In this document: positions 1-64,000 of the stretch, one piece after another | How the letters are laid out: every line of letters begins with the position of its first letter | How positions within the stretch are numbered: the stretch's first letter is position 1 | Origin: Opitutales bacterium | GTDB lineage: Bacteria; Verrucomicrobiota; Verrucomicrobiia; Opitutales; Intestinicryptomonadaceae | Length of the DNA stretch: 64,000 nucleotides | Direction: 5' to 3' | NCBI GenBank assembly: GCA_015061945.1 | Contig: SUVP01000002.1 | Span: 124,001-188,000, forward strand | Program-made: the position numbers and the translations under genes | Notes under the pieces: generated by a model | Seen by the model: only the letters and a program-made list of their open reading frames with translations | Told to the model about the DNA's origin: nothing | Databases searched by the model: none

Positions 1-120
1 GCAGGAAGATGGGGTACGCCCAATGATTACAAAGGTGTTGCATTATTTTTAGCAAGTTCAGCTTCAGACTATGTAAATGGCGAAATTGTCGTAGTAGATG
101 GTGGATGGATGGCAAGATAA
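1..120 (+). CDS. kduD: SDR-family dehydrogenase, 3' end only (KduD-like)
   Basis: The open frame enters from the left edge and gives the last 39 residues of a classical short-chain dehydrogenase/reductase. The segment [18 protein letters not shown] followed by [15 protein letters not shown] matches the usual C-terminal part of 2-dehydro-3-deoxy-D-gluconate 5-dehydrogenase (KduD) and gluconate 5-dehydrogenases. KduD interconverts keto-deoxy uronates in the cytoplasm, downstream of unsaturated uronate release. The next gene, only 39 bp away on the same strand, is an unsaturated-uronyl hydrolase, which supports KduD over other SDRs. The Rossmann nucleotide motif and Tyr-Lys catalytic pair lie outside the window, so the exact specificity is inferred. 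Confidence 0.75.
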
Positions 121-159
121 AAAACTTTAAACAATAATATAACTACGGGAAAAATAACT

Positions 160-2130
160 ATGAGAAAACTATACCTGATAATAATATCTATATTTGTAGC
201 ATCATTGTCGTTTGCTACTCAAACGACACAATTAACGGTTTCTGAAGTTATGGCAACACTTGAGAAATCAGCAGACTACCATATGAGAAATATAGCAGTT
301 TCGGCACTCACTAATGTAAATTGGGATTATAGCGAAATGCCAACTCGCGTGTGGCACATTTCTCCCTATTACGATGGTATGCTCGCACTGGCAAGGGTTT
401 CGGGTAATCCAATCTATTGGAAAGAAGTTTTGCGACACGGCACATCGGTCGGTTGGACGCCAAATCCAAATGCAAAAGCGTTTTATCATGCCGATGATCA
501 TGCCGTCGGACATGCTTGGCTTGATTGTTATCTTGCGGATAAGTCGCGTACAGAACGTTTGAATCCTATCAAAAAGCTTTTCGACAAAATCATTAACGAC
601 ACAAAAACATTTGATATGTCCAAATTCAATATTCGCAGACATGGACATACGCCACTTCAGACATGGACTTGGTGCGATGCACTCTTTATGGCACCACCAA
701 CCCTTGCACGATTGTATATTATCACTGGTGATAAAAAATATCTCGACTATATGAACCAAGAATTCAAGTGGTGCTATGATACGATGTTCGACAAAGAAGA
801 AAACTTATTTTATCGAGACACAAGATTTATCGGTAAGAGAACTAAAAATGGAAAAAAGATAATTTGGTCGCGCGGTGATGGGTGGGTCGTTGGCGGATTA
901 ACTCAAGTGATTTCACTACTTCCCAAAGACGAACCGAGCAGAAAATTTTATGAAGATTTGTTTGTTGCAATGATGACTAAAATTGTAACGCTGCAAGGAT
1001 CCGATGGCTTGTGGACTGTAAATCTTATCGATGCAGAAGATATTAAAGGTGGCGAAACCAGTGGTAGTGCATTCTTTACTTACGCATTGGCGTGGGGAAT
1101 TAACAACGGATACCTCGAACGTGAAAAATATTTCTCGCAAACAATAAAAGCTTGGAAGGGTCTTCTTACAAGAATCAACGATAACGGCAAAGTTGGATAC
1201 GTTCAACCTGTAGGCTCCAAGCCTAATTCATTTTCAAAAGATACAACCCATGCTTACGGTGTCGGAGCCTTCCTCTTGGCTGGTTCTGAAATAATCAAAT
1301 TGTTGGGTGGGGGGGCAAATGTGTCAGATGCAGAACTTGCTCGCAGAGCACAAGCCATTTACGATGCAGAGTCCCCACAAGCACGTGTTTATATTGAACC
1401 ACGTCGCAAAGATGATGTCGCTTGGGAGAATGATAAAATGGCATTTCGCGTTTATGGACCAGCATTGAAAGATTCAATAGAAAATAGCGGTATCGATATT
1501 TGGGCAAAAACTGTTTCATACCCAGTTGTAAATAAATGGTACGAAGACAATTTTGCAAAAAGACGAAGCTATCACAAAGATTACGGCGAAGGTTGCGATT
1601 CTTACAAGGTTGCCGATAGTGTTGGTCTTGGTGGTACTGGTATTTGGAAAAACGGTAAACTTTACCAAAGCAATGTTTACGCATACGCTGATGTAATCTG
1701 GCAAGCAGAAGGCAAAATTAAATTTGTTTTGACTTACCATTACAATGTCGAAGGTAAAGATTATACAGAATACAAGGTTATCTCGTTAAAAGTAGGAGAC
1801 GATTTCTGTAAAGTACAGTCGAAATTTCGTTCAGGTAAACGCACTTGGAACGGAAAACTTTACGAGAAAGATACAGTGAAAGATTTAGAGGTTGCCGTTG
1901 GCATTCTTGCACAAAGTTCCAATGCAAATGCGACTTTAGCAAACGGCAATATCACTGTTGAAGACAAGATGTCTGGCAAAACTTCTATTGTTCAAAAGGT
2001 AAAAACAAGAGGCAATTTTGTCGGGTACAAGTCTCTCGACTTTGGAAAAACAAAACAACATCTTGCAATATTGAAAACAGACGAAAACGGAGATATTCAT
2101 TATGAAATCGGTTATACTCTCAAAAAGTAG
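160..2130 (+). CDS. Secreted GH105 unsaturated uronyl hydrolase fused to DUF4861
   Basis: A signal peptide (about residues 1-19, ending SLSFA) leads into a GH88/GH105 (alpha/alpha)6 barrel at about 35-380. YHADDHAVGHAW and TWTWCDALFMA (Asp near 173, the expected catalytic acid) are visible, followed by WSRGDGWVVGG. GH105 enzymes remove 4,5-unsaturated uronic acids from the ends of lyase products such as rhamnogalacturonan fragments. Residues about 405-656 resemble DUF4861, a beta-rich domain found in carbohydrate loci. The product is likely exported or periplasmic. It lies 39 bp after a KduD-like gene, and the next lyase gene starts inside its 3' end, so the three are probably one operon. A run of seven Gs (about 1309-1315) encodes the glycine linker between the domains. 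Confidence 0.88.
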   Translation: MRKLYLIIISIFVASLSFATQTTQLTVSEVMATLEKSADYHMRNIAVSALTNVNWDYSEMPTRVWHISPYYDGMLALARVSGNPIYWKEVLRHGTSVGWTPNPNAKAFYHADDHAVGHAWLDCYLADKSRTERLNPIKKLFDKIINDTKTFDMSKFNIRRHGHTPLQTWTWCDALFMAPPTLARLYIITGDKKYLDYMNQEFKWCYDTMFDKEENLFYRDTRFIGKRTKNGKKIIWSRGDGWVVGGLTQVISLLPKDEPSRKFYEDLFVAMMTKIVTLQGSDGLWTVNLIDAEDIKGGETSGSAFFTYALAWGINNGYLEREKYFSQTIKAWKGLLTRINDNGKVGYVQPVGSKPNSFSKDTTHAYGVGAFLLAGSEIIKLLGGGANVSDAELARRAQAIYDAESPQARVYIEPRRKDDVAWENDKMAFRVYGPALKDSIENSGIDIWAKTVSYPVVNKWYEDNFAKRRSYHKDYGEGCDSYKVADSVGLGGTGIWKNGKLYQSNVYAYADVIWQAEGKIKFVLTYHYNVEGKDYTEYKVISLKVGDDFCKVQSKFRSGKRTWNGKLYEKDTVKDLEVAVGILAQSSNANATLANGNITVEDKMSGKTSIVQKVKTRGNFVGYKSLDFGKTKQHLAILKTDENGDIHYEIGYTLKK

Positions 2131-3973
2131 AATTTGTTTTGTCGCAATTTTTCTCGCACTGTTTTCGGCAGTGCCTGTATTTGCGGGGGAGACTCAAGGT
2201 TCAGCGATTGTTGATGTAAAAAACATTACTCAAACACAGTTTGACGATTATTTAAGAAATATATCTGCTCACCCTCGACTCTTTTTCCCCAAAGGGTATG
2301 AGGATATTATAAAAAAGAATATCGCAACAAATGCGTCAGCAAAAAGAATACATAAGAATATTCTAAAAAGAGCAAACAAGTATTTAAATAAAACGCCTTG
2401 TGAACGTGTGATGACTGGCAGAAGATTGCTTCCAATCTCTCGCGAAGTTTTGAAACGCGTGTTGATTATGTCGTATGCATATCGAATGACTGGCGATGTG
2501 AAATATGCAAAGCGTGTCGAAGATGAAATGCTTGCGGTATCGAAATTCAGCGACTGGAATCCATCACATTTTTTTGATGTCGGCGAGATGACTTTCGCGT
2601 TTGCTGTCGGCTACGATTGGCTTTTTGATTACCTTTCACAAGAATCGAAAGACATCATCGCAAAGGCAATCTACGAGAAAGGATTACTTGAAGGTGATAA
2701 GAAACAAAACGGCAGACACCCATTGCAAGGTCATTCAAATTGGAATGCTGTTTGTAATACTGGTTTGATGTGTGGGGCATTGGCAACTTACGAAAATTAT
2801 CCAAAATATGCTTCAAAAGTAATTAGGCGTTCTGTTATTTTTAATCAGTCGCATTTAGAAGAATATGCACCAGATGGAAATTATTTCGAGGGTGCGAGAT
2901 ACTGGGGCTATGGGACATCGTACCAAATAAGATTGATTACCGCTTTGCAATCTTCAATCGGAACCGACTTCGGCTTGATAAAATCGAAAGGATTTTTGGA
3001 ATCTGCAAAGTACATAAAACATTTAAAGGGTCCAAGCGGATATATCTTCAATTATCACGATTGCGGAATGCATGAAACTTCATTTACATCTATACACGCT
3101 TGGTTAGCGAGAAATTCTGATAACAAAGGGTGTTTTAATAAAATGCCAAAGTTTTCTAATAGCACCGATGTTTTTGGAATGTTATTGTGTTCCGATATAG
3201 ATATGTACAATCCAGAAACTCCGGCAACAAAAGTGTTCTTTGGTAACGGACAAACTCCTGTTGTGCTTGCGAGAACATCGTGGAACGACGACGCACTTTT
3301 TATGGGAATGAAAGGCGGAATAATAAGAGGTGGACACGCACATATGGACGCAGGTACTTTTGTTTTTGATGTTGGCAAAACTCGTTTCGCGTCTGAAATG
3401 ACGTGCATACCATATAATATTCTCGAATCTCAAGGAATAGATTTGCATTCTAAAAAACAAAAATCTCAACGTTGGAAATTATTACGTTTAGGTGTAAAAT
3501 CTCATAGCGTATTAATTGCTAACAGTTTGAATTTTGATGTAAATTCAAAAGTCCCTATTATCGAAAAATTCGATACGAAGACAGCATGTGGTGCAACATT
3601 CGATACAACATCGCTCTACTTTGGGCTTTTTCTAAAATCCACTCGGAAAGCTATATTGAAAGACGAGAATCATCTCGAAATAACAGATACACTTGAAACA
3701 ACAAATAAGCCTGCTTTTTTGCGTTGGAATCTTATCACAGAAGCACAGCCAAAGATTGTAGGCGACACTATTGAATTAAAGCGAGATGGCAAAAAAGTTG
3801 TTGTAAAAATGAATTCGCCATACTTAGCAACACCTCAAATCTTCTCCCTTGAACCAACAGAAAAAGGCGATAAACCAGTCAAAGATTTTTATGCGGTAGG
3901 TTTCACGCTTGAAGTTCCTGCTGATACGAAGGCTGTATTAAAAACAACACTTACGCCACAACTCGAAAAATAG
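2102..3973 (+). CDS. Secreted heparinase II/III-family polysaccharide lyase
   Basis: This 623-aa protein starts with a clear signal peptide (about 1-28, ending PVFAG), which supports the ATG at 2102 although it lies 29 bp inside the preceding gene; a GGAG lies about 11 nt upstream. An alpha-helical toroid covers about 35-370 (HPRLFFP, GHSNWNAVCNTG, NYFEGARYWGYG). The C-terminal heparinase II/III beta-sandwich begins near RGGHAHMDAGTF, whose His is conserved in the family. Such lyases cleave uronate-containing polysaccharides by beta-elimination and leave the unsaturated ends that the upstream GH105 enzyme would remove. Substrate could be alginate, a glycosaminoglycan or a pectic glycan; sequence alone does not decide. 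Transcription ends at the hairpin just downstream. Confidence 0.87.
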   Translation: MKSVILSKSRICFVAIFLALFSAVPVFAGETQGSAIVDVKNITQTQFDDYLRNISAHPRLFFPKGYEDIIKKNIATNASAKRIHKNILKRANKYLNKTPCERVMTGRRLLPISREVLKRVLIMSYAYRMTGDVKYAKRVEDEMLAVSKFSDWNPSHFFDVGEMTFAFAVGYDWLFDYLSQESKDIIAKAIYEKGLLEGDKKQNGRHPLQGHSNWNAVCNTGLMCGALATYENYPKYASKVIRRSVIFNQSHLEEYAPDGNYFEGARYWGYGTSYQIRLITALQSSIGTDFGLIKSKGFLESAKYIKHLKGPSGYIFNYHDCGMHETSFTSIHAWLARNSDNKGCFNKMPKFSNSTDVFGMLLCSDIDMYNPETPATKVFFGNGQTPVVLARTSWNDDALFMGMKGGIIRGGHAHMDAGTFVFDVGKTRFASEMTCIPYNILESQGIDLHSKKQKSQRWKLLRLGVKSHSVLIANSLNFDVNSKVPIIEKFDTKTACGATFDTTSLYFGLFLKSTRKAILKDENHLEITDTLETTNKPAFLRWNLITEAQPKIVGDTIELKRDGKKVVVKMNSPYLATPQIFSLEPTEKGDKPVKDFYAVGFTLEVPADTKAVLKTTLTPQLEK

Positions 3974-3980
3974 GAATTAA

Positions 3981-4015
3981 AAAGGCGATTCGCAAAAACG
4001 AGTCGCCTTTTTTTT
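3981..4015. terminator. Bidirectional Rho-independent terminator
   Basis: A 12-bp stem (AAAGGCGATTCG paired with CGAGTCGCCTTT, one G-U wobble) is followed by a T-run on the plus strand and flanked by As on the other side. It lies between the convergent heparinase-like gene and the PHP gene and can serve both. Confidence 0.85.
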
Positions 4016-4029
4016 GTGAAAGATTTTTC

Positions 4030-5412
4030 TTACGCTTTAACTGAATCCCAATAAGCCTTTGCTTTTTCTGACAAGACTTTCAATTTTGCAAGGCGTTCTT
4101 CTGTTTCGCCCTTTTGGATAATTTCAGCAAGCACCTTGCCCTCCTCTGCGATGAGTTTGTCGTGTGCAGGGAAATATTCCTTGATGAGAAAGTTTGCGTA
4201 TTTGATAAATCGACGTTCGCCATACATCATAGTTTCACGTTTTTCAAGTTCGAGTTCGTTATATGTTGAATCGCAAACCGCCACCATTCTACGAGCGAGA
4301 ACAGCTTGCTTTGTGTCTTCCCACTTGTTCGACTTTGTGAATACGATTGTGTATGCGTTGCCTTGATTTGAAATATGGTGTGCGTCGGTTGTACCAATGA
4401 GTGGAATCTTAATTCCACGTTCTCTCATTTCTGCATTCTTTTCAATCAACAGCGATGTTGAATAAGGTCTGTTGCCATGGCGTCTGCCAAAAGTAACGGT
4501 TTCAATAGCATCGACACTCTTTCTTTCCCAAATTGCGTCAACCGACTTGTTGTAAAAACCTCTGCTTGTAATCCAATATGGGTGATTGAAAACTGGGATT
4601 CCACCAAATTGTCGGATAAGATGTGCTTCGGCTTCGACTGTCGCAACCTCTAACTTGACTGGCTTTTCCATATCTTTTGGCAACGATGCCATCTTTTCAG
4701 CGACAAGCTTTTCAAACTCCGCCTTGTTCGCATTCACATATTTTGTGAGACCTTGCGAGCCACCAAAATTCTGAATATCGTCTTTTGCAAAATGGCATTC
4801 TTCTGCGTGATAAAAAGTCATCGACGTATTGTATTTGCCAAATTTTTTCATAATAATATCGGACGTATCCCAACGGCGATGGTCCGAAATAGCTTGGTAA
4901 TCAAGCCCGACTTCATAGCAACGCAAGGCGACTTCATCGGGAGAAAATTTACCGTCAGAATTTGTCGTGTGTATGTGAGAGTCACCCTTCATTACACGAG
5001 TTTCGTAAAGGTCTTCAGCAAGTGCGTACATTGATATAGACTCGATTGGCAGGTAGGCTCTCTTCTTCTTTGATTTGTCGTGAACGTTTATATAATATTT
5101 ATCTTCGGCGGTAAATTCTACATCGAACACAAAGAAGTCGCCATCAATTTTAGGTTGCAAATTTGTGGGGTCTTCAAATTGCATATTATCGCGTCTAAAA
5201 ACGAAAGATAAATCTTTCATTTTCGGCTTAAAATATTCGGGAATTTTTACCCTTATTGTATATTTACCGAGCTTAAAAATTTTCTTATCGTAAGTAAACT
5301 TTTTCTTGGGAGCTATCCCGACTTTCGCTTTTGCGGCTTCGGCAGCACGAGCAAATATACCAGCACTTGCAGTTAAAAATGATAGATGTTTAAAAAATGA
5401 TTTTCTATTCAT
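4030..5412 (-). CDS. Exported PHP-domain putative metallohydrolase, copy 1
   Basis: The 460-aa protein opens with NRKSFFKHL and an Ala-rich stretch ending ARAAEAAKA, resembling a Tat signal with Arg-Lys in place of Arg-Arg. Residues about 40-125 look like a beta domain. A PHP metal-binding domain begins at GDSHIHTTNSDG (His146-x-His148), with further ligands expected in AISDHRRW, FNHPYW and GTTDAHH. PHP domains hydrolyse phosphoesters at a multinuclear metal centre, but the substrate of this exported form is unknown. A close paralogue lies immediately upstream with its own terminator between them, indicating tandem duplication with separate transcription. No Shine-Dalgarno is seen before the ATG. 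PHP fold is fairly certain; function is not assigned. Confidence 0.8.
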   Translation of the reverse strand: MNRKSFFKHLSFLTASAGIFARAAEAAKAKVGIAPKKKFTYDKKIFKLGKYTIRVKIPEYFKPKMKDLSFVFRRDNMQFEDPTNLQPKIDGDFFVFDVEFTAEDKYYINVHDKSKKKRAYLPIESISMYALAEDLYETRVMKGDSHIHTTNSDGKFSPDEVALRCYEVGLDYQAISDHRRWDTSDIIMKKFGKYNTSMTFYHAEECHFAKDDIQNFGGSQGLTKYVNANKAEFEKLVAEKMASLPKDMEKPVKLEVATVEAEAHLIRQFGGIPVFNHPYWITSRGFYNKSVDAIWERKSVDAIETVTFGRRHGNRPYSTSLLIEKNAEMRERGIKIPLIGTTDAHHISNQGNAYTIVFTKSNKWEDTKQAVLARRMVAVCDSTYNELELEKRETMMYGERRFIKYANFLIKEYFPAHDKLIAEEGKVLAEIIQKGETEERLAKLKVLSEKAKAYWDSVKA

Positions 5413-5501
5413 AGTATTTTAGGTTTTCGATAAGACAAAATCAAAACATTAGATCGAAAAAATCGCAAGTAAATAATTTCACAATTAAAATGCAATTTCA
5501 C

Positions 5502-5535
5502 AAAAAAAAACGATTCGCCTTAGCGAATCGTTTTT
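5502..5535 (-). terminator. Rho-independent terminator between the PHP paralogues
   Basis: AAACGATTCGC pairs perfectly with GCGAATCGTTT around a 4-nt loop. On the minus strand the stem is followed by a run of T, just downstream of the 5553 gene. Confidence 0.85.
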
Positions 5536-5552
5536 CGAGGAATGGATTTTTC

Positions 5553-6938
5553 TTACGCTTTAATTGAATCCCAATGAGCTTTTGTCTTCGCCGACGCACT
5601 TTTCAATTTTGCAAGGCGTTCGTCAGATTCACCTTTGTCGAGAATTTCTTGCAGAATCTTTCCTTCTTCGATGATAAGTTCATCGTGAGCTGGGAAATAT
5701 TCTTTTACAAGGAAGTGTGCATAATTTATATAGCGACGTTCGCCGTAAATCATACGTTCACGATCTTTTGGACGGCTTTCGACATACAATGTATCGCAAA
5801 CAGCCAACGAGCGTCTGTCGAGAATAGCCTCTTTGACATCAGCCCATTTATTCGACTTCGCAAAGAGGATTGTATATGCCATACCTTGATTTTTCACATT
5901 GTGTGCGTCAGTTGTACCAAGCACTGGATATTTGATACCTTGTTCGCGAAGCTCTGTATATTTTGCATTTGAAAGCGATGTAGATATATCTCTGCAACCG
6001 TAGTTGACAAATTCGTATGCGTCAAAATTCTTTCTTGCACAGATTGCGTCGATAGACGAGCCAGTCATATTGAAATTGCCTCTACCAGTCAACCAATATG
6101 GGTGGTTAAGAACTGCCAAGCCTCCAAATTCGCGGATAATTTGGAATTGTACTTCCGTTTTTGCTATCTCGACTTTCAAATTTGTCGACATATCTTTGGG
6201 CAATGTTTTTGCAAGCTCTGCAACACGCTTATCAAACATAGCTTTGTTTGCGTTGATGTATTGCGTTATACCTTGTGAGCCACCTAAATTGTGAACGTGT
6301 GTTATTGCGAAGTGACATTCTTCTGCATGATAGAAAGACATCGAAGTATCATACTTACCAAGTTGTTTCATCATATCATCAGATGTTTTCCAACAACGGT
6401 GGTCAGAGATTGCCTGAAAATCTAAACCGACTTCATAGCAACGCATAGCTACTTCTATTGGTGGATTGCGTCCGTCAGAATTTGTCGAGTGGATGTGGGT
6501 ATCGCCTTTCATTGGACGTAAGGCGTAAAGATCATCTTCAAGTGCATAGATATTTAATTTTGCAATCGGACGCCCCTTTTTCTTTTTATTTTTTTGTGAA
6601 TAATCAAAGACGTTAATTTGGTACATACCCTCTTTGCTTAAGTCGACATTGAATACAAAAAAGTCGCCATCGATTTTAGGGGTAAGACCTTTATGCCTTT
6701 CCAAATCCATATGATCCCTGAAGATATTAAACGCAAGATCGTTTAATTTTGCTTTGAGGTATTCAGGAATTTTTACTTTTATTCTATGCTTACCGAGTTT
6801 AAAAATTTTCTTTTCAGACTCGAATTTTTCCTGTGGAGCAATTCCGATTTTAGCTTTTGCAGCTTCTGCTGCACGAGCGAAAATTCCAAAGCTTGCCCCC
6901 AATAACGATAGATGTTTAAAGAATGATTTTCTGTTCAT
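5553..6938 (-). CDS. Exported PHP-domain putative metallohydrolase, copy 2
   Basis: This is a tandem paralogue of the neighbouring PHP gene. The ORF track opens 15 codons earlier, but the ATG at 6938 gives MNRKSFFKHLSLLG, matching the start of copy 1, so it is preferred (461 aa). The architecture is the same: Tat-like signal with an Arg-Lys pair, a beta domain, then PHP motifs GDTHIHSTNSDG, AISDHRCW, LNHPYW and GTTDAHN. The last motif has Asn where copy 1 has a second His. Long stretches are identical between the copies while the beta domains diverge, suggesting diverged specificity. It is followed by its own terminator and preceded by the terminator of the PEP-CTERM gene. Substrate is unknown; export is inferred from the N-terminus. 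Confidence 0.8.
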   Translation of the reverse strand: MNRKSFFKHLSLLGASFGIFARAAEAAKAKIGIAPQEKFESEKKIFKLGKHRIKVKIPEYLKAKLNDLAFNIFRDHMDLERHKGLTPKIDGDFFVFNVDLSKEGMYQINVFDYSQKNKKKKGRPIAKLNIYALEDDLYALRPMKGDTHIHSTNSDGRNPPIEVAMRCYEVGLDFQAISDHRCWKTSDDMMKQLGKYDTSMSFYHAEECHFAITHVHNLGGSQGITQYINANKAMFDKRVAELAKTLPKDMSTNLKVEIAKTEVQFQIIREFGGLAVLNHPYWLTGRGNFNMTGSSIDAICARKNFDAYEFVNYGCRDISTSLSNAKYTELREQGIKYPVLGTTDAHNVKNQGMAYTILFAKSNKWADVKEAILDRRSLAVCDTLYVESRPKDRERMIYGERRYINYAHFLVKEYFPAHDELIIEEGKILQEILDKGESDERLAKLKSASAKTKAHWDSIKA

Positions 6939-6981
6939 AATAAATTTCTGTTTAAGAGAAAACTTATTTAAATATTTCCCC

Positions 6982-7018
6982 AAAAAACGGCAAGGAAAAT
7001 TTTCTACCTTACCGTTTT
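6982..7018 (-). terminator. Rho-independent terminator after PEP-CTERM gene
   Basis: On the minus strand, AAAACGGTAAGG pairs with CCTTGCCGTTTT (one G-U wobble) around an AT-rich loop, then TT. It lies about 12 bp after the stop codon of the 7031 gene. Confidence 0.8.
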
Positions 7019-7030
7019 ATACAAATAATT

Positions 7031-8179
7031 TTATCTTCTGCGACGATATATAGCTAATCCCAGAACGACTGCACCTAAAATCATCGCCCATTCTGCTGGT
7101 TCCGGTACTGCAATGGTAAAGTTTGAATTATTTAGGAATCCGTTCTCGGTGATATACCAACCGTCCGAAAATTCTTTTTGCCATATTACATTTTCGCCAT
7201 CGACAATTTTATCACTGATTGCAGTTAATTGAATTGTCCATGTATAATCAACACCATCAGTAGTTCTTAGTACTACCAAATCGCCATTCTCTGAAATTGA
7301 TAAATTCGAGATATCTGAAACCTTTATAAAATCGTTTTCAAAATTATAAAAAGTTAGGTTTGTATTTGTTGCATTTTTGTCTATGTTATTAGCAAAAGAG
7401 CCAATGTTGAAAACGTCGCCACCTTTATTTTCGGCAAATATAAACGATAATGTTCTGCTATTACTTGCATTTTGCAACGATACGGAACCAATGTTTGTAA
7501 TGCCTGCTTGCATATCAAATATTGTATTTGTACCTTGTGCTAATCTAATATTGGTTGCTTCTCCATTAAGATTATGGAACGCATTTTTTGTACCACATAT
7601 AATTTTTGAAGCTTCTGCTGCTACATCTTGATATGCGAGGTAGAACTCACTTGTTAACAAGCCACTTTCTGAGTTAATTGTTATAGATTGCGATGTTCCA
7701 ATACCCATTCTCGTAGACGAAACTTCGTTAACTGTAATTGAAAGTTGTCCGCCTTTATTTATGACGATATTTGAGCCTGATGAATCGTAAAGATTGTATG
7801 GTGTGGTAGAGGGTGTATCTGTTATAACTATGCCAGATACATTTATTGTTCCAACTTTTGTATGATAAGACTTTGTATTCGTGTTTATTTGACCAGCCAA
7901 TTTGAGAGTTGCACCTTTTTCAACATTTATAGTACCTGAATTATTCAATGGACTTGTCCATGTACCATTTGTAATCTTTGTTTCATTGTTAATGTATAAT
8001 CTCGCACCACTTTTGAGTGTAAGTGTAGTGTTTTTGCTAATTGTCAATTCCTGGTCGGTAATTGTTTGTTTACCTGTCATTTCAGTATCTACAGTGATGA
8101 CAGCTTTAGACGGAATGTATTCCACTGCATACACTCCTATCGAAGATAAGAGCAAAGATAATAGATATATTTTTTTCAT
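7031..8179 (-). CDS. PEP-CTERM sorting-domain surface protein, beta-repeat rich
   Basis: The 382-aa protein has a signal peptide (about 1-18, ending IGVYA), then a Thr/Asn/Ser-rich body with repeated beta-strand character (ELTISKNTTLTLKSGARLYI), as in passenger-like beta-solenoids. It ends in a textbook PEP-CTERM tail: VPEPAEWAMILGAVVLGL, a hydrophobic helix, and YRRRR. Such tails are processed by an exosortase (EpsH/XrtA-type), and the proteins end up on the surface or in the exopolymer. No exosortase gene is in the window. Both flanks carry hairpins, so it is probably monocistronic. There is no enzymatic motif; an adhesive or matrix role is a guess. Confidence 0.85.
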   Translation of the reverse strand: MKKIYLLSLLLSSIGVYAVEYIPSKAVITVDTEMTGKQTITDQELTISKNTTLTLKSGARLYINNETKITNGTWTSPLNNSGTINVEKGATLKLAGQINTNTKSYHTKVGTINVSGIVITDTPSTTPYNLYDSSGSNIVINKGGQLSITVNEVSSTRMGIGTSQSITINSESGLLTSEFYLAYQDVAAEASKIICGTKNAFHNLNGEATNIRLAQGTNTIFDMQAGITNIGSVSLQNASNSRTLSFIFAENKGGDVFNIGSFANNIDKNATNTNLTFYNFENDFIKVSDISNLSISENGDLVVLRTTDGVDYTWTIQLTAISDKIVDGENVIWQKEFSDGWYITENGFLNNSNFTIAVPEPAEWAMILGAVVLGLAIYRRRR

Positions 8180-8276
8180 ATTGTTATTATGGTTAATATT
8201 AGTTTTGATGATGAGTTAAATTCAATATCCCCATATAACAAAATATACCTTTATATTGTCTATCGTATATTATACA

Positions 8277-8322
8277 GAAATAGCGTAATATGTTCAAATT
8301 TGAACAAATTACGCTATTTTTT
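8277..8322. terminator. Long hairpin downstream of the 1079-aa glycosidase gene
   Basis: AAATAGCGTAAT pairs with ATTACGCTATTT, and the inner loop contains a second inverted repeat, TTCAAATTTGAA. It follows the stop of the 8343 gene by about 20 bp on the minus strand. The T-run is longer on the plus strand (TTTTTT) than on the minus strand, so terminator function for the minus-strand gene is likely but not certain. Confidence 0.55.
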
Positions 8323-8342
8323 CGTACGAAAGTTGATAAAAG

Positions 8343-11300
8343 TTATTCTGCGACCAATTCAAAGAATGGAGTTGTTTCTTTCATCACAGTGGTATCGATA
8401 TTCAAAACAAACTCACCATTTTCGATTGTAAGCGGAAGTTTTTGCATTCTTTCGCCGTTGATTTTCAATGCATAAAGCGAGTATTGTTTTGGCGATTCTT
8501 GCTTTTTAAAGAAACCGAGCAATCGCTTTACAACAGACTTCTTTTCGGTTGGAACTTTCAATTTTGCGACCAGTTTCCCTGTTTGCATCAAGGCAGGCAA
8601 ACGACCCTTTGAGATAAGAATTTCACGTCCGACAGTCGCCTTAAAATCTGACATAACGTTGTCGGTATTGAAAATTACGACCATTCTTTTCGATTGTGCA
8701 ATCGGTTTGTTATCTACACTAACAACTGCAAATGCAGCCGGCACAGATGTGGATACAAGCGTTGCTCTGCCCAACTTTTCGTTTTTAGTTTCTGGCAAAA
8801 GTGTGATTGCTTCTGTCTTTGGCGAGACTACTTTCACCAGCTTTTCTTTTACACGCATTGTAATTTCGCCAGTGTCGGTTTGGAAAATTCCGTTTTCGGG
8901 ATCTGTAATATTATCCTTTTTCAAGATACCTTTTTTGCGGAGAATTTTCTCTGTTTCAGAAACACGATATTCGCCTGTGCCAGCACTACTCGATGTGAAG
9001 TTTGCCGCAGCCCAAGCATCAGAATATCCGCTTGGTTTCATTTTCAGAATTGCTGGAGTACTCTTGATATTTCTTGCCATCGGTGTTTTTCTCGCATCGG
9101 GGAAATCGATTGCAAAGCCTGTCATCAACGCCACTTTCGATTGCTCTCGATTCATCGCCTTGCCGAGATATTCGCTTGTTTCAAGATACTTTTTATCATA
9201 TACCATATCTACACGATTCTTTGTTGTAGCAACGTCGCCACGGTAGAACATAGCATACGAAAGGAACTCGTTTGCACGGAATACAGGGCTTTTGCCTACT
9301 TCAAAACAACCCATTGTTCCAGCTTTTTTCATAATGGCAACGTCGTGAACAGTGAGGTTATCAAAACCTTGGAATGCCGAGTATGCTGGGAACAAAACGC
9401 CACCTTCGTGCGTAAATGGATTCCAGTAGCAGTGTTGCCATTCCGAAAGCATCATAGGTCTATTTGCAACACGTTTCGAGACTGCCGCAAGGAAATATGA
9501 ACCAAAGTCTGACACTGATGACGTATTTGAAATATACGAACCTTTATCCATAAAACTCGATGGGTGGTGGTGGTACACATTCAACGCAGTATAGTCGCCA
9601 GCTTCAGCACTCAAGAGAGCCCAAGCGGTTGGTCTGGCACAATTATGTTGGTGCAAAGGTGCTTTGAATCCGATTTCTTCTCGGATAACTTTTTCGCAAT
9701 ACTCTTGCATTTGGCGACCAGAATATACGAGGAAACGTGCGTATTCCGGTTGCGACGGCTGAAGTTTTGACGCCTTTGCATCTTCAAATTTTTTGAGGTT
9801 ATTAAACGCTCCGTCCGGATTTGCTTTCTTGAGGTCGTCAAGCGTCTTGTATTTTTCTTTGAGATAACCTACAAACTTTGCATCGACAAATTTCTTAACG
9901 TCTGGTCGCGACTTGTTGACGATATTTGGACCAAGCTCGATTTCATTGAAGTATTCAGTTGATACAATAGACGGATCATCTTTCCATTTTTTGCCTGTAT
10001 ATTTATTTACAAGGTTGAGTTGATAGTGCATCAACTTACGCCAAGATTCTCGAGTTTTTGGCTCTCCGAAGAACATCAAAATTTTTATATTAAAGCGGTC
10101 AGTCCATTCAAAATTAGGGTCGCCTAAATCGTGGCTCGACAAATTGAAGTGGTGGTAGACACCTTCTCTTGCAAACGCATAGAAGAAATAATCGTAAAGA
10201 TCTTTATTAAAGTCGTTGAGTTGGTATGGAGCATTGAATTCATCTTTACGCATCGACAAACGCCAACGGATAAGATTATACCCTTGCTTGCGTGTCATTC
10301 TTGCAAGCTCATCGATTTGTTCGTGAGTAGTGATTGAACGCCCAAACATATCGCCAGGACGCCAATTTGTTCCTTTAAATTTCACTGGTTTGTTCGGCAT
10401 CTTTTCAAACTCGAACTTACCCGATTTACCGATTTTGATATAACCATATCTACCAGCATTTTTCTTTCCGATACCTTCCGAAACGTCGAGAGCAGAACCG
10501 TCTTTGATTTCAAGATTCGACATATCAACTGGCTTCCAAGCCGACAAGTCAAAATCCATTTCTTTTACAGTTGAAGCGTCATTGTTTGAAAGGGTCATTG
10601 CAAAAATATTTACGTTGCCCTTCACCCAAATAGTGTCGATAGCATCAACATCTCTTAGTTTAAATTGCATAATATAGACCGCACCAGCGTCAGCCGAAGA
10701 ACCATTGAGTTTAACACGCAATGCACGCTTTGTGTATTCTTCTTTGTCGAACGAACGCATAAGGTCTCTATCTTTTCTAATCCAATATTCGCCGACTGCC
10801 CCACTCTTGTGTTGCGTTTCGATACAACCGCAAGCGTGGTCGTTAAAGTTAACCTTGTCGCCGACATTTGCAACAATATACAAATATCTATATGCGTCTT
10901 CGTCTTTAATTTTAATCGGGATAGCATGTTTTGGAGTTTTTACTGGCGACAATATTTTGTCTGAATCCAAGAAATTAAAGACAACATTTTGAACTTTATG
11001 AGTACCTTTTGCGAAAGGAATAGGCTTCTTAAGGTCTTTCGAGGCTACACCATTTGCAACTTTTGAAAAATCGATTCTGCAAATAGCGTCGGTTTCGCTC
11101 GCAACTTTTGCCAATGCCGAAATCTCGATTTTTTCGCCTTTCTTGACATCAAGAGTTGTAGAAATTTTTTTCGTATAGCTTACAAATTCCCCTGCCTTAT
11201 TTTTGAACAAACGTTTTGCGTATGGCTTGCCGTTAATTTTTAGATCTTTAAATATCGACAAATTATCGACAATCATTCCGTCTTTATTTCTAAAGAAATT

Positions 11301-11582
11301 GCTTCGGAAAAATATTTCGAGCTTCCCGTTTTGCGAGGGCTCTACGGCAAATTTAATTTCTTTCCACTCATTATCGGTAGCGAGAATAGTTGCTGTAATG
11401 TAGTTTTCGGTATTTTTCTTATACCAAGTTGCCGTTCCTGCTGTTGTACCTTTTGCTTTTGATACAACCTTTAATGGCATATTGCCTTCGATGAGTATTT
11501 CAACTCTATGCGACGACGTTTGCCCAATTAGAGTAATCGAAAACGCACAAAGTGCGAGTATAGTAGTTAGTAGTCTTTTCAT
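8343..11582 (-). CDS. Large secreted TIM-barrel glycoside hydrolase, paralogue A
   Basis: A 1079-aa secreted protein with signal peptide about 1-20. Residues 25-170 look like a carbohydrate-binding-type beta-sandwich and about 180-400 like further beta structure. A clan GH-A-like TIM barrel covers about 405-760, with a candidate acid/base Glu in TEYFNEIELG (near 547) and a candidate nucleophile Glu in MMLSEWQHCYW (near 714). The C-terminal about 300 residues look beta-rich. Two full-length paralogues lie at 35.5-42 kb and share the same order, including SALDVS, KYGxxxxGKxGxFEFEKxPN and YxLKxxGERMxKxP. The exact GH family is not recognised. No Shine-Dalgarno is evident. Assignment as a glycosidase rests on the paired Glu motifs and neighbourhood. 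Confidence 0.72.
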   Translation of the reverse strand: MKRLLTTILALCAFSITLIGQTSSHRVEILIEGNMPLKVVSKAKGTTAGTATWYKKNTENYITATILATDNEWKEIKFAVEPSQNGKLEIFFRSNFFRNKDGMIVDNLSIFKDLKINGKPYAKRLFKNKAGEFVSYTKKISTTLDVKKGEKIEISALAKVASETDAICRIDFSKVANGVASKDLKKPIPFAKGTHKVQNVVFNFLDSDKILSPVKTPKHAIPIKIKDEDAYRYLYIVANVGDKVNFNDHACGCIETQHKSGAVGEYWIRKDRDLMRSFDKEEYTKRALRVKLNGSSADAGAVYIMQFKLRDVDAIDTIWVKGNVNIFAMTLSNNDASTVKEMDFDLSAWKPVDMSNLEIKDGSALDVSEGIGKKNAGRYGYIKIGKSGKFEFEKMPNKPVKFKGTNWRPGDMFGRSITTHEQIDELARMTRKQGYNLIRWRLSMRKDEFNAPYQLNDFNKDLYDYFFYAFAREGVYHHFNLSSHDLGDPNFEWTDRFNIKILMFFGEPKTRESWRKLMHYQLNLVNKYTGKKWKDDPSIVSTEYFNEIELGPNIVNKSRPDVKKFVDAKFVGYLKEKYKTLDDLKKANPDGAFNNLKKFEDAKASKLQPSQPEYARFLVYSGRQMQEYCEKVIREEIGFKAPLHQHNCARPTAWALLSAEAGDYTALNVYHHHPSSFMDKGSYISNTSSVSDFGSYFLAAVSKRVANRPMMLSEWQHCYWNPFTHEGGVLFPAYSAFQGFDNLTVHDVAIMKKAGTMGCFEVGKSPVFRANEFLSYAMFYRGDVATTKNRVDMVYDKKYLETSEYLGKAMNREQSKVALMTGFAIDFPDARKTPMARNIKSTPAILKMKPSGYSDAWAAANFTSSSAGTGEYRVSETEKILRKKGILKKDNITDPENGIFQTDTGEITMRVKEKLVKVVSPKTEAITLLPETKNEKLGRATLVSTSVPAAFAVVSVDNKPIAQSKRMVVIFNTDNVMSDFKATVGREILISKGRLPALMQTGKLVAKLKVPTEKKSVVKRLLGFFKKQESPKQYSLYALKINGERMQKLPLTIENGEFVLNIDTTVMKETTPFFELVAE

Positions 11583-11727
11583 AATATGTTTAGTTTAATG
11601 TATGTCCTATTTTTCTCAGAAAATCATTTTAATTGCAACACTATTCACTTGTGTTGAAAATTTTCGATATAAATTATTGCGATATTTTTAATTTAATGTT
11701 TAGTCGATAAAATATTTTTAAAAAATT

Positions 11728-13302
11728 ATGAATGGAGTAAAAAGACCAGTAGTATTAGTAATTCGCGACGGTTGGGGTGAAAACCACAACAGCGATCTCG
11801 ACAAGTTTAACGCAATCAAATTGGCGAACGCGCCGTTTTGCAAAAACCTTTCGGCGACTTGGCCTCGCACCGAAATCGCCGCTTGCGGACTCGCAGTAGG
11901 TCTGCCTGAAGGCATTATGGGCAATAGCGAAGTCGGACACCAAAACATCGGTGCTGGCAGAATTGTCGACCAAGAAATTGTTAGAATCGACAAAGGTTTT
12001 CAAACAGGTTCAGTTCTCGAAAGTCCAGTACTTCAAGAAGTATTCTCACGCTTGGACAAAGGCGGTGCACTCCACCTCTTTGGTCTTTGCTCTGACGCTG
12101 GCGTTCACGCAATGCTCCGCCACCTCTACTCTCTCTTGAAAATCTGTGCCGACAAGAAATACGATAAAGTATTCCTCCACGCTTTCACAGACGGACGTGA
12201 TACTCCACCAACAAGCGGTTTGGGATTCATCCAAGAAGTTGAAGGTAAAATGAAAGAATATGGCGTAGGTCAAGTTGCATCTGTAATTGGTCGTTTCTGG
12301 GCAATGGATAGAGATCAACGCTGGGATAGAGTCGTAAAAGCATACGATTGCCTCGTCGGCACAAAAGCGGAAGCATCGGTTACAAATGCTGAAGATGCTT
12401 TCAAAAACTACTACGCAAACCCTGTCGCAGACAATATGCAAGGCGACGAATTTATCGTTCCTACATGGGTTGAAAAAGATGGTCAACCTATCGGTAGAAT
12501 CAAAGATGGCGACGCTATTATTTTCTTCAACTTCCGTGGCGACCGCCCTCGTGAAATGACAAGTGCTTTTGTCGACCCTAACTTTGAAGGCTTCAAACGC
12601 TCGGTTTTCCCACAGACATTCTTTGTCACTATGACAGAATACAAAGTTGGTCTCTGCCCGAATGTCTTGTTCCCAAAACCTCCAAAGATGACAAATATCC
12701 TTGGCGAATACATTTCAAACAAGGGATTGGCTCAGTTGCGTTGTGCAGAAACTGAAAAGTTTGCACACGTCACATTCTTCTTTAACGACTATCGTGAAGA
12801 ACCATTCAAGGGCGAAGATAGAATCCTTATCGACTCGCCAAGAGACGTTCAAACTTACGACCAAAAACCAGAAATGAGCGAACCTGCAGTAGCCGACGCC
12901 GCTGCAAAAGCTATCGAAGAAAATAAATATGCGTTGGTTGTTGTGAACTTTGCAAATGGCGATATGGTCGGACATACAGGCAATATGGATGCAGCTGTAA
13001 AAGCTATTGAAGCTGTCGATAATGGCGTTGCGAAAATCGCTGAAGCAGTCGATAAAATCGGCGGTGCAATGCTCGTTACAGCTGACCACGGCAATAGCGA
13101 CCAACTCTTTGAACCATCAATTAACGAAGCTCATACACGCCACACAATGAATCCAGTCGAAGTGGTAATCTACGGCAAAGGTCTCGAAGGCTTGAAACTT
13201 CGTCAATGTGGAAGCTTGGGAGATATCGCACCAACAATTCTTCAACTTATGGGTCTTAAGAAACCTGAAGAAATGACGGGCGAATCGCTCATTGCCGACT
13301 AA
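11728..13302 (+). CDS. gpmI: 2,3-bisphosphoglycerate-independent phosphoglycerate mutase
   Basis: Cytoplasmic glycolytic enzyme interconverting 3- and 2-phosphoglycerate through a phosphoserine. Length (524 aa) is normal for GpmI. It begins [11 protein letters not shown], the first metal-binding segment. The catalytic Ser lies in [15 protein letters not shown], followed by [11 protein letters not shown], and the metal-binding phosphatase motif TADHGNSDQ sits near the C-terminus with [10 protein letters not shown]. The start ATG lies in an A-rich leader without a Shine-Dalgarno. It is followed by a strong terminator, so it is monocistronic or co-transcribed only by read-through with aroK. Confidence 0.96.
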
Positions 13303-13315
13303 TCCTTTACCTAAC

Positions 13316-13350
13316 AAAAAGTCTGCGTTAATTTGACGCAGACTTTTTTT
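13316..13350 (+). terminator. Rho-independent terminator after gpmI
   Basis: AAAGTCTGCGT pairs with ACGCAGACTTT around a short AT loop, followed by a T-run. The in-frame TTG that opens the ORF-track version of aroK at 13349 lies in the T-run, which argues against that start. Confidence 0.9.
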
Positions 13351-13390
13351 GTGCTTGCTAAAATGTAGAGTTATTGAAATAAAAGTAATA

Positions 13391-13945
13391 ATGCGAGAAA
13401 TTCAAACAAATGCGAGCAACCCAAATTTGTATCTGCTCGGCTTTATGGGAACGGGAAAATCGGTTCTCGGCAAACGTGTTGCATCTCGCTTAGGATACCG
13501 CTTTATTGATTCCGATTATGAAATCGAAAAGAAATGCGGTATGCCTACAAAAGAAATTTTTGCACAATTTGGTGAAGAAAAGTTTCGCCAAATGGAACGT
13601 GAATTTATCGAGACTGGACACCCAAATTCTAATTGCGTTGTCTCGTGCGGTGGTGGTCTATGTTGCAGAGACGATATGCCAGAACTCGTGAAATCAAAAG
13701 GGATAAGCGTTGTTTTGTTTAGTACGCCTGAAGAAATTTTAGAACGCACCTCGCGTAATAAATCACGTCCACTTTTGAATGTTGAAAATCCACTCGAACG
13801 TATAAAGACTTTGTTGAACGAACGCACTCCGTTTTATATGCGAAGTGGCGTGGCAATCGCAGCCGATAAAAATCTTAAAATTACCGAAGAACACATCATC
13901 AGAATTTATATGAGCAAGAAAAAATCTCGCAAAAAAATCCGCTAA
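13391..13945 (+). CDS. aroK: Shikimate kinase
   Basis: Phosphorylates shikimate with ATP in the chorismate pathway. From the ATG at 13391 the protein is 184 aa, slightly longer than typical because of its basic tail. The P-loop is GFMGTGKS, the shikimate-binding region DSDYEIEKK, the glycine-rich SCGGGLCC, and the lid Arg lies in SRPLL. The longer ORF-track start is a TTG within the upstream terminator and is rejected. The tail (KKKSRKKIR) is encoded partly in a terminator hairpin, and its stop overlaps by 4 bp the stop of the convergent gene. Confidence 0.93.
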   Translation: MREIQTNASNPNLYLLGFMGTGKSVLGKRVASRLGYRFIDSDYEIEKKCGMPTKEIFAQFGEEKFRQMEREFIETGHPNSNCVVSCGGGLCCRDDMPELVKSKGISVVLFSTPEEILERTSRNKSRPLLNVENPLERIKTLLNERTPFYMRSGVAIAADKNLKITEEHIIRIYMSKKKSRKKIR

Positions 13946-13960
13946 TTTGCGGATTTTTTT
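13933..13960. terminator. Bidirectional terminator overlapping two stop codons
   Basis: AAAAATCCGC pairs with GCGGATTTTT around the loop TAATTT, with T-runs on both sides. The hairpin contains the stop codons of aroK (plus) and of the convergent 13942 gene (minus), which overlap in CTAA, so both proteins end inside the shared terminator. Confidence 0.85.
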
Positions 13961-16443
13961 GTAGCTTTGTTTTGTGATTTTTTTGCGTCTGCTTTTTTCT
14001 TATTACCCGAGTTTGCCGATGCTGATTTTTTCGTAGGCTTCGTGTTCGGAGCTTTATTTTTCAGCTTTGTCTCTTGTGCTTTCTTCGCTTTTAATTCGGC
14101 ATTTTTGCGAGTTTTTTCTTTTGCGAGTGCAATCTCTTTATCAATCATTTCTTGTGATACAACCACAAAAGAAATGTTCGGAATACGGTCTACACAAAAT
14201 ACCTTTCTGCCGTGCTTGGTATTCATTGTAACGTTGAATGTTCCCTTGTCGCCAACTTTGGTCTTTTCATTCAGGCGTATCACCATCAACGTTCCATTTT
14301 GGTTTGATGCAAATTTTTCGACTGTGAGTTTATCCGTTCCACTAACTACTGGGATAAGTCTATCATACCCTTTAATTCTATGTTTTGAAAAATATAAGTA
14401 GTAAGGCTTACCTTTAATGATTTTAATTGGCTTGTTTGGCGTATAGAAAACTTGAGAAGAAAACCACTTCAAGTGCGTTCCAGTATTACCTGTACAAGCG
14501 AAAAATCTCGGAAATGGGACATTGTGGCGATAGTAAAATGCCTGCATCATATCTTCGCAAGATTTCACACTTTGTACGATTTTTTGATTATTTATACGAG
14601 TAGATGCTATCGCATTAAAATTAACCACACGAGGTTTAAAATTGCGTGTAGACTTAATGATAAGCTCGGCTTCATCTTTACCTTTTTCGATTTTTCCACC
14701 GAAATATTGCCAGCCTTTAGGTAGATTTTTTGGAGCAACAAAAATCGGCTCATCAAAACCATCTCTTTTAAACGCCTTGAGTTTTATCATTTCGCAACCG
14801 CCATTTCTCATATTCAAAACTGACGGAGTTGCGACAACTGAAAAGCTCGGTGTTGGCTTGCGAACAGAAAGTCTGTACGCGTGCGAACGAGACGCTTTGC
14901 CGGATGTATCGCCGACTTTTATCAAATATGTTCCTGTTGTTTTAGGAGTAAATTCGAGGCGAGAATCTGCGTGGTGTGTTACAAAGCCGTACGACAAATC
15001 TTCGTAATCGTCAGCACTTGCGAGGATTTTCCCTTTTGTATCGGATATTGTAATGTATGAATCAAGTGGAGAATCGTATCGACGTGCAAAAGTTTCGGCT
15101 ATGATTTTCTCGCCTTGAACAAGGTCGACTTTGTAAGTATCAACTTTGTTTTCAAAAGCGATTATACCGTCTACTTCTGCAGGAATTTCGAGCTTGCGTG
15201 GCGATGTATCGCCCGATGCATCGATAGAATCGCCTCTTACCATCAATGGAATTCTGTTGTGATATGCACCCTCAACATTTAATTCAAAATCGCCTTTCCA
15301 TTTTCTGAACACTTCAATTTTATCGGTCTTAAGATTTTCGCCGATTAACTTTAGAGTCGTCTTTTCGTTGCGTTTTACTGCGAGCGGATAGACCGATTCT
15401 ACAAACGGAATTTCGCCTATCGTAAGACGATAAACAAGGTCTTCACGTCCACGATGCACTGCGTCAAACACTTCAACAGTGTATTCGTCATCGGCTGGGA
15501 CTTTGAATTTTAGGTATGAATCAGGGCGATGATAAAAGTCGTCATTATGTACAAGTTCTTTGCCTTTTGAATTTCTGACTGTAATTGCAGTTTGGAACCA
15601 ACCTGGCACTGCGTCGGAAATGTATGGCAAAATGGATTGTGCCGATATTGCCATAATTATGTTCTGACCTTTTTTGGCTTTGAATCGCCAAGTGTCAGTA
15701 TTGCCTTCTGTTATCTGACCATTTGCCACACACGGCAATGTTATATCGATTGGTGGATTATTAAACGGCTTCAGATATATTGGTGGCCAGCGAAGTCGCG
15801 AAACTGCTCTACCCCAGTATTCCTTTGTTCTTGCACGTTTATAAGCAGTTTTACGCAATGATTCTTTTGAAAATTCTTTCAACTCGCCGACATAAAATCG
15901 CATCGGATTTGATAATCCGTTCGGACTTACGATATAGAGTGTGCGTTCGCCAAGTTTTGCGTCGGGGGAAATTTCAAGTTCTACTTCCACAGTTTCCGCA
16001 AGGGCATTTGAAGACAATTCTCGCAAATATTGCGACGCATCTGCTTCGTCAATCTGTCTTTTATTTTCGGGAATTTTCATTGTCTCATTTCGCAAGAAAC
16101 GTTGACCATCTTTCCCCATTGACTCGATTTTTTCTTTCATCCCAGGGTTAGCCAGAACAAATTCTTTTTCGAGTTTCATTCGTAGTTGTGCTTTTTGACC
16201 TTCTGTAAAAGGCACGTCTACCCCGAGAATTTTCGCTTTTATTCCATTACCGGTGATTATAAATTTATCTGTACCATTAAATTTATTTCCACCAATTAGA
16301 ATATTCAACTTTGTACCTCGTTGAGCTCCAGCAGGAAAAACGTATGCTATATTTGGCTGTGGCGACTCTTGTGCAAACACAAAAGACGGCAACATCAGCA
16401 ACAAATAGGAAATGATAGCAAATATTATTTTCAAACTATTCAT
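13942..16443 (-). CDS. Secreted pre-peptidase-C-like multi-beta-domain protein with Lys-rich tail
   Basis: An 833-aa exported protein (signal about 1-24, ending SFVFA). It opens with an IPT-like stretch, AYVFPAGAQRGTKLNILIGG. Two PPC-type beta-sandwich domains are suggested by DTWRFKAKKGQNI...FYHRPDSYLKFKVPADDEYTVEVFDA (about 245-340) and by DTYKVDLVQGEKI...HADSRLEFTPKTTGTYLIKVGD (about 435-525). The last about 60 residues are Lys/Ala/Asn low-complexity sequence. It is the third gene of a DUF1549/1553-DUF1501-PPC set common in Planctomycetes and Verrucomicrobia. The start lies 3 bp after the DUF1501 stop, consistent with co-transcription. No catalytic motif is visible; a surface or binding partner role is inferred. 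Confidence 0.75.
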   Translation of the reverse strand: MNSLKIIFAIISYLLLMLPSFVFAQESPQPNIAYVFPAGAQRGTKLNILIGGNKFNGTDKFIITGNGIKAKILGVDVPFTEGQKAQLRMKLEKEFVLANPGMKEKIESMGKDGQRFLRNETMKIPENKRQIDEADASQYLRELSSNALAETVEVELEISPDAKLGERTLYIVSPNGLSNPMRFYVGELKEFSKESLRKTAYKRARTKEYWGRAVSRLRWPPIYLKPFNNPPIDITLPCVANGQITEGNTDTWRFKAKKGQNIIMAISAQSILPYISDAVPGWFQTAITVRNSKGKELVHNDDFYHRPDSYLKFKVPADDEYTVEVFDAVHRGREDLVYRLTIGEIPFVESVYPLAVKRNEKTTLKLIGENLKTDKIEVFRKWKGDFELNVEGAYHNRIPLMVRGDSIDASGDTSPRKLEIPAEVDGIIAFENKVDTYKVDLVQGEKIIAETFARRYDSPLDSYITISDTKGKILASADDYEDLSYGFVTHHADSRLEFTPKTTGTYLIKVGDTSGKASRSHAYRLSVRKPTPSFSVVATPSVLNMRNGGCEMIKLKAFKRDGFDEPIFVAPKNLPKGWQYFGGKIEKGKDEAELIIKSTRNFKPRVVNFNAIASTRINNQKIVQSVKSCEDMMQAFYYRHNVPFPRFFACTGNTGTHLKWFSSQVFYTPNKPIKIIKGKPYYLYFSKHRIKGYDRLIPVVSGTDKLTVEKFASNQNGTLMVIRLNEKTKVGDKGTFNVTMNTKHGRKVFCVDRIPNISFVVVSQEMIDKEIALAKEKTRKNAELKAKKAQETKLKNKAPNTKPTKKSASANSGNKKKADAKKSQNKATKKSAN

Positions 16444-16446
16444 ATT

Positions 16447-17808
16447 TTACATAATTTCAGTGAGCAAACCGCCTGAGTGTATACCTTCTTCGGGTTTATC
16501 TGGAACGATTCTAACGACATCGCCTTGTGGAGTTGTCAAAGTTGCGTCGGGATCGATTCCGAGATTAGAATATATACTGCCGATGACATCACCAGGAGAA
16601 ATATAGCGTTCTTCAACGTATTCGCCACGTTTATCAGTCTTGCCGACAACCTGCCCGCCCTTAAAACCACCACCAGCCAATAGCATCGAGAACGCACTGC
16701 CCCAGTGTCCACGACCACCAAAATACGGGGGTTCCCACATAATTTTGGGACCTCTGCCGAACTCGCCTGTTACCCAAACGATTGTAGATTCCAAAAGTCC
16801 ACGTCTATCCAAATCGTTAATCAAGGCGGCGATTGCCCTATCGGTTGACGGGAGCTTTCTGCCCATTTCTTCAAAGTGACCTTTGTGCGTATCCCATCCT
16901 CCATAATTTATAGTGATATACGGCACGCCATACTCGACAAGTCTGCGAGCGATAAGACACGAGTTTGCGAATTTATCACTACCATATTCCTTGCGGATTT
17001 CCGCTGGTTCTTTCGATATATCGAAAACTTGCCCAGCATCGCCAAGCACGAGATTATAAGCTTGGTCGATTGCCTCGTCTGCCTGCTTGAGATATCCACT
17101 GGATGCAAGCGACGTGTTAAAAGTATTCATAGATTCCAAAATCTTGCGTCTGATTTTTTGTCTATCGCGAGAAATTCCAGGTGCGATAATTCCTTCTACT
17201 GCGAACGGGATGCGTGATGGATCTCCACCTGTTGCAAATGGCTTGTATTTTGCCCCCAAGAAACCAGATTCAGAGAATCTGCCTTGTGGTTGGGTCATTA
17301 CAATGTAAGGTGGAATCATTTTGTTATAGCCAGCGTCATAGCCTTTAAATTTGGAGACAACAGCACCAGCACAAGGGAAAACATATCGCCCTGGCATTCT
17401 GCCTGTTTGCGTTAGGTACGCCGCCGTTTCGTGTGCATTTTGTCCGTTGCAAACACTTCGCAAGATTGAATATTTATCGGCACATTTTGCCAAATTTGGC
17501 ATTAGTTGACCAATTCTTATGCCGTCGACATTTGTCGAGATTGGTTTATTATAAGGTCCACAAAAATCATATCCAGCTTCTGGTTTTGGATCAAAAGTAT
17601 CGATATGGCAAGGTCCACCCCACATCCATACTTGGATAACCGATTTAGCTTTTCCGAAAGAAGTTGGGCGAAGTTTTTTCTTTGCTTGTTCAGCATACAG
17701 ACTTCGTTCAAACATCGACACACCGAGAATTGACGACGTGTACAAAACGGTTGAAGAAATGTCTTTTGCAAACTTGCGTCTTGAGATTTTTTCGATTTTT
17801 TTCTTCAT
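16447..17808 (-). CDS. DUF1501 protein, Tat-exported sulfatase-like fold
   Basis: The 453-aa protein begins with a twin-arginine motif, ISRRKFAKDI, and a hydrophobic segment, so Tat export is likely. The DUF1501 family belongs to the alkaline phosphatase/sulfatase-like fold. Visible family segments are VIQVWMWGGPCHIDTFDPKP, GQNAHETAAYLTQTGR, INYGGWDTHKGHF, VWVTGEFGRGPK and RGHWGSAFSMLLAGGG. The usual formylglycine Cys signature of true sulfatases is not seen. The gene sits 17 bp after the DUF1549/1553 gene and 3 bp before the PPC-like gene, a conserved PVC-group operon. Biochemical activity is unproven. Confidence 0.9.
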   Translation of the reverse strand: MKKKIEKISRRKFAKDISSTVLYTSSILGVSMFERSLYAEQAKKKLRPTSFGKAKSVIQVWMWGGPCHIDTFDPKPEAGYDFCGPYNKPISTNVDGIRIGQLMPNLAKCADKYSILRSVCNGQNAHETAAYLTQTGRMPGRYVFPCAGAVVSKFKGYDAGYNKMIPPYIVMTQPQGRFSESGFLGAKYKPFATGGDPSRIPFAVEGIIAPGISRDRQKIRRKILESMNTFNTSLASSGYLKQADEAIDQAYNLVLGDAGQVFDISKEPAEIRKEYGSDKFANSCLIARRLVEYGVPYITINYGGWDTHKGHFEEMGRKLPSTDRAIAALINDLDRRGLLESTIVWVTGEFGRGPKIMWEPPYFGGRGHWGSAFSMLLAGGGFKGGQVVGKTDKRGEYVEERYISPGDVIGSIYSNLGIDPDATLTTPQGDVVRIVPDKPEEGIHSGGLLTEIM

Positions 17809-17825
17809 AGTTTTTATGTTTGTGG

Positions 17826-19589
17826 TTAGTGTCTATTAATAAATTCTTCGCAATTAAAAAGTCCCCACGCAAAGTCGATACAATTTACAGCGTTTCTTTC
17901 TTTTTTGGTTCGCATTTTTTGGATTTTAAAGAACGACGCTCTTTCGTGTGGAGTTGGGTATCGGTTTAAGATTGCCAGATACGCACCGTTTAAAAATTTA
18001 TCTCCGCCTAATTTATACAAGCCTTGCAAGTACGGGCTACGCTCGATTTTACTTCTGATATGGCGAGAATTTATCATATGTAATTTTTGCGAAGCCGACG
18101 GATTACATACACGTTCCGAGTCAAGCCCTGTGTCGCGAGACGGCTTACCAAAAAGCTCGAGGAACGATGTTGTTATACTTCCGTCAGGGAGTGCGACAGC
18201 ACTTTCGCCTGCTGGGAATTTTGTGTATGGCTCGGGCGTCGTACTTTCGTAAAGTTCGGCACTGTTTGTTATTTGACAAATTATATCAACAAGTGCTTCG
18301 GCGTCGATTCTCGATACTGGGTAAACTGCAAAATACTTTTTTGCGTCGTTAGGTTCGCAACGTGGAATAAACGATTGTCTATATACTCTCGAAAGGACAA
18401 TATGCTTACACAATTTACGAATATCAAAATTTGTGGATTCAAAATATTTTGCGAGATAATTTAACAACTCTGCGTTTGCTGGTTTGTTTTCTGAAAACAT
18501 ATCATCAACTGGCGATACGATTGGTTGTCCGAACACCCAGTACCAAATTCTATTTGTAATAGCTTTTGAAAAATACGGATTACCTTTTTTTGTAAGCCAC
18601 TTTGCAAATGCTTCGCGTGGATCTTGGTGCGATGCAAGCGATACTGTCGATGCATCTGGAAACATACCGATAAATTGTGTTCGTTTGGTGGGATCGTTAT
18701 AGACGATTTCTTCTTTCCATTCTTTTGTAGATTTGTATGCGAGCCTTTCAAAGAATGCCGAAAGATTGTGTTGGTCGGCTTCGCTCATCTTCTCAAAACG
18801 CATACCCATCAGCGAAAGAGCTACACACGATGCAATCGATTTTGAATTTTTAGACTGCATTGCACGGAAGAAATTAACTTCGCCATTTCTAAAATTACTA
18901 CCTTCCGATACCAACATTTTTTCAATCATCTTTGCGTACGATTCATTGTCGGCAATCGATTTGAAGATGTAGCGGGAATACGCTTGGGCGGCGTTTGGCC
19001 AAAGATTTACGGGGAACTCTGCTTTGATTCTGAAAATATCGCCGAAACGCATTGTCATTCTGTATGTAAATTTTTCAGATGCCAAAAGCGAGTCGACAAG
19101 TTTCGCATATTTATCGGGCGATTTATCGGCGATAAACAAGCGTGTTTGTTTTTCATCGGGAATAGTTCCACACAAGTCGATATGAACACGTCTGATATAC
19201 ACAGCATCGGAACAGAGTCTTGCGGGCTTTAGCGAACGCAACTTCAAATTGCGAGCAACAATATTATCAATTTCGTTTACTGCTACAAATGAATCTGAGT
19301 CCGACTCGTACGGCGATTTCGGTTTTACTGTTTTTTTATTCGCTTTCTTCGTATCAACTTTTTTCTTGTTTGCGACTTTAACCGATTCTGATTTTTTCGT
19401 TGAATCGACTTTCTTCGCATTATTCTTTTTCTTTTGCACCACATTTTTGGGAGCATCAGATTTCTTTTTGTCTACTTGCGAAGTACTCTGATTTTTCTTT
19501 GTCTGTTGTGCAGAATTGTCTTGCGAATATACGATGAGAGAACTCGCAACAAATGCGAAAAACAAGAAAATATATTTCATCAAAAACAT
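17826..19589 (-). CDS. DUF1549/DUF1553 secreted protein with Lys-rich N-terminal region
   Basis: The start is set at 19589 (587 aa) because AGGAGG lies 6 nt upstream; the ORF track opens 18 codons earlier. A signal peptide (MFLMKYIFLFFAFVASSLIV) precedes about 80 residues of Lys/Ser/Asp/Val-rich low-complexity sequence. DUF1549 follows (RRVHIDLCGTIPDEKQ, about residues 130-310) and then DUF1553 (NPYFSKAITNRIWYWVFGQ and LCKHIVLSRVYRQSF). Many planctomycete relatives carry a fused cytochrome-type PSCyt1 domain with CxxCH; none is seen here. It leads the DUF1501 and PPC operon and lies about 57 bp downstream of folC on the same strand. Function is unknown. Confidence 0.85.
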   Translation of the reverse strand: MFLMKYIFLFFAFVASSLIVYSQDNSAQQTKKNQSTSQVDKKKSDAPKNVVQKKKNNAKKVDSTKKSESVKVANKKKVDTKKANKKTVKPKSPYESDSDSFVAVNEIDNIVARNLKLRSLKPARLCSDAVYIRRVHIDLCGTIPDEKQTRLFIADKSPDKYAKLVDSLLASEKFTYRMTMRFGDIFRIKAEFPVNLWPNAAQAYSRYIFKSIADNESYAKMIEKMLVSEGSNFRNGEVNFFRAMQSKNSKSIASCVALSLMGMRFEKMSEADQHNLSAFFERLAYKSTKEWKEEIVYNDPTKRTQFIGMFPDASTVSLASHQDPREAFAKWLTKKGNPYFSKAITNRIWYWVFGQPIVSPVDDMFSENKPANAELLNYLAKYFESTNFDIRKLCKHIVLSRVYRQSFIPRCEPNDAKKYFAVYPVSRIDAEALVDIICQITNSAELYESTTPEPYTKFPAGESAVALPDGSITTSFLELFGKPSRDTGLDSERVCNPSASQKLHMINSRHIRSKIERSPYLQGLYKLGGDKFLNGAYLAILNRYPTPHERASFFKIQKMRTKKERNAVNCIDFAWGLFNCEEFINRH

Positions 19590-19595
19590 AAATGT

Positions 19596-19601
19596 CCTCC
19601 T
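19596..19601 (-). promoter_or_regulatory. Shine-Dalgarno deciding the DUF1549/1553 start
   Basis: AGGAGG on the minus strand, 6 nt before the ATG at 19589. It is one of the few full Shine-Dalgarno sequences in this window. Confidence 0.8.
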
Positions 19602-19646
19602 CACAGAAGAAATCGTATTAAAACCATTCATTTTTTCAAGCAATTT

Positions 19647-20975
19647 TTATTTATATGGAATATCTTGCAGATTATCGGCATCGCTCCCATCGATAGACGC
19701 CAATACTTCGCCTGCAAGATAAATCGAGCCTGTGGAAATGACTGTATCCGACGGTTCCGCACAGGTGCAAACATAGCCCTTCTTATATATATCGGAAACT
19801 TTTCCCGTTTCTACTTCGACCGCACAATCGCCAAGACACTTTCGCAACTCATCAACTGGCAACGCCCGTGGTTGATTTGGTTGGAGCAATATTATTTTCT
19901 TTGCATATTTTGAAATTACTTTCAGAAGTGGCACTGCCCTGTCTTCGCCCAAAACACCAACTGTGATTATCGGACGCACACCTTCCTTAGAAAGCTCGGC
20001 AAGGTTGCTTTCTAAATTTTTTGCACCTTCGTCATTGTGCGACGCATCGACAATCAAGCGTGCACCATTTGCAAGTTTTATCGTCTGCCAACGAGCCGAC
20101 CACTCAACGTGCATAAGCGATTTTTTGGCAATCTCATCTTTCAGATTTAAATATATCGACGACACTTTATTTTTTTCGGCAAGCTCACGCAAGACTTTCG
20201 CACACAAGAGAGCAACTGCACCATTGCGTTTTTGATAATATCCGAAAAGCGAAGTTGTCGGCAACGAGTCGTCTGTTGGGAAATAATCCGACACTTTGTA
20301 TAGCGGTGCATTTTTTTGACGTGCAATTTTCTCGATTTCAGTCATTGCCTCATCAGGAAGAAACCCGCAAACGACAGGCACGCCCGCTTTTATTATCCCT
20401 GCCTTTTCGCGTGCAATTTCAGTGAGCGTTGCACCTAACATTTGGATATGGTCAAACCCGATTGATGTTATCACAGACAAGTCTGGCGTGATAATATTTG
20501 TGGAGTCTAAACGTCCCCCAAGCCCGACTTCTACAACTGCACAATCAACTTTATTTCTCGAGAAATCGAGAAACGCCATAGCTGTCATAAACTCGAAAAA
20601 CGACGGATAACACTCGATATTATTTTTGGGAAATATTGAATCGGCACACTTTTTCAGCTCGAGCGAAAGTTCAGCCAAACGCAACTTTTCAATCGGCTTT
20701 CTATTTATTTGGATACGTTCGCCCAAATAAGTTAGATGTGGCGAAGTGAACATACCAACCTTTAGCCCAGTAGCTCTCAAAATCGATTCAAGCATAGCAC
20801 AAACTGAACCTTTGCCATTTGTACCAGCGATATGAATTTTCGGGAAATCGTTTTGTGGATTCCCCAATTTTGCACAAAATTTTTCGATACGCTCAAGCGA
20901 GTATTTCGACCCTGCGTTGCGTAATGCGTAAAGAAAATCTTGTATTTTTTCCAACTGTAAATCGAGTTCTGACAT
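19647..20975 (-). CDS. folC: Bifunctional folylpolyglutamate / dihydrofolate synthase
   Basis: Cytoplasmic Mur-ligase-family enzyme that adds glutamate to dihydropteroate and to folates. The 442-aa length is typical. The ATP-binding loop is HIAGTNGKGSVCAMLES (about 47-63), followed by VGMFTSPHL, VVEVGLGGRLDSTN (about 145-158), the Mur-ligase SIGFDHIQMLG, and VDASHNDEGAKNLE in the C-terminal domain. It precedes the DUF1549 gene by about 57 bp on the same strand and may be co-transcribed with it, although a functional link is not evident. Confidence 0.94.
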   Translation of the reverse strand: MSELDLQLEKIQDFLYALRNAGSKYSLERIEKFCAKLGNPQNDFPKIHIAGTNGKGSVCAMLESILRATGLKVGMFTSPHLTYLGERIQINRKPIEKLRLAELSLELKKCADSIFPKNNIECYPSFFEFMTAMAFLDFSRNKVDCAVVEVGLGGRLDSTNIITPDLSVITSIGFDHIQMLGATLTEIAREKAGIIKAGVPVVCGFLPDEAMTEIEKIARQKNAPLYKVSDYFPTDDSLPTTSLFGYYQKRNGAVALLCAKVLRELAEKNKVSSIYLNLKDEIAKKSLMHVEWSARWQTIKLANGARLIVDASHNDEGAKNLESNLAELSKEGVRPIITVGVLGEDRAVPLLKVISKYAKKIILLQPNQPRALPVDELRKCLGDCAVEVETGKVSDIYKKGYVCTCAEPSDTVISTGSIYLAGEVLASIDGSDADNLQDIPYK

Positions 20976-21053
20976 TATTAAATTTTCTAAAAAATAGTAT
21001 AGATATCCTCATACAAGTAAACAGAATTTTACAATTAAACAAAAATGATTTTC

Positions 21054-21087
21054 ACAAAAAAAGCTCACTTCAATAAGTGAGCTTTTC
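21054..21087 (-). terminator. Rho-independent terminator after the DUF6259 gene
   Basis: AAAAGCTCACTT pairs with AAGTGAGCTTTT around a 4-nt loop, and the minus strand continues with TTT. It ends the GH5-DUF6259 pair. Confidence 0.88.
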
Positions 21088-21105
21088 GAGTTTACAAAAG
21101 TGCAA

Positions 21106-23193
21106 TTATTTCTTTTTGAAAACAAGCAAGGCTAAATCGTAAAGACCAAGTTCAACCTTTGCATCATCGCCGTCAGCAGTTGCCTTGTATTTGCCCAAGC
21201 CGTCGATTTCGGTAAGCTTGTAGCCATCAATTTCAACTTTGCCCTTGAGATTTTTTTGCCAATTATTTGTTACAAATACTGCAATTTCATCGCCATTTTT
21301 AAATGTCGTGTAGTGCATTTTTCCATTAGAAACTTTTGCATAATCTCGGTCTGAATATGTACCTTCGAGAATCAATCGACGATATTTGTCGCGTAATACA
21401 TTTGCCTTTGCCATATATTGCTTGTAGTGCGGAGTCTCATCGATTGTTTTTCTGCAACGATAAATTTCTATATCGCTTACCAAGCCCCACATCAAGCAAG
21501 TGTTCAAACGACGTTCAATGTCGGAATCATCACGGATTGTGCGGTCGCTCAAAGTGATGTCAGGGAATGCGTAGCGGAAAAGTGGAATATATTTGAATTC
21601 TGGCTTTCCACCTTTTCCTTTGTATGTGTTATAATCAAAACCGCAGATGTGTACAAAGTCGACGTGTTGCGATGTTGCGTCGCCGACATACTCAACACCA
21701 AACGCTACATTTGGAGCTTTTTCTTTGATGTATGCACGGATTTTACGGAGCATTTCTTGCTTATACCACATCATATTTGTGCAAGGAACTTTGTGTCCGT
21801 GCGACTTATCCCAACAGATACGACTTCCAAATCCGAGCTGATCGAGGAAAATCCCGTCAACGCCCAACGCAAGAGCTCTGTCGACGTATTTCTTCAAGAG
21901 AACTTCTTCCCAACCTTTTGTGCCATGGCAACCAGTTACAAACATTTTGTGTCCGAGAACACGTAAGCCTGTGCCTTCGCCACCAAATGGATATTGTTCG
22001 ATGTGCGGTGCACCACTTGGATTTTTCACGCAAAGTTTATGACCTTCGTTTTTGTAAAAATCGGTCGACATATCAATGAGCTGACCATTGAAATACATCA
22101 GCACTTTCCCGCCTTTTGACTGGAATTCTTTGATACGTTTTTTCAATTCAGCATCACCACCTTGAGTCTTTTCTGGGGTATAGAGCGGATAGCCGGCATC
22201 CATACCTTCTTCCCACCAACCGAACATCAACATTGTGTCGATACCACAATCCATACCAGCCTTGCGGATGTTATCCATTTTTGCATATGGGAACAAAATC
22301 GTTCCATATTGATGTCGCAAAATCATTCTCTGCCAACCATTCATTTTCTTGATGAAATCAGGTGCTTTGGGAGCTTTGAACCAAGTTGCACCTTTTGCGT
22401 ATTTTTTCGCAGACACACGCCAATCACCACTATGAGGAGAAATAAGGAATGGTGCTGTTTGATACGATTCACCAGTTTTTATGAATGGATATTTTACCAT
22501 TGCAATATCCATATACTTGAAAACATTGTTCACTTTGCGATACCTTGCAAGGTGCAAAGTCAGCTCAAATTGGGGGTCGAGCGACGCAAACAACAATGAA
22601 TAATTATCGTTCATCAACGTATAAAAATTCATTGTGCGATTCATCGGATATGGAGTGTATCTTTCAACAGCTTTGTTATCTTGCGACTTATATTGTGTTT
22701 GTGCAGAAATTACATTAGCGTAGAAATTCGGGATAATTCCACCGCCACCACCCGAGTGGACATACTTAACGTCTTTGCTCAAGTTAGCATTTTTAATCAT
22801 TGGGAATTGGAATTCACGCAACAATTTGTCTTTTGAATTGTTTGTGATTTTCGCCGAGAAATAAACTTCGTCTTCCTTGACTTCACACTTCACTTCGACT
22901 GGAAATTCTCCGTCGTAATTGATGTTAATTTGTTTATCCGATATTTTCTTAAGCGTAGCTTTTACTTCTTCCGATTCGATTGGTTCTTCGAGAAGTTTGT
23001 CTTGCTGATATATCAAACGCCAAAGACCTTGTCCCCCCGCATAATCGACGTTATCGACCTTATTTTTTAGCGAGACAAGATTGCCATTGTCGTCAAACTC
23101 GACCGCTACTTTGTCAGTTTCGATGCGTTCGTTTGCAAAAGCCGATGCACACAGAAACGTTATTGTTGCCAGTATGTGTGTATATTTTCTCAT
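21106..23193 (-). CDS. Secreted DUF6259 protein, TIM-barrel glycosidase-like
   Basis: A 695-aa protein with signal peptide about 1-20 (ending SAFA). The N-terminal about 270 residues form a beta-supersandwich like that of GH31/GH36-type enzymes (VAVEFDDNGNLVSLKNK). A TIM-barrel-like part follows (about 290-600): DTMLMFGWWEEGMDAGYP, KVLMYFNGQLID, and DGIFLDQLGFG, where Asp could be catalytic, then FGVEYVGDA. The C-terminal beta domain covers about 620-695. This is the pattern of DUF6259. The gene begins 8 bp after the GH5 stop, so the two are an operon and likely act on one glycan. Specificity is unknown. Confidence 0.78.
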   Translation of the reverse strand: MRKYTHILATITFLCASAFANERIETDKVAVEFDDNGNLVSLKNKVDNVDYAGGQGLWRLIYQQDKLLEEPIESEEVKATLKKISDKQININYDGEFPVEVKCEVKEDEVYFSAKITNNSKDKLLREFQFPMIKNANLSKDVKYVHSGGGGGIIPNFYANVISAQTQYKSQDNKAVERYTPYPMNRTMNFYTLMNDNYSLLFASLDPQFELTLHLARYRKVNNVFKYMDIAMVKYPFIKTGESYQTAPFLISPHSGDWRVSAKKYAKGATWFKAPKAPDFIKKMNGWQRMILRHQYGTILFPYAKMDNIRKAGMDCGIDTMLMFGWWEEGMDAGYPLYTPEKTQGGDAELKKRIKEFQSKGGKVLMYFNGQLIDMSTDFYKNEGHKLCVKNPSGAPHIEQYPFGGEGTGLRVLGHKMFVTGCHGTKGWEEVLLKKYVDRALALGVDGIFLDQLGFGSRICWDKSHGHKVPCTNMMWYKQEMLRKIRAYIKEKAPNVAFGVEYVGDATSQHVDFVHICGFDYNTYKGKGGKPEFKYIPLFRYAFPDITLSDRTIRDDSDIERRLNTCLMWGLVSDIEIYRCRKTIDETPHYKQYMAKANVLRDKYRRLILEGTYSDRDYAKVSNGKMHYTTFKNGDEIAVFVTNNWQKNLKGKVEIDGYKLTEIDGLGKYKATADGDDAKVELGLYDLALLVFKKK

Positions 23194-23201
23194 ATTATGT
23201 T

Positions 23202-24770
23202 TTAGTTTTTATTTTTTGAATATGCTTTTAGTAAAATTTTTTTCGATGGTGTATCAACTTTTGATGGTTTTAAATTGTTCTTGTTTGAATCGTATTCGAC
23301 ATTCCATACCGAAGCTTCGCAGAACGAGTGGTACGACCAGTGCCAGTTGTATTTCTCGAAAATATCGATACAATCGGCTATATATTGGTCTGCACCCTTT
23401 AGCCAACGCACGCAAGAAAATTCGCCGATGTAAATTTGAGCTCCCCACTTTTGCTGAAATTCTACAATCGGTTGTAGTTGTTCTTCCAAATATTTTTTGT
23501 CAGCTTTTGCGTCGGGATACGACGGCGGAATTTTCCATTCGGGACGAGCCCCGACATTGTAGTGCGTATGCGTGTGTGGCATATACATGTGTGCTTGATA
23601 AACGATATTCTTCAATGGAAGCGGTCGCAAAGTTTTGAAACCTTTTGGATTCGACCACTGAATTGCTGCAACAGATATTGGTGTTTCAGCATCAACTTCG
23701 CGAATTGCTTTTGCTGCCATATATTGTAGCTTGATTGCATCGTACTTGTATGGTCGTGTCTGAATTGGCTCATTTATCAAATCATAACACCAGACTCCCG
23801 GATGACCTTTTAATTCTGTCGCAATACGTTTCCAAATTTCGACAAATTTATCTGCATAACGCTTTTCATTAAACATCTTTAGGTCTTTATTCCAATATCT
23901 AAACCCTGGGTAAGACCCGAGAACAATAGCAACTTTTACGCCATGCTTCGCACAGTAGTCGAGTTCCTTTTTTAGAATTGCAAAAGTTTCTTCAAACCAT
24001 TTGTCGTACATTTGCATATAGTCTGGAGAATTCAAAATGCGTGCATGCTCTTCCGAAAAATTGAAACGCTCATCTCCTGGGGCACCACTGAATCCCATTC
24101 TCAAGAGATTACCGCCCCAATTTTTGAACTTTTTAACTTCGTATTCAGAAAGCCTTAAACGTGTTGACGCACCACGTCTATGCGGAATATTTTTGTAAGC
24201 TTGCGTATATTCACATTTGAAATTCGGTGGAAGATTGGGTTCCCAAAGTTTTGCAAAATCGTCGAGATGAAATTTTGCTCTTTTAAATTTCAGCACACCT
24301 TTCATATTTTGGAAACCTAAGACAAGACGTGCTTTTGATGCGTCAGCTGGGAGCTTATCGAGAATCAACGCACACTCTGCCCACCCCTTGTCCATAGAAT
24401 TCCAAAACCGAGAATAGTGCGTTTTGCCTCCCGAAGTATACGCAATAATCGCAGTGATTGACGATTTTTTCGATGGGTCTATTGGCGTACAATTCGCCTT
24501 TAAATCAAAAACGAGCATCGCATATCTTCCAGCGTACTGGGAAATGTCGATAGGCATTGCGACAACGTGATTCGCATCCAAACCTTGCACGTCGGGAACT
24601 TTAAGCGAAAGTACGCCCTTGTAATACGATACAGATAAATCCTTGACCGTATTCGTCTGCTTGCAAAACCCCGATAAATCAAGTGTCGGACTAACCGATT
24701 TTGAACCCGATGCAAATATTGGCAAAGCAAGTACCAACATCAATATAGATAGTAGATAGTGTTTTTTCAT
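23202..24770 (-). CDS. Secreted GH5-family glycoside hydrolase (cellulase-like)
   Basis: The ATG at 24770 (522 aa) is preferred because it gives a clean signal peptide (MKKHYLLSILMLVLALPIFA); the ORF track adds 12 non-signal residues. The N-terminal about 150 residues look like a beta-sandwich. A GH5 TIM barrel follows: NLLRMGFSGAPGDE, VKVAIVLGSYPGFR, then the acid/base Glu in VWCYDLINEPIQ and the nucleophile Glu in IYIGEFSCVRW, with the barrel-top segment YQAHMYMPHTH between them. GH5 covers endoglucanases, mannanases and others; the subfamily cannot be read here. It is translated just before the DUF6259 gene and shares its terminator. Confidence 0.88.
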   Translation of the reverse strand: MKKHYLLSILMLVLALPIFASGSKSVSPTLDLSGFCKQTNTVKDLSVSYYKGVLSLKVPDVQGLDANHVVAMPIDISQYAGRYAMLVFDLKANCTPIDPSKKSSITAIIAYTSGGKTHYSRFWNSMDKGWAECALILDKLPADASKARLVLGFQNMKGVLKFKRAKFHLDDFAKLWEPNLPPNFKCEYTQAYKNIPHRRGASTRLRLSEYEVKKFKNWGGNLLRMGFSGAPGDERFNFSEEHARILNSPDYMQMYDKWFEETFAILKKELDYCAKHGVKVAIVLGSYPGFRYWNKDLKMFNEKRYADKFVEIWKRIATELKGHPGVWCYDLINEPIQTRPYKYDAIKLQYMAAKAIREVDAETPISVAAIQWSNPKGFKTLRPLPLKNIVYQAHMYMPHTHTHYNVGARPEWKIPPSYPDAKADKKYLEEQLQPIVEFQQKWGAQIYIGEFSCVRWLKGADQYIADCIDIFEKYNWHWSYHSFCEASVWNVEYDSNKNNLKPSKVDTPSKKILLKAYSKNKN

Positions 24771-24860
24771 AAGATATATGCGATAAAGTTGCATATGAAT
24801 TATCATCTCAAAGGTTTGAGAAAGTCAATATAAAAACTGAAAACAAAAATTTGCCGAGCA

Positions 24861-25993
<1,133 letters not shown>

Positions 25994-26018
25994 CATTTCT
26001 TGAAAATCTTATAAAAAA

Positions 26019-26057
26019 GAAGAGCATTCAGAATTTATCTGAGTGCTCTCTTTTTTT
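26019..26057 (+). terminator. Rho-independent terminator after gap
   Basis: AGAGCATTCAGA pairs with TCTGAGTGCTCT (one G-U wobble) around ATTTA, followed by a T-run. Confidence 0.9.
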
Positions 26058-26086
26058 GACACTCTTGTCCAAAGAATGCAGACGAA

Positions 26087-26182
26087 ATGGAAGCCTTATT
26101 TTCCAAAGGTGGAAAAATGGAAATCATCGAGAAAGAGGTAAAAGGTGACACTATTTATTTAACAGTGGAGGAAGTTTTATGA
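26087..26182 (+). CDS. Possible 31-aa ORF or gene remnant
   Basis: MEALFSKGGKMEIIEKEVKG... ending LTVEEVL has a balanced, protein-like composition that is unusual for a random AT-rich frame. It is open only from a stop just upstream and has no evident promoter or ribosome site. Its 3' end overlaps the convergent minus-strand ORF at 26155. It could be the C-terminal relic of a larger protein. No family recognised. Confidence 0.25.
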   Translation: MEALFSKGGKMEIIEKEVKGDTIYLTVEEVL

Positions 26183-26424
26183 TGAACCAAGGGCAACTTA
26201 TTATAAAAGCTTTTTCCAGATTTTATGCGATTCAAAAAGTTCTGATGCATATATTCAGAATATCTAACAGGATCAGACAAGCCATGAAGTTGGGCAAGTT
26301 CTATACCTCTCAAACTCTTTTCCACTTCAGACATCAAAGAATCGTTTTCAATGCGTTCGCATTCCGCATTTATCCATTCAAAAAGCGGATCGCTACATTT
26401 ACCAAATTCTTCGTTATTAGCCAT
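26155..26424 (-). CDS. Hypothetical acidic small protein (89 aa)
   Basis: From the ATG at 26424 the product is MANNEEFGKCSDPLFEWINA... continuing with SEVEKSLRGIELAQLHG and RYSEYMHQNFLNRI. It is rich in Glu and polar residues and looks mostly alpha-helical. An in-frame TTG seven codons upstream (26445) could also start it. The overlapping plus-strand ORF at 26179 is Phe/His/Arg rich and looks like its shadow. It lies in the accessory island after gap, with no recognised domain; a small phage or mobile-element gene is possible but unsupported. Confidence 0.45.
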   Translation of the reverse strand: MANNEEFGKCSDPLFEWINAECERIENDSLMSEVEKSLRGIELAQLHGLSDPVRYSEYMHQNFLNRIKSGKSFYNKLPLVHHKTSSTVK

Positions 26425-26502
26425 AACACAAACACCATCGGACAAAATTTCTAAAAAAACAAGTAAAAATGTTCAATATTTCATTACAGGCAAAAGGTAA
26501 TC

Positions 26503-26676
26503 CTACTGAAAATTTGCAAAAGTATTAGCAACCCCATTTATAGAATTTGAAAGATTGCCAAATCCAAGAGCATTTATCTTTGCAATTTCTGCATTGAGTT
26601 CTTGAAGTTGCGAAAGTAATTTTGCAACCTCCTCTTGATTTACTATTGTGCTAATATTTATTGTAAAATCTGACAT
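26503..26676 (-). CDS. Hypothetical 57-aa protein
   Basis: MSDFTINISTIVNQEEVAKL... then QLQELNAEIAKINALGFGN. Residues 14-38 have heptad-like Leu/Ile spacing, suggesting a short coiled coil, and the end is Asn/Gly/Phe rich. The ATG at 26676 is preferred over the upstream codons of the ORF track because those overlap the divergent cassette promoter at 26694. It could be a truncated N-terminus of a coiled-coil phage protein, but this is only a compositional resemblance. Confidence 0.4.
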   Translation of the reverse strand: MSDFTINISTIVNQEEVAKLLSQLQELNAEIAKINALGFGNLSNSINGVANTFANFQ

Positions 26677-26693
26677 TTTTAGTTCGATTTTTC

Positions 26694-26721
26694 TTGAATT
26701 GTTAAAAAAATGTGCGATATT
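26694..26721 (+). promoter_or_regulatory. Cassette 1 promoter
   Basis: TTGAAT, a 16-bp spacer and GATATT. The -10 ends 14 nt before the ATG of the first small membrane-protein gene, so the leader is about 8 nt. The surrounding CTTGAWTTGTTAAAA...TGTGCGATATT is shared with the next cassette. Confidence 0.6.
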
Positions 26722-26735
26722 CTGCTTATACAACG

Positions 26736-26909
26736 ATGATACAAGAGATTACATTTTTAGAATTTTTAGAGGTTATATTGAGCTTTATGCCTTATATTCT
26801 TTTGTGGATTTTTTTAGTATTTGTTGGTTGGACTATCATCGGGTGGTTTCAGTCTCATAAATTTCGTACCTACGGTGAGTCCTTCCATGATGAGTATATA
26901 GATCCTTAA
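26736..26909 (+). CDS. Small single-helix membrane protein, cassette 1 (57 aa)
   Basis: MIQEITFLEFLEVILSFMPY... has one long hydrophobic helix at about residues 10-33 (FMPYILLWIFLVFVGWTIIG), then a short basic stretch and a polar tail, GESFHDEYIDP. The ATG at 26736 is preferred; the ORF-track start is a GTG inside the -10 region. No Shine-Dalgarno is present and the predicted transcript is nearly leaderless. It is followed at once by a terminator. Tail and flanks are shared with two further cassettes, so it belongs to a small duplicated family. Function unknown. Confidence 0.6.
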   Translation: MIQEITFLEFLEVILSFMPYILLWIFLVFVGWTIIGWFQSHKFRTYGESFHDEYIDP

Positions 26910-26922
26910 CCCTTTTCGCTTT

Positions 26923-26957
26923 CCCTCAGTTCAGAGTTTAATCTGCTGAGGGTTTTT
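26923..26957 (+). terminator. Cassette 1 terminator
   Basis: CCCTCAG pairs with CTGAGGG, with an inner CAGA/TCTG stem, followed by TTTTTG. The same hairpin occurs after each cassette. Confidence 0.85.
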
Positions 26958-26992
26958 GTTATCGTGTAGCGTTTTCATTTATCCGATTTTTC

Positions 26993-27020
26993 TTGATTTG
27001 TTAAAATTTTGTGCGATATT
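26993..27020 (+). promoter_or_regulatory. Cassette 2 promoter
   Basis: TTGATT, a 16-bp spacer and GATATT. The -10 ends 10 nt before the ATG at 27031, implying a leaderless or nearly leaderless mRNA. Confidence 0.6.
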
Positions 27021-27030
27021 TCTCTTAGAA

Positions 27031-27189
27031 ATGGAAACGGAACCTACATTATTATTTAAGATTTTTGATTTAATACTGCAGATTATTGTGTTTTTTGTGG
27101 TAATGGGTGTCTTCGGTTTATTTATATGGTTTTGTGATTGCTTTAGTAATATCAAAGGTCCTTCTTTTTACGATAGGTATATAAAATAA
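27031..27189 (+). CDS. Small single-helix membrane protein, cassette 2 (52 aa)
   Basis: METEPTLLFKIFDLILQIIV... with a hydrophobic helix at about residues 8-33 (IIVFFVVMGVFGLFIWFCDC) and a tail, GPSFYDRYIK, that aligns with the cassette 1 tail. The ORF track opens upstream within the promoter and is too long. There is no Shine-Dalgarno. The hydrophobic core has diverged strongly from cassette 1 while the flanking DNA is nearly identical. Function unknown. Confidence 0.58.
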   Translation: METEPTLLFKIFDLILQIIVFFVVMGVFGLFIWFCDCFSNIKGPSFYDRYIK

Positions 27190-27212
27190 TACGCTCTAAC
27201 CCTTTTCGTTTT

Positions 27213-27247
27213 CCCTCAGTTCAGAGTTTAATCTGCTGAGAGATTTT
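27213..27247 (+). terminator. Cassette 2 terminator, slightly weakened
   Basis: Same hairpin as cassette 1, but the 3' arm reads CTGAGAG, which breaks one outer pair. The T-run (ATTTTG) is shorter. Confidence 0.7.
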
Positions 27248-27282
27248 GTTATCGTATAGCGTTTTCATTTATCCAATTTTGC

Positions 27283-27311
27283 TTGATTTGTAAAAAAAAG
27301 CACACGATAGT
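27283..27311 (+). promoter_or_regulatory. Cassette 3 promoter
   Basis: TTGATT, a 17-bp spacer and GATAGT, 10 nt before the ATG at 27322. A TATAAATATA follows and could shift the -10 by a few bases. Confidence 0.55.
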
Positions 27312-27321
27312 ATAAATATAA

Positions 27322-27462
27322 ATGGATACTATATTAGATATTTTTATAAACCTTTTGATCGTTATTGGAATTCCAACAATAATGCTTTTCTTCTATTCGT
27401 TGTTTGAAAAATTTTCTCAAAAATATGGTACAACCACTATTTACGATCATCTTCCAAAATGA
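27322..27462 (+). CDS. Small single-helix membrane protein, cassette 3 (46 aa)
   Basis: This gene is too short for the ORF track. MDTILDIFINLLIVIGIPTI... has a hydrophobic helix at about residues 4-27, then FEKFSQKYGTTTIYDHLPK. The stop TGA is followed in frame by TAC ATA GAT CCT TAA, i.e. the YIDP end of cassette 1, so the 3' end appears shortened relative to cassette 1. It has the same promoter and terminator context as its two neighbours. Function unknown. Confidence 0.55.
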   Translation: MDTILDIFINLLIVIGIPTIMLFFYSLFEKFSQKYGTTTIYDHLPK

Positions 27463-27474
27463 TACATAGATCCT

Positions 27475-27530
27475 TAACCCTTTTCGCATTCCCTCAGTTC
27501 AGAGTTTAATCTGCTGAGGGAATTTTCGTC
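27475..27530 (+). repeat. Inter-cassette repeat, copy 3 (terminator half only)
   Basis: Starts TAACCCTTTTCGC and contains the full hairpin. Similarity to copies 1 and 2 stops just after the T-run, so the promoter half is missing. Confidence 0.75.
27491..27526 (+). terminator. Cassette 3 terminator
   Basis: CCCTCAG...CTGAGGG hairpin as in cassette 1, followed by AATTTTCG. Confidence 0.75.
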
Positions 27531-27698
27531 TATGAGTGCTGTTTGTGCATCGAAGATTGCAAGTTTATCTCGGGTTCTGCGTTTTTCTATCGCTTTTGCA
27601 ACAAACTTTAATCGCTCTGGCGAAAGCTCAAGCAAAAATGCTCAATCCTTTATTAAAGTCAGAAAACAATGTTTTTGTAAATTGGCAGAGCAAATCGG

Positions 27699-27726
27699 TT
27701 GACATTTTTCAGCGTTGTTCTAAATA
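27699..27726 (+). promoter_or_regulatory. Promoter of the six-helix membrane protein gene
   Basis: A consensus -35 TTGACA, 16-bp spacer and TAAATA end 8 nt before the first in-frame ATG (27735), again leaving almost no leader. AGGA at 27731 could serve the second ATG at 27741. Confidence 0.6.
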
Positions 27727-27740
27727 AATAAGGAATGAAA

Positions 27741-28340
27741 ATGCTGAAAAGTTTGTTAAGATATTTAACATTATCACTTGCAAGCCTCGTGATTTTCGCA
27801 TCGCTTGTATTAACTCTTGGGCTAAATAGCACAAAGTATTTGTATTCTGAGACTGGAATTTTAGAAAACACACAACTGTTGTTGCTTGCAGTGTCGTTTT
27901 TATTTTTTGTGTTTGCAGTGTTTAATCCTAAACCACGAAAAATGATTCCGCTATTTTTTGCGTCAATGACATACGCACTATTCTTGCGAGAACTTGAAAT
28001 ACGCGATATTTTCCCAAATGTACCAAACTGGATTGAATTTCTAATCGATGGCGATGTAAAACACTGCACAAATGCAGTAATAATCGCAATTCCATTGATA
28101 ATTGCAGTAATAAACTTCAAGGTATATTTTAAAGAAGCACTAAACTTTGTATTTTCAACACAATTTGTGTATTTGATTCTCACATTTGCGTTGCTTTGGT
28201 GTGGATATTTTTGCGAAAAGAAAATCCCTAACCCCCAATACGCCGAACTTGGCGAAGAAATTTTTGAAATACTCGGATATATGATGTACCTAATGTGTGC
28301 TTGCCTCACAGAATATAAAACGAGAAAAATTTCAGACTAA
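27741..28340 (+). CDS. Hypothetical polytopic membrane protein
   Basis: A 199-aa protein (201 from the ATG at 27735) with about six hydrophobic helices. They include SLASLVIFASLVLTLGL, LLLLAVSFLFFVFAVF, AVIIAIPLIIAVINF and VYLILTFALLWCGYF, and the last helix lies in EIFEILGYMMYLMCAC. Acidic residues sit at helix ends (LRELEIRDIFP, YAELGEEIFE). The start at 27741 is favoured by AGGA 6 nt upstream, but the promoter is so close that 27735 on a leaderless mRNA is also possible. It has its own promoter and a terminator related to those of the three small cassettes, so it is a fourth unit of the island. No transport or enzyme motif recognised. Confidence 0.7.
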   Translation: MLKSLLRYLTLSLASLVIFASLVLTLGLNSTKYLYSETGILENTQLLLLAVSFLFFVFAVFNPKPRKMIPLFFASMTYALFLRELEIRDIFPNVPNWIEFLIDGDVKHCTNAVIIAIPLIIAVINFKVYFKEALNFVFSTQFVYLILTFALLWCGYFCEKKIPNPQYAELGEEIFEILGYMMYLMCACLTEYKTRKISD

Positions 28341-28363
28341 TTTAATTTTCAGACTTCCCCCCC

Positions 28364-28398
28364 CCCTCTGTTAAGATTCTACTCTGCAGAGGGATTTT
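28364..28398 (+). terminator. Terminator related to the cassette hairpins
   Basis: CCCTCTG pairs with CAGAGGG, then a T-run. Aligned over 30 nt with cassette terminator 1 it keeps 24 positions, and the A-T pair at stem position 6 is replaced by T-A, a compensatory change. A run of ten Cs (28357-28366) precedes and overlaps it. Confidence 0.85.
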
Positions 28399-28618
28399 TT
28401 TCAGTATGTGAAAACTGTTTGCGGGGATATATCCACTTCCCCATTAAATAAAAAAATCGCCAAACAGAAAATATTGGCGACATTTCACTCTAATAAAATA
28501 TATGAATTTGCGATAGAAACTATTTAATTCTATTTAATATTTCGCGACGTGAAATTGTATTTTTTGGCTTCTAATCAATGCCAGTCCCTTATATTATTTT
28601 CTTATGAATAATATTACT

Positions 28619-30814
28619 TTATTCATAAGCTTTTTTGCCTACGGTATCGTGGTTGCTAGTGAAGCCTTTGCCTCCTCCTGCAATGTATCCGTCGCTTCTG
28701 CCTGTCGAGTCTCGGCTTACCCAAAATGCGTAAAGTTTCCCATGCCCCTCGATTTTAAATCTTATCCGAACTGCCCTATTCCCTATTTTTTCAAGCGTCT
28801 TCCCGCATTGCCATACAATATTCTCAATTGTAGAATCGTCCCTAAAAGCAACACAATTTTCAAATGTATATGGAAAAATCGGTTTACCTGTCGCATCTTC
28901 AACTTGTGCGAGCAATTTCCCATGCTTAACATCGGCATTGACAAACAAATGTCCTCCAGAAAATTTCAACGATTTTGTCAGTAATTCCGACGTTTTGCCA
29001 TTTGCGTTCATCGATGCAAATCCGTCTCTACGCAAGAACATCACGCCTGTCGCGCCTCCCGAGTACATGCCAGAGCGCGTTCCCGGCGAGTCGCTATGTT
29101 TCTTTTTAATTTCAGCTCTTGTCTTTGTTGTATCGCCCTTAAATCCACTATAATAAATGTACAGCTTATCGCCCATCACACAGAGAACGTTGCTAACCGA
29201 CTGAATATACCCGTTATCCCATGTCGAGTTATGGTCGGACTTCACGAAAAGTGTTCTATCGGGACGGTACCAGTGAAATCCGTCGCGCGAGTATGCAAAA
29301 TTCAAGCCTGTCGATTTCGGCATACCCCTATCTGCCCAATAATTATTATCGGGGCCGTACATAATCTGGAAAACGCCCAACATTATGCTTTCGTATGCGA
29401 CACCATCCAGATTATAAAGTTGTGGAGTTCGTTTTTGCCAGTCGCCACGATAATCGAGCTCGTCGGCACGCGCCCAAAATATAGGTTCGTATGGATGCCA
29501 ATCCATTGCTTTTTCAAACGAATCGGCTTCAAAATAGGCTCTGTTTCTAAATCCATAGGAGTCTTTGCAACCATTCCAAAAGCGAATGCTTGCAATCCAT
29601 TTCTTTCTAAACGGATTATAAATCATTGTCGATCTATCGCCACATCTGCCCATTTCTCTTTCGCATGTCCAGTCGATTCCGTTAGGCGATGTGAACATCA
29701 TTGCTCGGCGCTCTGCATCGTCGTGCGAGCGAAAGAACATCTTGAATTTTTTTGATGAGTCTGTTTCGTCAAAATCGTTAAAGACCGTCCACGAATCTGG
29801 CTCGTATTCTCGGGGTAAAACTCGGTTTGTACCTTTTTCGATATGCAAGTTTGGGCGAGTCCAATTCAAGCCGTCTTTCGACTCTGCGTATGCGAAGCTT
29901 GTCAAGTGTCCAGCCTCGTACCACATTTGAAAAACTTGCTTATCCGGATTCCACAAAACAGAACCACTCAATGGTGCTGACACCGGATTGTTCCCGTATC
30001 GAGATGTTGTCTCAAGTTTTGTTTCGGGCTTTAAAATCGGATTGCCCTCGTATTTTTTTGGCAGATGAAATTCCCTTACCATATTTGTTTTCTCAATAAG
30101 AAAATCGTCTACAAACAACTGGCGACCAACATCAATATCGATTTCTTTCGGTGGATTTTTCAGATATGGAATATCCATTGGCTTTGATGAATTCATCTGA
30201 AATCCCGTTTGCCAATCGGATGAAATCTCTATTCCATTATAGAGTTTTTCCGTCTTACCTTTTGTTGTGCGATATGCAAAACCTCCAACGACAACACCAG
30301 CTGGAACGTTCAAAACCTCATTTTGCTTTAAATGTTTTTTATACAAACAAAATGTATCGCCATTATTTAAAATTATTTCATAATTATTCAAACGCGTTGC
30401 ATTTTTTAACAATGGTTGCAAATTTTCGATTCTTTTTAAATCGAGCATTAGCAAAATATTTCCAGCTTTTGTACAAACAAAAGAGTGTTCGAGGTCTGCG
30501 TTTAATTCAAAATACGGAATACCTTGTAGCTTACTTGGGAAAGTTTTTGGAGCTATTGAATAGGGATTTTTATAGTGAGAATCGTTGTCGACAATTCTTT
30601 GATAAAATAATGGACAACTAAAATTTGATGATGTTGTAATTACTGAAATAATCGGCTTTTCATCGCTATTTATCAGTTTTATATTTGCTGGATTTTCGAG
30701 TTTAAACAAGTCGTCGCCTGCCGTCTGGGCGATAACGCTATTTGGCAGAATATCAGCATTTGCAAGGTGTACAAACATCAGAAATAGTGAAAATAAAATT
30801 GTAAGCTTCTTCAT
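28619..30814 (-). CDS. Secreted five-bladed beta-propeller glycosidase-like protein
   Basis: A 731-aa protein with signal peptide about 1-20 (ending LANA). Residues 25-220 look like a beta-rich accessory domain. From IDVGRQLFVDDFLIEKT on, repeated blade-like motifs appear: NPVSAPLSGSVLWNPDKQVF, FQMWYEAGHL, AYAESKDGLNWTRPN, MMFTSPNGIDWT, and FAYSRDGFHWYRPD. These are typical of the GH32/43/68-type propeller superfamily. Candidate acidic catalytic residues cannot be fixed by eye. The C-terminus carries a jelly-roll-like region (GGHLFVNADVKHGKLLAQV). A related large family of secreted propellers is common in Planctomycetes and Lentisphaerae. It appears monocistronic. Confidence 0.65.
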   Translation of the reverse strand: MKKLTILFSLFLMFVHLANADILPNSVIAQTAGDDLFKLENPANIKLINSDEKPIISVITTSSNFSCPLFYQRIVDNDSHYKNPYSIAPKTFPSKLQGIPYFELNADLEHSFVCTKAGNILLMLDLKRIENLQPLLKNATRLNNYEIILNNGDTFCLYKKHLKQNEVLNVPAGVVVGGFAYRTTKGKTEKLYNGIEISSDWQTGFQMNSSKPMDIPYLKNPPKEIDIDVGRQLFVDDFLIEKTNMVREFHLPKKYEGNPILKPETKLETTSRYGNNPVSAPLSGSVLWNPDKQVFQMWYEAGHLTSFAYAESKDGLNWTRPNLHIEKGTNRVLPREYEPDSWTVFNDFDETDSSKKFKMFFRSHDDAERRAMMFTSPNGIDWTCEREMGRCGDRSTMIYNPFRKKWIASIRFWNGCKDSYGFRNRAYFEADSFEKAMDWHPYEPIFWARADELDYRGDWQKRTPQLYNLDGVAYESIMLGVFQIMYGPDNNYWADRGMPKSTGLNFAYSRDGFHWYRPDRTLFVKSDHNSTWDNGYIQSVSNVLCVMGDKLYIYYSGFKGDTTKTRAEIKKKHSDSPGTRSGMYSGGATGVMFLRRDGFASMNANGKTSELLTKSLKFSGGHLFVNADVKHGKLLAQVEDATGKPIFPYTFENCVAFRDDSTIENIVWQCGKTLEKIGNRAVRIRFKIEGHGKLYAFWVSRDSTGRSDGYIAGGGKGFTSNHDTVGKKAYE

Positions 30815-30903
30815 ATTTAAGAGAGTAAATTAAATTTCACAGACTTCAAACATTTATCCTATCTTATTTGCTAAACTGTTTACCTAAACCGTTAATCTTG
30901 CCG

Positions 30904-30938
30904 ACAAAAAAAGTGGATAGTTGCCTATCCACTTTTGT
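30904..30938 (-). terminator. Terminator of the sugar-acid operon
   Basis: AAAGTGGATAG pairs with CTATCCACTTT around a 4-nt loop, followed on the minus strand by TTTT. It lies just after the dehydratase stop. Confidence 0.88.
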
Positions 30939-30954
30939 GTAAGTTTGTGAAAAA

Positions 30955-32127
30955 TTATTTTTTGAAGTAGCCACCAACTGCTTCGCCTGCTGGACGAATA
31001 TCGGTGAGTGTTCCTTCGTAGTGACGCAAATTGCGACATTCGTATGGATACTTTGCGATTGCTTCTTCGTTAATATCCAAACCAAGACCTGCTTTTGTCG
31101 GAATGAACATTTCGCTATTTTCAAAACGTACTTCTTCGGTTGTGATGTCTTTGCGGTATGGAATATCTGTTGCCATTGTTTCGAGCAAGTAGAAGTTTGG
31201 CATACATGCTGCGAGTTGAAGTGTCGCCGCATTTGCAACTGGTCCACTTGGATTGTGTGGGCAAACTGCGATATGGTGTGCTTCTGCCATTGCTGCAATC
31301 TTGCGAACTTCAGAGATACCACCAGCGTGTGATACGTCCGGTTGCCAGTAGTCAGCACATTCCATACGCAAATAGTCGGCATATTCCCAACGACTGTAGA
31401 GACGTTCACCGCCTGAAACTGGAGTATCAATTTTGCTACGAACCCATGCCAAACCTTTTTTATCGTCCGGTGGAACTGGTTCTTCAAACCAAAGAATGTT
31501 GAATTCTTTAAGTGCATTACCGATACGAACTGCTGTCGGAACATTAAAACGTCCATGACCTTCGATGATAAGGTGAACTTGGTCGCCAACTGCGTCTTTA
31601 ACTGCTGCGATGCAATCGAGGGCTTCGTTGAGTTCCTTTGGAGCGATGTGCATATATTCTTTGCCGAATGGGTCCCACTTCAAACCGCTAAAGCCGTTCT
31701 TGACTGCAATTTTTGCCATTGCACCAAATTCTTCAGGTTTCTTTGCACCTGCGAACCATGCGTTTGCATAGCATTTAATTGAATCGCGAACTTTTCCGCC
31801 CAAGAGTTGATAGACTGGTACGCCAAGAGATTTTCCCTTGATGTCCCAAAGTGCCATTTCGACACCAGCAAGAGCACTCATCAATACTACACCGCCACGC
31901 CAGTAAGCGTCGCGATATACGCGGTGCCAAAACTCTTCGATATTGTGTGGATCTTTGCCGACCAAATATCTTTCGAGCTCTTTAATAGCTTGGACAACAG
32001 TTGGCTCTCTATATTCGAGAGTAGCTTCTCCAACGCCAGTGATTCCTTCGTCGGTGAATACCTTTACAAACACCCAGTTTGTACGGTATGCATGACAGAT
32101 GTAGGTTTTTAATCCAGTAACTTTCAT
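30955..32127 (-). CDS. Enolase-superfamily sugar-acid dehydratase (galactonate dehydratase-like)
   Basis: A 390-aa mandelate racemase/muconate lactonising enzyme-type protein. It has the N-terminal capping domain (GITGVGEATLEYREPTVVQA), LKWDPFGKEY, then metal-ligand positions in IIEGHGRF, LWFEEPVPP and SGGERLYSRW, and the barrel-end His in VCPHNPSGPVANAA. This order is that of D-galactonate and related aldonate dehydratases. These remove water to give 2-keto-3-deoxy acids in the cytoplasm. The first metal ligand is Glu where Escherichia coli DgoD has Asp, so substrate may differ. It is the last gene of a four-gene operon with an MFS carrier. Confidence 0.85.
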   Translation of the reverse strand: MKVTGLKTYICHAYRTNWVFVKVFTDEGITGVGEATLEYREPTVVQAIKELERYLVGKDPHNIEEFWHRVYRDAYWRGGVVLMSALAGVEMALWDIKGKSLGVPVYQLLGGKVRDSIKCYANAWFAGAKKPEEFGAMAKIAVKNGFSGLKWDPFGKEYMHIAPKELNEALDCIAAVKDAVGDQVHLIIEGHGRFNVPTAVRIGNALKEFNILWFEEPVPPDDKKGLAWVRSKIDTPVSGGERLYSRWEYADYLRMECADYWQPDVSHAGGISEVRKIAAMAEAHHIAVCPHNPSGPVANAATLQLAACMPNFYLLETMATDIPYRKDITTEEVRFENSEMFIPTKAGLGLDINEEAIAKYPYECRNLRHYEGTLTDIRPAGEAVGGYFKK

Positions 32128-32145
32128 TGTGTGTATGATTAGTTG

Positions 32146-32874
32146 TTAAGAATTGAAAATACGACCTTGAACGCTTGGTTCTTCGGTTTCGATACCCATT
32201 GCTTTAACTTCGCGTAAGAATGGACGCGGGTCTTCTGTGTTGCGAGCAAAAAGTCCATAGTGCATCGGATACACGAACTTTGGCTTTACTTCGGATACAA
32301 CCTTAACCGATTCTTCCCAAGGCATATTGCCGAGTTTACCGTTTATGCAAATGCACATAATGTCGATATTAGCACATGCTTTTTTGATGTCAGCCGAAAG
32401 AGTTGTGTCGTAAATTGTATCGCCACTGATATAGACGTTCTTACCGCCAATTTTGAAGATGTAGCCGACTGCAAGCTTATCGGAGTGGTATGCTGGCACT
32501 GCGATAATTTCGACATCATCGAACTTTGTCGATTCGCCGACATCAAGCTTTGTGAAGTTCGATTTATTGTAGCCGTCTTTGATAAAGTGGTTGAGTGTGC
32601 TTGTTGGTCCGAGGCACTTACATTCTGGATACACTGCGATAATCGAACGCACCGATTCAGGATCGTAGTGGTCGGCGTGGTCGTGAGTAAAGCAAACCAA
32701 ATCGGGCTTGAGTTCTTCGTATGGAATTGGGTTTTGCATCATTCTATCCATACCTTCGTCTTTACTTTTTTCGTAAAGCACGTTGCTCATATATGGGTCG
32801 ACAACAATGCGTGTATCGCCAGCTTCGAGAAGAAAGCCACCTTGACACAACCAAGTAATTTTCAGATTTTTCAT
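32146..32874 (-). CDS. Metallo-beta-lactamase-fold hydrolase, UlaG/lactonase-like
   Basis: A 242-aa cytoplasmic protein with the core motif CFTHDHADHYD (HxHxDH), a later YISGDTIYD metal Asp and YPMHYGLFA. Size and motif order match the UlaG-like branch, which includes L-ascorbate 6-phosphate lactonase and UPF0173-type hydrolases. Its ATG overlaps the DUF4380 stop by 4 bp, and the dehydratase follows 18 bp later. A lactonase step opening an aldonolactone before the dehydratase is a sensible inference, but other hydrolyses are possible. Confidence 0.85.
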   Translation of the reverse strand: MKNLKITWLCQGGFLLEAGDTRIVVDPYMSNVLYEKSKDEGMDRMMQNPIPYEELKPDLVCFTHDHADHYDPESVRSIIAVYPECKCLGPTSTLNHFIKDGYNKSNFTKLDVGESTKFDDVEIIAVPAYHSDKLAVGYIFKIGGKNVYISGDTIYDTTLSADIKKACANIDIMCICINGKLGNMPWEESVKVVSEVKPKFVYPMHYGLFARNTEDPRPFLREVKAMGIETEEPSVQGRIFNS

Positions 32875-34076
32875 AATTTAATTTTATCTATTGTTAATGT
32901 GTGTTTGCCGTTGAAATACTCAAGAATTATTTCGTCTATTTCGGAAATTTTTGAAGAATCGAACTCGGCTGAAACTATCACGCCTTTCGATTGTGATATT
33001 TCTTGTGCTTTGCAAATTGCATCGCCATTTTGATTTTTCAAAACGACTTTACCTTTTGCAAATGCCCCGAGTTTTGCAGATACTTTAGTTTTATCTGACG
33101 ATTTTTCAAGCGAAAGATTTTGCGATATCACGACATCGCCTACGACCGATTTAATAGAATCGCCCGACGGCACTGTGCATGCACGCATAAAATATGTGTA
33201 TTTGACCTTTTCGCCTTTTGCAATTTTCTTTAGTGGCGAGAGCAACTCAACTTCCATATATGGTGGATTATTTACTCTGTTGTCGTTTGCGATACGAAGA
33301 ACACCTCTCGAGAAAATCGCTCCCCTACCCGACGACCAAATTTGAACATTCGTATTGCTCGGATATTTTGCACCTTGTACATATTCTGCCGATGCTACAA
33401 ACGTCTTGCCGTTTTGCATATCCACATATGCGACCCATTCGCCGTCGGTATTAGCACCGACTTTCCCGATGATATATTTATAATCGACCCTGCAATTTTC
33501 GCCTTCTTGAGAATACTGCGGGTTGTTTACAACCCCGTGCATAATTTGGTATCCATTTTCTGCGGGGAAAGTGATTGCGTAGCGATTCTCATTCTCGTCG
33601 GGCGTTGCTACTTGTATAACTGGCCAAACCGACCATTCGCCGATTTTATCGATACAATTTTCAAACTCTGCATCAATGCGAACACCACATTGATTTTCAA
33701 GTAATGATATTTTGCGTTCTATTTTCAATCCTGTGCGATAACACACTGGCGATTGCGTCAGAATCGAGTTTTCGTCTGCTGACAAAATCTTAAAATAACC
33801 GCCATCGAGAACATTATCGGGCGGACCTGCCCATTGTCTATCGGAATCCCACCCTTGTGGAGCGGGCCAAATTTTTTCGCCACCAAAATTCTTCCAAATT
33901 CCATTCCACGATTTTTCAGGCTGGTCGTTTTTCACTCCGTCCAAGACTGGATTTACGAACAAGAAATTGAATCCGTCCAAACTCAATTCCATTATCCGAC
34001 CACCTAACTCGGAGACGACTTTTACATTTAAGCCGTCTCTTTTGAGTTCTTTAAAATCGTATTTATGCTCTTGCAT
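32871..34076 (-). CDS. DUF4380 protein, mutarotase-like
   Basis: The 401-aa protein has no signal peptide. It begins with a beta-rich pattern (NVKVVSELGGRIMELSLDG) and then KSWNGIWKNFGGEKIWPAPQGW, typical of DUF4380, a family with an aldose-1-epimerase-like supersandwich feel. Further conserved-looking stretches are NQCGVRIDAEFEN and TVPSGDSIKSV. It overlaps its neighbours on both sides (1 bp and 4 bp), so translation is coupled with the MFS carrier and the MBL hydrolase. An epimerase or mutarotase role on the transported sugar is inferred from fold-like features and context only. Confidence 0.8.
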   Translation of the reverse strand: MQEHKYDFKELKRDGLNVKVVSELGGRIMELSLDGFNFLFVNPVLDGVKNDQPEKSWNGIWKNFGGEKIWPAPQGWDSDRQWAGPPDNVLDGGYFKILSADENSILTQSPVCYRTGLKIERKISLLENQCGVRIDAEFENCIDKIGEWSVWPVIQVATPDENENRYAITFPAENGYQIMHGVVNNPQYSQEGENCRVDYKYIIGKVGANTDGEWVAYVDMQNGKTFVASAEYVQGAKYPSNTNVQIWSSGRGAIFSRGVLRIANDNRVNNPPYMEVELLSPLKKIAKGEKVKYTYFMRACTVPSGDSIKSVVGDVVISQNLSLEKSSDKTKVSAKLGAFAKGKVVLKNQNGDAICKAQEISQSKGVIVSAEFDSSKISEIDEIILEYFNGKHTLTIDKIKL

Positions 34077-35332
34077 TAGTCTTGAGCGTGAGCTCTTTCG
34101 TAATCGCGTTTATAGAAGAATTTGAAACCGACAAACAAGAGTAAGCTACCAAATACCCAAACTGCCGACAAGATTGAAATACCCATTGAAAGCCCTAAAA
34201 TTGGGCGAAGTATACCGAGTACAAGTGGCGAAAGCGAACCAACACCAAAGCCCAAGAATAACATCACTCCCGCTGCTGATGCGTGGAAACGTGGTGGAAT
34301 TACGTCGTAAAGCACTGGGTATGTATTTGCGTCGAAGAATGCTCTTGCGAAGCCAAATCCAGCCAAGCCCAAGTAGACCATCCAAACTTCAGATGACAAG
34401 CCCATCAACACGATAAATGGTGCTGCAACCATAAGCCCTGCACTTTGCATTAAAATTCTGAAAGCTGGCTTAATTCGTGCGAGTTTATCAGAAACGCGTC
34501 CAGCCAAAAGGATACCAATCAAAGCTGCAATGTGTGTGTAGAACATTGAGTCGAAACCTGCACGAGCCAAATTCCAACCGAACTTTTCGTGAAGGAATGT
34601 TGGAGTCCAAGTAAGATAACCTTGCAATACGAAAATCAAGCAAGCAAAACCGATTGTCAGAATAAGTGCTGTTGGTGTCTTAAACAAGATACCCATAGAT
34701 TCGCTGAATTTGACTGCGTCTTTTTTCGGTGCATTTTCAATTTCTTTGACTGATTTTTTATCTCGCAAACGCAAGATTATTACAATTCCGTGAACAACAC
34801 CTACTGCACCAAAGATGTAGAAAGCACTTCTCCAGCCCCACATTTCGCCAATCCAACCAGCTAACAATCCGCTAACGATAACACCACAATAGTATGATGT
34901 TTGGTGAATACTCATCGCTGTTCCACGAGTATCTTCGCCGTGATAGTCGGCAATCGTCGAGTAATTTGCTGGTCCGAAAGTTGCTTCACCCATTCCAGTT
35001 GCAATACTTCTGAAGATGATGAACATCACAAGCCCTGTGCATGCACCGGAAATCACTGTCGCACCGCTCCACAGCATAATCGAGAATACGATAATCCATT
35101 TTCTACTAATTCTGTCGGCGATGAAACCCGAAAGAGGAACGAGCACAGCGAACACTAAACTAAAAAGTGTTGCGATAAGCCCAGCTTCAGCATCGGTGAG
35201 TTTAAGGCTCTCTTTAATTGGGACGAGCAACGTATTGTAAATTTGTCTGTCCGCTTGATTGAGGAAGAATGCGACCCACAAGAGTGCGAGTACTTCCCAT
35301 TTATACCATTTACTTTCTTTAGATATTTGCAT
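34076..35332 (-). CDS. MFS transporter of the sugar-acid operon
   Basis: A 418-aa major facilitator with twelve predicted helices, starting WEVLALLWVAFFLNQADRQ. The family signature between helices 2 and 3 is visible as SGFIADRISRKW, and helix 5 carries STIADYHGEDTRGTAMS. The central cytosolic loop is basic. It resembles the anion:cation symporter branch (hexuronate, galactonate). It is the first gene of an operon with DUF4380, MBL hydrolase and sugar-acid dehydratase, so a sugar-acid or its lactone is the likely cargo. No ribosome site is evident. Confidence 0.88.
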   Translation of the reverse strand: MQISKESKWYKWEVLALLWVAFFLNQADRQIYNTLLVPIKESLKLTDAEAGLIATLFSLVFAVLVPLSGFIADRISRKWIIVFSIMLWSGATVISGACTGLVMFIIFRSIATGMGEATFGPANYSTIADYHGEDTRGTAMSIHQTSYYCGVIVSGLLAGWIGEMWGWRSAFYIFGAVGVVHGIVIILRLRDKKSVKEIENAPKKDAVKFSESMGILFKTPTALILTIGFACLIFVLQGYLTWTPTFLHEKFGWNLARAGFDSMFYTHIAALIGILLAGRVSDKLARIKPAFRILMQSAGLMVAAPFIVLMGLSSEVWMVYLGLAGFGFARAFFDANTYPVLYDVIPPRFHASAAGVMLFLGFGVGSLSPLVLGILRPILGLSMGISILSAVWVFGSLLLFVGFKFFYKRDYERAHAQD

Positions 35333-35367
35333 TTTGAGTGTGTTGGTGGTTAAATTTGCATAAAAAA

Positions 35368-35402
35368 AAGGATTCGGGGACTCAATTTATCCCCTAATCC
35401 TT
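35368..35402 (-). terminator. Terminator after glycosidase paralogue B
   Basis: AAGGATT and GGGGA pair with TCCCC and AATCCTT around a short loop (one internal mismatch). The minus strand continues with eight Ts. Confidence 0.82.
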
Positions 35403-35452
35403 ACAAATAAATTCAATTCTCGCCTTTTTGTAAAGCTTATTTGAAACGTTTT

Positions 35453-38400
35453 TTACTCTGCGACGATTTCAAAATAGAGTGCTGGTGTTTTGTGATTATC
35501 TACTGCAAATTTCAATACGCCATTTTCGAGCTTTGACGGAATTTTTTTCATTCTTTCGCCTGTCATTTTGAGCGGATAAATTACAAAACTCTTGCCATTT
35601 GTTTTTATCTCTACATTGAGTTTTCCTGTCTTGATAAGCACAGGTGGTTTGCCAAAATCTAAAAAATGTTTGCGGTTAATAGAAAATTTCGAGCTTTTCA
35701 AAACTGCGTCGGTCGCAAATGTAAGAATCAATCTTGATGAATTCTCAAGCTTCTTGTTATCGAGCGAAACCAATGCCACAGACGCATCCACGCTCGACGA
35801 CTTCACGGCGAGTACTCCAACTTGTAAATCTTTTGAATTAGCGTTCACTGTCGTGCCGACAGACTTCGGTGTATTGACTTGCAACAAGCGATTTTTTGAA
35901 TCCATATAAATCTGCTTATTGTCGGTCTCAAAGATTGCATTTTTGGGGTCGGAACGATTGTCGGCTGTCAAAATTTTCTTCTTCTTTAAATCAGCCATTA
36001 CTTCGTCCCAACTGAATGTCGATTCCCACACACCTGCGAGCGATGTCGCATGGAATGATTGTGTGAGCTTTGAAACGCCCGTTGGTTGATACGAAATTGT
36101 CGGCTTTGCAATTTTCACTTTATCGAGTTCAGGCACACGTTTGACATCTGGGAAACTCAAACGCAAGCCTGTTATCAATGCAATTTTAGACTGCTCTTGA
36201 TGCAATGCACCCGACGCAAATTTTGACTCTTGGAAGAACTTATTATCAAAAACAATATCTACTCTATTCTTCGACGGCTTAATATCGCCACGCAAGTAGA
36301 AGAAGCTTGTCAGAAAATCGTTTACACGCAAAATTGGGTTTACACCGATTCGCTTGAAACCTAACACACTCGCATTTTTTGCGACTGGACTATCAAATTC
36401 CATCAAGCCAGCAAAGTCTTGGAATGCTGAATATGTTGGGAACATCAGTGCTAATTCGTGGCAATATTTGTTTGGATAGCAATGTTGATATTCTGTTACG
36501 GTCATCGGCATACCTGCGACATTTCTCGACAACGCACCTCGCCAATAATTCGCACTATCGTGGATTGCACTTATTTGTTTCGATTTTGCACCCACACCAA
36601 AACCTGTTGCAATATCGTGATATGTATTGATTGCAGTTGTCGAGCCGATATTCACACTGCAATGAGTCCAAAACAAATTCTTCACACAATTATTTTGGAA
36701 CGTTGGCACTTTCATCCCGATTTCCTCAAAGACAACTTTGCGATAGAAATTTTGAACATCTTGCAAAAGATAAATCACAAAACGCCCTAAATCTGGGTGG
36801 TATTGATTGTCGTAGTATTTACCGAAATGAATATCTTTAAAATCTTTTATGATTTTACCATTCCCAGAATTCCACTTTTGTCCGATTTCTTCATTATATG
36901 CGAGGAAAGCGTCAATCGTCTTGTAACGTTTTTTCAAAAACTCTTGGAATTTTTTTGTGAGTATTGCCCTTGCTTTTGAATCGATAGAATTAAGCCCGAA
37001 ACCTAAATCAAACTCGTTCCAATACTCGATTGTCGCAATACTGGGATCGTCTTTCCACGCAAGTTTTGTATATGGATTTATGTGTTCAAGTTGAAGCTTT
37101 GCATACTTACGCCAAGCCTCACGAAGCTCGGGATAACCGAGCATCATTCGCATCTTGATTGCGGTGCGTTCGTTCCAGTTGAAGTTAGGAGCTCCGATAT
37201 CATGGCTGGCGAGATAGAAGTATGAATAGATACCCTCACGCCCGAGTGCATATAAGAAATAATCGTATAAATCCCAATATTCTTTTTTGATTCCGTTTTC
37301 TTTGTCGAAGATTTTGTTCTCTACTGAAAATCTCCAGCGAAGTGCGTTGAAGCCTTGTTTTTTCAGCATCTTCACATAGTCGTCAATCTCTGCTTTTGTT
37401 TTGATTTCCTTACCGATTTGGCAAGTTAGCGAGTAGAAGTTTGCACCTTTGAATCGTACTGGAACATTTGGACGTTTTTCAAATTCAAACGTGCCATTTT
37501 TGCCAACTACAATGCGACCATACTTTCCAGCTGGAGCATGGTCGGCTACTTGGTAAGAAAGGTCGAGTGCAGAGCCTTCTTTGACTTCCATACTTTCAGT
37601 ATCAATTTCTGTCCATTCCGATTTAGGATACTTTATTACTTTGGTCGTATACACTTCTTTTGATGAAAATGTAGCACCAAGAATTTGCAAATCGAGGCGA
37701 GAATCAATCTCGATTGAATCAATAGGAGCAGGTCCACCACCACCGACTAAATCGACACGAGTTATATAAACACCGCCAACATTTTTTTCTTTATTATCTA
37801 TATAAACAGGCAATGTGTTATCGAGTGCTTCGACATTTTGGCTATAATACCGCAAGTCTTCGCCGAACTTGATAAATCTGCTAATTTTTCTTCCGTCTTT
37901 GAATATCGCTCTGATAATCACGCCTCCATTTTGCGGATACTTAAATTTTTCGGCAGTATACAAAATGTAAAGATATTTTCCTTGAACGGTTGTGTCGCCA
38001 TATTTGACAAGTGCTTTTTGTGAGTGTCGCAAATATGCAATGTTTGGCGAACCATTTTTGTCGACAAAATTAAATTTCATTCCGCCGTAAAGACGTGGAT
38101 TTTTCGGAGATTTTGCGTTTTTCACAAAAGATTTTTTTCCACCAAAAACTATATTATGATATTCCGATAAATCTAACGGATATGATGACGCCCAATAATC
38201 AGCACAAAGATAATCTACTGATATTTCAACCTTTTCTCCCTTTTTTAATTTTAAATCTCGTGCGATAAACAAACCATTATCGGAGCAAAATGAAGGTCCG
38301 TTTTTTTCAGGAATTATCGAGAGCTGTGGCTTTATATCTTTTTTATTTTTTGGCAAATACCAACCGTCAAAATTATCCGACGAAAAGTCGCCATTGGGGA

Positions 38401-38740
38401 CAAGCTCGCCATTGATTTTCAGATTATCAAAATATACAATTTCGTTCTTTCTTGTTTTAGAACGCAACATCATTCGTATCTGTTTATTCGAGCTAACCGT
38501 ACCAACTATTTTTGCAGTTTTCCATTTATCCGAACTTGCAATAAATTCAACACCTCTACCTGCTTTGCCCGATTTTATCGCCTTAAAACCATTTGGCAAA
38601 TTATCTTTATCTAAATCAAATCCACCAAAGAAAAGTATTTCGGCTGAAGCTGTCCTTGTAGCCATTTTCGAGCCAAATTGTGTCGCGAACGCACACGCAC
38701 AAACAAAAAATAAAAGTGCTGTAATTATTGCTTTTTTCAT
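35453..38740 (-). CDS. Large secreted TIM-barrel glycoside hydrolase, paralogue B
   Basis: The 1095-aa secreted protein (signal ending ACAFA) is the same family as the 8343 gene. Order: N-terminal beta-sandwich with FFGGFDLDKDNLPNGFK; a second beta region with PRLYGGMKFNFVDKNG; the SALDLSYQ and KYGRIVVGKNGTFEFEKRPN motif; then a TIM barrel from about residue 430. Candidate catalytic Glu residues lie in ATIEYWNEFDLGFG and VTEYQHCYPNKY. A C-terminal beta region follows, with YPLKMTGERMKKIP. It lies 3 bp after paralogue C on the same strand, so the two are co-transcribed. An 80-bp segment (35877-35956) is identical to paralogue C. GH family not recognised; activity inferred. Confidence 0.7.
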   Translation of the reverse strand: MKKAIITALLFFVCACAFATQFGSKMATRTASAEILFFGGFDLDKDNLPNGFKAIKSGKAGRGVEFIASSDKWKTAKIVGTVSSNKQIRMMLRSKTRKNEIVYFDNLKINGELVPNGDFSSDNFDGWYLPKNKKDIKPQLSIIPEKNGPSFCSDNGLFIARDLKLKKGEKVEISVDYLCADYWASSYPLDLSEYHNIVFGGKKSFVKNAKSPKNPRLYGGMKFNFVDKNGSPNIAYLRHSQKALVKYGDTTVQGKYLYILYTAEKFKYPQNGGVIIRAIFKDGRKISRFIKFGEDLRYYSQNVEALDNTLPVYIDNKEKNVGGVYITRVDLVGGGGPAPIDSIEIDSRLDLQILGATFSSKEVYTTKVIKYPKSEWTEIDTESMEVKEGSALDLSYQVADHAPAGKYGRIVVGKNGTFEFEKRPNVPVRFKGANFYSLTCQIGKEIKTKAEIDDYVKMLKKQGFNALRWRFSVENKIFDKENGIKKEYWDLYDYFLYALGREGIYSYFYLASHDIGAPNFNWNERTAIKMRMMLGYPELREAWRKYAKLQLEHINPYTKLAWKDDPSIATIEYWNEFDLGFGLNSIDSKARAILTKKFQEFLKKRYKTIDAFLAYNEEIGQKWNSGNGKIIKDFKDIHFGKYYDNQYHPDLGRFVIYLLQDVQNFYRKVVFEEIGMKVPTFQNNCVKNLFWTHCSVNIGSTTAINTYHDIATGFGVGAKSKQISAIHDSANYWRGALSRNVAGMPMTVTEYQHCYPNKYCHELALMFPTYSAFQDFAGLMEFDSPVAKNASVLGFKRIGVNPILRVNDFLTSFFYLRGDIKPSKNRVDIVFDNKFFQESKFASGALHQEQSKIALITGLRLSFPDVKRVPELDKVKIAKPTISYQPTGVSKLTQSFHATSLAGVWESTFSWDEVMADLKKKKILTADNRSDPKNAIFETDNKQIYMDSKNRLLQVNTPKSVGTTVNANSKDLQVGVLAVKSSSVDASVALVSLDNKKLENSSRLILTFATDAVLKSSKFSINRKHFLDFGKPPVLIKTGKLNVEIKTNGKSFVIYPLKMTGERMKKIPSKLENGVLKFAVDNHKTPALYFEIVAE
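35877..35956 (-). repeat. 80-bp identical segment, copy in paralogue B
   Basis: Perfectly identical to 39168-39247 in paralogue C, while surrounding DNA is clearly diverged. It encodes SDPKNAIFETDNKQIYMDSK and adjoining residues. Confidence 0.9.
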
Positions 38741-38743
38741 ACG

Positions 38744-41700
38744 TTATTTCCTTTCGATTTCAAAATATAGCGTTGGAGTTTTGCTGTTATCGATAGACAA
38801 TTTCAAAATGCCATTTTCAACTTTAGCTGGAATTTCAGCCATACGCTCGCCATTCATTTTGAGCGGATACACTGCGAAGTTCTTGCCATTAGTTTTTATC
38901 ATTACATCAATTTTCCCAATCTTAATCAGCACTGGCGACGGAATGTATTGTAACACTTGTTTTCTCGAAACAGAGAATTTTGACTTCTCCCAAACTGAGT
39001 CGGTTGCAAAGGTCAAAACCATTTTCGATGAGTTTACAATTTCTTTGTTATCGAGCGAAACCAATGCAACTGCACCATCGACATTTGACGACTTCACTAT
39101 GAGCGAGCCAACTCGCAAATTCTTTGAATTTGTATCGATAGTTGTACCCACCGACTTCGGCGTATTCACTTGCAACAAGCGATTTTTTGAATCCATATAA
39201 ATCTGCTTATTGTCGGTCTCAAAGATTGCATTTTTGGGGTCGGAACGGTTATCAGGCGAAAGGATTTTCTTTGCTTTTAAATCAGCCATAACCTTGTCCC
39301 AACTAAATTTTGAGTGCCATACACTATCGACCGACGACGCATTGAATGATTGTCTTACACGTGAAATACCCTGCGGTTTATACGATATTGTAGCAGGTTT
39401 AATTCTTACATTTTTAAGTTCTGGCATGCGTTTGACATCGGGGAAACTCAATTTAAAGCCTGTTAGCAAGCCAATCATAGACTCGTCTTGAAGCAATGCC
39501 CCCGATGCAAAATTCGATTTTTGGAAGAAGTTTTCATCCAACACAATATCTACTCTATTTTGCGATGGCTTAACATCGCCACGCAAGTAGAAGAAGCTCG
39601 TTAGAAAATCGTTCACACGATGAACTGGGTTCACACCGACATTTCTGATATGTGCGTCGAGATTATTTCTCGCCATTGGAGTATCAAAAATCATCAAAGC
39701 TCCAATGTTTTGGAATGCCGAGTACACTGGGAACATCAGCGCTAACTCGTGGCAATATTGGTTTGGATAGCAATGTTGATATTCTGTTACAGTCAACGGC
39801 ATACCTGCGACATTTCTCGACAACGCACCACGCCAATAATTACCGCTATTATGAATAGAACTTGTCTGCTTTACTCTTGCACCAACGCTGGTACTCGAAG
39901 CTATATCGTGATATGTGTTGATTGCAGTCGATGAACCGATATTCACACCACAGTGTGTCCAGTACAGATTTTTCACGCAGTTATTTTGGAATGTAACTGC
40001 CTTGCAACCGATTTCATCAGAGACAACTTTGCGATAGAATTGCAAGACATCTTGCATCAACGCAATTACAAAACGCCCAAAATCAGGGTGGAACGAGTTT
40101 GCAAAGTAGAGATCTAACGTGATGTCTTCAAAATCTGTAAGAGGCTTTTTTGTTGCCCACTTGCAATCGATTTGCTTGTTATACGCCAAAAATGCGTCGA
40201 TTGTCTTGTAGCGATGTTTCAAGAATTCACGGAGTTTTTTTGCCAACAGATTTTTTGTCTTTGCATTGACACGATTCAATCCGAATCCTAAATCAAATTC
40301 ATTCCAGTACTCGATTGTTGCTATTGCCGGCTCATCTTTCCAAGCAACACCTGTATATTTATTGACGTGCGATAATTGATAAATTGCCCACTTACGCCAT
40401 ATTTCACGGATTTGTGGGTCGCCTAACATCATACGCATTTTGATTGTAGTGCGATCGTTCCAGTCAAAATTAGGCACACCAACATCGTGGCTGGTAATGT
40501 AGAAGTATGTATAAATACCTTCACGCTTGAGAGCATAAAGGAAGTAGTCGTACATATCGAGATACTCTGCCTTTACTTCCGATTTCTCATTCAAGATACC
40601 TTCTTCGACATTAAAACGCCAACGCACTGCGTTGTAGCCTTGTTTTTTTATCATCTTAACATAGAAATCTATTTCTTCTTTTGTTTTAATTTTATCACCT
40701 ATTCTTTTTGAAAAATTATAAACATTTGCACCTTTAAATCGGATAGGCACATTAGGACGTTTTTCAAATTCAAAGTCTCCATTTTTACCTACGACAACTC
40801 TGCCATATTTACCTGCTGGGGCGTGATGATTTGTGAATTGGGAAACATCGAGAGCAGATCCTTCTTTTATATCGAGATCTTCCATATCAAGTTTTACCCA
40901 CTTATCCGACGTGTATTTTAAGATTTCTGTTGTGAATACTTCTCTTGACGAAAGTGTTGCACCATAAATTTGAAAATCAATCATCGAGCTAATCTCGATA
41001 GTCTTGATTGGTTCTTCATTTCCGCCTGCGAGTAAGTCTACACGGGTAATATACACACCACCTGTATTTTCTTTTTTATTGTCGATATGCACTTGCAACG
41101 CATTGTCCAACGCCTCGATTTTATTGTCGAAAAATTGTATATCTTCGCCCAATTTAAGAGAGCGAGAGCGAGTTCTCCCCGACACAAATTTTACATTGAC
41201 CCTCACCACATCTGGCTTCTTTTTGACAACTCGTTTTGTACTGTACATCAAGTACAAATATTTTGCAGAAATTTGATTTTCTATTTCATATTTTTTAGAT
41301 TCCGACGGTTTTAAATACATAACATTTGGCTGACCATTTTTGTCAGCAAAATTAAACATCATTCCGCCGTAAACTTTCGGAGATTTGGGAGCTTTGAGAT
41401 TTTTTGCAAACGACGATTCATCGCCGACAACAACATTGCAATCTTTTGAAATATCAAGCATAAGAGAGTCGGACCAATTATTTTCAGCCAAACAATCTAT
41501 TTCAATTTCAACACGTTGCCCTTCTTGCAAAGGAATGTTTCGCATAAGGTATCTACCAACTTCAACATAAGCCGACTTCCCTACTCCATTCGGGATATGA
41601 GCATCTGCCAATTTTGGCAATTTCTTTTTTTTCGGCAAAAACCAACTATCAAAATTGCCTGAAGAAAAATCGCCATTAGGCAAAAGTTGACCATTCACTT

Positions 41701-41995
41701 TGATATTATCAAAAAATACAGGCATTGCATTTTTGCCTTTTTTAGAATTATACATCAAACGCAAGCTCATCTTCTTTTCTGCTGTACCGACAATTTTCAG
41801 CGTCCGCCATTCGATTGAATCGACATCTAAATCGATAGATTGCCCAGCCTTGCCGACTTTGGTAATTTTAACATTACTGGGCATAGCATCGTTATCCAAC
41901 TTGAAACCGCCCCCAAAAAATTGGACGCTGGCTTGTGCTCCCAATAGCGACAAACTCGCAAATAATACCGATATAATTGCTGATATTTTTTTCAT
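38744..41995 (-). CDS. Large secreted TIM-barrel glycoside hydrolase, paralogue C
   Basis: A 1083-aa secreted protein (signal ending LLGA) with the same domain order as paralogues A and B. The barrel region begins near QGYNAVRWRFNVEEG, with YITSHDVGVPNFDWNDRT, the candidate acid/base Glu in ATIEYWNEFDLGFG and the candidate nucleophile in LTVTEYQHCYPNQY. The product ends with YPLKMNGERMAEIP and a short beta tail. It is the first gene of a two-gene operon with paralogue B (3 bp apart). A GGAA lies before its ATG but is not a strong ribosome site. Differences from B are spread through the N-terminal beta domains, suggesting different binding specificity. Confidence 0.7.
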   Translation of the reverse strand: MKKISAIISVLFASLSLLGAQASVQFFGGGFKLDNDAMPSNVKITKVGKAGQSIDLDVDSIEWRTLKIVGTAEKKMSLRLMYNSKKGKNAMPVFFDNIKVNGQLLPNGDFSSGNFDSWFLPKKKKLPKLADAHIPNGVGKSAYVEVGRYLMRNIPLQEGQRVEIEIDCLAENNWSDSLMLDISKDCNVVVGDESSFAKNLKAPKSPKVYGGMMFNFADKNGQPNVMYLKPSESKKYEIENQISAKYLYLMYSTKRVVKKKPDVVRVNVKFVSGRTRSRSLKLGEDIQFFDNKIEALDNALQVHIDNKKENTGGVYITRVDLLAGGNEEPIKTIEISSMIDFQIYGATLSSREVFTTEILKYTSDKWVKLDMEDLDIKEGSALDVSQFTNHHAPAGKYGRVVVGKNGDFEFEKRPNVPIRFKGANVYNFSKRIGDKIKTKEEIDFYVKMIKKQGYNAVRWRFNVEEGILNEKSEVKAEYLDMYDYFLYALKREGIYTYFYITSHDVGVPNFDWNDRTTIKMRMMLGDPQIREIWRKWAIYQLSHVNKYTGVAWKDEPAIATIEYWNEFDLGFGLNRVNAKTKNLLAKKLREFLKHRYKTIDAFLAYNKQIDCKWATKKPLTDFEDITLDLYFANSFHPDFGRFVIALMQDVLQFYRKVVSDEIGCKAVTFQNNCVKNLYWTHCGVNIGSSTAINTYHDIASSTSVGARVKQTSSIHNSGNYWRGALSRNVAGMPLTVTEYQHCYPNQYCHELALMFPVYSAFQNIGALMIFDTPMARNNLDAHIRNVGVNPVHRVNDFLTSFFYLRGDVKPSQNRVDIVLDENFFQKSNFASGALLQDESMIGLLTGFKLSFPDVKRMPELKNVRIKPATISYKPQGISRVRQSFNASSVDSVWHSKFSWDKVMADLKAKKILSPDNRSDPKNAIFETDNKQIYMDSKNRLLQVNTPKSVGTTIDTNSKNLRVGSLIVKSSNVDGAVALVSLDNKEIVNSSKMVLTFATDSVWEKSKFSVSRKQVLQYIPSPVLIKIGKIDVMIKTNGKNFAVYPLKMNGERMAEIPAKVENGILKLSIDNSKTPTLYFEIERK
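39168..39247 (-). repeat. 80-bp identical segment, copy in paralogue C
   Basis: Partner of the identical segment at 35877-35956. It sits at the same aligned position in the gene. Confidence 0.9.
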
Positions 41996-42259
41996 ATTCC
42001 GTTTTTTAAATAAAGTAAGTTCAAATAAATCGTTTCAAAAAAATCTTTATTTTTTTCCATTGCTTTTTCAAGTTATAAATAAATGCGACTCTAAAAAATC
42101 AACAACTAACAACACACAAAGCCCATAACAATTTTTCAACAAACAAATTACAAATAAAACGGTTCGCCAATTTAAAAGTTTTTTCAGCTAATATATATTT
42201 AGTGTTGAATCCTTATTATCAACTGAATTAATATGTTAAAAAACTTATATGTTGTATAT

Positions 42260-43408
42260 ATGAAAATTGTATTTGCTATCGATTCATTCAAAGGTTGTAT
42301 GTCGTCGCTCGAAGCTGCGAGTTCTGCAGAAATTGGAGCGAAAAAAGTTTTTCCAAAAGCAAAGTGCATAAAGATTGCTGTCGCCGACGGAGGCGAAGGA
42401 ACTCTCGAGGCTCTCGCTTGCATAAAAGGTGCAAAGAAAATGTCAGTGCAAGTTAACAACCCTATCGGGAAAAAAGTCGTTGCAGAATATGTGCTTTACA
42501 AAGAGAAAGGAAAAATTTGTTCGGCAATAGAATCGGCTCAAGCGTGCGGAATAACCCTCTTGAAAAAGCTCGAGCCGATGAAAGCATCAACATTCGGACT
42601 CGGCGAAATCATACTTTCGGCATACAAAAATGGAGCGAGAAAATTCCTAATCGGGCTTGGCGGAAGTGCGACTTCTGACGGCGGAATGGGTATGCTCGCA
42701 TCTCTCGGTGCAAAATTTTTCGACAAAAATAAAAATCAAATAAAATCGTTTGGTGGTGAGAATTTGTCGAAAGTAGCCACTGCCGATTTCTCCGCTATCC
42801 CACAAGACTTACTTAAATGTGAGTTTGAAATTTTGTGTGATGTGAAAAACCCATTGTATAGCAAACTCGGTGCCGCATACGTTTTCTCTCCACAAAAAGG
42901 TGCGTCGTCCGAACAAGTAAAATTGCTCGATTCTGGGCTTAAATCTTACTCGAAAGTTTTGGCAAAATCGCTCGGTAATGACGTATCAAAAAATGAAGGT
43001 GCCGGAGCAGCTGGCGGTTTAGGATTTGCATTTATGGCTGTTTTGAACGCAAAGAAAACAAGTGGTATCGACGGCGTTTTAGATGCACTAAATTTTACAT
43101 CGGCAATAAAAAATGCCGACTATGTAATCACTGGCGAAGGTCGCCTTGACAGACAAAGTGCGATGGGAAAAACTCCGTGCGGAATTGCATTGCGTGCAAA
43201 AAAACAATCAATCCCAGTTTTTGCAATCGGCGGTGGAATAGCAGACGGAGCCGAAACTTTGTACGATTGCGGAGTGTCGGCTATGTTCGCAATCGCAAGT
43301 TCCCCGACATCACTTGAAGACGCAATGAAACCTGATGTTGCAAAGAAAAACATCGCAAATTGTGTCGAGTCAATTTTCAGAATAATAAAATCAAACAGAA
43401 AGAAATAA
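42260..43408 (+). CDS. Glycerate kinase, type 1 (GarK/GlxK family)
   Basis: Phosphorylates D-glycerate, yielding 2- or 3-phosphoglycerate. The ATG at 42260 gives MKIVFAIDSFKGCMSS, the usual family start, and 382 aa; the ORF-track start adds nine unlikely residues. Other family segments are VADGGEGTLEAL, LIGLGGSATSDGGMGML, GAGAAGGLGFAFMA and TGEGRLDRQSAMGK. The GntP-family permease follows after 3 bp, so the pair would import and phosphorylate glycerate or a related acid, feeding lower glycolysis. The 265 bp upstream of this gene hold no clear hairpin or operator. Confidence 0.93.
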   Translation: MKIVFAIDSFKGCMSSLEAASSAEIGAKKVFPKAKCIKIAVADGGEGTLEALACIKGAKKMSVQVNNPIGKKVVAEYVLYKEKGKICSAIESAQACGITLLKKLEPMKASTFGLGEIILSAYKNGARKFLIGLGGSATSDGGMGMLASLGAKFFDKNKNQIKSFGGENLSKVATADFSAIPQDLLKCEFEILCDVKNPLYSKLGAAYVFSPQKGASSEQVKLLDSGLKSYSKVLAKSLGNDVSKNEGAGAAGGLGFAFMAVLNAKKTSGIDGVLDALNFTSAIKNADYVITGEGRLDRQSAMGKTPCGIALRAKKQSIPVFAIGGGIADGAETLYDCGVSAMFAIASSPTSLEDAMKPDVAKKNIANCVESIFRIIKSNRKK

Positions 43409-43411
43409 GAA

Positions 43412-44680
43412 ATGGATTCTGCGTTAATCCCAGCTTGGGGAGCAATCGTTGCACTTACGCTTTCGATTGTTCTGATTATAAAAAAAGTTCAACCTGTTTA
43501 TGCCCTCATTTTTGGTGCGTTCTTTGGCGGAATTATTTCTTGTTTCGACCTTGAGCTTGTCGTGAAAGAAATGACTGCTGGTGCAAAAGATATTGTGCCT
43601 GCGATTATCAGAATTTTGATGGCTGGTATATTGGCTGGCACACTCGTTGGGACAAAGTCGGCAGAAAAAATCGCACGAAGTATTACACAAGCATTCGGGA
43701 ATGCGAAAGCAGTTTATGCGATTATTTTTGCGTCGTTCGTATTGACGTTTTCAGGCGTATTTATCGACGTCGCAGTTTTGACAGTTGCACCGATTGCACT
43801 TGCGGTTGCGGGAAAATCGGGAGCATCAAAAATGGCAATATTAGTAGCACTTGTCGGTGGTGGAAAAGCTGGCAATGTAATATCGCCAAACCCGAACACG
43901 ATAGCGTCGGCAACTAATTTCAACGCACAACTCTCTTCGGTGATGTATGCAAATATTTTGGCGTCTATCATCGGTATTATTGCTACGATTATCGTCGTTT
44001 GGTATGTTGTGCGAAAGACAAAAAATAATCCAGCATCGCTCGAAGAAATGGCGGAATCAGATGACTCGCAACTCCCTTCCCTTTGGGCTTCTATTTCCGG
44101 ACCAATCGTCGCAATCGGATTGTTAATTTTGCGTCCAATTTTAGATATCAGCATAGATCCACTCATTGCATTGCCTGTCGGTGGATTCGCTTGTGCGATG
44201 TTCACAGGAAAAATCAAAAACTTTTTGGCTGACTCAACTTTTGGTCTTTCAAAGATGATTCCAGTTGCAGTATTGCTGTTGGGTACTGGTTGTTTGGGCG
44301 GGATAATAAAGGCTTCTACATTGAAAAATGCGTTGCTCGATTTTATGTCGCAATTAGGTCTTTCAGATATTTTCATTGCACCATTTTCTGGAGCGTTGAT
44401 GTCGGCGGCGTCAGCTTCGACAACGGCAGGTGCGGCGATTGCATCGGCGACTTTTTCGGAAGCAGTACTTGCCGGTGGTATATCTGCTGTTTGGGGTGCA
44501 GCGATGACAAATGCAGGTGCTGTTGCACTCGACCAAATGCCACACGGCTCGTTCTTCCACGTCTCTGGCGGAGCTGTTAATATGAGCTTTAACGAGCGTC
44601 TAAAGATAGTTCATTACGAAACAATCATAGGTATTGCAATCGGGTTAGGTTCGATGTTCTCTTGCATTTTATTTTCATAA
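43412..44680 (+). CDS. GntP-family gluconate/glycerate permease
   Basis: A 422-aa inner-membrane carrier with about 12 helices. Helical segments such as VALTLSIVLIIKKVQPVYAL, IIFASFVLTFSGVFIDVAVL and AILVALVGGGKAGNVISPNP are typical of the GntP gluconate:proton symporter family. The C-terminal part includes SAASASTTAGAAIA and DQMPHGSFFHVSGGAVNMS. Its position 3 bp after a glycerate kinase suggests glycerate as a substrate, though gluconate or another hydroxy acid is possible. A strong terminator follows. Confidence 0.9.
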   Translation: MDSALIPAWGAIVALTLSIVLIIKKVQPVYALIFGAFFGGIISCFDLELVVKEMTAGAKDIVPAIIRILMAGILAGTLVGTKSAEKIARSITQAFGNAKAVYAIIFASFVLTFSGVFIDVAVLTVAPIALAVAGKSGASKMAILVALVGGGKAGNVISPNPNTIASATNFNAQLSSVMYANILASIIGIIATIIVVWYVVRKTKNNPASLEEMAESDDSQLPSLWASISGPIVAIGLLILRPILDISIDPLIALPVGGFACAMFTGKIKNFLADSTFGLSKMIPVAVLLLGTGCLGGIIKASTLKNALLDFMSQLGLSDIFIAPFSGALMSAASASTTAGAAIASATFSEAVLAGGISAVWGAAMTNAGAVALDQMPHGSFFHVSGGAVNMSFNERLKIVHYETIIGIAIGLGSMFSCILFS

Positions 44681-44685
44681 AAAAC

Positions 44686-44718
44686 AAAAAAACTTCGGAA
44701 AATTCCGAAGTTTTTTTA
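44686..44718. terminator. Bidirectional terminator between gntP-like and phosphoesterase genes
   Basis: AAAACTTCGGAA pairs with TTCCGAAGTTTT around two bases, with A- and T-runs on either side. It serves the convergent genes. Confidence 0.88.
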
Positions 44719-44734
44719 TGCGAAAAGTAGCAAA

Positions 44735-45883
44735 TTATTTGATGACTGTTGTGCGAACTTTCTTCATATTGACATCGTAAAAGTCGCAGACAATTTCGTC
44801 TTTATTGACGCTAACTTTTACTTTTTCCATATTTGAATTCATCACACATGGAGCATCAAAATTTTCGTCTGGTTGATAAAATTTATACTCGCCATGTAAG
44901 TGTCCGCTAAAGATTACATCAATCTTCTTACCTTTCATAACCGGCGAAAAATATTTTCTAAAATTCGCTGATCCATGCCAAGTTCCCCAATGCGGTGGAA
45001 TGTGTGTTATGATAATTCTCTTGTATGCGTTTTTAAAATCGTCGGATTCTACAATACCCTTCAGCCATTCAGCTTGATTTTTTCGATAGTTATCGAAGTC
45101 GGCAGTATCGGAATATTCGATGTCTGAGTCGGGTTTATCTTCGCCTGAATCGAGGAATACGAAAAAGAATTTACCTATTTTTTTTGCAAAATAAGGCTTG
45201 CCCGTATCGGTCGGGAAAAAGTCCATATACGATTCTGATACCTTACCACGAGTTTCGTGATTACCCCTCGCAAAGAGAATCGGCTTCGACGATTTTGTAG
45301 CGATTGTTGCAGGCATTAAACACGCTTCATACATTTGTTCGTGCGAACGCATATTGTTTACCATATCGCCATTGAACACGATGAAGTCGTCAGTTTCAGT
45401 ATCGCTCAAAAAAGTTCCAAGACGCTTTGTGTCTTCGTGAATATCGTTGACGATAGTGAATTGCAACGACTCTTTATCTTGCTCGAAAGTTTTGATGTGT
45501 GGAGGGGTTCTCTTGTAAACTCGGGTTGATGCGATGTCGCCATAGAAAAATCTTTCGCCTTTAGAACCTGTAATTTCTTTTGTGAAGGCTCTGTAAAAAT
45601 ACTTTTTTCCGCTTTCCAAGCCCGACACTTTTACACGGTGAATTTTGGTAATTTGCTTTTTACCCATTGGAGCGTCGAAAAACTTTGGGCGTTCGGTTGC
45701 ATAAAAATGCGAACCATCATCTGGGGCAATTTCTACCCACGACACACCATCGACATCAGTTGTCCAAACGACAGTTGCCGAGTTTTCGTCAACTTGTTGA
45801 AGGTATGGACCCGATAGAATCTTGATTGCATAAGCCGACGATACCGAAGATAGTACAAGAAATAATGCTATAATTTTGTTCAT
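44735..45883 (-). CDS. Secreted metallophosphoesterase with N-terminal fibronectin-like domain
   Basis: The start at 45883 yields a signal peptide (MNKIIALFLVLSSVSSAYA) and 382 aa; the ORF-track extension is unlikely. Residues about 22-115 match the purple-acid-phosphatase N-terminal domain (GPYLQQVDENSATVVWTTD, then HRVKVSGLESGKKYFYRA). The calcineurin-like metal motifs follow in order: VNDIHEDTK, VFNGDMVNN, FARGNHETRG, ITHIPPHWG and FSGHLHGEY. It hydrolyses a phosphate ester outside the cytoplasm; the substrate is unknown. Monocistronic by position. Confidence 0.88.
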   Translation of the reverse strand: MNKIIALFLVLSSVSSAYAIKILSGPYLQQVDENSATVVWTTDVDGVSWVEIAPDDGSHFYATERPKFFDAPMGKKQITKIHRVKVSGLESGKKYFYRAFTKEITGSKGERFFYGDIASTRVYKRTPPHIKTFEQDKESLQFTIVNDIHEDTKRLGTFLSDTETDDFIVFNGDMVNNMRSHEQMYEACLMPATIATKSSKPILFARGNHETRGKVSESYMDFFPTDTGKPYFAKKIGKFFFVFLDSGEDKPDSDIEYSDTADFDNYRKNQAEWLKGIVESDDFKNAYKRIIITHIPPHWGTWHGSANFRKYFSPVMKGKKIDVIFSGHLHGEYKFYQPDENFDAPCVMNSNMEKVKVSVNKDEIVCDFYDVNMKKVRTTVIK

Positions 45884-46021
45884 AGAAAAATTTTTTAAGT
45901 TATTTGATTTAACTTTCAAGATTTTTATTTTGCAAACAATTGCAACAAGTATGACCCAAAAATAGAAAACAAAACTTTACCAAAAACAAAACGAAACAAT
46001 ACTTTAGATATAAAACAAAGC

Positions 46022-46042
46022 AAATTGTACATTTTTGTAGGA
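46022..46042 (+). promoter_or_regulatory. Conserved 21-nt element upstream of sucC
   Basis: AAATTGTACATTTTTGTAGGA matches the element upstream of gap at 20 of 21 positions. It lies about 206-226 nt before the sucC ATG. Confidence 0.45.
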
Positions 46043-46061
46043 TTTCATCCAAAAACATCGG

Positions 46062-46075
46062 CTCAATCGATTGAG
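46062..46075. promoter_or_regulatory. 14-bp perfect palindrome, candidate operator
   Basis: CTCAATCGATTGAG in the sucC leader, a plausible dimer-binding site. No matching regulator is identified here. Confidence 0.4.
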
Positions 46076-46247
46076 ACACTTGTTTTTAGTGAAAATTTTG
46101 TTAAAAAAAACTTGCAAAAACAAGTCAAAGGAGTACAAAAAGGTGATAATTTAGTAGCAAAAAAGGCAATTCGGACAAACGCTTTTCGTCCTCTTTTGTT
46201 ATTACTATTTATTCCATATTTTATACATCTATATTTAATAGAAAATT

Positions 46248-47441
46248 ATGAATATTCACGAATATCAAGCAAAAGAGTTGTTTAAGGAATTTGGCATCGC
46301 TATTCCAAATGGCGTTGCTGTAAAATCCGAAAACGAGTTCGACTCGGCAATCGCATCGCTCAATGGCGATTTGATTGTTGTAAAGTCGCAAATTCACGCT
46401 GGCGGACGCGGTAAAGGCACGTTTGTCGACGGTTTTCAAGGGGGCGTAAAGCTCGCTTCTAAAGCAGAAGCAGCTGGCATTGCCAAGAAGATGCTCGGCA
46501 ATACCCTCGTTACAAAGCAAACAGGTCCAGCAGGAAGACAAGTTGGCACTGTATACTTCACAGAAGCAAGCGATATCGCAAAGGAATATTACCTTTCATT
46601 GCTTATCGATAGAAGTACAGGTAAAGTTGCAATCATCGCATCTACAGCTGGTGGTATGGACATCGAAAAAGTCGCAGAAGAAACACCAGAACAAATTATG
46701 AAAATGATTGTTGATGCAGATATCGGTTTGCAACCATTCCAAGTTCGCAAGCTCGGTTTCTTCCTCGGCTTTGGTGCTAAAGAATTGATGAAACAGTGGA
46801 CAGCAATCATCAAGGGTCTTTATAAGCTCTTCTGGACAAAAGACTGCTCGATGGTAGAAGTTAACCCACTCATCCTTACAGAAGACAACAGAATCCTCGC
46901 TCTCGACGCTAAAGTATCGTTCGACGATAACGCACTTTTCCGCCATCCAGAAATCCTCGAATTGCGTGATCCACACGAAGAAGATCCAAAGGAAATCGAA
47001 GCAAGCAAGTTTGGTTTGAACTACATTGCTCTCGACGGAAATATCGCATGTATGGTTAATGGTGCGGGTCTGGCTATGTCGACTATGGACATCATCAAGC
47101 ACTTTGGTGGCAACCCTGCAAACTTCCTCGACGTAGGCGGTGGTGCTAACGAAGAAGCTATCACACAAGCATTCAACATTCTCCTCAAAGACAAGAATGT
47201 TAAGGGAATTTTGGTCAACATTTTCGGTGGTATTATGCGTTGCGACGTTATCGCAGCTGGCGTAATCGCTGCTGTAAAGAATGTTGGTTTGACACTTCCT
47301 CTCGTTGTAAGACTCGAAGGTACAAATGTTGAAATTGGCAGAAAGATGCTCGCAGAAAGCGGTATCAAGCTCACAACAGCAGATTCCCTCGCAGACGCAG
47401 CAGAAAAGATTGTTAAGATTGTTGCAGAAGAAAACAAATAA
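46248..47441 (+). CDS. sucC: Succinyl-CoA synthetase beta subunit (ADP-forming type)
   Basis: Forms the ligase with SucD that interconverts succinyl-CoA and succinate with nucleotide triphosphate formation. The 397-aa product starts MNIHEYQAKELFKEFGIAIP, with the ATP-grasp segment VVKSQIHAGGRGKGTFVDGF and CoA-ligase region VNIFGGIMRCDVIAAG. The start ATG lies in AAAATTATGAAT without a Shine-Dalgarno. sucD follows after 19 bp. Codon usage is biased as in gap, suggesting high expression. Confidence 0.96.
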   Translation: MNIHEYQAKELFKEFGIAIPNGVAVKSENEFDSAIASLNGDLIVVKSQIHAGGRGKGTFVDGFQGGVKLASKAEAAGIAKKMLGNTLVTKQTGPAGRQVGTVYFTEASDIAKEYYLSLLIDRSTGKVAIIASTAGGMDIEKVAEETPEQIMKMIVDADIGLQPFQVRKLGFFLGFGAKELMKQWTAIIKGLYKLFWTKDCSMVEVNPLILTEDNRILALDAKVSFDDNALFRHPEILELRDPHEEDPKEIEASKFGLNYIALDGNIACMVNGAGLAMSTMDIIKHFGGNPANFLDVGGGANEEAITQAFNILLKDKNVKGILVNIFGGIMRCDVIAAGVIAAVKNVGLTLPLVVRLEGTNVEIGRKMLAESGIKLTTADSLADAAEKIVKIVAEENK

Positions 47442-47460
47442 CCTCTAAATATTTATTACA

Positions 47461-48345
47461 ATGAGCGTACTCGTAAATAAAGATACAAGAGTTGTAGTTA
47501 GCGGTATTACAGGTGGCACTGGCACATTCCACACACGTCAATGCATCGAATACGGCACAAACATCGTAGCTGGCGTTACACCTGGTAAGGGTGGATTGCT
47601 TTTTGACGAAAAAGTTCCAGTATTCAACACTATCGCTGAATCAGTTAGCAAAGAAGGTGCAAACGCATGCGTAATCTACGTTCCACCGCCATTCGCAGCC
47701 GACGCAATTATCGAAGCAATTGACGCTGAAATTCCGCTTATCATCTGCATTACAGAAGGTATTCCAGTTAATGATATGGCTGTTGTTAAGTCGCGTTTGA
47801 TGCAAAAAGGTTGCAAATCGCGTCTTATCGGACCTAACTGCCCTGGTATTATCACTCCAGGTGAATGTAAGATTGGTATTATGCCAGGCTACATTCACAC
47901 ACCAGGAAATGTCGGTGTAGTCAGCCGTTCAGGTACTTTGACATACGAAGCTGTATGGCAACTCACTTGCCTCGGATATGGTCAAAGCACAGTTATCGGT
48001 ATTGGTGGTGACCCAATCAACGGTACAAGCCATCTCGACGCTGTTAAGATGTTCGCAGAAGACCCAGCAACAGACGCAATCGTTATGATTGGTGAAATTG
48101 GTGGCGACGGCGAACAAATCGCAGCACAATGGCTCAAAGAAAACTGCAAAAAGCCAGTTGCAGCATTTATCGCTGGACGCACAGCTCCAAAGGGTCGCAG
48201 AATGGGACACGCTGGTGCTATCGTTTCTGGTAAATCAGGCGGTGCTGAAGACAAAATCAAAGCTCTTCTCGACGCTGGTTGTGCAGTTGCAGAAACACCA
48301 TCTGTTATCGGCGAAACATTGCTCAAACACTGGGGCAAAATGTAA
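47461..48345 (+). CDS. sucD: Succinyl-CoA synthetase alpha subunit
   Basis: A 294-aa partner of SucC. The CoA-binding Rossmann part begins [20 protein letters not shown], with [18 protein letters not shown] and [20 protein letters not shown]. The phosphohistidine is expected in [11 protein letters not shown]. The sequence ends with a strong hairpin terminator, so sucCD form a two-gene operon. Confidence 0.96.
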
Positions 48346-48368
48346 GATTTTATTAAATCTAAAACAAC

Positions 48369-48404
48369 AAAACGGCAAGGAGACAACTCCTTGTCGTTTT
48401 TTTA
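48369..48404 (+). terminator. Rho-independent terminator after sucD
   Basis: AAAACGGCAAGGAG pairs with CTCCTTGTCGTTTT (one G-U wobble) around ACAA, followed by a T-run. Confidence 0.9.
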
Positions 48405-48418
48405 TATATATCTTGACC

Positions 48419-48427
48419 AAATTGTAC
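48419..48427 (+). promoter_or_regulatory. Partial copy of the AAATTGTAC element
   Basis: AAATTGTAC, the first nine bases of the gap/sucC element, directly after TTGACC and about 50 nt before the 48480 start. Short enough that chance occurrence is possible. Confidence 0.25.
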
Positions 48428-48468
48428 TTATTGATTAACCTTATTTCTTTTAAGGAAATAAATATATC

Positions 48469-48474
48469 GGAGGA
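48469..48474 (+). promoter_or_regulatory. Strong Shine-Dalgarno of the GH39-like gene
   Basis: GGAGGA, 5 nt before the ATG at 48480. It is an exception among the mostly Shine-Dalgarno-less starts of this window. Confidence 0.8.
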
Positions 48475-48479
48475 ATAAA

Positions 48480-49886
48480 ATGAATAAAACGAATATCATA
48501 TCACTTATTACCCTGCTCTTTGCGAGTGCAATAGCTACTTACGCAGATGCAGTAAAAACCAATGACACACTTGCAGTCTCGGTAGATTGTGCAAAAAATA
48601 TCGGTAAAATTAAAGCACTCAATGGCGTAAACTTTGGACCCGATATTAAGAATGAAGACATCCTCGGAATGTCAGAAAGAGACGATTTCCGCGAATTGAA
48701 CGTACAAAGTGTCCGTTTGCACGACTGCCCGTTGCAATGCCCTGGTTTGCAACTTGTGGATACTAATTTGATTTTCCCATTGATGCACCTCGATGCAAAA
48801 GATCCACGCAACTATATCTTTAAAGATACTGACGATTACCTCAAGGCTGCAACCGAAAATGGCGAAAAAATCATCTATCGTTTGGGTATTAGTATCGACC
48901 ACACAAGAGCAAAAAATCGCACAGAAATGCCAGACGCTGAAAAGTGGGCTGAAGTATGTTGCCAAATTATCGCTCACTATAACGAAGGCTGGGCAAATGG
49001 CTTCAAGATGAATATCGAACACTGGGAAATTTGGAACGAACACGAACTTGTCAACCGACATGGTCGTCGCCCGATGTGGAAAGGCACAAACGAACAATTT
49101 TATGATTTCTACATCAAGACTTCAAAAATCATTAAGGCTCGCTATCCTCACTTGAAAATTGGTGGTCCTGCGTTCACACATGCAAGTAGCAAAATGCTCC
49201 CATTTTTGAAAAAAGTTTCTCAAGCAAAAGCTCCACTCGATTTTTTGTCTTACCACTATTATGATAACAGCATTAGTAAGGCAGTTATGAACGCTCGCAT
49301 TGCAAAAAAATTCTTAGTTGAGCATGGCTTTCCGAATGCAGAAATTCACCTTAACGAATACCACTATATGCCTGTATCATGGAAAGAATTGAGAGAAAAT
49401 CCCGACAATTATTATATTTTCCAAGAAATAGATTCAGGCGTTTGGAATACCGCTTTAATGACTGCTTTGCAAGACGCACCTATGGACGTTTGCAACTTCT
49501 ACGCTTTTGGGGCTGGTCTTGGCGTACAATGGGGTACGCACACATCGGTATTCAAGAAAAAGCCAATTTACTACCCATTTAAAGCATTTGGGAAGCTTGT
49601 AAAATTCCCAAATAGAATTGCTACTTCAACTAAAGGCAACGGAGTATATGCTCTTGCTGGAAAAAATGCCGATGGCAAAACTGCTCTGCTTGTCAGCTTG
49701 TTTAAAGTAAAAGGCAACGAAGTTGAAATAGATTTCAAGAACGCAGATACAGACCTTTCTAAAGCAAAAGTTTGGTTGTGTGATATCGAAAAAAATCTCG
49801 AAGAAGCGACAGATGTGAAAGTCGACGGCTCGAAAATGGAAGTTGGGTTCAAAGGCGAACACGCTTGCGTTTATATCGAGCTGTAA
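48480..49886 (+). CDS. Secreted GH39-like glycoside hydrolase
   Basis: A 468-aa protein with signal peptide about 1-23 (ending ATYADA). The TIM barrel carries LNVQSVRLHDCPLQCPG, IIYRLGISIDHT, and the acid/base Glu in HWEIWNEHELVNR (near residue 185). The candidate nucleophile Glu is in EIHLNEYHYMPV (near 285). A C-terminal beta domain is seen in GVYALAGKNADGKTALLVSL. GH39 contains beta-xylosidases and alpha-iduronidases; GH79-like or other clan GH-A families remain possible. It has its own strong ribosome site and terminator. Confidence 0.82.
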   Translation: MNKTNIISLITLLFASAIATYADAVKTNDTLAVSVDCAKNIGKIKALNGVNFGPDIKNEDILGMSERDDFRELNVQSVRLHDCPLQCPGLQLVDTNLIFPLMHLDAKDPRNYIFKDTDDYLKAATENGEKIIYRLGISIDHTRAKNRTEMPDAEKWAEVCCQIIAHYNEGWANGFKMNIEHWEIWNEHELVNRHGRRPMWKGTNEQFYDFYIKTSKIIKARYPHLKIGGPAFTHASSKMLPFLKKVSQAKAPLDFLSYHYYDNSISKAVMNARIAKKFLVEHGFPNAEIHLNEYHYMPVSWKELRENPDNYYIFQEIDSGVWNTALMTALQDAPMDVCNFYAFGAGLGVQWGTHTSVFKKKPIYYPFKAFGKLVKFPNRIATSTKGNGVYALAGKNADGKTALLVSLFKVKGNEVEIDFKNADTDLSKAKVWLCDIEKNLEEATDVKVDGSKMEVGFKGEHACVYIEL

Positions 49887-49902
49887 AAAAATCCTCACAA
49901 CA

Positions 49903-49940
49903 AAAAAGCGACAATGGAATAATCCTTTGTCGCTTTTTTT
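49903..49940. terminator. Terminator between GH39-like and beta-helix genes
   Basis: AAAGCGACAA pairs with TTGTCGCTTT with an inner GGA/TCC stem, followed by a T-run. It lies between convergent genes. Confidence 0.88.
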
Positions 49941-49956
49941 GTTTAGTAATTTTAGA

Positions 49957-51003
49957 CTATCGTTGCCATTGGCGAACAAGACCTTCTGGAGTTGGCGTCG
50001 GGACATCGCTCAAATAAAATCCTCTAACCATATTATCACGCCATGCCAACAATTTTGCGTCATTTTTAGCCTTGTATAGAGTTGATTTTGGCGATGTTCT
50101 TAAAAAGCTACAATCGGCAACAACAAGCCCACCACCTGTGTGATTTATTATTGTTGGGTTGTCCATCTTGAATACCTTGTAATTGTTGAAGTACGAACAA
50201 CCAAGCAATCGACAATTTCCGTTGACATTAAAACCTATCATAGCAGTGTCAGCATAGCAATCGCGTAAAAGTGTTTCGCCTTTTGTCTGAATATCGAATG
50301 CGATTGAATTTTTCAGCATTGGGCGTATATCGCCTTTTTTTTCGGACTGAATAGGTCCACCCCAAACATGACAACGTGTTAATCGGCACGAGCCACCACG
50401 CATAATTTTAAATCCGACAGTATAATCAACAACAACAATATCATTGTAATGACTATCGCCACCATTGACATACAACGCCGAATTACCCTCTAAACCTCTT
50501 TTTGTACATCTGAAATATAAGTTTGAAGCTATAATTTCATAACCAGCGTCAATGCGTAATCCGGCGTGTTTCGGATTGCGAAACAACGAATCGCTAATTG
50601 TGAAGTGCTTAAAACCAGCCAAACGCATACAATTATCGGCGATACCATTTGCGTCGAATTCACCACCTTTTACGAACATATTGTGGTCAAAAACATAATT
50701 CTTTTGTGGCTCGGCGATGAGGTCGAACATATAATCCATTTTAGCAGTGGCTACAAACTTCGCAGATTTGTGGAGTAGTAGCGATGCTCCATTTTTTATG
50801 ATGATTTTCTTATCGAGCTTATACTCGCCATAGCCGATACAAAGGACTTTATGAGGCAATGCGTCAATCGCACGTTGGATACGTTCGGAGTCAGAAGTAT
50901 CGCTATCGAGCTTGGGATATTGTGCCAACGTAGCATCATAAATCGACGCAAAAATCGACGAACAAAAGAAACACAATGTAGTAAAAAATAAACGTCTTTT
51001 CAT
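49957..51003 (-). CDS. Secreted right-handed beta-helix protein (pectate-lyase-like)
   Basis: The start at 51003 gives MKRRLFFTTLCFFCSSIFAS, a signal peptide, and 348 aa; upstream Met codons in the ORF track extend into a hydrophilic leader. ERIQRAIDALPHKVLCIGYGEYKLDKKIII is the usual entry to a pectate-lyase-3/GH28-type beta-helix. Short repeating strands follow (HFTISDSLFRNPKHAGLRID, NLYFRCTKRGLEGNSALYVN, RLTRCHVWGG, DCYADTAMIGFNVNGNCRLL). No polygalacturonase-type DD or catalytic Arg motif is obvious, so it may bind or cleave a polysaccharide by another mechanism. Confidence 0.7.
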   Translation of the reverse strand: MKRRLFFTTLCFFCSSIFASIYDATLAQYPKLDSDTSDSERIQRAIDALPHKVLCIGYGEYKLDKKIIIKNGASLLLHKSAKFVATAKMDYMFDLIAEPQKNYVFDHNMFVKGGEFDANGIADNCMRLAGFKHFTISDSLFRNPKHAGLRIDAGYEIIASNLYFRCTKRGLEGNSALYVNGGDSHYNDIVVVDYTVGFKIMRGGSCRLTRCHVWGGPIQSEKKGDIRPMLKNSIAFDIQTKGETLLRDCYADTAMIGFNVNGNCRLLGCSYFNNYKVFKMDNPTIINHTGGGLVVADCSFLRTSPKSTLYKAKNDAKLLAWRDNMVRGFYLSDVPTPTPEGLVRQWQR

Positions 51004-51083
51004 AAGGCGAAAAATAAAACGCCCCGACAAATCGTCAAGACGTTTTTTGATTTCTTTCATCGTCAAAGATAGTGGGATGAGCA

Positions 51084-51118
51084 AAAAAGAAAATCCGTAA
51101 GGATTACCTTACGGATTT
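51084..51118 (-). terminator. Terminator of the tRNA pair
   Basis: AAATCCGTAAGG and CCTTACGGATTT form a perfect 12-bp stem with a 4-nt loop. On the minus strand it is followed by TTCTTTTTT. It lies 8 bp past the tRNA-Gln 3' end. Confidence 0.88.
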
Positions 51119-51125
51119 AAAGAAG

Positions 51126-51196
51126 TTCCCCGATAGAGATTCGAACTCCAACTAGATGAACCAAAATCACCTGTGCTACCATTACACCATCAGGGA
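51126..51196 (-). tRNA. tRNA-Gln (anticodon TTG)
   Basis: The minus strand folds into a full cloverleaf. Acceptor TCCCTGA pairs with TCGGGGA; the anticodon stem GGTGA/TCATC encloses TTTTGGT with anticodon TTG; and the T arm carries TTCGAAT. CCA is not encoded. It is transcribed with the tRNA-Ala upstream and ends at the hairpin. Confidence 0.95.
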
Positions 51197-51256
51197 GAAA
51201 GTGTTTTCGCTAAAACGATTGAATCGCTCAATCATCTCAGCTTAGGGGACTTTCAG

Positions 51257-51329
51257 TGGAGATGATCGGGTTCGAACCGACGACCCCCACAATGCCATTG
51301 TGGTGCTCTTCCAACTGAGCTACATCCCC
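51257..51329 (-). tRNA. tRNA-Ala (anticodon GGC)
   Basis: Acceptor GGGGATG pairs with CATCTCC (one G-U), the D arm is GCTC...GAGC, and the anticodon stem CCACA/TGTGG encloses ATGGCAT with GGC. The T loop is TTCGAAC and the discriminator is A. It lies 60 bp before tRNA-Gln on the same strand. Confidence 0.96.
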
Positions 51330-51441
51330 TATGAGATATTCTTTAAAAGCTTGCCGATTTTTTTTTAAACGTCAATATTTTTTTTATACTTTTTTTCAAT
51401 TTTAAGACTTCAATTTTTAACATTATAACTTTTCGCTTGTT

Positions 51442-52395
51442 ATGAATAAAATCATTAGAATTTCAAAACTATTTTCCGACCAAACTGCTGTCTTCGTCTT
51501 AATTGCAGCTGGTATTGCTATGTTAAAACCAGATTTATTTTATTGGGTGAAAGGTTCGTCGCAGACTGCTATCCTCGGCTTTATTATGCTAACGATGGGT
51601 ATGACTTTATCTACTGACGATTTCAAAATTCTCGCAAAGCGTCCACTCGATATTTTTATTGGTGCGTCTGCTCAATACACTATTATGCCCCTGCTGGCGT
51701 TCGCTATTGTTGAGATTGCAAACCTTCCCAAAGGGATTGCTGTCGGACTCCTTCTTGTCGGGACTTGCCCTGGCGGAGTATCGAGCAACATTATGAGCTA
51801 TCTGGCAAAAGGTGATGTCGCTTTCAGCGTTGGTATGACAACCGCAAGCACGCTCCTATCGCCGATTATGACACCACTACTTATGCTTTGGCTTTCTGGT
51901 GAATCTGTTGAAGTTGACGCTCTCGGTATGTTCAAAAGCATATTGATTGTTACGCTTCTGCCTGTAATTATCGGCTCGCTTCTAAATTGGTTGTTCGCAA
52001 AAAATCAATCATACAAAAAGACGATGCAAATTATGCCGATGTTTAGCGTAATTGGCTTGGCATTTATTGTCGCTGGGGTAACTGCATATCATGGCGAACA
52101 TTTCTTTACATCTGGAATTGCAATTTTCTGTGCTATCTCGATTCACAATTCTCTCGGATATTTGAGTGGATACATTTTGGGAATCATCACCGGAATGAAA
52201 ACTCCACAAAGACGCACGATTGCAATTGAAGTCGGATGCCAAAATGCCGGGCTTGGAACAAACCTTGCTTCGACACACTTCCCTACTCTGCCCGATGCCG
52301 CACTCGCCTCTGCCGTCGCCTGTGTATATCACAGTATCAGCGGTACTATTTTGGCAAACGCATTTGCTCTCTACGACAAATTTAAAAATCGATAA
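51442..52395 (+). CDS. Bile-acid:sodium symporter family (BASS) transporter
   Basis: A 317-aa membrane protein with nine to ten helices. Family segments are GFIMLTMGMTLSTDDFKIL, LLLVGTCPGGVSSNIMSYLAKGD, LSPIMTPLLMLW and IEVGCQNAGLGTNLASTHF. BASS proteins take up organic anions such as pyruvate, pantothenate or bile acids with sodium; the cargo here is unknown. No Shine-Dalgarno precedes the ATG. It ends at a hairpin shared with the convergent yggU-like gene. Confidence 0.9.
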   Translation: MNKIIRISKLFSDQTAVFVLIAAGIAMLKPDLFYWVKGSSQTAILGFIMLTMGMTLSTDDFKILAKRPLDIFIGASAQYTIMPLLAFAIVEIANLPKGIAVGLLLVGTCPGGVSSNIMSYLAKGDVAFSVGMTTASTLLSPIMTPLLMLWLSGESVEVDALGMFKSILIVTLLPVIIGSLLNWLFAKNQSYKKTMQIMPMFSVIGLAFIVAGVTAYHGEHFFTSGIAIFCAISIHNSLGYLSGYILGIITGMKTPQRRTIAIEVGCQNAGLGTNLASTHFPTLPDAALASAVACVYHSISGTILANAFALYDKFKNR

Positions 52396-52424
52396 AAAAA
52401 TTGAGCGACTATGTATCGCTCAAA
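52394..52424. terminator. Bidirectional terminator inside the yggU 3' end
   Basis: TTGAGCGA pairs with TCGCTCAA around seven bases. T-runs lie on both strands, and the hairpin includes the last codons and stop of the minus-strand yggU-like gene. Confidence 0.8.
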
Positions 52425-52672
52425 AGTTTTTTAACGCAATCTACAACACCGTCGACTTGCACAAGTTTATCGCGAGACGTCTCCCCGCATACGATTTCAA
52501 CTGCCCCTCTGCCAACTCCTAATTTTTTTGACAGAAATTTTATCAGCTCTGCGTTAGCTTTTCCGTCCATAGCTTGTGCCGATATTTTTATTTTAACGGC
52601 ATCGCCATACTCGCCAACGCATACGTTTTTCGGGGCATTGGGAACTACCCTAACTTTAAACCGTTCAGCCAT
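52409..52672 (-). CDS. DUF167 / YggU-family protein
   Basis: An 87-aa cytoplasmic protein with the DUF167 pattern FKVRVVPNAPKN, VKIKISAQAMDGKANAELIKFLSKKLGV and IVCGETSRDKLVQV. Family function is unknown. It starts on the pheA stop (1-bp overlap), making it the third gene of scpB-pheA-yggU. Confidence 0.9.
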   Translation of the reverse strand: MAERFKVRVVPNAPKNVCVGEYGDAVKIKISAQAMDGKANAELIKFLSKKLGVGRGAVEIVCGETSRDKLVQVDGVVDCVKKLLSDT

Positions 52673-53736
52673 TACATTGGGTAGCTACCAAGCCACTTTA
52701 CCGACGGCAATGTACTTTTCAAAACAGAAACTGCTTCTGCTACATTATCGTCTTCAAGATGACCTTCTAAGTCGACAAAGAAGTTATAGCTCCATGCTTT
52801 TGTCTTACTTGGACGCGATTCAATACGAGTCAAATTGATGTTTGCTTGATTGAATGGAACAAGCATATCATACAAAGCTCCTGGGCGATTATTTACCGAT
52901 ATAACAAGGCTTGTTTTATACTTCACTCCTGCCGTTTTTGCGACTGCATTTTTGCCGATAACAAGGAATCGAGTCTGATTATTTTTCTTATCTTGAATTC
53001 CTTTTTCGAGAACGGGAACGCCATAATAATCTGCAGCAATTTGGCTACCGATAGCTGCGATATCAGGGTTATCTCTCGCCATTTTTACTGCGACTGTCGT
53101 ACTTTCGGCATATTCAATTTCTACATTGCCAATGTTCCGACGTATCCATTCTCGACACTGCCCTATTGCTTGGTCTTTTGAGCAAACCTTACGGATTCCA
53201 CTGACGGTTGACGCACGCGAAATCAAGCAATGTTCAATCGGCATATAAATTTGACCGACGATATAAAGCGAGCTATCTCGCAACATATCCATAGAGTGAA
53301 ATACTGCACCTTCTGTCGAGTTTTCAATCGGGATAACGCCATAATCGGCATCCTTATTTTCAACAGATGTGAAAACGTCGGGGATTGACGGCATTGGGCG
53401 ATAGTCAACGCTCGACCCAAAATTTTTCACTGCCGCTTGTTGAGTAAAAGTTGCCTTTGGTCCCAAATAAGAGACAACCAACTTTTTCTCTGCCGAAATA
53501 GACGCTGAAATAACTTCTCGATAAATTGCACGCAACGCCGATTCTTCGATTCTACCAGCGTTTTTTGTAAGCAAATTTTTAAACACCAAAATCTCACGAC
53601 TTGGAACGTAAATTTCCTCACCTTTTTCCGATTTCAATTTGCCGATTTCTTTTGCATACGATATGCGTGTCGACAACAAATCGATAATTTTAGAATCGAT
53701 TGAATCGATTTCTTTTCTGATTGAATCCTTATCCAT
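52672..53736 (-). CDS. pheA: Chorismate mutase / prephenate dehydratase (P-protein)
   Basis: The 354-aa protein joins three domains: an AroQ chorismate mutase (about 1-85; IRKEIDSIDSKIIDLLSTRISYA), a prephenate dehydratase (about 90-270; VSYLGPKATFTQQAAV, VIPIENSTEGAV and the catalytic TRFLVIG), and an ACT regulatory domain (about 275-354; RPGALYDMLVPFNQANINL and ESRPSK) that usually binds phenylalanine. It converts chorismate to phenylpyruvate. It shares one base with the stop of scpB and with the start of yggU, so translation is coupled. Confidence 0.95.
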   Translation of the reverse strand: MDKDSIRKEIDSIDSKIIDLLSTRISYAKEIGKLKSEKGEEIYVPSREILVFKNLLTKNAGRIEESALRAIYREVISASISAEKKLVVSYLGPKATFTQQAAVKNFGSSVDYRPMPSIPDVFTSVENKDADYGVIPIENSTEGAVFHSMDMLRDSSLYIVGQIYMPIEHCLISRASTVSGIRKVCSKDQAIGQCREWIRRNIGNVEIEYAESTTVAVKMARDNPDIAAIGSQIAADYYGVPVLEKGIQDKKNNQTRFLVIGKNAVAKTAGVKYKTSLVISVNNRPGALYDMLVPFNQANINLTRIESRPSKTKAWSYNFFVDLEGHLEDDNVAEAVSVLKSTLPSVKWLGSYPM

Positions 53737-54653
53737 TAAAGCTCCTCCTGCGAGTCATCGGCAGTGGCGATTGGCTCATCAACATTTTGTTGTGTATCGA
53801 TTGAATCTTCTTCGACACCATTTGAAATATTCAATTCTTCTTGAACCGAGTTTTCAGAATCAATCACAACCTCACGAGTATTATGTTCTGCGTCATTGTC
53901 TGGAAGCCCGACATCTTTTTCTTTTATTTCCTGTGGCGAGCTTGCACGACGTATCCATTCAGATATTTGGTTCGGACTGAGTACGTCTGATGCTGGCAAT
54001 TCTTCGATTGAATTTACGCCGATAAAATCGAGGAAGTTGCTTGTTGTTGAAAACTGCACTGGGCGACCTGGTAAATCGGCTCTACCGCTAATAAAGATGA
54101 GTTCTTTTTCGGTAAGACGTGTTATTGCACTGTCTGCATTAACGCCACGGATTGCTTCTATTTCTGCACGAGTTACGGGCTGACGATATGCGATAATTGC
54201 CAACGTCTCAAGTGCTGCACGAGTGAGTTTTTGTGGACGTGGGTCATTGCGGAGCAAACGCACCCAATCGGCATAATCTTTTGAAATAGCGAGTTTAAAG
54301 CCCGACGAGCTTTGCAACAAACGACATACATCGCCATTTTCTTCGAGTTCACCAGCAATCTCTTCCATTGCTTCACGGATTTGTGTAGCGGTCAAAAGCG
54401 TTGGCACTTGCGACATAATATCTTCAATTTCAGTCTGCTCTGCTTGATTCTCCCCTCGTGGCTCATCGAGCTGTGGTTCGGGGGGCATTTGAATCATAGA
54501 ATCATTTTGTTCTGCATTTTTTGCCAAAGCTTTTTTGGCATTTTCAAGTTCAGAATGATAGCGTGTTATGACAGCCTGAATATCTTTGATAGTCAGTGGA
54601 TCGCTTGTAGAGAACAACAACGCTCTAAGAATCTTTTTTAAATTGAAGCCCAT
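53736..54653 (-). CDS. scpB: Segregation and condensation protein B
   Basis: ScpB subunit of the SMC-ScpAB complex. The 305-aa product begins LKKILRALLFSTSDPLTIKDI. Tandem winged-helix domains include LVRAALETLAIIAYRQPVTR-like text (RAALETLAIIAYRQPVTRAE), EIEAIRGVNADSAITRL, and VQFSTTSNFLDFIGV. It is longer than typical ScpB because of an acidic insert near 55-75 and an acidic C-terminal tail of about 75 residues (EVVIDSENSVQEELNISN). scpA is not adjacent in this window. Confidence 0.93.
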   Translation of the reverse strand: MGFNLKKILRALLFSTSDPLTIKDIQAVITRYHSELENAKKALAKNAEQNDSMIQMPPEPQLDEPRGENQAEQTEIEDIMSQVPTLLTATQIREAMEEIAGELEENGDVCRLLQSSSGFKLAISKDYADWVRLLRNDPRPQKLTRAALETLAIIAYRQPVTRAEIEAIRGVNADSAITRLTEKELIFISGRADLPGRPVQFSTTSNFLDFIGVNSIEELPASDVLSPNQISEWIRRASSPQEIKEKDVGLPDNDAEHNTREVVIDSENSVQEELNISNGVEEDSIDTQQNVDEPIATADDSQEEL

Positions 54654-54779
54654 TTTTACTTATCTAATAATCCCTCCAATAATGAAAAATTTTCCGTCTC
54701 TTACAACAAAATTTTTATACTCAACGAACAAAATGTTAAGTTGACATCATTCTTATGCGATTTTAAAAAATCCACATCT

Positions 54780-56531
54780 ATGAAAAGAGTTATCATTTTT
54801 ATTTTCACATCGTTGGCTTTCTCGATTCTAAATGCCGATGAAATAATAAACATTTTTATAAATAAACAAAACGAAAAACCGATTAAACGTGAGCTTAAAC
54901 TTTCACCAAATAAAGACGGAATTATCACTTTGAAACTCACAAAAGATGAGCTCGGTAAAAATGTCAAAAGTGTAGCAATTTACCCAAATTTCACTCAAGC
55001 AAATGAAGGCGATGACGGCTATTTTGTGTCGTCTTTTGGCGAAATCACAAATTTCACAAAACGCAATGTTTCAAAAATGTCGCATTGGAAAAATTTGATG
55101 CCTATTCATGGTTCCAAAACACCACAAGGTACATATATTACTTTTGTGAAAGGAATGAAATTTGCATACACATATCACATCACAAAGTCTGAAAAACGCT
55201 ACCTACAATACATCAGTTTCGACTTCAAAAAAAATCCGCAATACGAAGATATTGTTGTAGATTTCATTCGTCTGCCACGCTCGGCAACTTATGTCGAAAT
55301 GGCTCACTGGTACCGAAATTATCGCATAAAAAATGACGGACTAAAAACAATCAAAGAGAAAATTAAAACTCGCCCAGAGCTTGCCTATTGCATCAACGCT
55401 CCCGTAGTTCGCATTATGGTTGGAAAAAAGCCACGCTCTAAAGTTATCGAACAAACACCTGAAACAGAGCCAAAGATGACGCTGATGAATTCGTTTGAAA
55501 ACATCGGCAAATTGCTCGAAGCAATGAAAAAACACGGCACGCAGACAGCTCAAATTTGCCTTATTGGCTGGAACTCTCGTGGGCACGACGGACGTTATCC
55601 GCAACTTTTCCCTGTCGAAGAAAGTGCCGGTGGCGAAGAAAGTTTACGCAAGCTTATTCAAAAAGGAAAAGATTTAGGATACCAGATGACTTGCCACACT
55701 TGCAATACCGACGCCTATTCTATCGCAGATTGTTGGAATAAAGAATATATCGCAAAGCGTCAAGACGGCTCGCTTTCTACTCACGCGATTTATTCAGGTG
55801 GAAGAATGTATAACACTTGCTTGAAACGTATTCTTGAAATATTCCCCGAAAAAGATTTCAAACGTATGGCTGATTTAGGCTTTCACGGACTCCATTATAT
55901 CGACGTAATTACATCTATTTATCCGTATGAATGTTTTGATGCAAACCATAGAATGACTCCATCTGACGGCGTCAAATACGCTACTGAAATATTCAAGATT
56001 GCCAACAAATATATGGGTGGCTCGTACTCGGAAGGTGGGGTCGACTTTTGCTTTGATACAGTAGATGGTTGTATTTGGGTTTATCCTGAAGTTTGGATTG
56101 ATACCAAAAGTGGACTTATCGACAAACGTGTTCCATTTTGGCAGTTGGTCTATAACGGAATTGTTTTGAGTACACCTTGGAATAAGTGCCAACACCCGAC
56201 ATCAAGCGATGTAAAAACAACTCTGAAATTTTTTGAATATGGCGGACGCCCTCGTTGCGAGTTTGCACCAGCTTTAAATTTATACCCAGAGCATCGCAAA
56301 AATTCGGCGATATATAGCTATGCAAAAAAAATGAGCGATATATATTCGCACTTCAAAAAAATTGCACACTTGCAGGCAGAGTTAATGCAGTACCACGGGG
56401 AAATTGCACCAAATATAACGTTGTCGAGATACGAAAGTGGGACAGAAATTGTATGCAATCACAGCGATATTGAAACGACCTACAAGGGCGAAAAAATCGC
56501 ACCTTTGACATACAAAATATTTTCAAAATAA
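54780..56531 (+). CDS. Secreted glycosidase-like protein, DUF5696-type
   Basis: The ATG at 54780 gives a signal peptide (MKRVIIFIFTSLAFSILNA) and 583 aa; the longer ORF-track start is hydrophilic. The N-terminal about 170 residues are beta-rich. A TIM-barrel part then shows QICLIGWNSRGHDGRYPQLF, LGYQMTCHTCNTDAYS, GLHYIDVITSIYPYE and YSEGGVDFCFDTVDGCIWVY. This resembles DUF5696-type glycoside hydrolases. Candidate catalytic Asp or Glu residues sit at the strand ends but are not proven. It is divergent from scpB and monocistronic, ending at its own hairpin. Confidence 0.68.
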   Translation: MKRVIIFIFTSLAFSILNADEIINIFINKQNEKPIKRELKLSPNKDGIITLKLTKDELGKNVKSVAIYPNFTQANEGDDGYFVSSFGEITNFTKRNVSKMSHWKNLMPIHGSKTPQGTYITFVKGMKFAYTYHITKSEKRYLQYISFDFKKNPQYEDIVVDFIRLPRSATYVEMAHWYRNYRIKNDGLKTIKEKIKTRPELAYCINAPVVRIMVGKKPRSKVIEQTPETEPKMTLMNSFENIGKLLEAMKKHGTQTAQICLIGWNSRGHDGRYPQLFPVEESAGGEESLRKLIQKGKDLGYQMTCHTCNTDAYSIADCWNKEYIAKRQDGSLSTHAIYSGGRMYNTCLKRILEIFPEKDFKRMADLGFHGLHYIDVITSIYPYECFDANHRMTPSDGVKYATEIFKIANKYMGGSYSEGGVDFCFDTVDGCIWVYPEVWIDTKSGLIDKRVPFWQLVYNGIVLSTPWNKCQHPTSSDVKTTLKFFEYGGRPRCEFAPALNLYPEHRKNSAIYSYAKKMSDIYSHFKKIAHLQAELMQYHGEIAPNITLSRYESGTEIVCNHSDIETTYKGEKIAPLTYKIFSK

Positions 56532-56546
56532 AATAGCAAACACAAT

Positions 56547-56576
56547 AAAAGACCGTCCTATTTGAACGGTCTTTGT
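56547..56576. terminator. Terminator between DUF5696-type and UDG genes
   Basis: AAAGACCGT pairs with ACGGTCTTT around a 9-nt loop, followed by GTTTTA. It lies between convergent genes. Confidence 0.8.
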
Positions 56577-56580
56577 TTTA

Positions 56581-57501
56581 TCATTTTGGAAGAAAATATC
56601 CTCGTTGTTTTTCGGAGATTGGTATTCCCACACGCTCCATAACTGCCATCATATCTTCCCAAACAAGACGTTTCATTTCGGCTGTGGCATACTGCAACAA
56701 GAACGATGGATGATATGTTATCATTAAATCGGCACCTTCGTAGGTCTGCCATTTTCCACGAACCTTTCCCATTCTGCGAGATGGGTCAACGCCCAACAAT
56801 CCGTTTACAGCAGTCATTCCCAACGCAACTACAACTTGCGGTTTGATGATTTCAATTTGAGCTTTCAAGTACGGCAAGCAATAACGCATTTCTTCTTCAG
56901 TAGGCGGACGGTTCCCTCGTGGACATTCTGGACGCCAATTCATAATATTGCCGATATACACGTCGTCGCGAGATAATCCCATTGCACCGATAATTTTTGT
57001 GAGCAACTGCCCTGCCTTGCCGACAAATGGTTCGCCTTGAATTTCCTCGTCTGCACCAGGAGCTTCGCCACAAAAGAAAATTTTTGCATCAAGATTACCA
57101 ACACCAAAGACGATATTTTTTTCAGGACGCAAATGCTCGGCACAAACTTTGTCCGACAACACTATATTTCGTAAGGCATTCCAACGGGTTTGCTTGTCGC
57201 CTTCGGGCAACTTAAATGGAGTAGGATTCGGGATTGGTGCAATGTCCATATTTTTATCAACTACTTTCACTTTCTTCTCAACTTGCTTTACAAATTTAGT
57301 TTTCTCTACTTCTGTTTGAGATACAAATTTCACTTCTTCGACATCGTCGACAAACCCAGTATCGCCAGTCGTTGCGAGTGGTTTTGCGTTTGCAAATTTT
57401 TTCAATATTGCGATAGACTCGTCATCGAGCGACACAAATCCGTCGCCTTCGGCAGACGCACGTCTCAACTCATCAGCGAGCGTTTCAAAGATTTCTCTCA
57501 T
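56581..57501 (-). CDS. Family-4/5-type uracil-DNA glycosylase
   Basis: Removes uracil from DNA. The 306-aa product has an extended, charged N-terminus (about 1-110). The core follows: FCGEAPGADEEIQGEPFVGK, LLTKIIGAMGLSRDDVYIGN, then MNWRPECPRGNRPP and the catalytic-loop ITYHPSFLLQ. Iron-sulfur family-4 enzymes normally carry four Cys (a CxxC-type pair before the core and two later). Here one Cys is seen in KVCAEHL, one in RPECP and one in MRYC, so the set looks incomplete. Its ATG region overlaps the coaC stop by 4 bp, so it is downstream in a two-gene operon. Confidence 0.9.
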   Translation of the reverse strand: MREIFETLADELRRASAEGDGFVSLDDESIAILKKFANAKPLATTGDTGFVDDVEEVKFVSQTEVEKTKFVKQVEKKVKVVDKNMDIAPIPNPTPFKLPEGDKQTRWNALRNIVLSDKVCAEHLRPEKNIVFGVGNLDAKIFFCGEAPGADEEIQGEPFVGKAGQLLTKIIGAMGLSRDDVYIGNIMNWRPECPRGNRPPTEEEMRYCLPYLKAQIEIIKPQVVVALGMTAVNGLLGVDPSRRMGKVRGKWQTYEGADLMITYHPSFLLQYATAEMKRLVWEDMMAVMERVGIPISEKQRGYFLPK

Positions 57502-58064
57502 TTAGACAAAACCTCCTCTACTCTTTTGATAATTACATCTACATCGGCAAGTTTGCCTGCACCTACACGACCACATGCGAGCATACCAGTCTGCGTTTCA
57601 ACAAACTCAACACCTCTATCTTCGAGCGTTTTCATATTTGATTGAACTGCTGGATGCGAGTACATATCGCAATTCATAGCTGGTGCAATAAGAACCTTTG
57701 CTTTTGTCGCCAAATAGAGAGTAGAAAGCATATCTGGAGCAATTCCGTTTGCAAAATTTCCGATTGCATTTGCAGTTGCTGGAGCGACAAGCAACAAGTC
57801 GATTGACTCTGCAAGCGAGATATGTTCGGGCTTCCAGTCGGATATTTCTTCCCACATAGACACGCACACACGATTTCTCGAAAGTGTTTGAAAGATGCGT
57901 GGCGACATCAATTTTGATGCGTTTTCAGTCATCACAACGGAGACGTCTGCCCCTAATTTTACAAGGCGAGACGTCAACTCTGCCGCCTTGTAAATTGCGA
58001 TAGAACTACATACGCCTAATGCGATTTTCTTATTTTTCAATGATGACTCTTTTTCATTTTGCAT
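57498..58064 (-). CDS. coaC: Phosphopantothenoylcysteine decarboxylase (CoaC-type)
   Basis: FMN-dependent decarboxylase of coenzyme A synthesis. The ATG at 58064 gives 188 aa; the ORF-track extension crosses into the divergent gene. It shows KKIALGVCSSIAIYKAAEL at the flavin site and HISLAESIDLLLVAPATANAIG, then APAMNCDMYSHPAVQ (substrate-binding Asn) and the flexible-flap TQTGMLACGRVGAGKLAD. Most bacteria fuse this to the CoaB synthetase; this protein stops after the CoaC part and a separate CoaB gene is expected elsewhere. It overlaps the downstream UDG gene by 4 bp. Confidence 0.92.
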   Translation of the reverse strand: MQNEKESSLKNKKIALGVCSSIAIYKAAELTSRLVKLGADVSVVMTENASKLMSPRIFQTLSRNRVCVSMWEEISDWKPEHISLAESIDLLLVAPATANAIGNFANGIAPDMLSTLYLATKAKVLIAPAMNCDMYSHPAVQSNMKTLEDRGVEFVETQTGMLACGRVGAGKLADVDVIIKRVEEVLSK

Positions 58065-58110
58065 AAAAAAAATTTTTACAAATCCTATAAAAAGTGCAAG
58101 CTGTATTTTT

Positions 58111-58863
58111 ATGGCAGGTTTCAGAGCATATTTTGACTTTTCACAAAACACCGACACTCAGGTCGGCTCGCTTATAACTCTCTCTCAAGATGAGAGCCGT
58201 CATCTTTGCGGTTCGCTCCGTGCAAAGTCAGGCGAAAGCGTCGATATTTTCGACCTCAACGGAAATTTTAGACATTGCGAAATTATCGATGCAAACCAAA
58301 AACGTACACAATTAAAGATAATCGAAAAAATATCTGTCGCCCCACGCTCGAGAGACATTTACATCGCCCAGTGTCTGCCAAAAGGAAAAACTTTTGATGA
58401 TATTATTCGTCAATCTGTCGAAATTGGTGCGTCTGGAATTTTTCCGCTTATGTCAGATCGCTCACAAGTGAAAATCGACGAAAGTGAAAAAAGCAAAAAA
58501 CTCGACAAATGGAACATTCAAGTTATTGAAGCAATCAAACAATCGGCAAACTTTTTTAACTTTCAAATAGCAATGCCGAACTCATTGCAAAATTTCTTAA
58601 AGACATCAACCGATATGTTCGATTTGAAAATTGTCGCAAGCCTACAAGACGGAACACAACCGCTTATGAAAATTTTGCAAGACAACTCGAACGCAAAAAA
58701 AATCTGTATCCTAATCGGACCAGAAGGAGACCTTTCGCCGACAGAATACGACCTTGCGAACTCTGCAAAATTCCTCCCCGCTACACTCGGCAAGAATGTT
58801 ATGAAAAGCGAAACAGCGTCATTATTTTCACTCTCGGTAGCAGTCGCATATTTCAACGTATAA
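58111..58863 (+). CDS. rsmE: 16S rRNA (uracil-1498-N3)-methyltransferase
   Basis: A SPOUT-class methyltransferase of 250 aa. It begins FRAYFDFSQN, the N-terminal PUA-like domain includes SQDESRHLCGSLRAKSGE, and the SAM-binding knot is IGPEGDLSPTEYDLA with LGKNVMKSETASLFS. It is divergent from coaC with 46 bp between starts, so both promoters must lie in that short space or within the genes. Confidence 0.93.
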   Translation: MAGFRAYFDFSQNTDTQVGSLITLSQDESRHLCGSLRAKSGESVDIFDLNGNFRHCEIIDANQKRTQLKIIEKISVAPRSRDIYIAQCLPKGKTFDDIIRQSVEIGASGIFPLMSDRSQVKIDESEKSKKLDKWNIQVIEAIKQSANFFNFQIAMPNSLQNFLKTSTDMFDLKIVASLQDGTQPLMKILQDNSNAKKICILIGPEGDLSPTEYDLANSAKFLPATLGKNVMKSETASLFSLSVAVAYFNV

Positions 58864-58906
58864 AAAAAGTCGGCACTTTTTCAAAAAATGGCTGTCTTAA
58901 AATGTA

Positions 58907-60382
58907 GTGGAAAAATTAAGAAAAAGTTTAGCGATATTCTTTGGTTGTTTAAGTGCTATATGTGCTTTTATCGCCATACGCAATTATATCAATAAGCCCG
59001 AAGAGTCGCCCGCAAGTGCCGAAAATATCACGCCTAAATGGGATAGAAACATTGAACAACTTGCACGCAAACATTCTAAATTGATTTTCATACAAACCGA
59101 TTTCACAAAATTTAAGCCGTCAAAACTCGCCAAAAAAATATTATCGCAAAATTATATATCGGTTAAAATCACCCCCGATACTTTTCCAGCCGATTATTAT
59201 ATTTTAAACTCAATCCTTGCGAGAAATTCTCGAACCCAACATCCATTAAAGGCTGGAATTTTGTCGCCAAACTTGCACCCGATATATTTGACATCGCAAT
59301 ACAATTCGAGAGTATCGCACAATGCACCAACTCTTGACGAAGCCTTAATTATAGCCGTAAAACACTTTGAAAAAAATCCATACATCTTGAAATCTACCGC
59401 ACGAAATGCAACAAAGTTCGACTACATTCCACAAGGATTCTTCAACAATTTCTTCTTTTCAAATGGTTTTGTAAAATCGAAATTATTGCACGAGAGTGTA
59501 AACTTGTTTGCATATTTTAATTCGCAAAAACCATTCTACGACTCCCCTGCAATTCTATCTGAAAATGCACGTTTGGCATCGAGGCTTTCTACGCTTTATA
59601 ACGATATTTCTGCGAGAAGTGCATCGGCAAACTCTGTGAAAATTTTGTGCAAACGCCTTGCCGATAAAAAAGAATCGCATACCGCAAAGCTCCTATATTT
59701 GCGTGCTTTGGGGGAATCGCCATTCACGCAAGCAAACAAAAAACTGCAATCATTTTATTTGCAAAATGTGAATAAAATTTTGCCAAAAGAAAAAATTACC
59801 GACGCCAAATTTTTGAAATCATATAGTTCTGCGACACGGGAAATGGCGTTGTCTGTTAGTGTGCTTGCGAAAGCTTTTGCAATTTCTGGCAACGTACATT
59901 TTTTGAATAAAGCAGAAGACATCGCACTATTGCTTTCAAATAAAATTAACAATACCGATATTTTGCCCGCAAAAATCGGCACATACTCGGAAGCGTCCTC
60001 GCTTGAATACGTTTTGTGTGCTCGTGCATTCTTCGACTTATCTAAAGTTTCCAGAAAACAAAATTGGCAAGAATCTACAATCAAAACTATTTCAAAATGG
60101 AACGAAAATTTTATGACCGATATTAAATTGTGGTCGATAAATTCAAAAAAATCGGCATTCGCAAAATATACTCGACCGATAATTACACAAGATGCAACTT
60201 TGCCATCTTACATTGGCGAAGCATCACAACTATTTTCTGAAATAACAATCGACAATTCGCAAACGACAAAACTTTTGCAAAGGCTCACATCAAACGCTAT
60301 GAGTGATTCTTTCTTATCTTCACGCAACTGTGCATCGCTTAAGCTCGCAATGCTACCGCAATATACACCGCCAATTTTTTAA
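58907..60382 (+). CDS. Degenerate YyaL-like protein: thioredoxin-like plus helical-barrel regions
   Basis: Starts with GTG at 58907, followed by a membrane anchor or signal (LAIFFGCLSAICAFIAIRNYI). Residues about 45-150 (EQLARKHSKLIFIQTDFTKF and YISVKITPDTFPADYYILNS) align by eye with the DUF255 thioredoxin-like domain of YyaL/spermatogenesis-associated protein 20, but the usual CHWCH-type Cys motif is missing. The remaining about 340 residues look alpha-helical, as in the N-acylglucosamine-2-epimerase-like part. The gene follows rsmE by 43 bp, and its stop overlaps the stop of the convergent histidine kinase. Function is unknown; loss of redox activity is inferred. Confidence 0.6.
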   Translation: MEKLRKSLAIFFGCLSAICAFIAIRNYINKPEESPASAENITPKWDRNIEQLARKHSKLIFIQTDFTKFKPSKLAKKILSQNYISVKITPDTFPADYYILNSILARNSRTQHPLKAGILSPNLHPIYLTSQYNSRVSHNAPTLDEALIIAVKHFEKNPYILKSTARNATKFDYIPQGFFNNFFFSNGFVKSKLLHESVNLFAYFNSQKPFYDSPAILSENARLASRLSTLYNDISARSASANSVKILCKRLADKKESHTAKLLYLRALGESPFTQANKKLQSFYLQNVNKILPKEKITDAKFLKSYSSATREMALSVSVLAKAFAISGNVHFLNKAEDIALLLSNKINNTDILPAKIGTYSEASSLEYVLCARAFFDLSKVSRKQNWQESTIKTISKWNENFMTDIKLWSINSKKSAFAKYTRPIITQDATLPSYIGEASQLFSEITIDNSQTTKLLQRLTSNAMSDSFLSSRNCASLKLAMLPQYTPPIF

Positions 60383-61497
60383 GATAACATCTTAACAGCC
60401 GGCTCACTGCGAGGAATAGAGACTGTAATAACAGTACCGTCGCCCTCTTTACTTTGAATATCAATATTGCCGTCGTGAGCACGCACGATAGCGTTAATAA
60501 TCATCATACCAAGTCCGTGTCCGTCTGGCTTTGTTGTAAAATAAGGTTCAAACATACGCGACAATTCTTCGTCGCTCATTCCGCAACCGCTATCGGCTAT
60601 TGACACTTTCACAAAGTTATCATCACTACGCGCACAAATTTTTATAGAACCGCCTTGCGACATCGATTCCATTGCGTTTTTGAGAATATTGAAGTAAAGT
60701 TGCTTCAACAAATTTTCGTCAGCGAGAATTGACGGCAACTGATTTTCGGAATCCACATCTACCGAAATTTTCAAATTCACAAATTCTTCGTGCAATACTT
60801 TAAGCGTTTCTGCGAGAGGTTTGATTGGGTCGCTCTCGGCTAAATTTGGACGCATTGGACGCAACGCCTTTAAAAAATTTTCTATGATACCATCAAGCCT
60901 ATCAACTTCCGACGTACAAATTCCGACAGAATCAGATATTGCTTCGAGAACTTGTGGATCTATTTTATCGGCAAATTTTGCAAGTCTACGGCGTATCAAC
61001 TGTAGATGAATATTGATTGAATTAAGTGGGTTGCCAAGCTCGTGTGCAACGCCCGACGCCAAATTCAAAACCGACGCAATTTTTTCGTTTTCTATTCTCT
61101 CCTCGGCAGAACGACGTTCCTGCGTGATATCGTTTAAAATCAAAGCGTATGTATTTGCTCCTTCGCCAAAATTAAATGGGATAATTTGTGCACTTAAAAC
61201 TTTTGGTTCGGGATAAGTAATTTCAAATTCTCGCAAGACGACGCTATCGTTTTCAGCAACCTCCATAACGGCATCTTCCATTCCAGAAAGTAGCTTGTAA
61301 ATTGACGACACTTTTTCGCCAATACCCAAAACAGAGCGTGCGTAATTATTCGCAAACTGAATCTCGCCATTTGAATCCGACACAATAATCGCTGAACGTA
61401 TCGCATTAAATACGGTTTCTATTCGTGTGAGATCACGAGTTAAGCGTTTATTTTTGCGGAGTAATTTTCCGAGTGTTTCGTCGTTTGGGCGATTCAT
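60379..61497 (-). CDS. PAS-domain sensor histidine kinase (NtrB-like)
   Basis: A 372-aa cytoplasmic kinase with no membrane helices. A PAS domain covers about 20-130 (IRSAIIVSDSNGEIQFANNYA). The HisKA H-box is GVAHELGNPLNSI (His near 152). The ATPase part shows the N-box YFNILKNAMESM, G1 DSGCGMSDEE and G2 GHGLGMMI. It resembles NtrB-type kinases that phosphorylate sigma-54 response regulators. No response regulator adjoins, so it is an orphan within this window. Its 3' end overlaps the convergent gene by 4 bp (TTAA). Confidence 0.9.
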   Translation of the reverse strand: MNRPNDETLGKLLRKNKRLTRDLTRIETVFNAIRSAIIVSDSNGEIQFANNYARSVLGIGEKVSSIYKLLSGMEDAVMEVAENDSVVLREFEITYPEPKVLSAQIIPFNFGEGANTYALILNDITQERRSAEERIENEKIASVLNLASGVAHELGNPLNSINIHLQLIRRRLAKFADKIDPQVLEAISDSVGICTSEVDRLDGIIENFLKALRPMRPNLAESDPIKPLAETLKVLHEEFVNLKISVDVDSENQLPSILADENLLKQLYFNILKNAMESMSQGGSIKICARSDDNFVKVSIADSGCGMSDEELSRMFEPYFTTKPDGHGLGMMIINAIVRAHDGNIDIQSKEGDGTVITVSIPRSEPAVKMLS

Positions 61498-61512
61498 AGT
61501 GCGTATAAATTT

Positions 61513-61536
61513 GAAGCCACGTTAGCGTGGCTTTCT
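61513..61536. terminator. Hairpin between hisD and the histidine kinase
   Basis: AAGCCACG pairs with CGTGGCTT around a 4-nt loop. T-runs on both strands are poor, so it may be a weak terminator or mRNA end structure for hisD. Confidence 0.5.
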
Positions 61537-61538
61537 AT

Positions 61539-62825
61539 TTAAATTCTTTCTAAAAGGCTTTTGTAGTGAGCGTCAAGCGATTCCATTTTGCCAAATGCGA
61601 CAACTACATCTTTTGCTTTTGCCAGCGATTTTTTGTCGTATTTAACGTATGAACTGCGACGCATAAAATCTACCACTTGGAGACCGCCAGAGAATCTGCC
61701 AGTGCGACCAGTCGGAAGCGTATGGCTTGGTCCAGCAGTGAAGTCGCCGAGTACTGTTGGAGTATTCTCGCCGACGAGAACAGCACCTGCTGTTGTCAAT
61801 TTCCCGACGAGCTTTTCAGGCTGTGCCACTTGAATTTCCATATGTTCAGGTGCTACATAATTTGCAACTTCGACACCAGCATCAAGGTTTGGTACAAGCA
61901 CAACATAACAACCATCATCGATAATCTTCTTGAGTTTTTCGGCTCTCGACAACGATTGTGCGAGCTTATCAATTTCTTTCTGAACCGATGTAATCAACTT
62001 TTTTGAAGTTGTAATAAAAAAGATTTTTTCTTTGCCACTGCCGTGTTCTGCTTGCGAAAGCAAGTCTGAAGCAATATATTTTGCGTTAGCAGATGCGTCA
62101 GCGAGAATAAGAACTTCGCTTGGTCCTGGGAGAAGGTCGCAACCGACTTCCCCGAAGAGTTGGCGTTTTGCTTCAATCACAAACGCATTACCAGGTCCAT
62201 AAAGTTTATCGACTGCCTTGATTGATTCAGTGCCGACACCCATTGACGCAATCGCTTGTGCCCCGCCAACCTTGTAAACTTCTTTAATTCCGAGCATCGC
62301 AAGCACGCAAAGAATGTGCGAGTTTATCGAGCCATCTTTTGCAGGCGGAGTGCATACGCAAATTTCTGGACAACCTGCAATTTTTGCGAGGGTTGCAGTC
62401 ATCACAACTGTCGACACGAGCGGTGCGTTCCCTCCAGGGATATACAACCCTACTCTTTTTATTGGGTAAAAACTTTCGCCGACAACTGCCCCGTGCGGAT
62501 TTTTTGCTCTCCAATTTTTTGGTTTAGAACGCAAGTTGTATTGCTTTACGCACGCAATAGCTTCACGCATCGCTTTTTTATCAGCCGATGAAACTTTTTT
62601 CTGTGCAAGTTTAAATTCGGCATCAGACACTTTCAATGTATCTTTTGAGATATCGACTCCGTCAAATTTTTTAGTGAATGCGAACACGGCAGAATCGCCC
62701 TTTGCTCGCACTTGTGCAATTACATCTGCCACTGCCGATGGAATATTAGATGACAGTGCAACAGGCTCGCACGCTACTTTCAAATCGTTTGCAAATGTCG
62801 AAGATTTATAATCCAAAATTTTCAT
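61539..62825 (-). CDS. hisD: Histidinol dehydrogenase
   Basis: Zinc enzyme oxidising L-histidinol to L-histidine in two steps. The 428-aa length is typical. Visible family segments are RVGLYIPGGNAPLVSTVVM, KVGGAQAIASMGVGTESI, VDKLYGPGNAFVIEAKRQLF, LLPGPSEVLILADASAN and AEHGSGKEKI. The C-terminal GPSHTLPTGRTGRFSGGL holds the Zn and substrate residues. No other his genes are in the window. Confidence 0.96.
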   Translation of the reverse strand: MKILDYKSSTFANDLKVACEPVALSSNIPSAVADVIAQVRAKGDSAVFAFTKKFDGVDISKDTLKVSDAEFKLAQKKVSSADKKAMREAIACVKQYNLRSKPKNWRAKNPHGAVVGESFYPIKRVGLYIPGGNAPLVSTVVMTATLAKIAGCPEICVCTPPAKDGSINSHILCVLAMLGIKEVYKVGGAQAIASMGVGTESIKAVDKLYGPGNAFVIEAKRQLFGEVGCDLLPGPSEVLILADASANAKYIASDLLSQAEHGSGKEKIFFITTSKKLITSVQKEIDKLAQSLSRAEKLKKIIDDGCYVVLVPNLDAGVEVANYVAPEHMEIQVAQPEKLVGKLTTAGAVLVGENTPTVLGDFTAGPSHTLPTGRTGRFSGGLQVVDFMRRSSYVKYDKKSLAKAKDVVVAFGKMESLDAHYKSLLERI

Positions 62826-62873
62826 ATTAAAAATATCTAAAATAAACTCGTTTAAATCAAGCAGAAATAATCA

Positions 62874-64000
62874 TTAGAACAATTCGCCTTGTCCCGACAC
62901 GTTCCCGAACAAATCGGAGAAACGCTCACGCCAATCGTCGATTTTATCAGCATAATATTTTGCATCGTATGGAGCTGTATGTTTATCGTATAGCGAGATT
63001 GGGCGAGCACGTTTCCAATCGGCATCTCGTGGAGACGCTGATGGCGTGATATAATAAAGTACTTTGTCGCCAACCTCTGGTGGTGGATTCATTTGCAACG
63101 CCGCCTCTAACGATGCACGTCTACCCTTGCCTGTTTTCAAAACATCGGCTTGGTATTGTGCTGGCGACTTGCTGATAAACTCGCCTTTTGCCAAATCGAC
63201 AATCGGCATTTCGCCTGAATAAATCATCTCTTTGAAATGTTCTACTTCTTTCTCGACAAGGTCATCTCTACCCAAGAGTTTGTCTTTAACCATTGCTTCG
63301 GTAAGTTTTCTCAAGAATGGTTCTGTTGCACGATTTCGCAATGCGGAGCCACGCAATGTGATTTTCCCATTTTGCATCAACGCATAATTTTTAGCTTTGT
63401 AGCAAAGCATTGCATCGAACTTTCCGTCGAACTCTAAATCTACACCTTGAGGCAAAATTTCTGACGCACACTTCAACAATTCTTCAGGAGAATCAAAATA
63501 TTTTTCTGACGCCAAATATATACCATCGGTATCGGCTTCGAGAACATCACAACCGACACTTCTAAAAAATTCAATCAACTTTGAAAGCAGTTCTCTACCT
63601 GTCCGTGTAATTTCAGAAGCAAGCGTAGAATCGCCAAATATTGCGGTTGAAAGCCCCAAGTAGCCATAAAAAGAATTGATTAAAATTTTGAAACTTTTTT
63701 GACGGGCGTCGTACTCTTTTTGCAAATCTGCATCTGATGTTTCTCGAGCAAGCTTTTTGTATTTCAATCGATACTCACGCAATGCAGAAAGCTCTTTCAA
63801 AAAGATATTCAGATAATCATTGCGTGGACACTTGCCGAGAACAAGCATTAAACTGGGGTATAGCGAGGCAACGTCGTAATGCAAAACATTTTGGTAAACG
63901 CCAGTCGCATACGATTCCGACAACGCACCTTCGATGAAATCGCCCGTTGTTGCGAACGGCAAAGCTGATTTTGCCGACAAATATTTTTCGAGAAACACGC
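62874..64000 (-). CDS. Family-B DNA polymerase, C-terminal part
   Basis: The gene runs off the right edge and its N-terminal exonuclease part is missing. The catalytic palm is visible: motif A YDVASLYPSLM, motif B KSFKILINSFYGYLG, and motif C LEADTDGIYL. The last differs from the common DTDS and carries Gly after the Asp pair. The C-terminal thumb region runs from FKEMIYSGEMP to RFSDLFGNVSGQGELF. Bacterial family-B polymerases include the damage-induced DNA polymerase II and less studied lineages; this one cannot be assigned without the N-terminus. The 48 bp to hisD hold no clear terminator, so co-transcription is possible. Confidence 0.85.
   Translation of the reverse strand, partial: VFLEKYLSAKSALPFATTGDFIEGALSESYATGVYQNVLHYDVASLYPSLMLVLGKCPRNDYLNIFLKELSALREYRLKYKKLARETSDADLQKEYDARQKSFKILINSFYGYLGLSTAIFGDSTLASEITRTGRELLSKLIEFFRSVGCDVLEADTDGIYLASEKYFDSPEELLKCASEILPQGVDLEFDGKFDAMLCYKAKNYALMQNGKITLRGSALRNRATEPFLRKLTEAMVKDKLLGRDDLVEKEVEHFKEMIYSGEMPIVDLAKGEFISKSPAQYQADVLKTGKGRRASLEAALQMNPPPEVGDKVLYYITPSASPRDADWKRARPISLYDKHTAPYDAKYYADKIDDWRERFSDLFGNVSGQGELF

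Follow-up and report, generated by a model that had tools for sequence, protein, structure and literature searches.

Why should three short genes for small membrane proteins stand in tandem between flanks that scarcely differ from one unit to the next? The question is raised by an island in the stretch of 64,000 nucleotides analysed here (the window), where the original prediction described genes for small membrane proteins whose flanks are conserved while their cores vary. This description is borne out. Each of the three ORFs encodes a single, strongly hydrophobic segment (Kyte-Doolittle mean of 2.4-2.9 in the best window of 19 residues). Units 1 and 2 share 93% identity across the 100-nt block made up of the terminator and the promoter that follows it, and the terminator part of this block recurs in unit 3 with 98% identity over 46 nt (Table 1). 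Within the host genome, the flank repeat is confined at convincing strength to this island. The family was also rightly held to be unrecognised, with sub-threshold matches only in Pfam, PHROG and NCBIfam and none in PADLOC.

The identity of the flanks emerges from related genomes. The "promoter" block is found at 79-90% identity in six other genomes of the genus, and the hairpin block at 92% identity in a seventh, G009. The former is the leader of an opposite-strand gene starting MADEK.., which matches PHROG tape-measure families (TMP), and the hairpin lies within the last codons of the preceding gene (..EKSLSRLNSEL..), a second frame that overlaps the end of a 124-aa ORF. Judged by position and tail-module layout, the 124-aa ORF and the overlapping frame would be the G and T frames of a tail assembly chaperone, joined by a putative frameshift. 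By sequence, the conserved flanks are thereby identified as the ends of the phage genes T and TMP, and the terminator hairpin looks so highly conserved because it lies within a protein-coding 3' end.

When proteins of the intact G009 prophage were used as tblastn queries, the window returned, in order, MuF, moron A, a virion-morphogenesis gene, TMP, the three small ORFs and T, so that positions 26060-27635 contain pieces of four phage genes (MuF, virion-morphogenesis, TMP and T) together with four intact small ORFs. The G009 MuF protein itself matches PHROG minor head families. MuF, TMP and T are co-oriented in G009 but not in the window, hence the remnant was not only shortened but also rearranged. 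A search of the host genome found no further TMP and no tail-tube relative, and the remainder of the prophage appears from its sequence to have been lost. The island is thus almost certainly the scrambled remnant of a MuF-type tailed prophage, holding an array of small genes that belong antisense in the slot between T and TMP, and the free-standing, undescribed cassette system envisaged by the original prediction has to be given up, since its flanks are phage gene ends. An integron cassette array was also considered and rejected, as the best integrase match reached 75.9 bits against a cut-off of 265 bits and, again, the flanks are ends of phage genes.

Table 1. Features of the prophage remnant and its neighbour (positions in the window).
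Feature	Position	Strand	Remarks
MuF-type minor head protein gene, C-terminal end remnant	26060..26182	+	tblastn 80%/40 aa vs G009 MuF
Moron A, intact reverse ORF, 89 aa	26155..26424	-	77%/91 aa vs G009 ORF antisense to MuF end
Virion-morphogenesis gene remnant, first 18 codons	26469..26522	+	89%/18 aa, E 7e-5
TMP (tape-measure gene), N-terminal start remnant	26503..26676	-	46-47%/~50 aa, E 5e-8 and 3e-8; 47%/49 aa vs G009
Promoter-like site, unit 1, TTGAAT-16-GATATT	26694..26721	+	position conserved upstream of related ORFs; missed by consensus scan
Small membrane ORF 1, 57 aa	26736..26909	+	46%/39 aa vs G009 antisense T-TMP ORF, E 4e-9
Terminator hairpin 1	26923..26952	+	minus strand = T 3' coding-end fragment
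Promoter-like site, unit 2, TTGATT-16-GATATT	26993..27020	+	conservation
Small membrane ORF 2, 52 aa	27031..27189	+	36-42%/33-36 aa vs G005, G011 ORFs, E 3e-4 to 8e-4 per genome
Terminator hairpin 2	27213..27242	+	minus strand = T 3' end fragment
Promoter-like site, unit 3, TTGATT-17-GATAGT	27283..27311	+	conservation; most diverged
Small membrane ORF 3, 46 aa	27322..27462	+	same layout; 60% identity to G003d over first 60 nt (33% on average when shuffled)
Tail assembly chaperone T frame, C-terminal remnant	27474..27635	-	69%/52 aa, E 4e-19; E 1.4e-17 in second search
Terminator hairpin 3	27491..27520	+	within T remnant
201-aa polytopic protein, neighbour only	27735..28340	+	outside small-ORF family
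Hairpin after 201-aa gene	28364..28393	+	24/30 bases like hairpin 3

The polytopic protein that follows the island had been counted as a fourth unit of the same system. It was rejected as a member: it belongs to an unrelated, uncharacterised, order-wide family (relatives in 13 of 105 genomes, spread over several of the order's families; all library matches sub-threshold), and none of the query phage genes was found within the 1.5 kb flanks read at the loci of its relatives. In G014, two copies of this gene are adjacent. The fourth hairpin, with the resemblance originally reported, does exist and is perhaps another worn 3' end of T.

Moron A has relatives in G003, G007, G011 and G014, and is a reverse gene of ~90-105 aa that overlaps the 3' end of MuF and is intact in remnants (window 26155-26424 (-); L051:9578-9850; L072:3410-3664; L053:8480-8785; L132:1123-1803); it occurs in tandem in G011:C88. 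The C-terminus of the G009 MuF protein has a weak ADP-ribosyltransferase match and a small reverse gene lies at its end, so that moron A could be the corresponding immunity protein, a candidate role that recalls the MuF polymorphic toxins of temperate phages (PMC5576092), a likeness which concerns moron A and not the small membrane ORFs.

Relatives of the small ORFs, sought in related genomes as had been suggested, lie antisense between G/T and TMP in six intact prophages (G001, G003 (C4), G005 (C1), two in G007, and G009), with one to four antisense ORFs per intact prophage of the same Opitutales genus. In all six they are inserted between two conserved phage genes, in the manner of a moron. 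The carriers of intact prophages are Opitutales, Puniceicoccaceae and other Verrucomicrobiota assemblies, and the G001 element, from Puniceicoccaceae bacterium Marseille-Q1082, is listed in IMG/VR as a viral contig. When T loci were located by similarity to T without use of the small ORF (loci that had lost T being excluded), 12 were obtained; one (G018) belongs to a sister genus and the other 11 to the genus itself. At all 12, T is adjoined by an antisense small ORF that is open, while TMP is intact at six. A membrane helix is predicted by hydropathy in 21 of 22 small-ORF products. Of 273 genomes of the order, 9 yielded TMP relatives, and these 9 belong to one family; a search of viral contigs contributed nothing beyond the G001 prophage and a distant phage, L088, which shows no membrane ORF in the gap. 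In another species, an independent remnant (G003:C12; L053 8480-9923) has broken MuF and T genes, yet moron A and a small membrane ORF that starts with GTG have both stayed open there.

The sigma-70-like promoters of the original prediction stand in part. TTGATT-like and GATA(A/T/C)T-like hexamers with a spacing of 16-18 nt precede most of the 22 related ORFs, and the G003:C12 remnant keeps them though the TMP start itself is gone; a generic sigma-70 scan, however, gave no promoter excess and missed the conserved sites, so that the promoter claim is based on conservation. The start codon lies ~7-10 nt past the -10-like hexamer at window positions 27031 and 27322, L055:18570 and L054:19562, hence these mRNAs may be leaderless or nearly so; the units of G001 and G011 have a longer, purine-rich leader. 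Hairpins 1, 2 and 3 fold with -15.6, -10.7 and -18.3 kcal/mol (z-scores -4.2, -2.7 and -5.2). Across ten sequences, 94% of cells in the outer stem are paired, versus 28-55% for slid versions, which is moderate evidence only, as the same bases encode T and just one pair changes on both sides (A-U to G-C or the reverse). Three internal units of G003 have no hairpin.

The original prediction held that a lack of purifying selection in relatives would mark the ORFs as untranslated; at the codon level, they survive. The small ORFs are under purifying selection in several comparisons, with a dN/dS of 0.10-0.12 for G011b against G005c122 and c38, 0.11 for G001 against G005c16a, and 0.33-0.37 for the G003:C12 remnant ORF against G004c3, G007c15 and G004c27, although much of the constraint in the latter might precede prophage decay. 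Recent pairs in the 76-aa group give 0.7-0.8, with few changes. The N- and C-terminal halves have been reassorted, with all four combinations present: N-type a occurs with C-type i in G001 and with C-type ii in G007c17, and N-type b occurs with C-type i in G005c16b and with C-type ii in G007c15. Identities over the first and last 60 nt (shuffled mean 33%) are 80 and 39% between G007c17 and G001, 37 and 97% between G007c17 and G007c15, 42 and 77% between G001 and G005c16b, and 67 and 26% between G007c15 and G005c16b. In the loci read, which include too few independent cases for a rule, the C-terminal tail KHAKC.. pairs with the TMP start FNIEVAVNAQL, and tails like PVIKMYKK or YEHSD pair with NISIETKAQL or NINIETKAQL.

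Arrays of such units are found in the intact G003 prophage, in G011:C58 (two units) and in the window (three units), which indicates that array growth is recurrent. The G003 array has four ORFs in ~1.2 kb between T and TMP, with three stubs of a TMP start between them. Compared with the start of the resident TMP over 96 nt, these stubs reach identities of 57, 88 and 74%, so that recent copying of the resident junction does not account for at least two of the units, and array units carry differing TMP alleles. One of the four (L052:10045-10191 (-)) has the same layout and encodes a highly basic product of 48 aa without a membrane helix. Arrays probably grow by recombination through the T and TMP ends.

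As the gp15 gene of phage HK97 occupies the same slot, the island is probably a small retained bank of virus-exclusion genes. We put the probability at roughly one half that the small ORFs are prophage morons which keep the DNA of related phages from entering the cell and are retained after decay; the analogy lies in slot, type of protein, diversification and retention. The promoter-like block points away from TMP, and in most units the hairpin within the coding 3' end of T forms the end; a moron of this kind would be transcribed from the quiet prophage, counter to the direction of the late operon. Its product, with one or two helices, would sit in the inner membrane and stop incoming phages with a tail of the same type from injecting their genome, probably by interference with the incoming TMP or its membrane partner, as proposed for HK97 gp15. 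A related phage that recombined through the conserved T end and TMP start would leave another exclusion gene behind, and hosts would retain these genes once other parts of the prophage decay. More tentatively, and with doubt prevailing, the array may be an inherited bank that grows by accretion, each unit being the legacy of a different related phage and in some cases bringing along a stub of that phage's TMP start, and the swapped helix and tail modules may set which tape measure is blocked. Against exclusion are the opposite orientation to gp15, the lack of sequence similarity to it, the one helix-less ORF of G003, the promoter sites missed by the consensus scan and the pairs with dN/dS of 0.7-0.8, on few changes, and the slot analogy with HK97 could be a coincidence.

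Defence could also act by another mode, after DNA entry, as a block of the tail assembly of rivals like that of Tab or as a change of a surface receptor or host membrane protein like that of DicB. The linkage to T and TMP would suit this, given that the effect of Tab depends on the TMP of the rival (PMC10884400), and diversification suits any defence role; however, Tab sits between terminase genes and is reported to act on assembly, and the near-universal membrane helix fits the entry step better, so we regard this mode as unlikely. It is less likely again that the ORFs are mere debris, unused in the window's host and surviving by chance. The rest of the prophage is gone from that genome, and short ORFs outlast longer ones by chance, but an open small ORF is present at every one of the 12 T loci, including the six that lack an intact TMP, and the G003:C12 remnant ORF retains a dN/dS of ~0.35 relative to its intact-prophage relatives, much of which could predate decay.

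Of the roles guessed originally (type I toxin, immunity or regulation), immunity comes closest and nothing indicates a type I toxin. Each unit is antisense, divergent from TMP and convergent on T, with a putative promoter that overlaps the TMP leader, as would suit a timing regulator whose transcription or product damps late tail-gene expression in lysogeny; yet the hairpin would end the transcript just inside T, and protein-level constraint, variable cores and ORFs that stay open where TMP is broken are unexpected if the transcript alone matters, which makes this reading improbable. The opposite strand of the units holds the ends of T and TMP with no dedicated RNA gene seen, and Rfam gave no match to known structured RNAs at the units. 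A lysis, pore-forming or toxin-like membrane peptide, type I toxins included, would agree in size and hydrophobicity, but the genes are oriented away from the late genes, match no holin, toxin or antisense-RNA family, and stand as several different ones side by side in one genome, which makes this the least probable reading.

Among known systems, the exclusion reading is closest to HK97 gp15. Its annotation names a moron product, and its gene stands between those of the -1 frameshift chaperone and TMP and is followed by a terminator; HK022 has no gene in this slot. The gp15 protein mediates superinfection exclusion (Cumby et al., 2012, as cited in PMC10883804), is a predicted inner membrane protein that blocks DNA injection, and is escaped by HK97 hybrids with the HK022 tail tube and TMP (PMC10883804). 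The shared features are the slot between tail assembly chaperone and TMP and the small membrane protein (here 21 of 22), whereas gp15 is encoded on the sense strand in a single copy and the small ORFs are antisense in one to four copies. Relatives of gp15 were found only in Escherichia and Klebsiella phages, and homology to the small ORFs received an hhalign probability of 1.8%, a comparison of low power with a single gp15 sequence. Tab (tail assembly blocker) of Pseudomonas phage JBD26 is an 83-aa moron of a Mu-like prophage, and its action depends on the TMP of rival phages (PMC10884400). It is likewise a small prophage moron with an effect tied to TMP, but its gene stands between those of the terminase, and the action described for it is a block of tail assembly. 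We know of no arrays of Tab. The injection block of TP-J34 is overcome by TMP changes (PMC10883804). By description, P22 SieA, TP-J34 Ltp and Tuc2009 Sie2009 are comparable as prophage membrane or surface proteins that block DNA injection, but are unrelated proteins. Their genes lie at other genome positions. We therefore place the small ORFs among moron and superinfection-exclusion genes, outside the gp15 family, and in this way an orphan array of small proteins becomes a candidate exclusion locus that is open to test. From HK97 of enterobacteria to prophages of Verrucomicrobiota, the gap between chaperone and TMP is suggested to be a recurrent site of small membrane morons in unrelated tailed phages, and natural arrays with reassorted helix and tail modules could reveal which part decides specificity.
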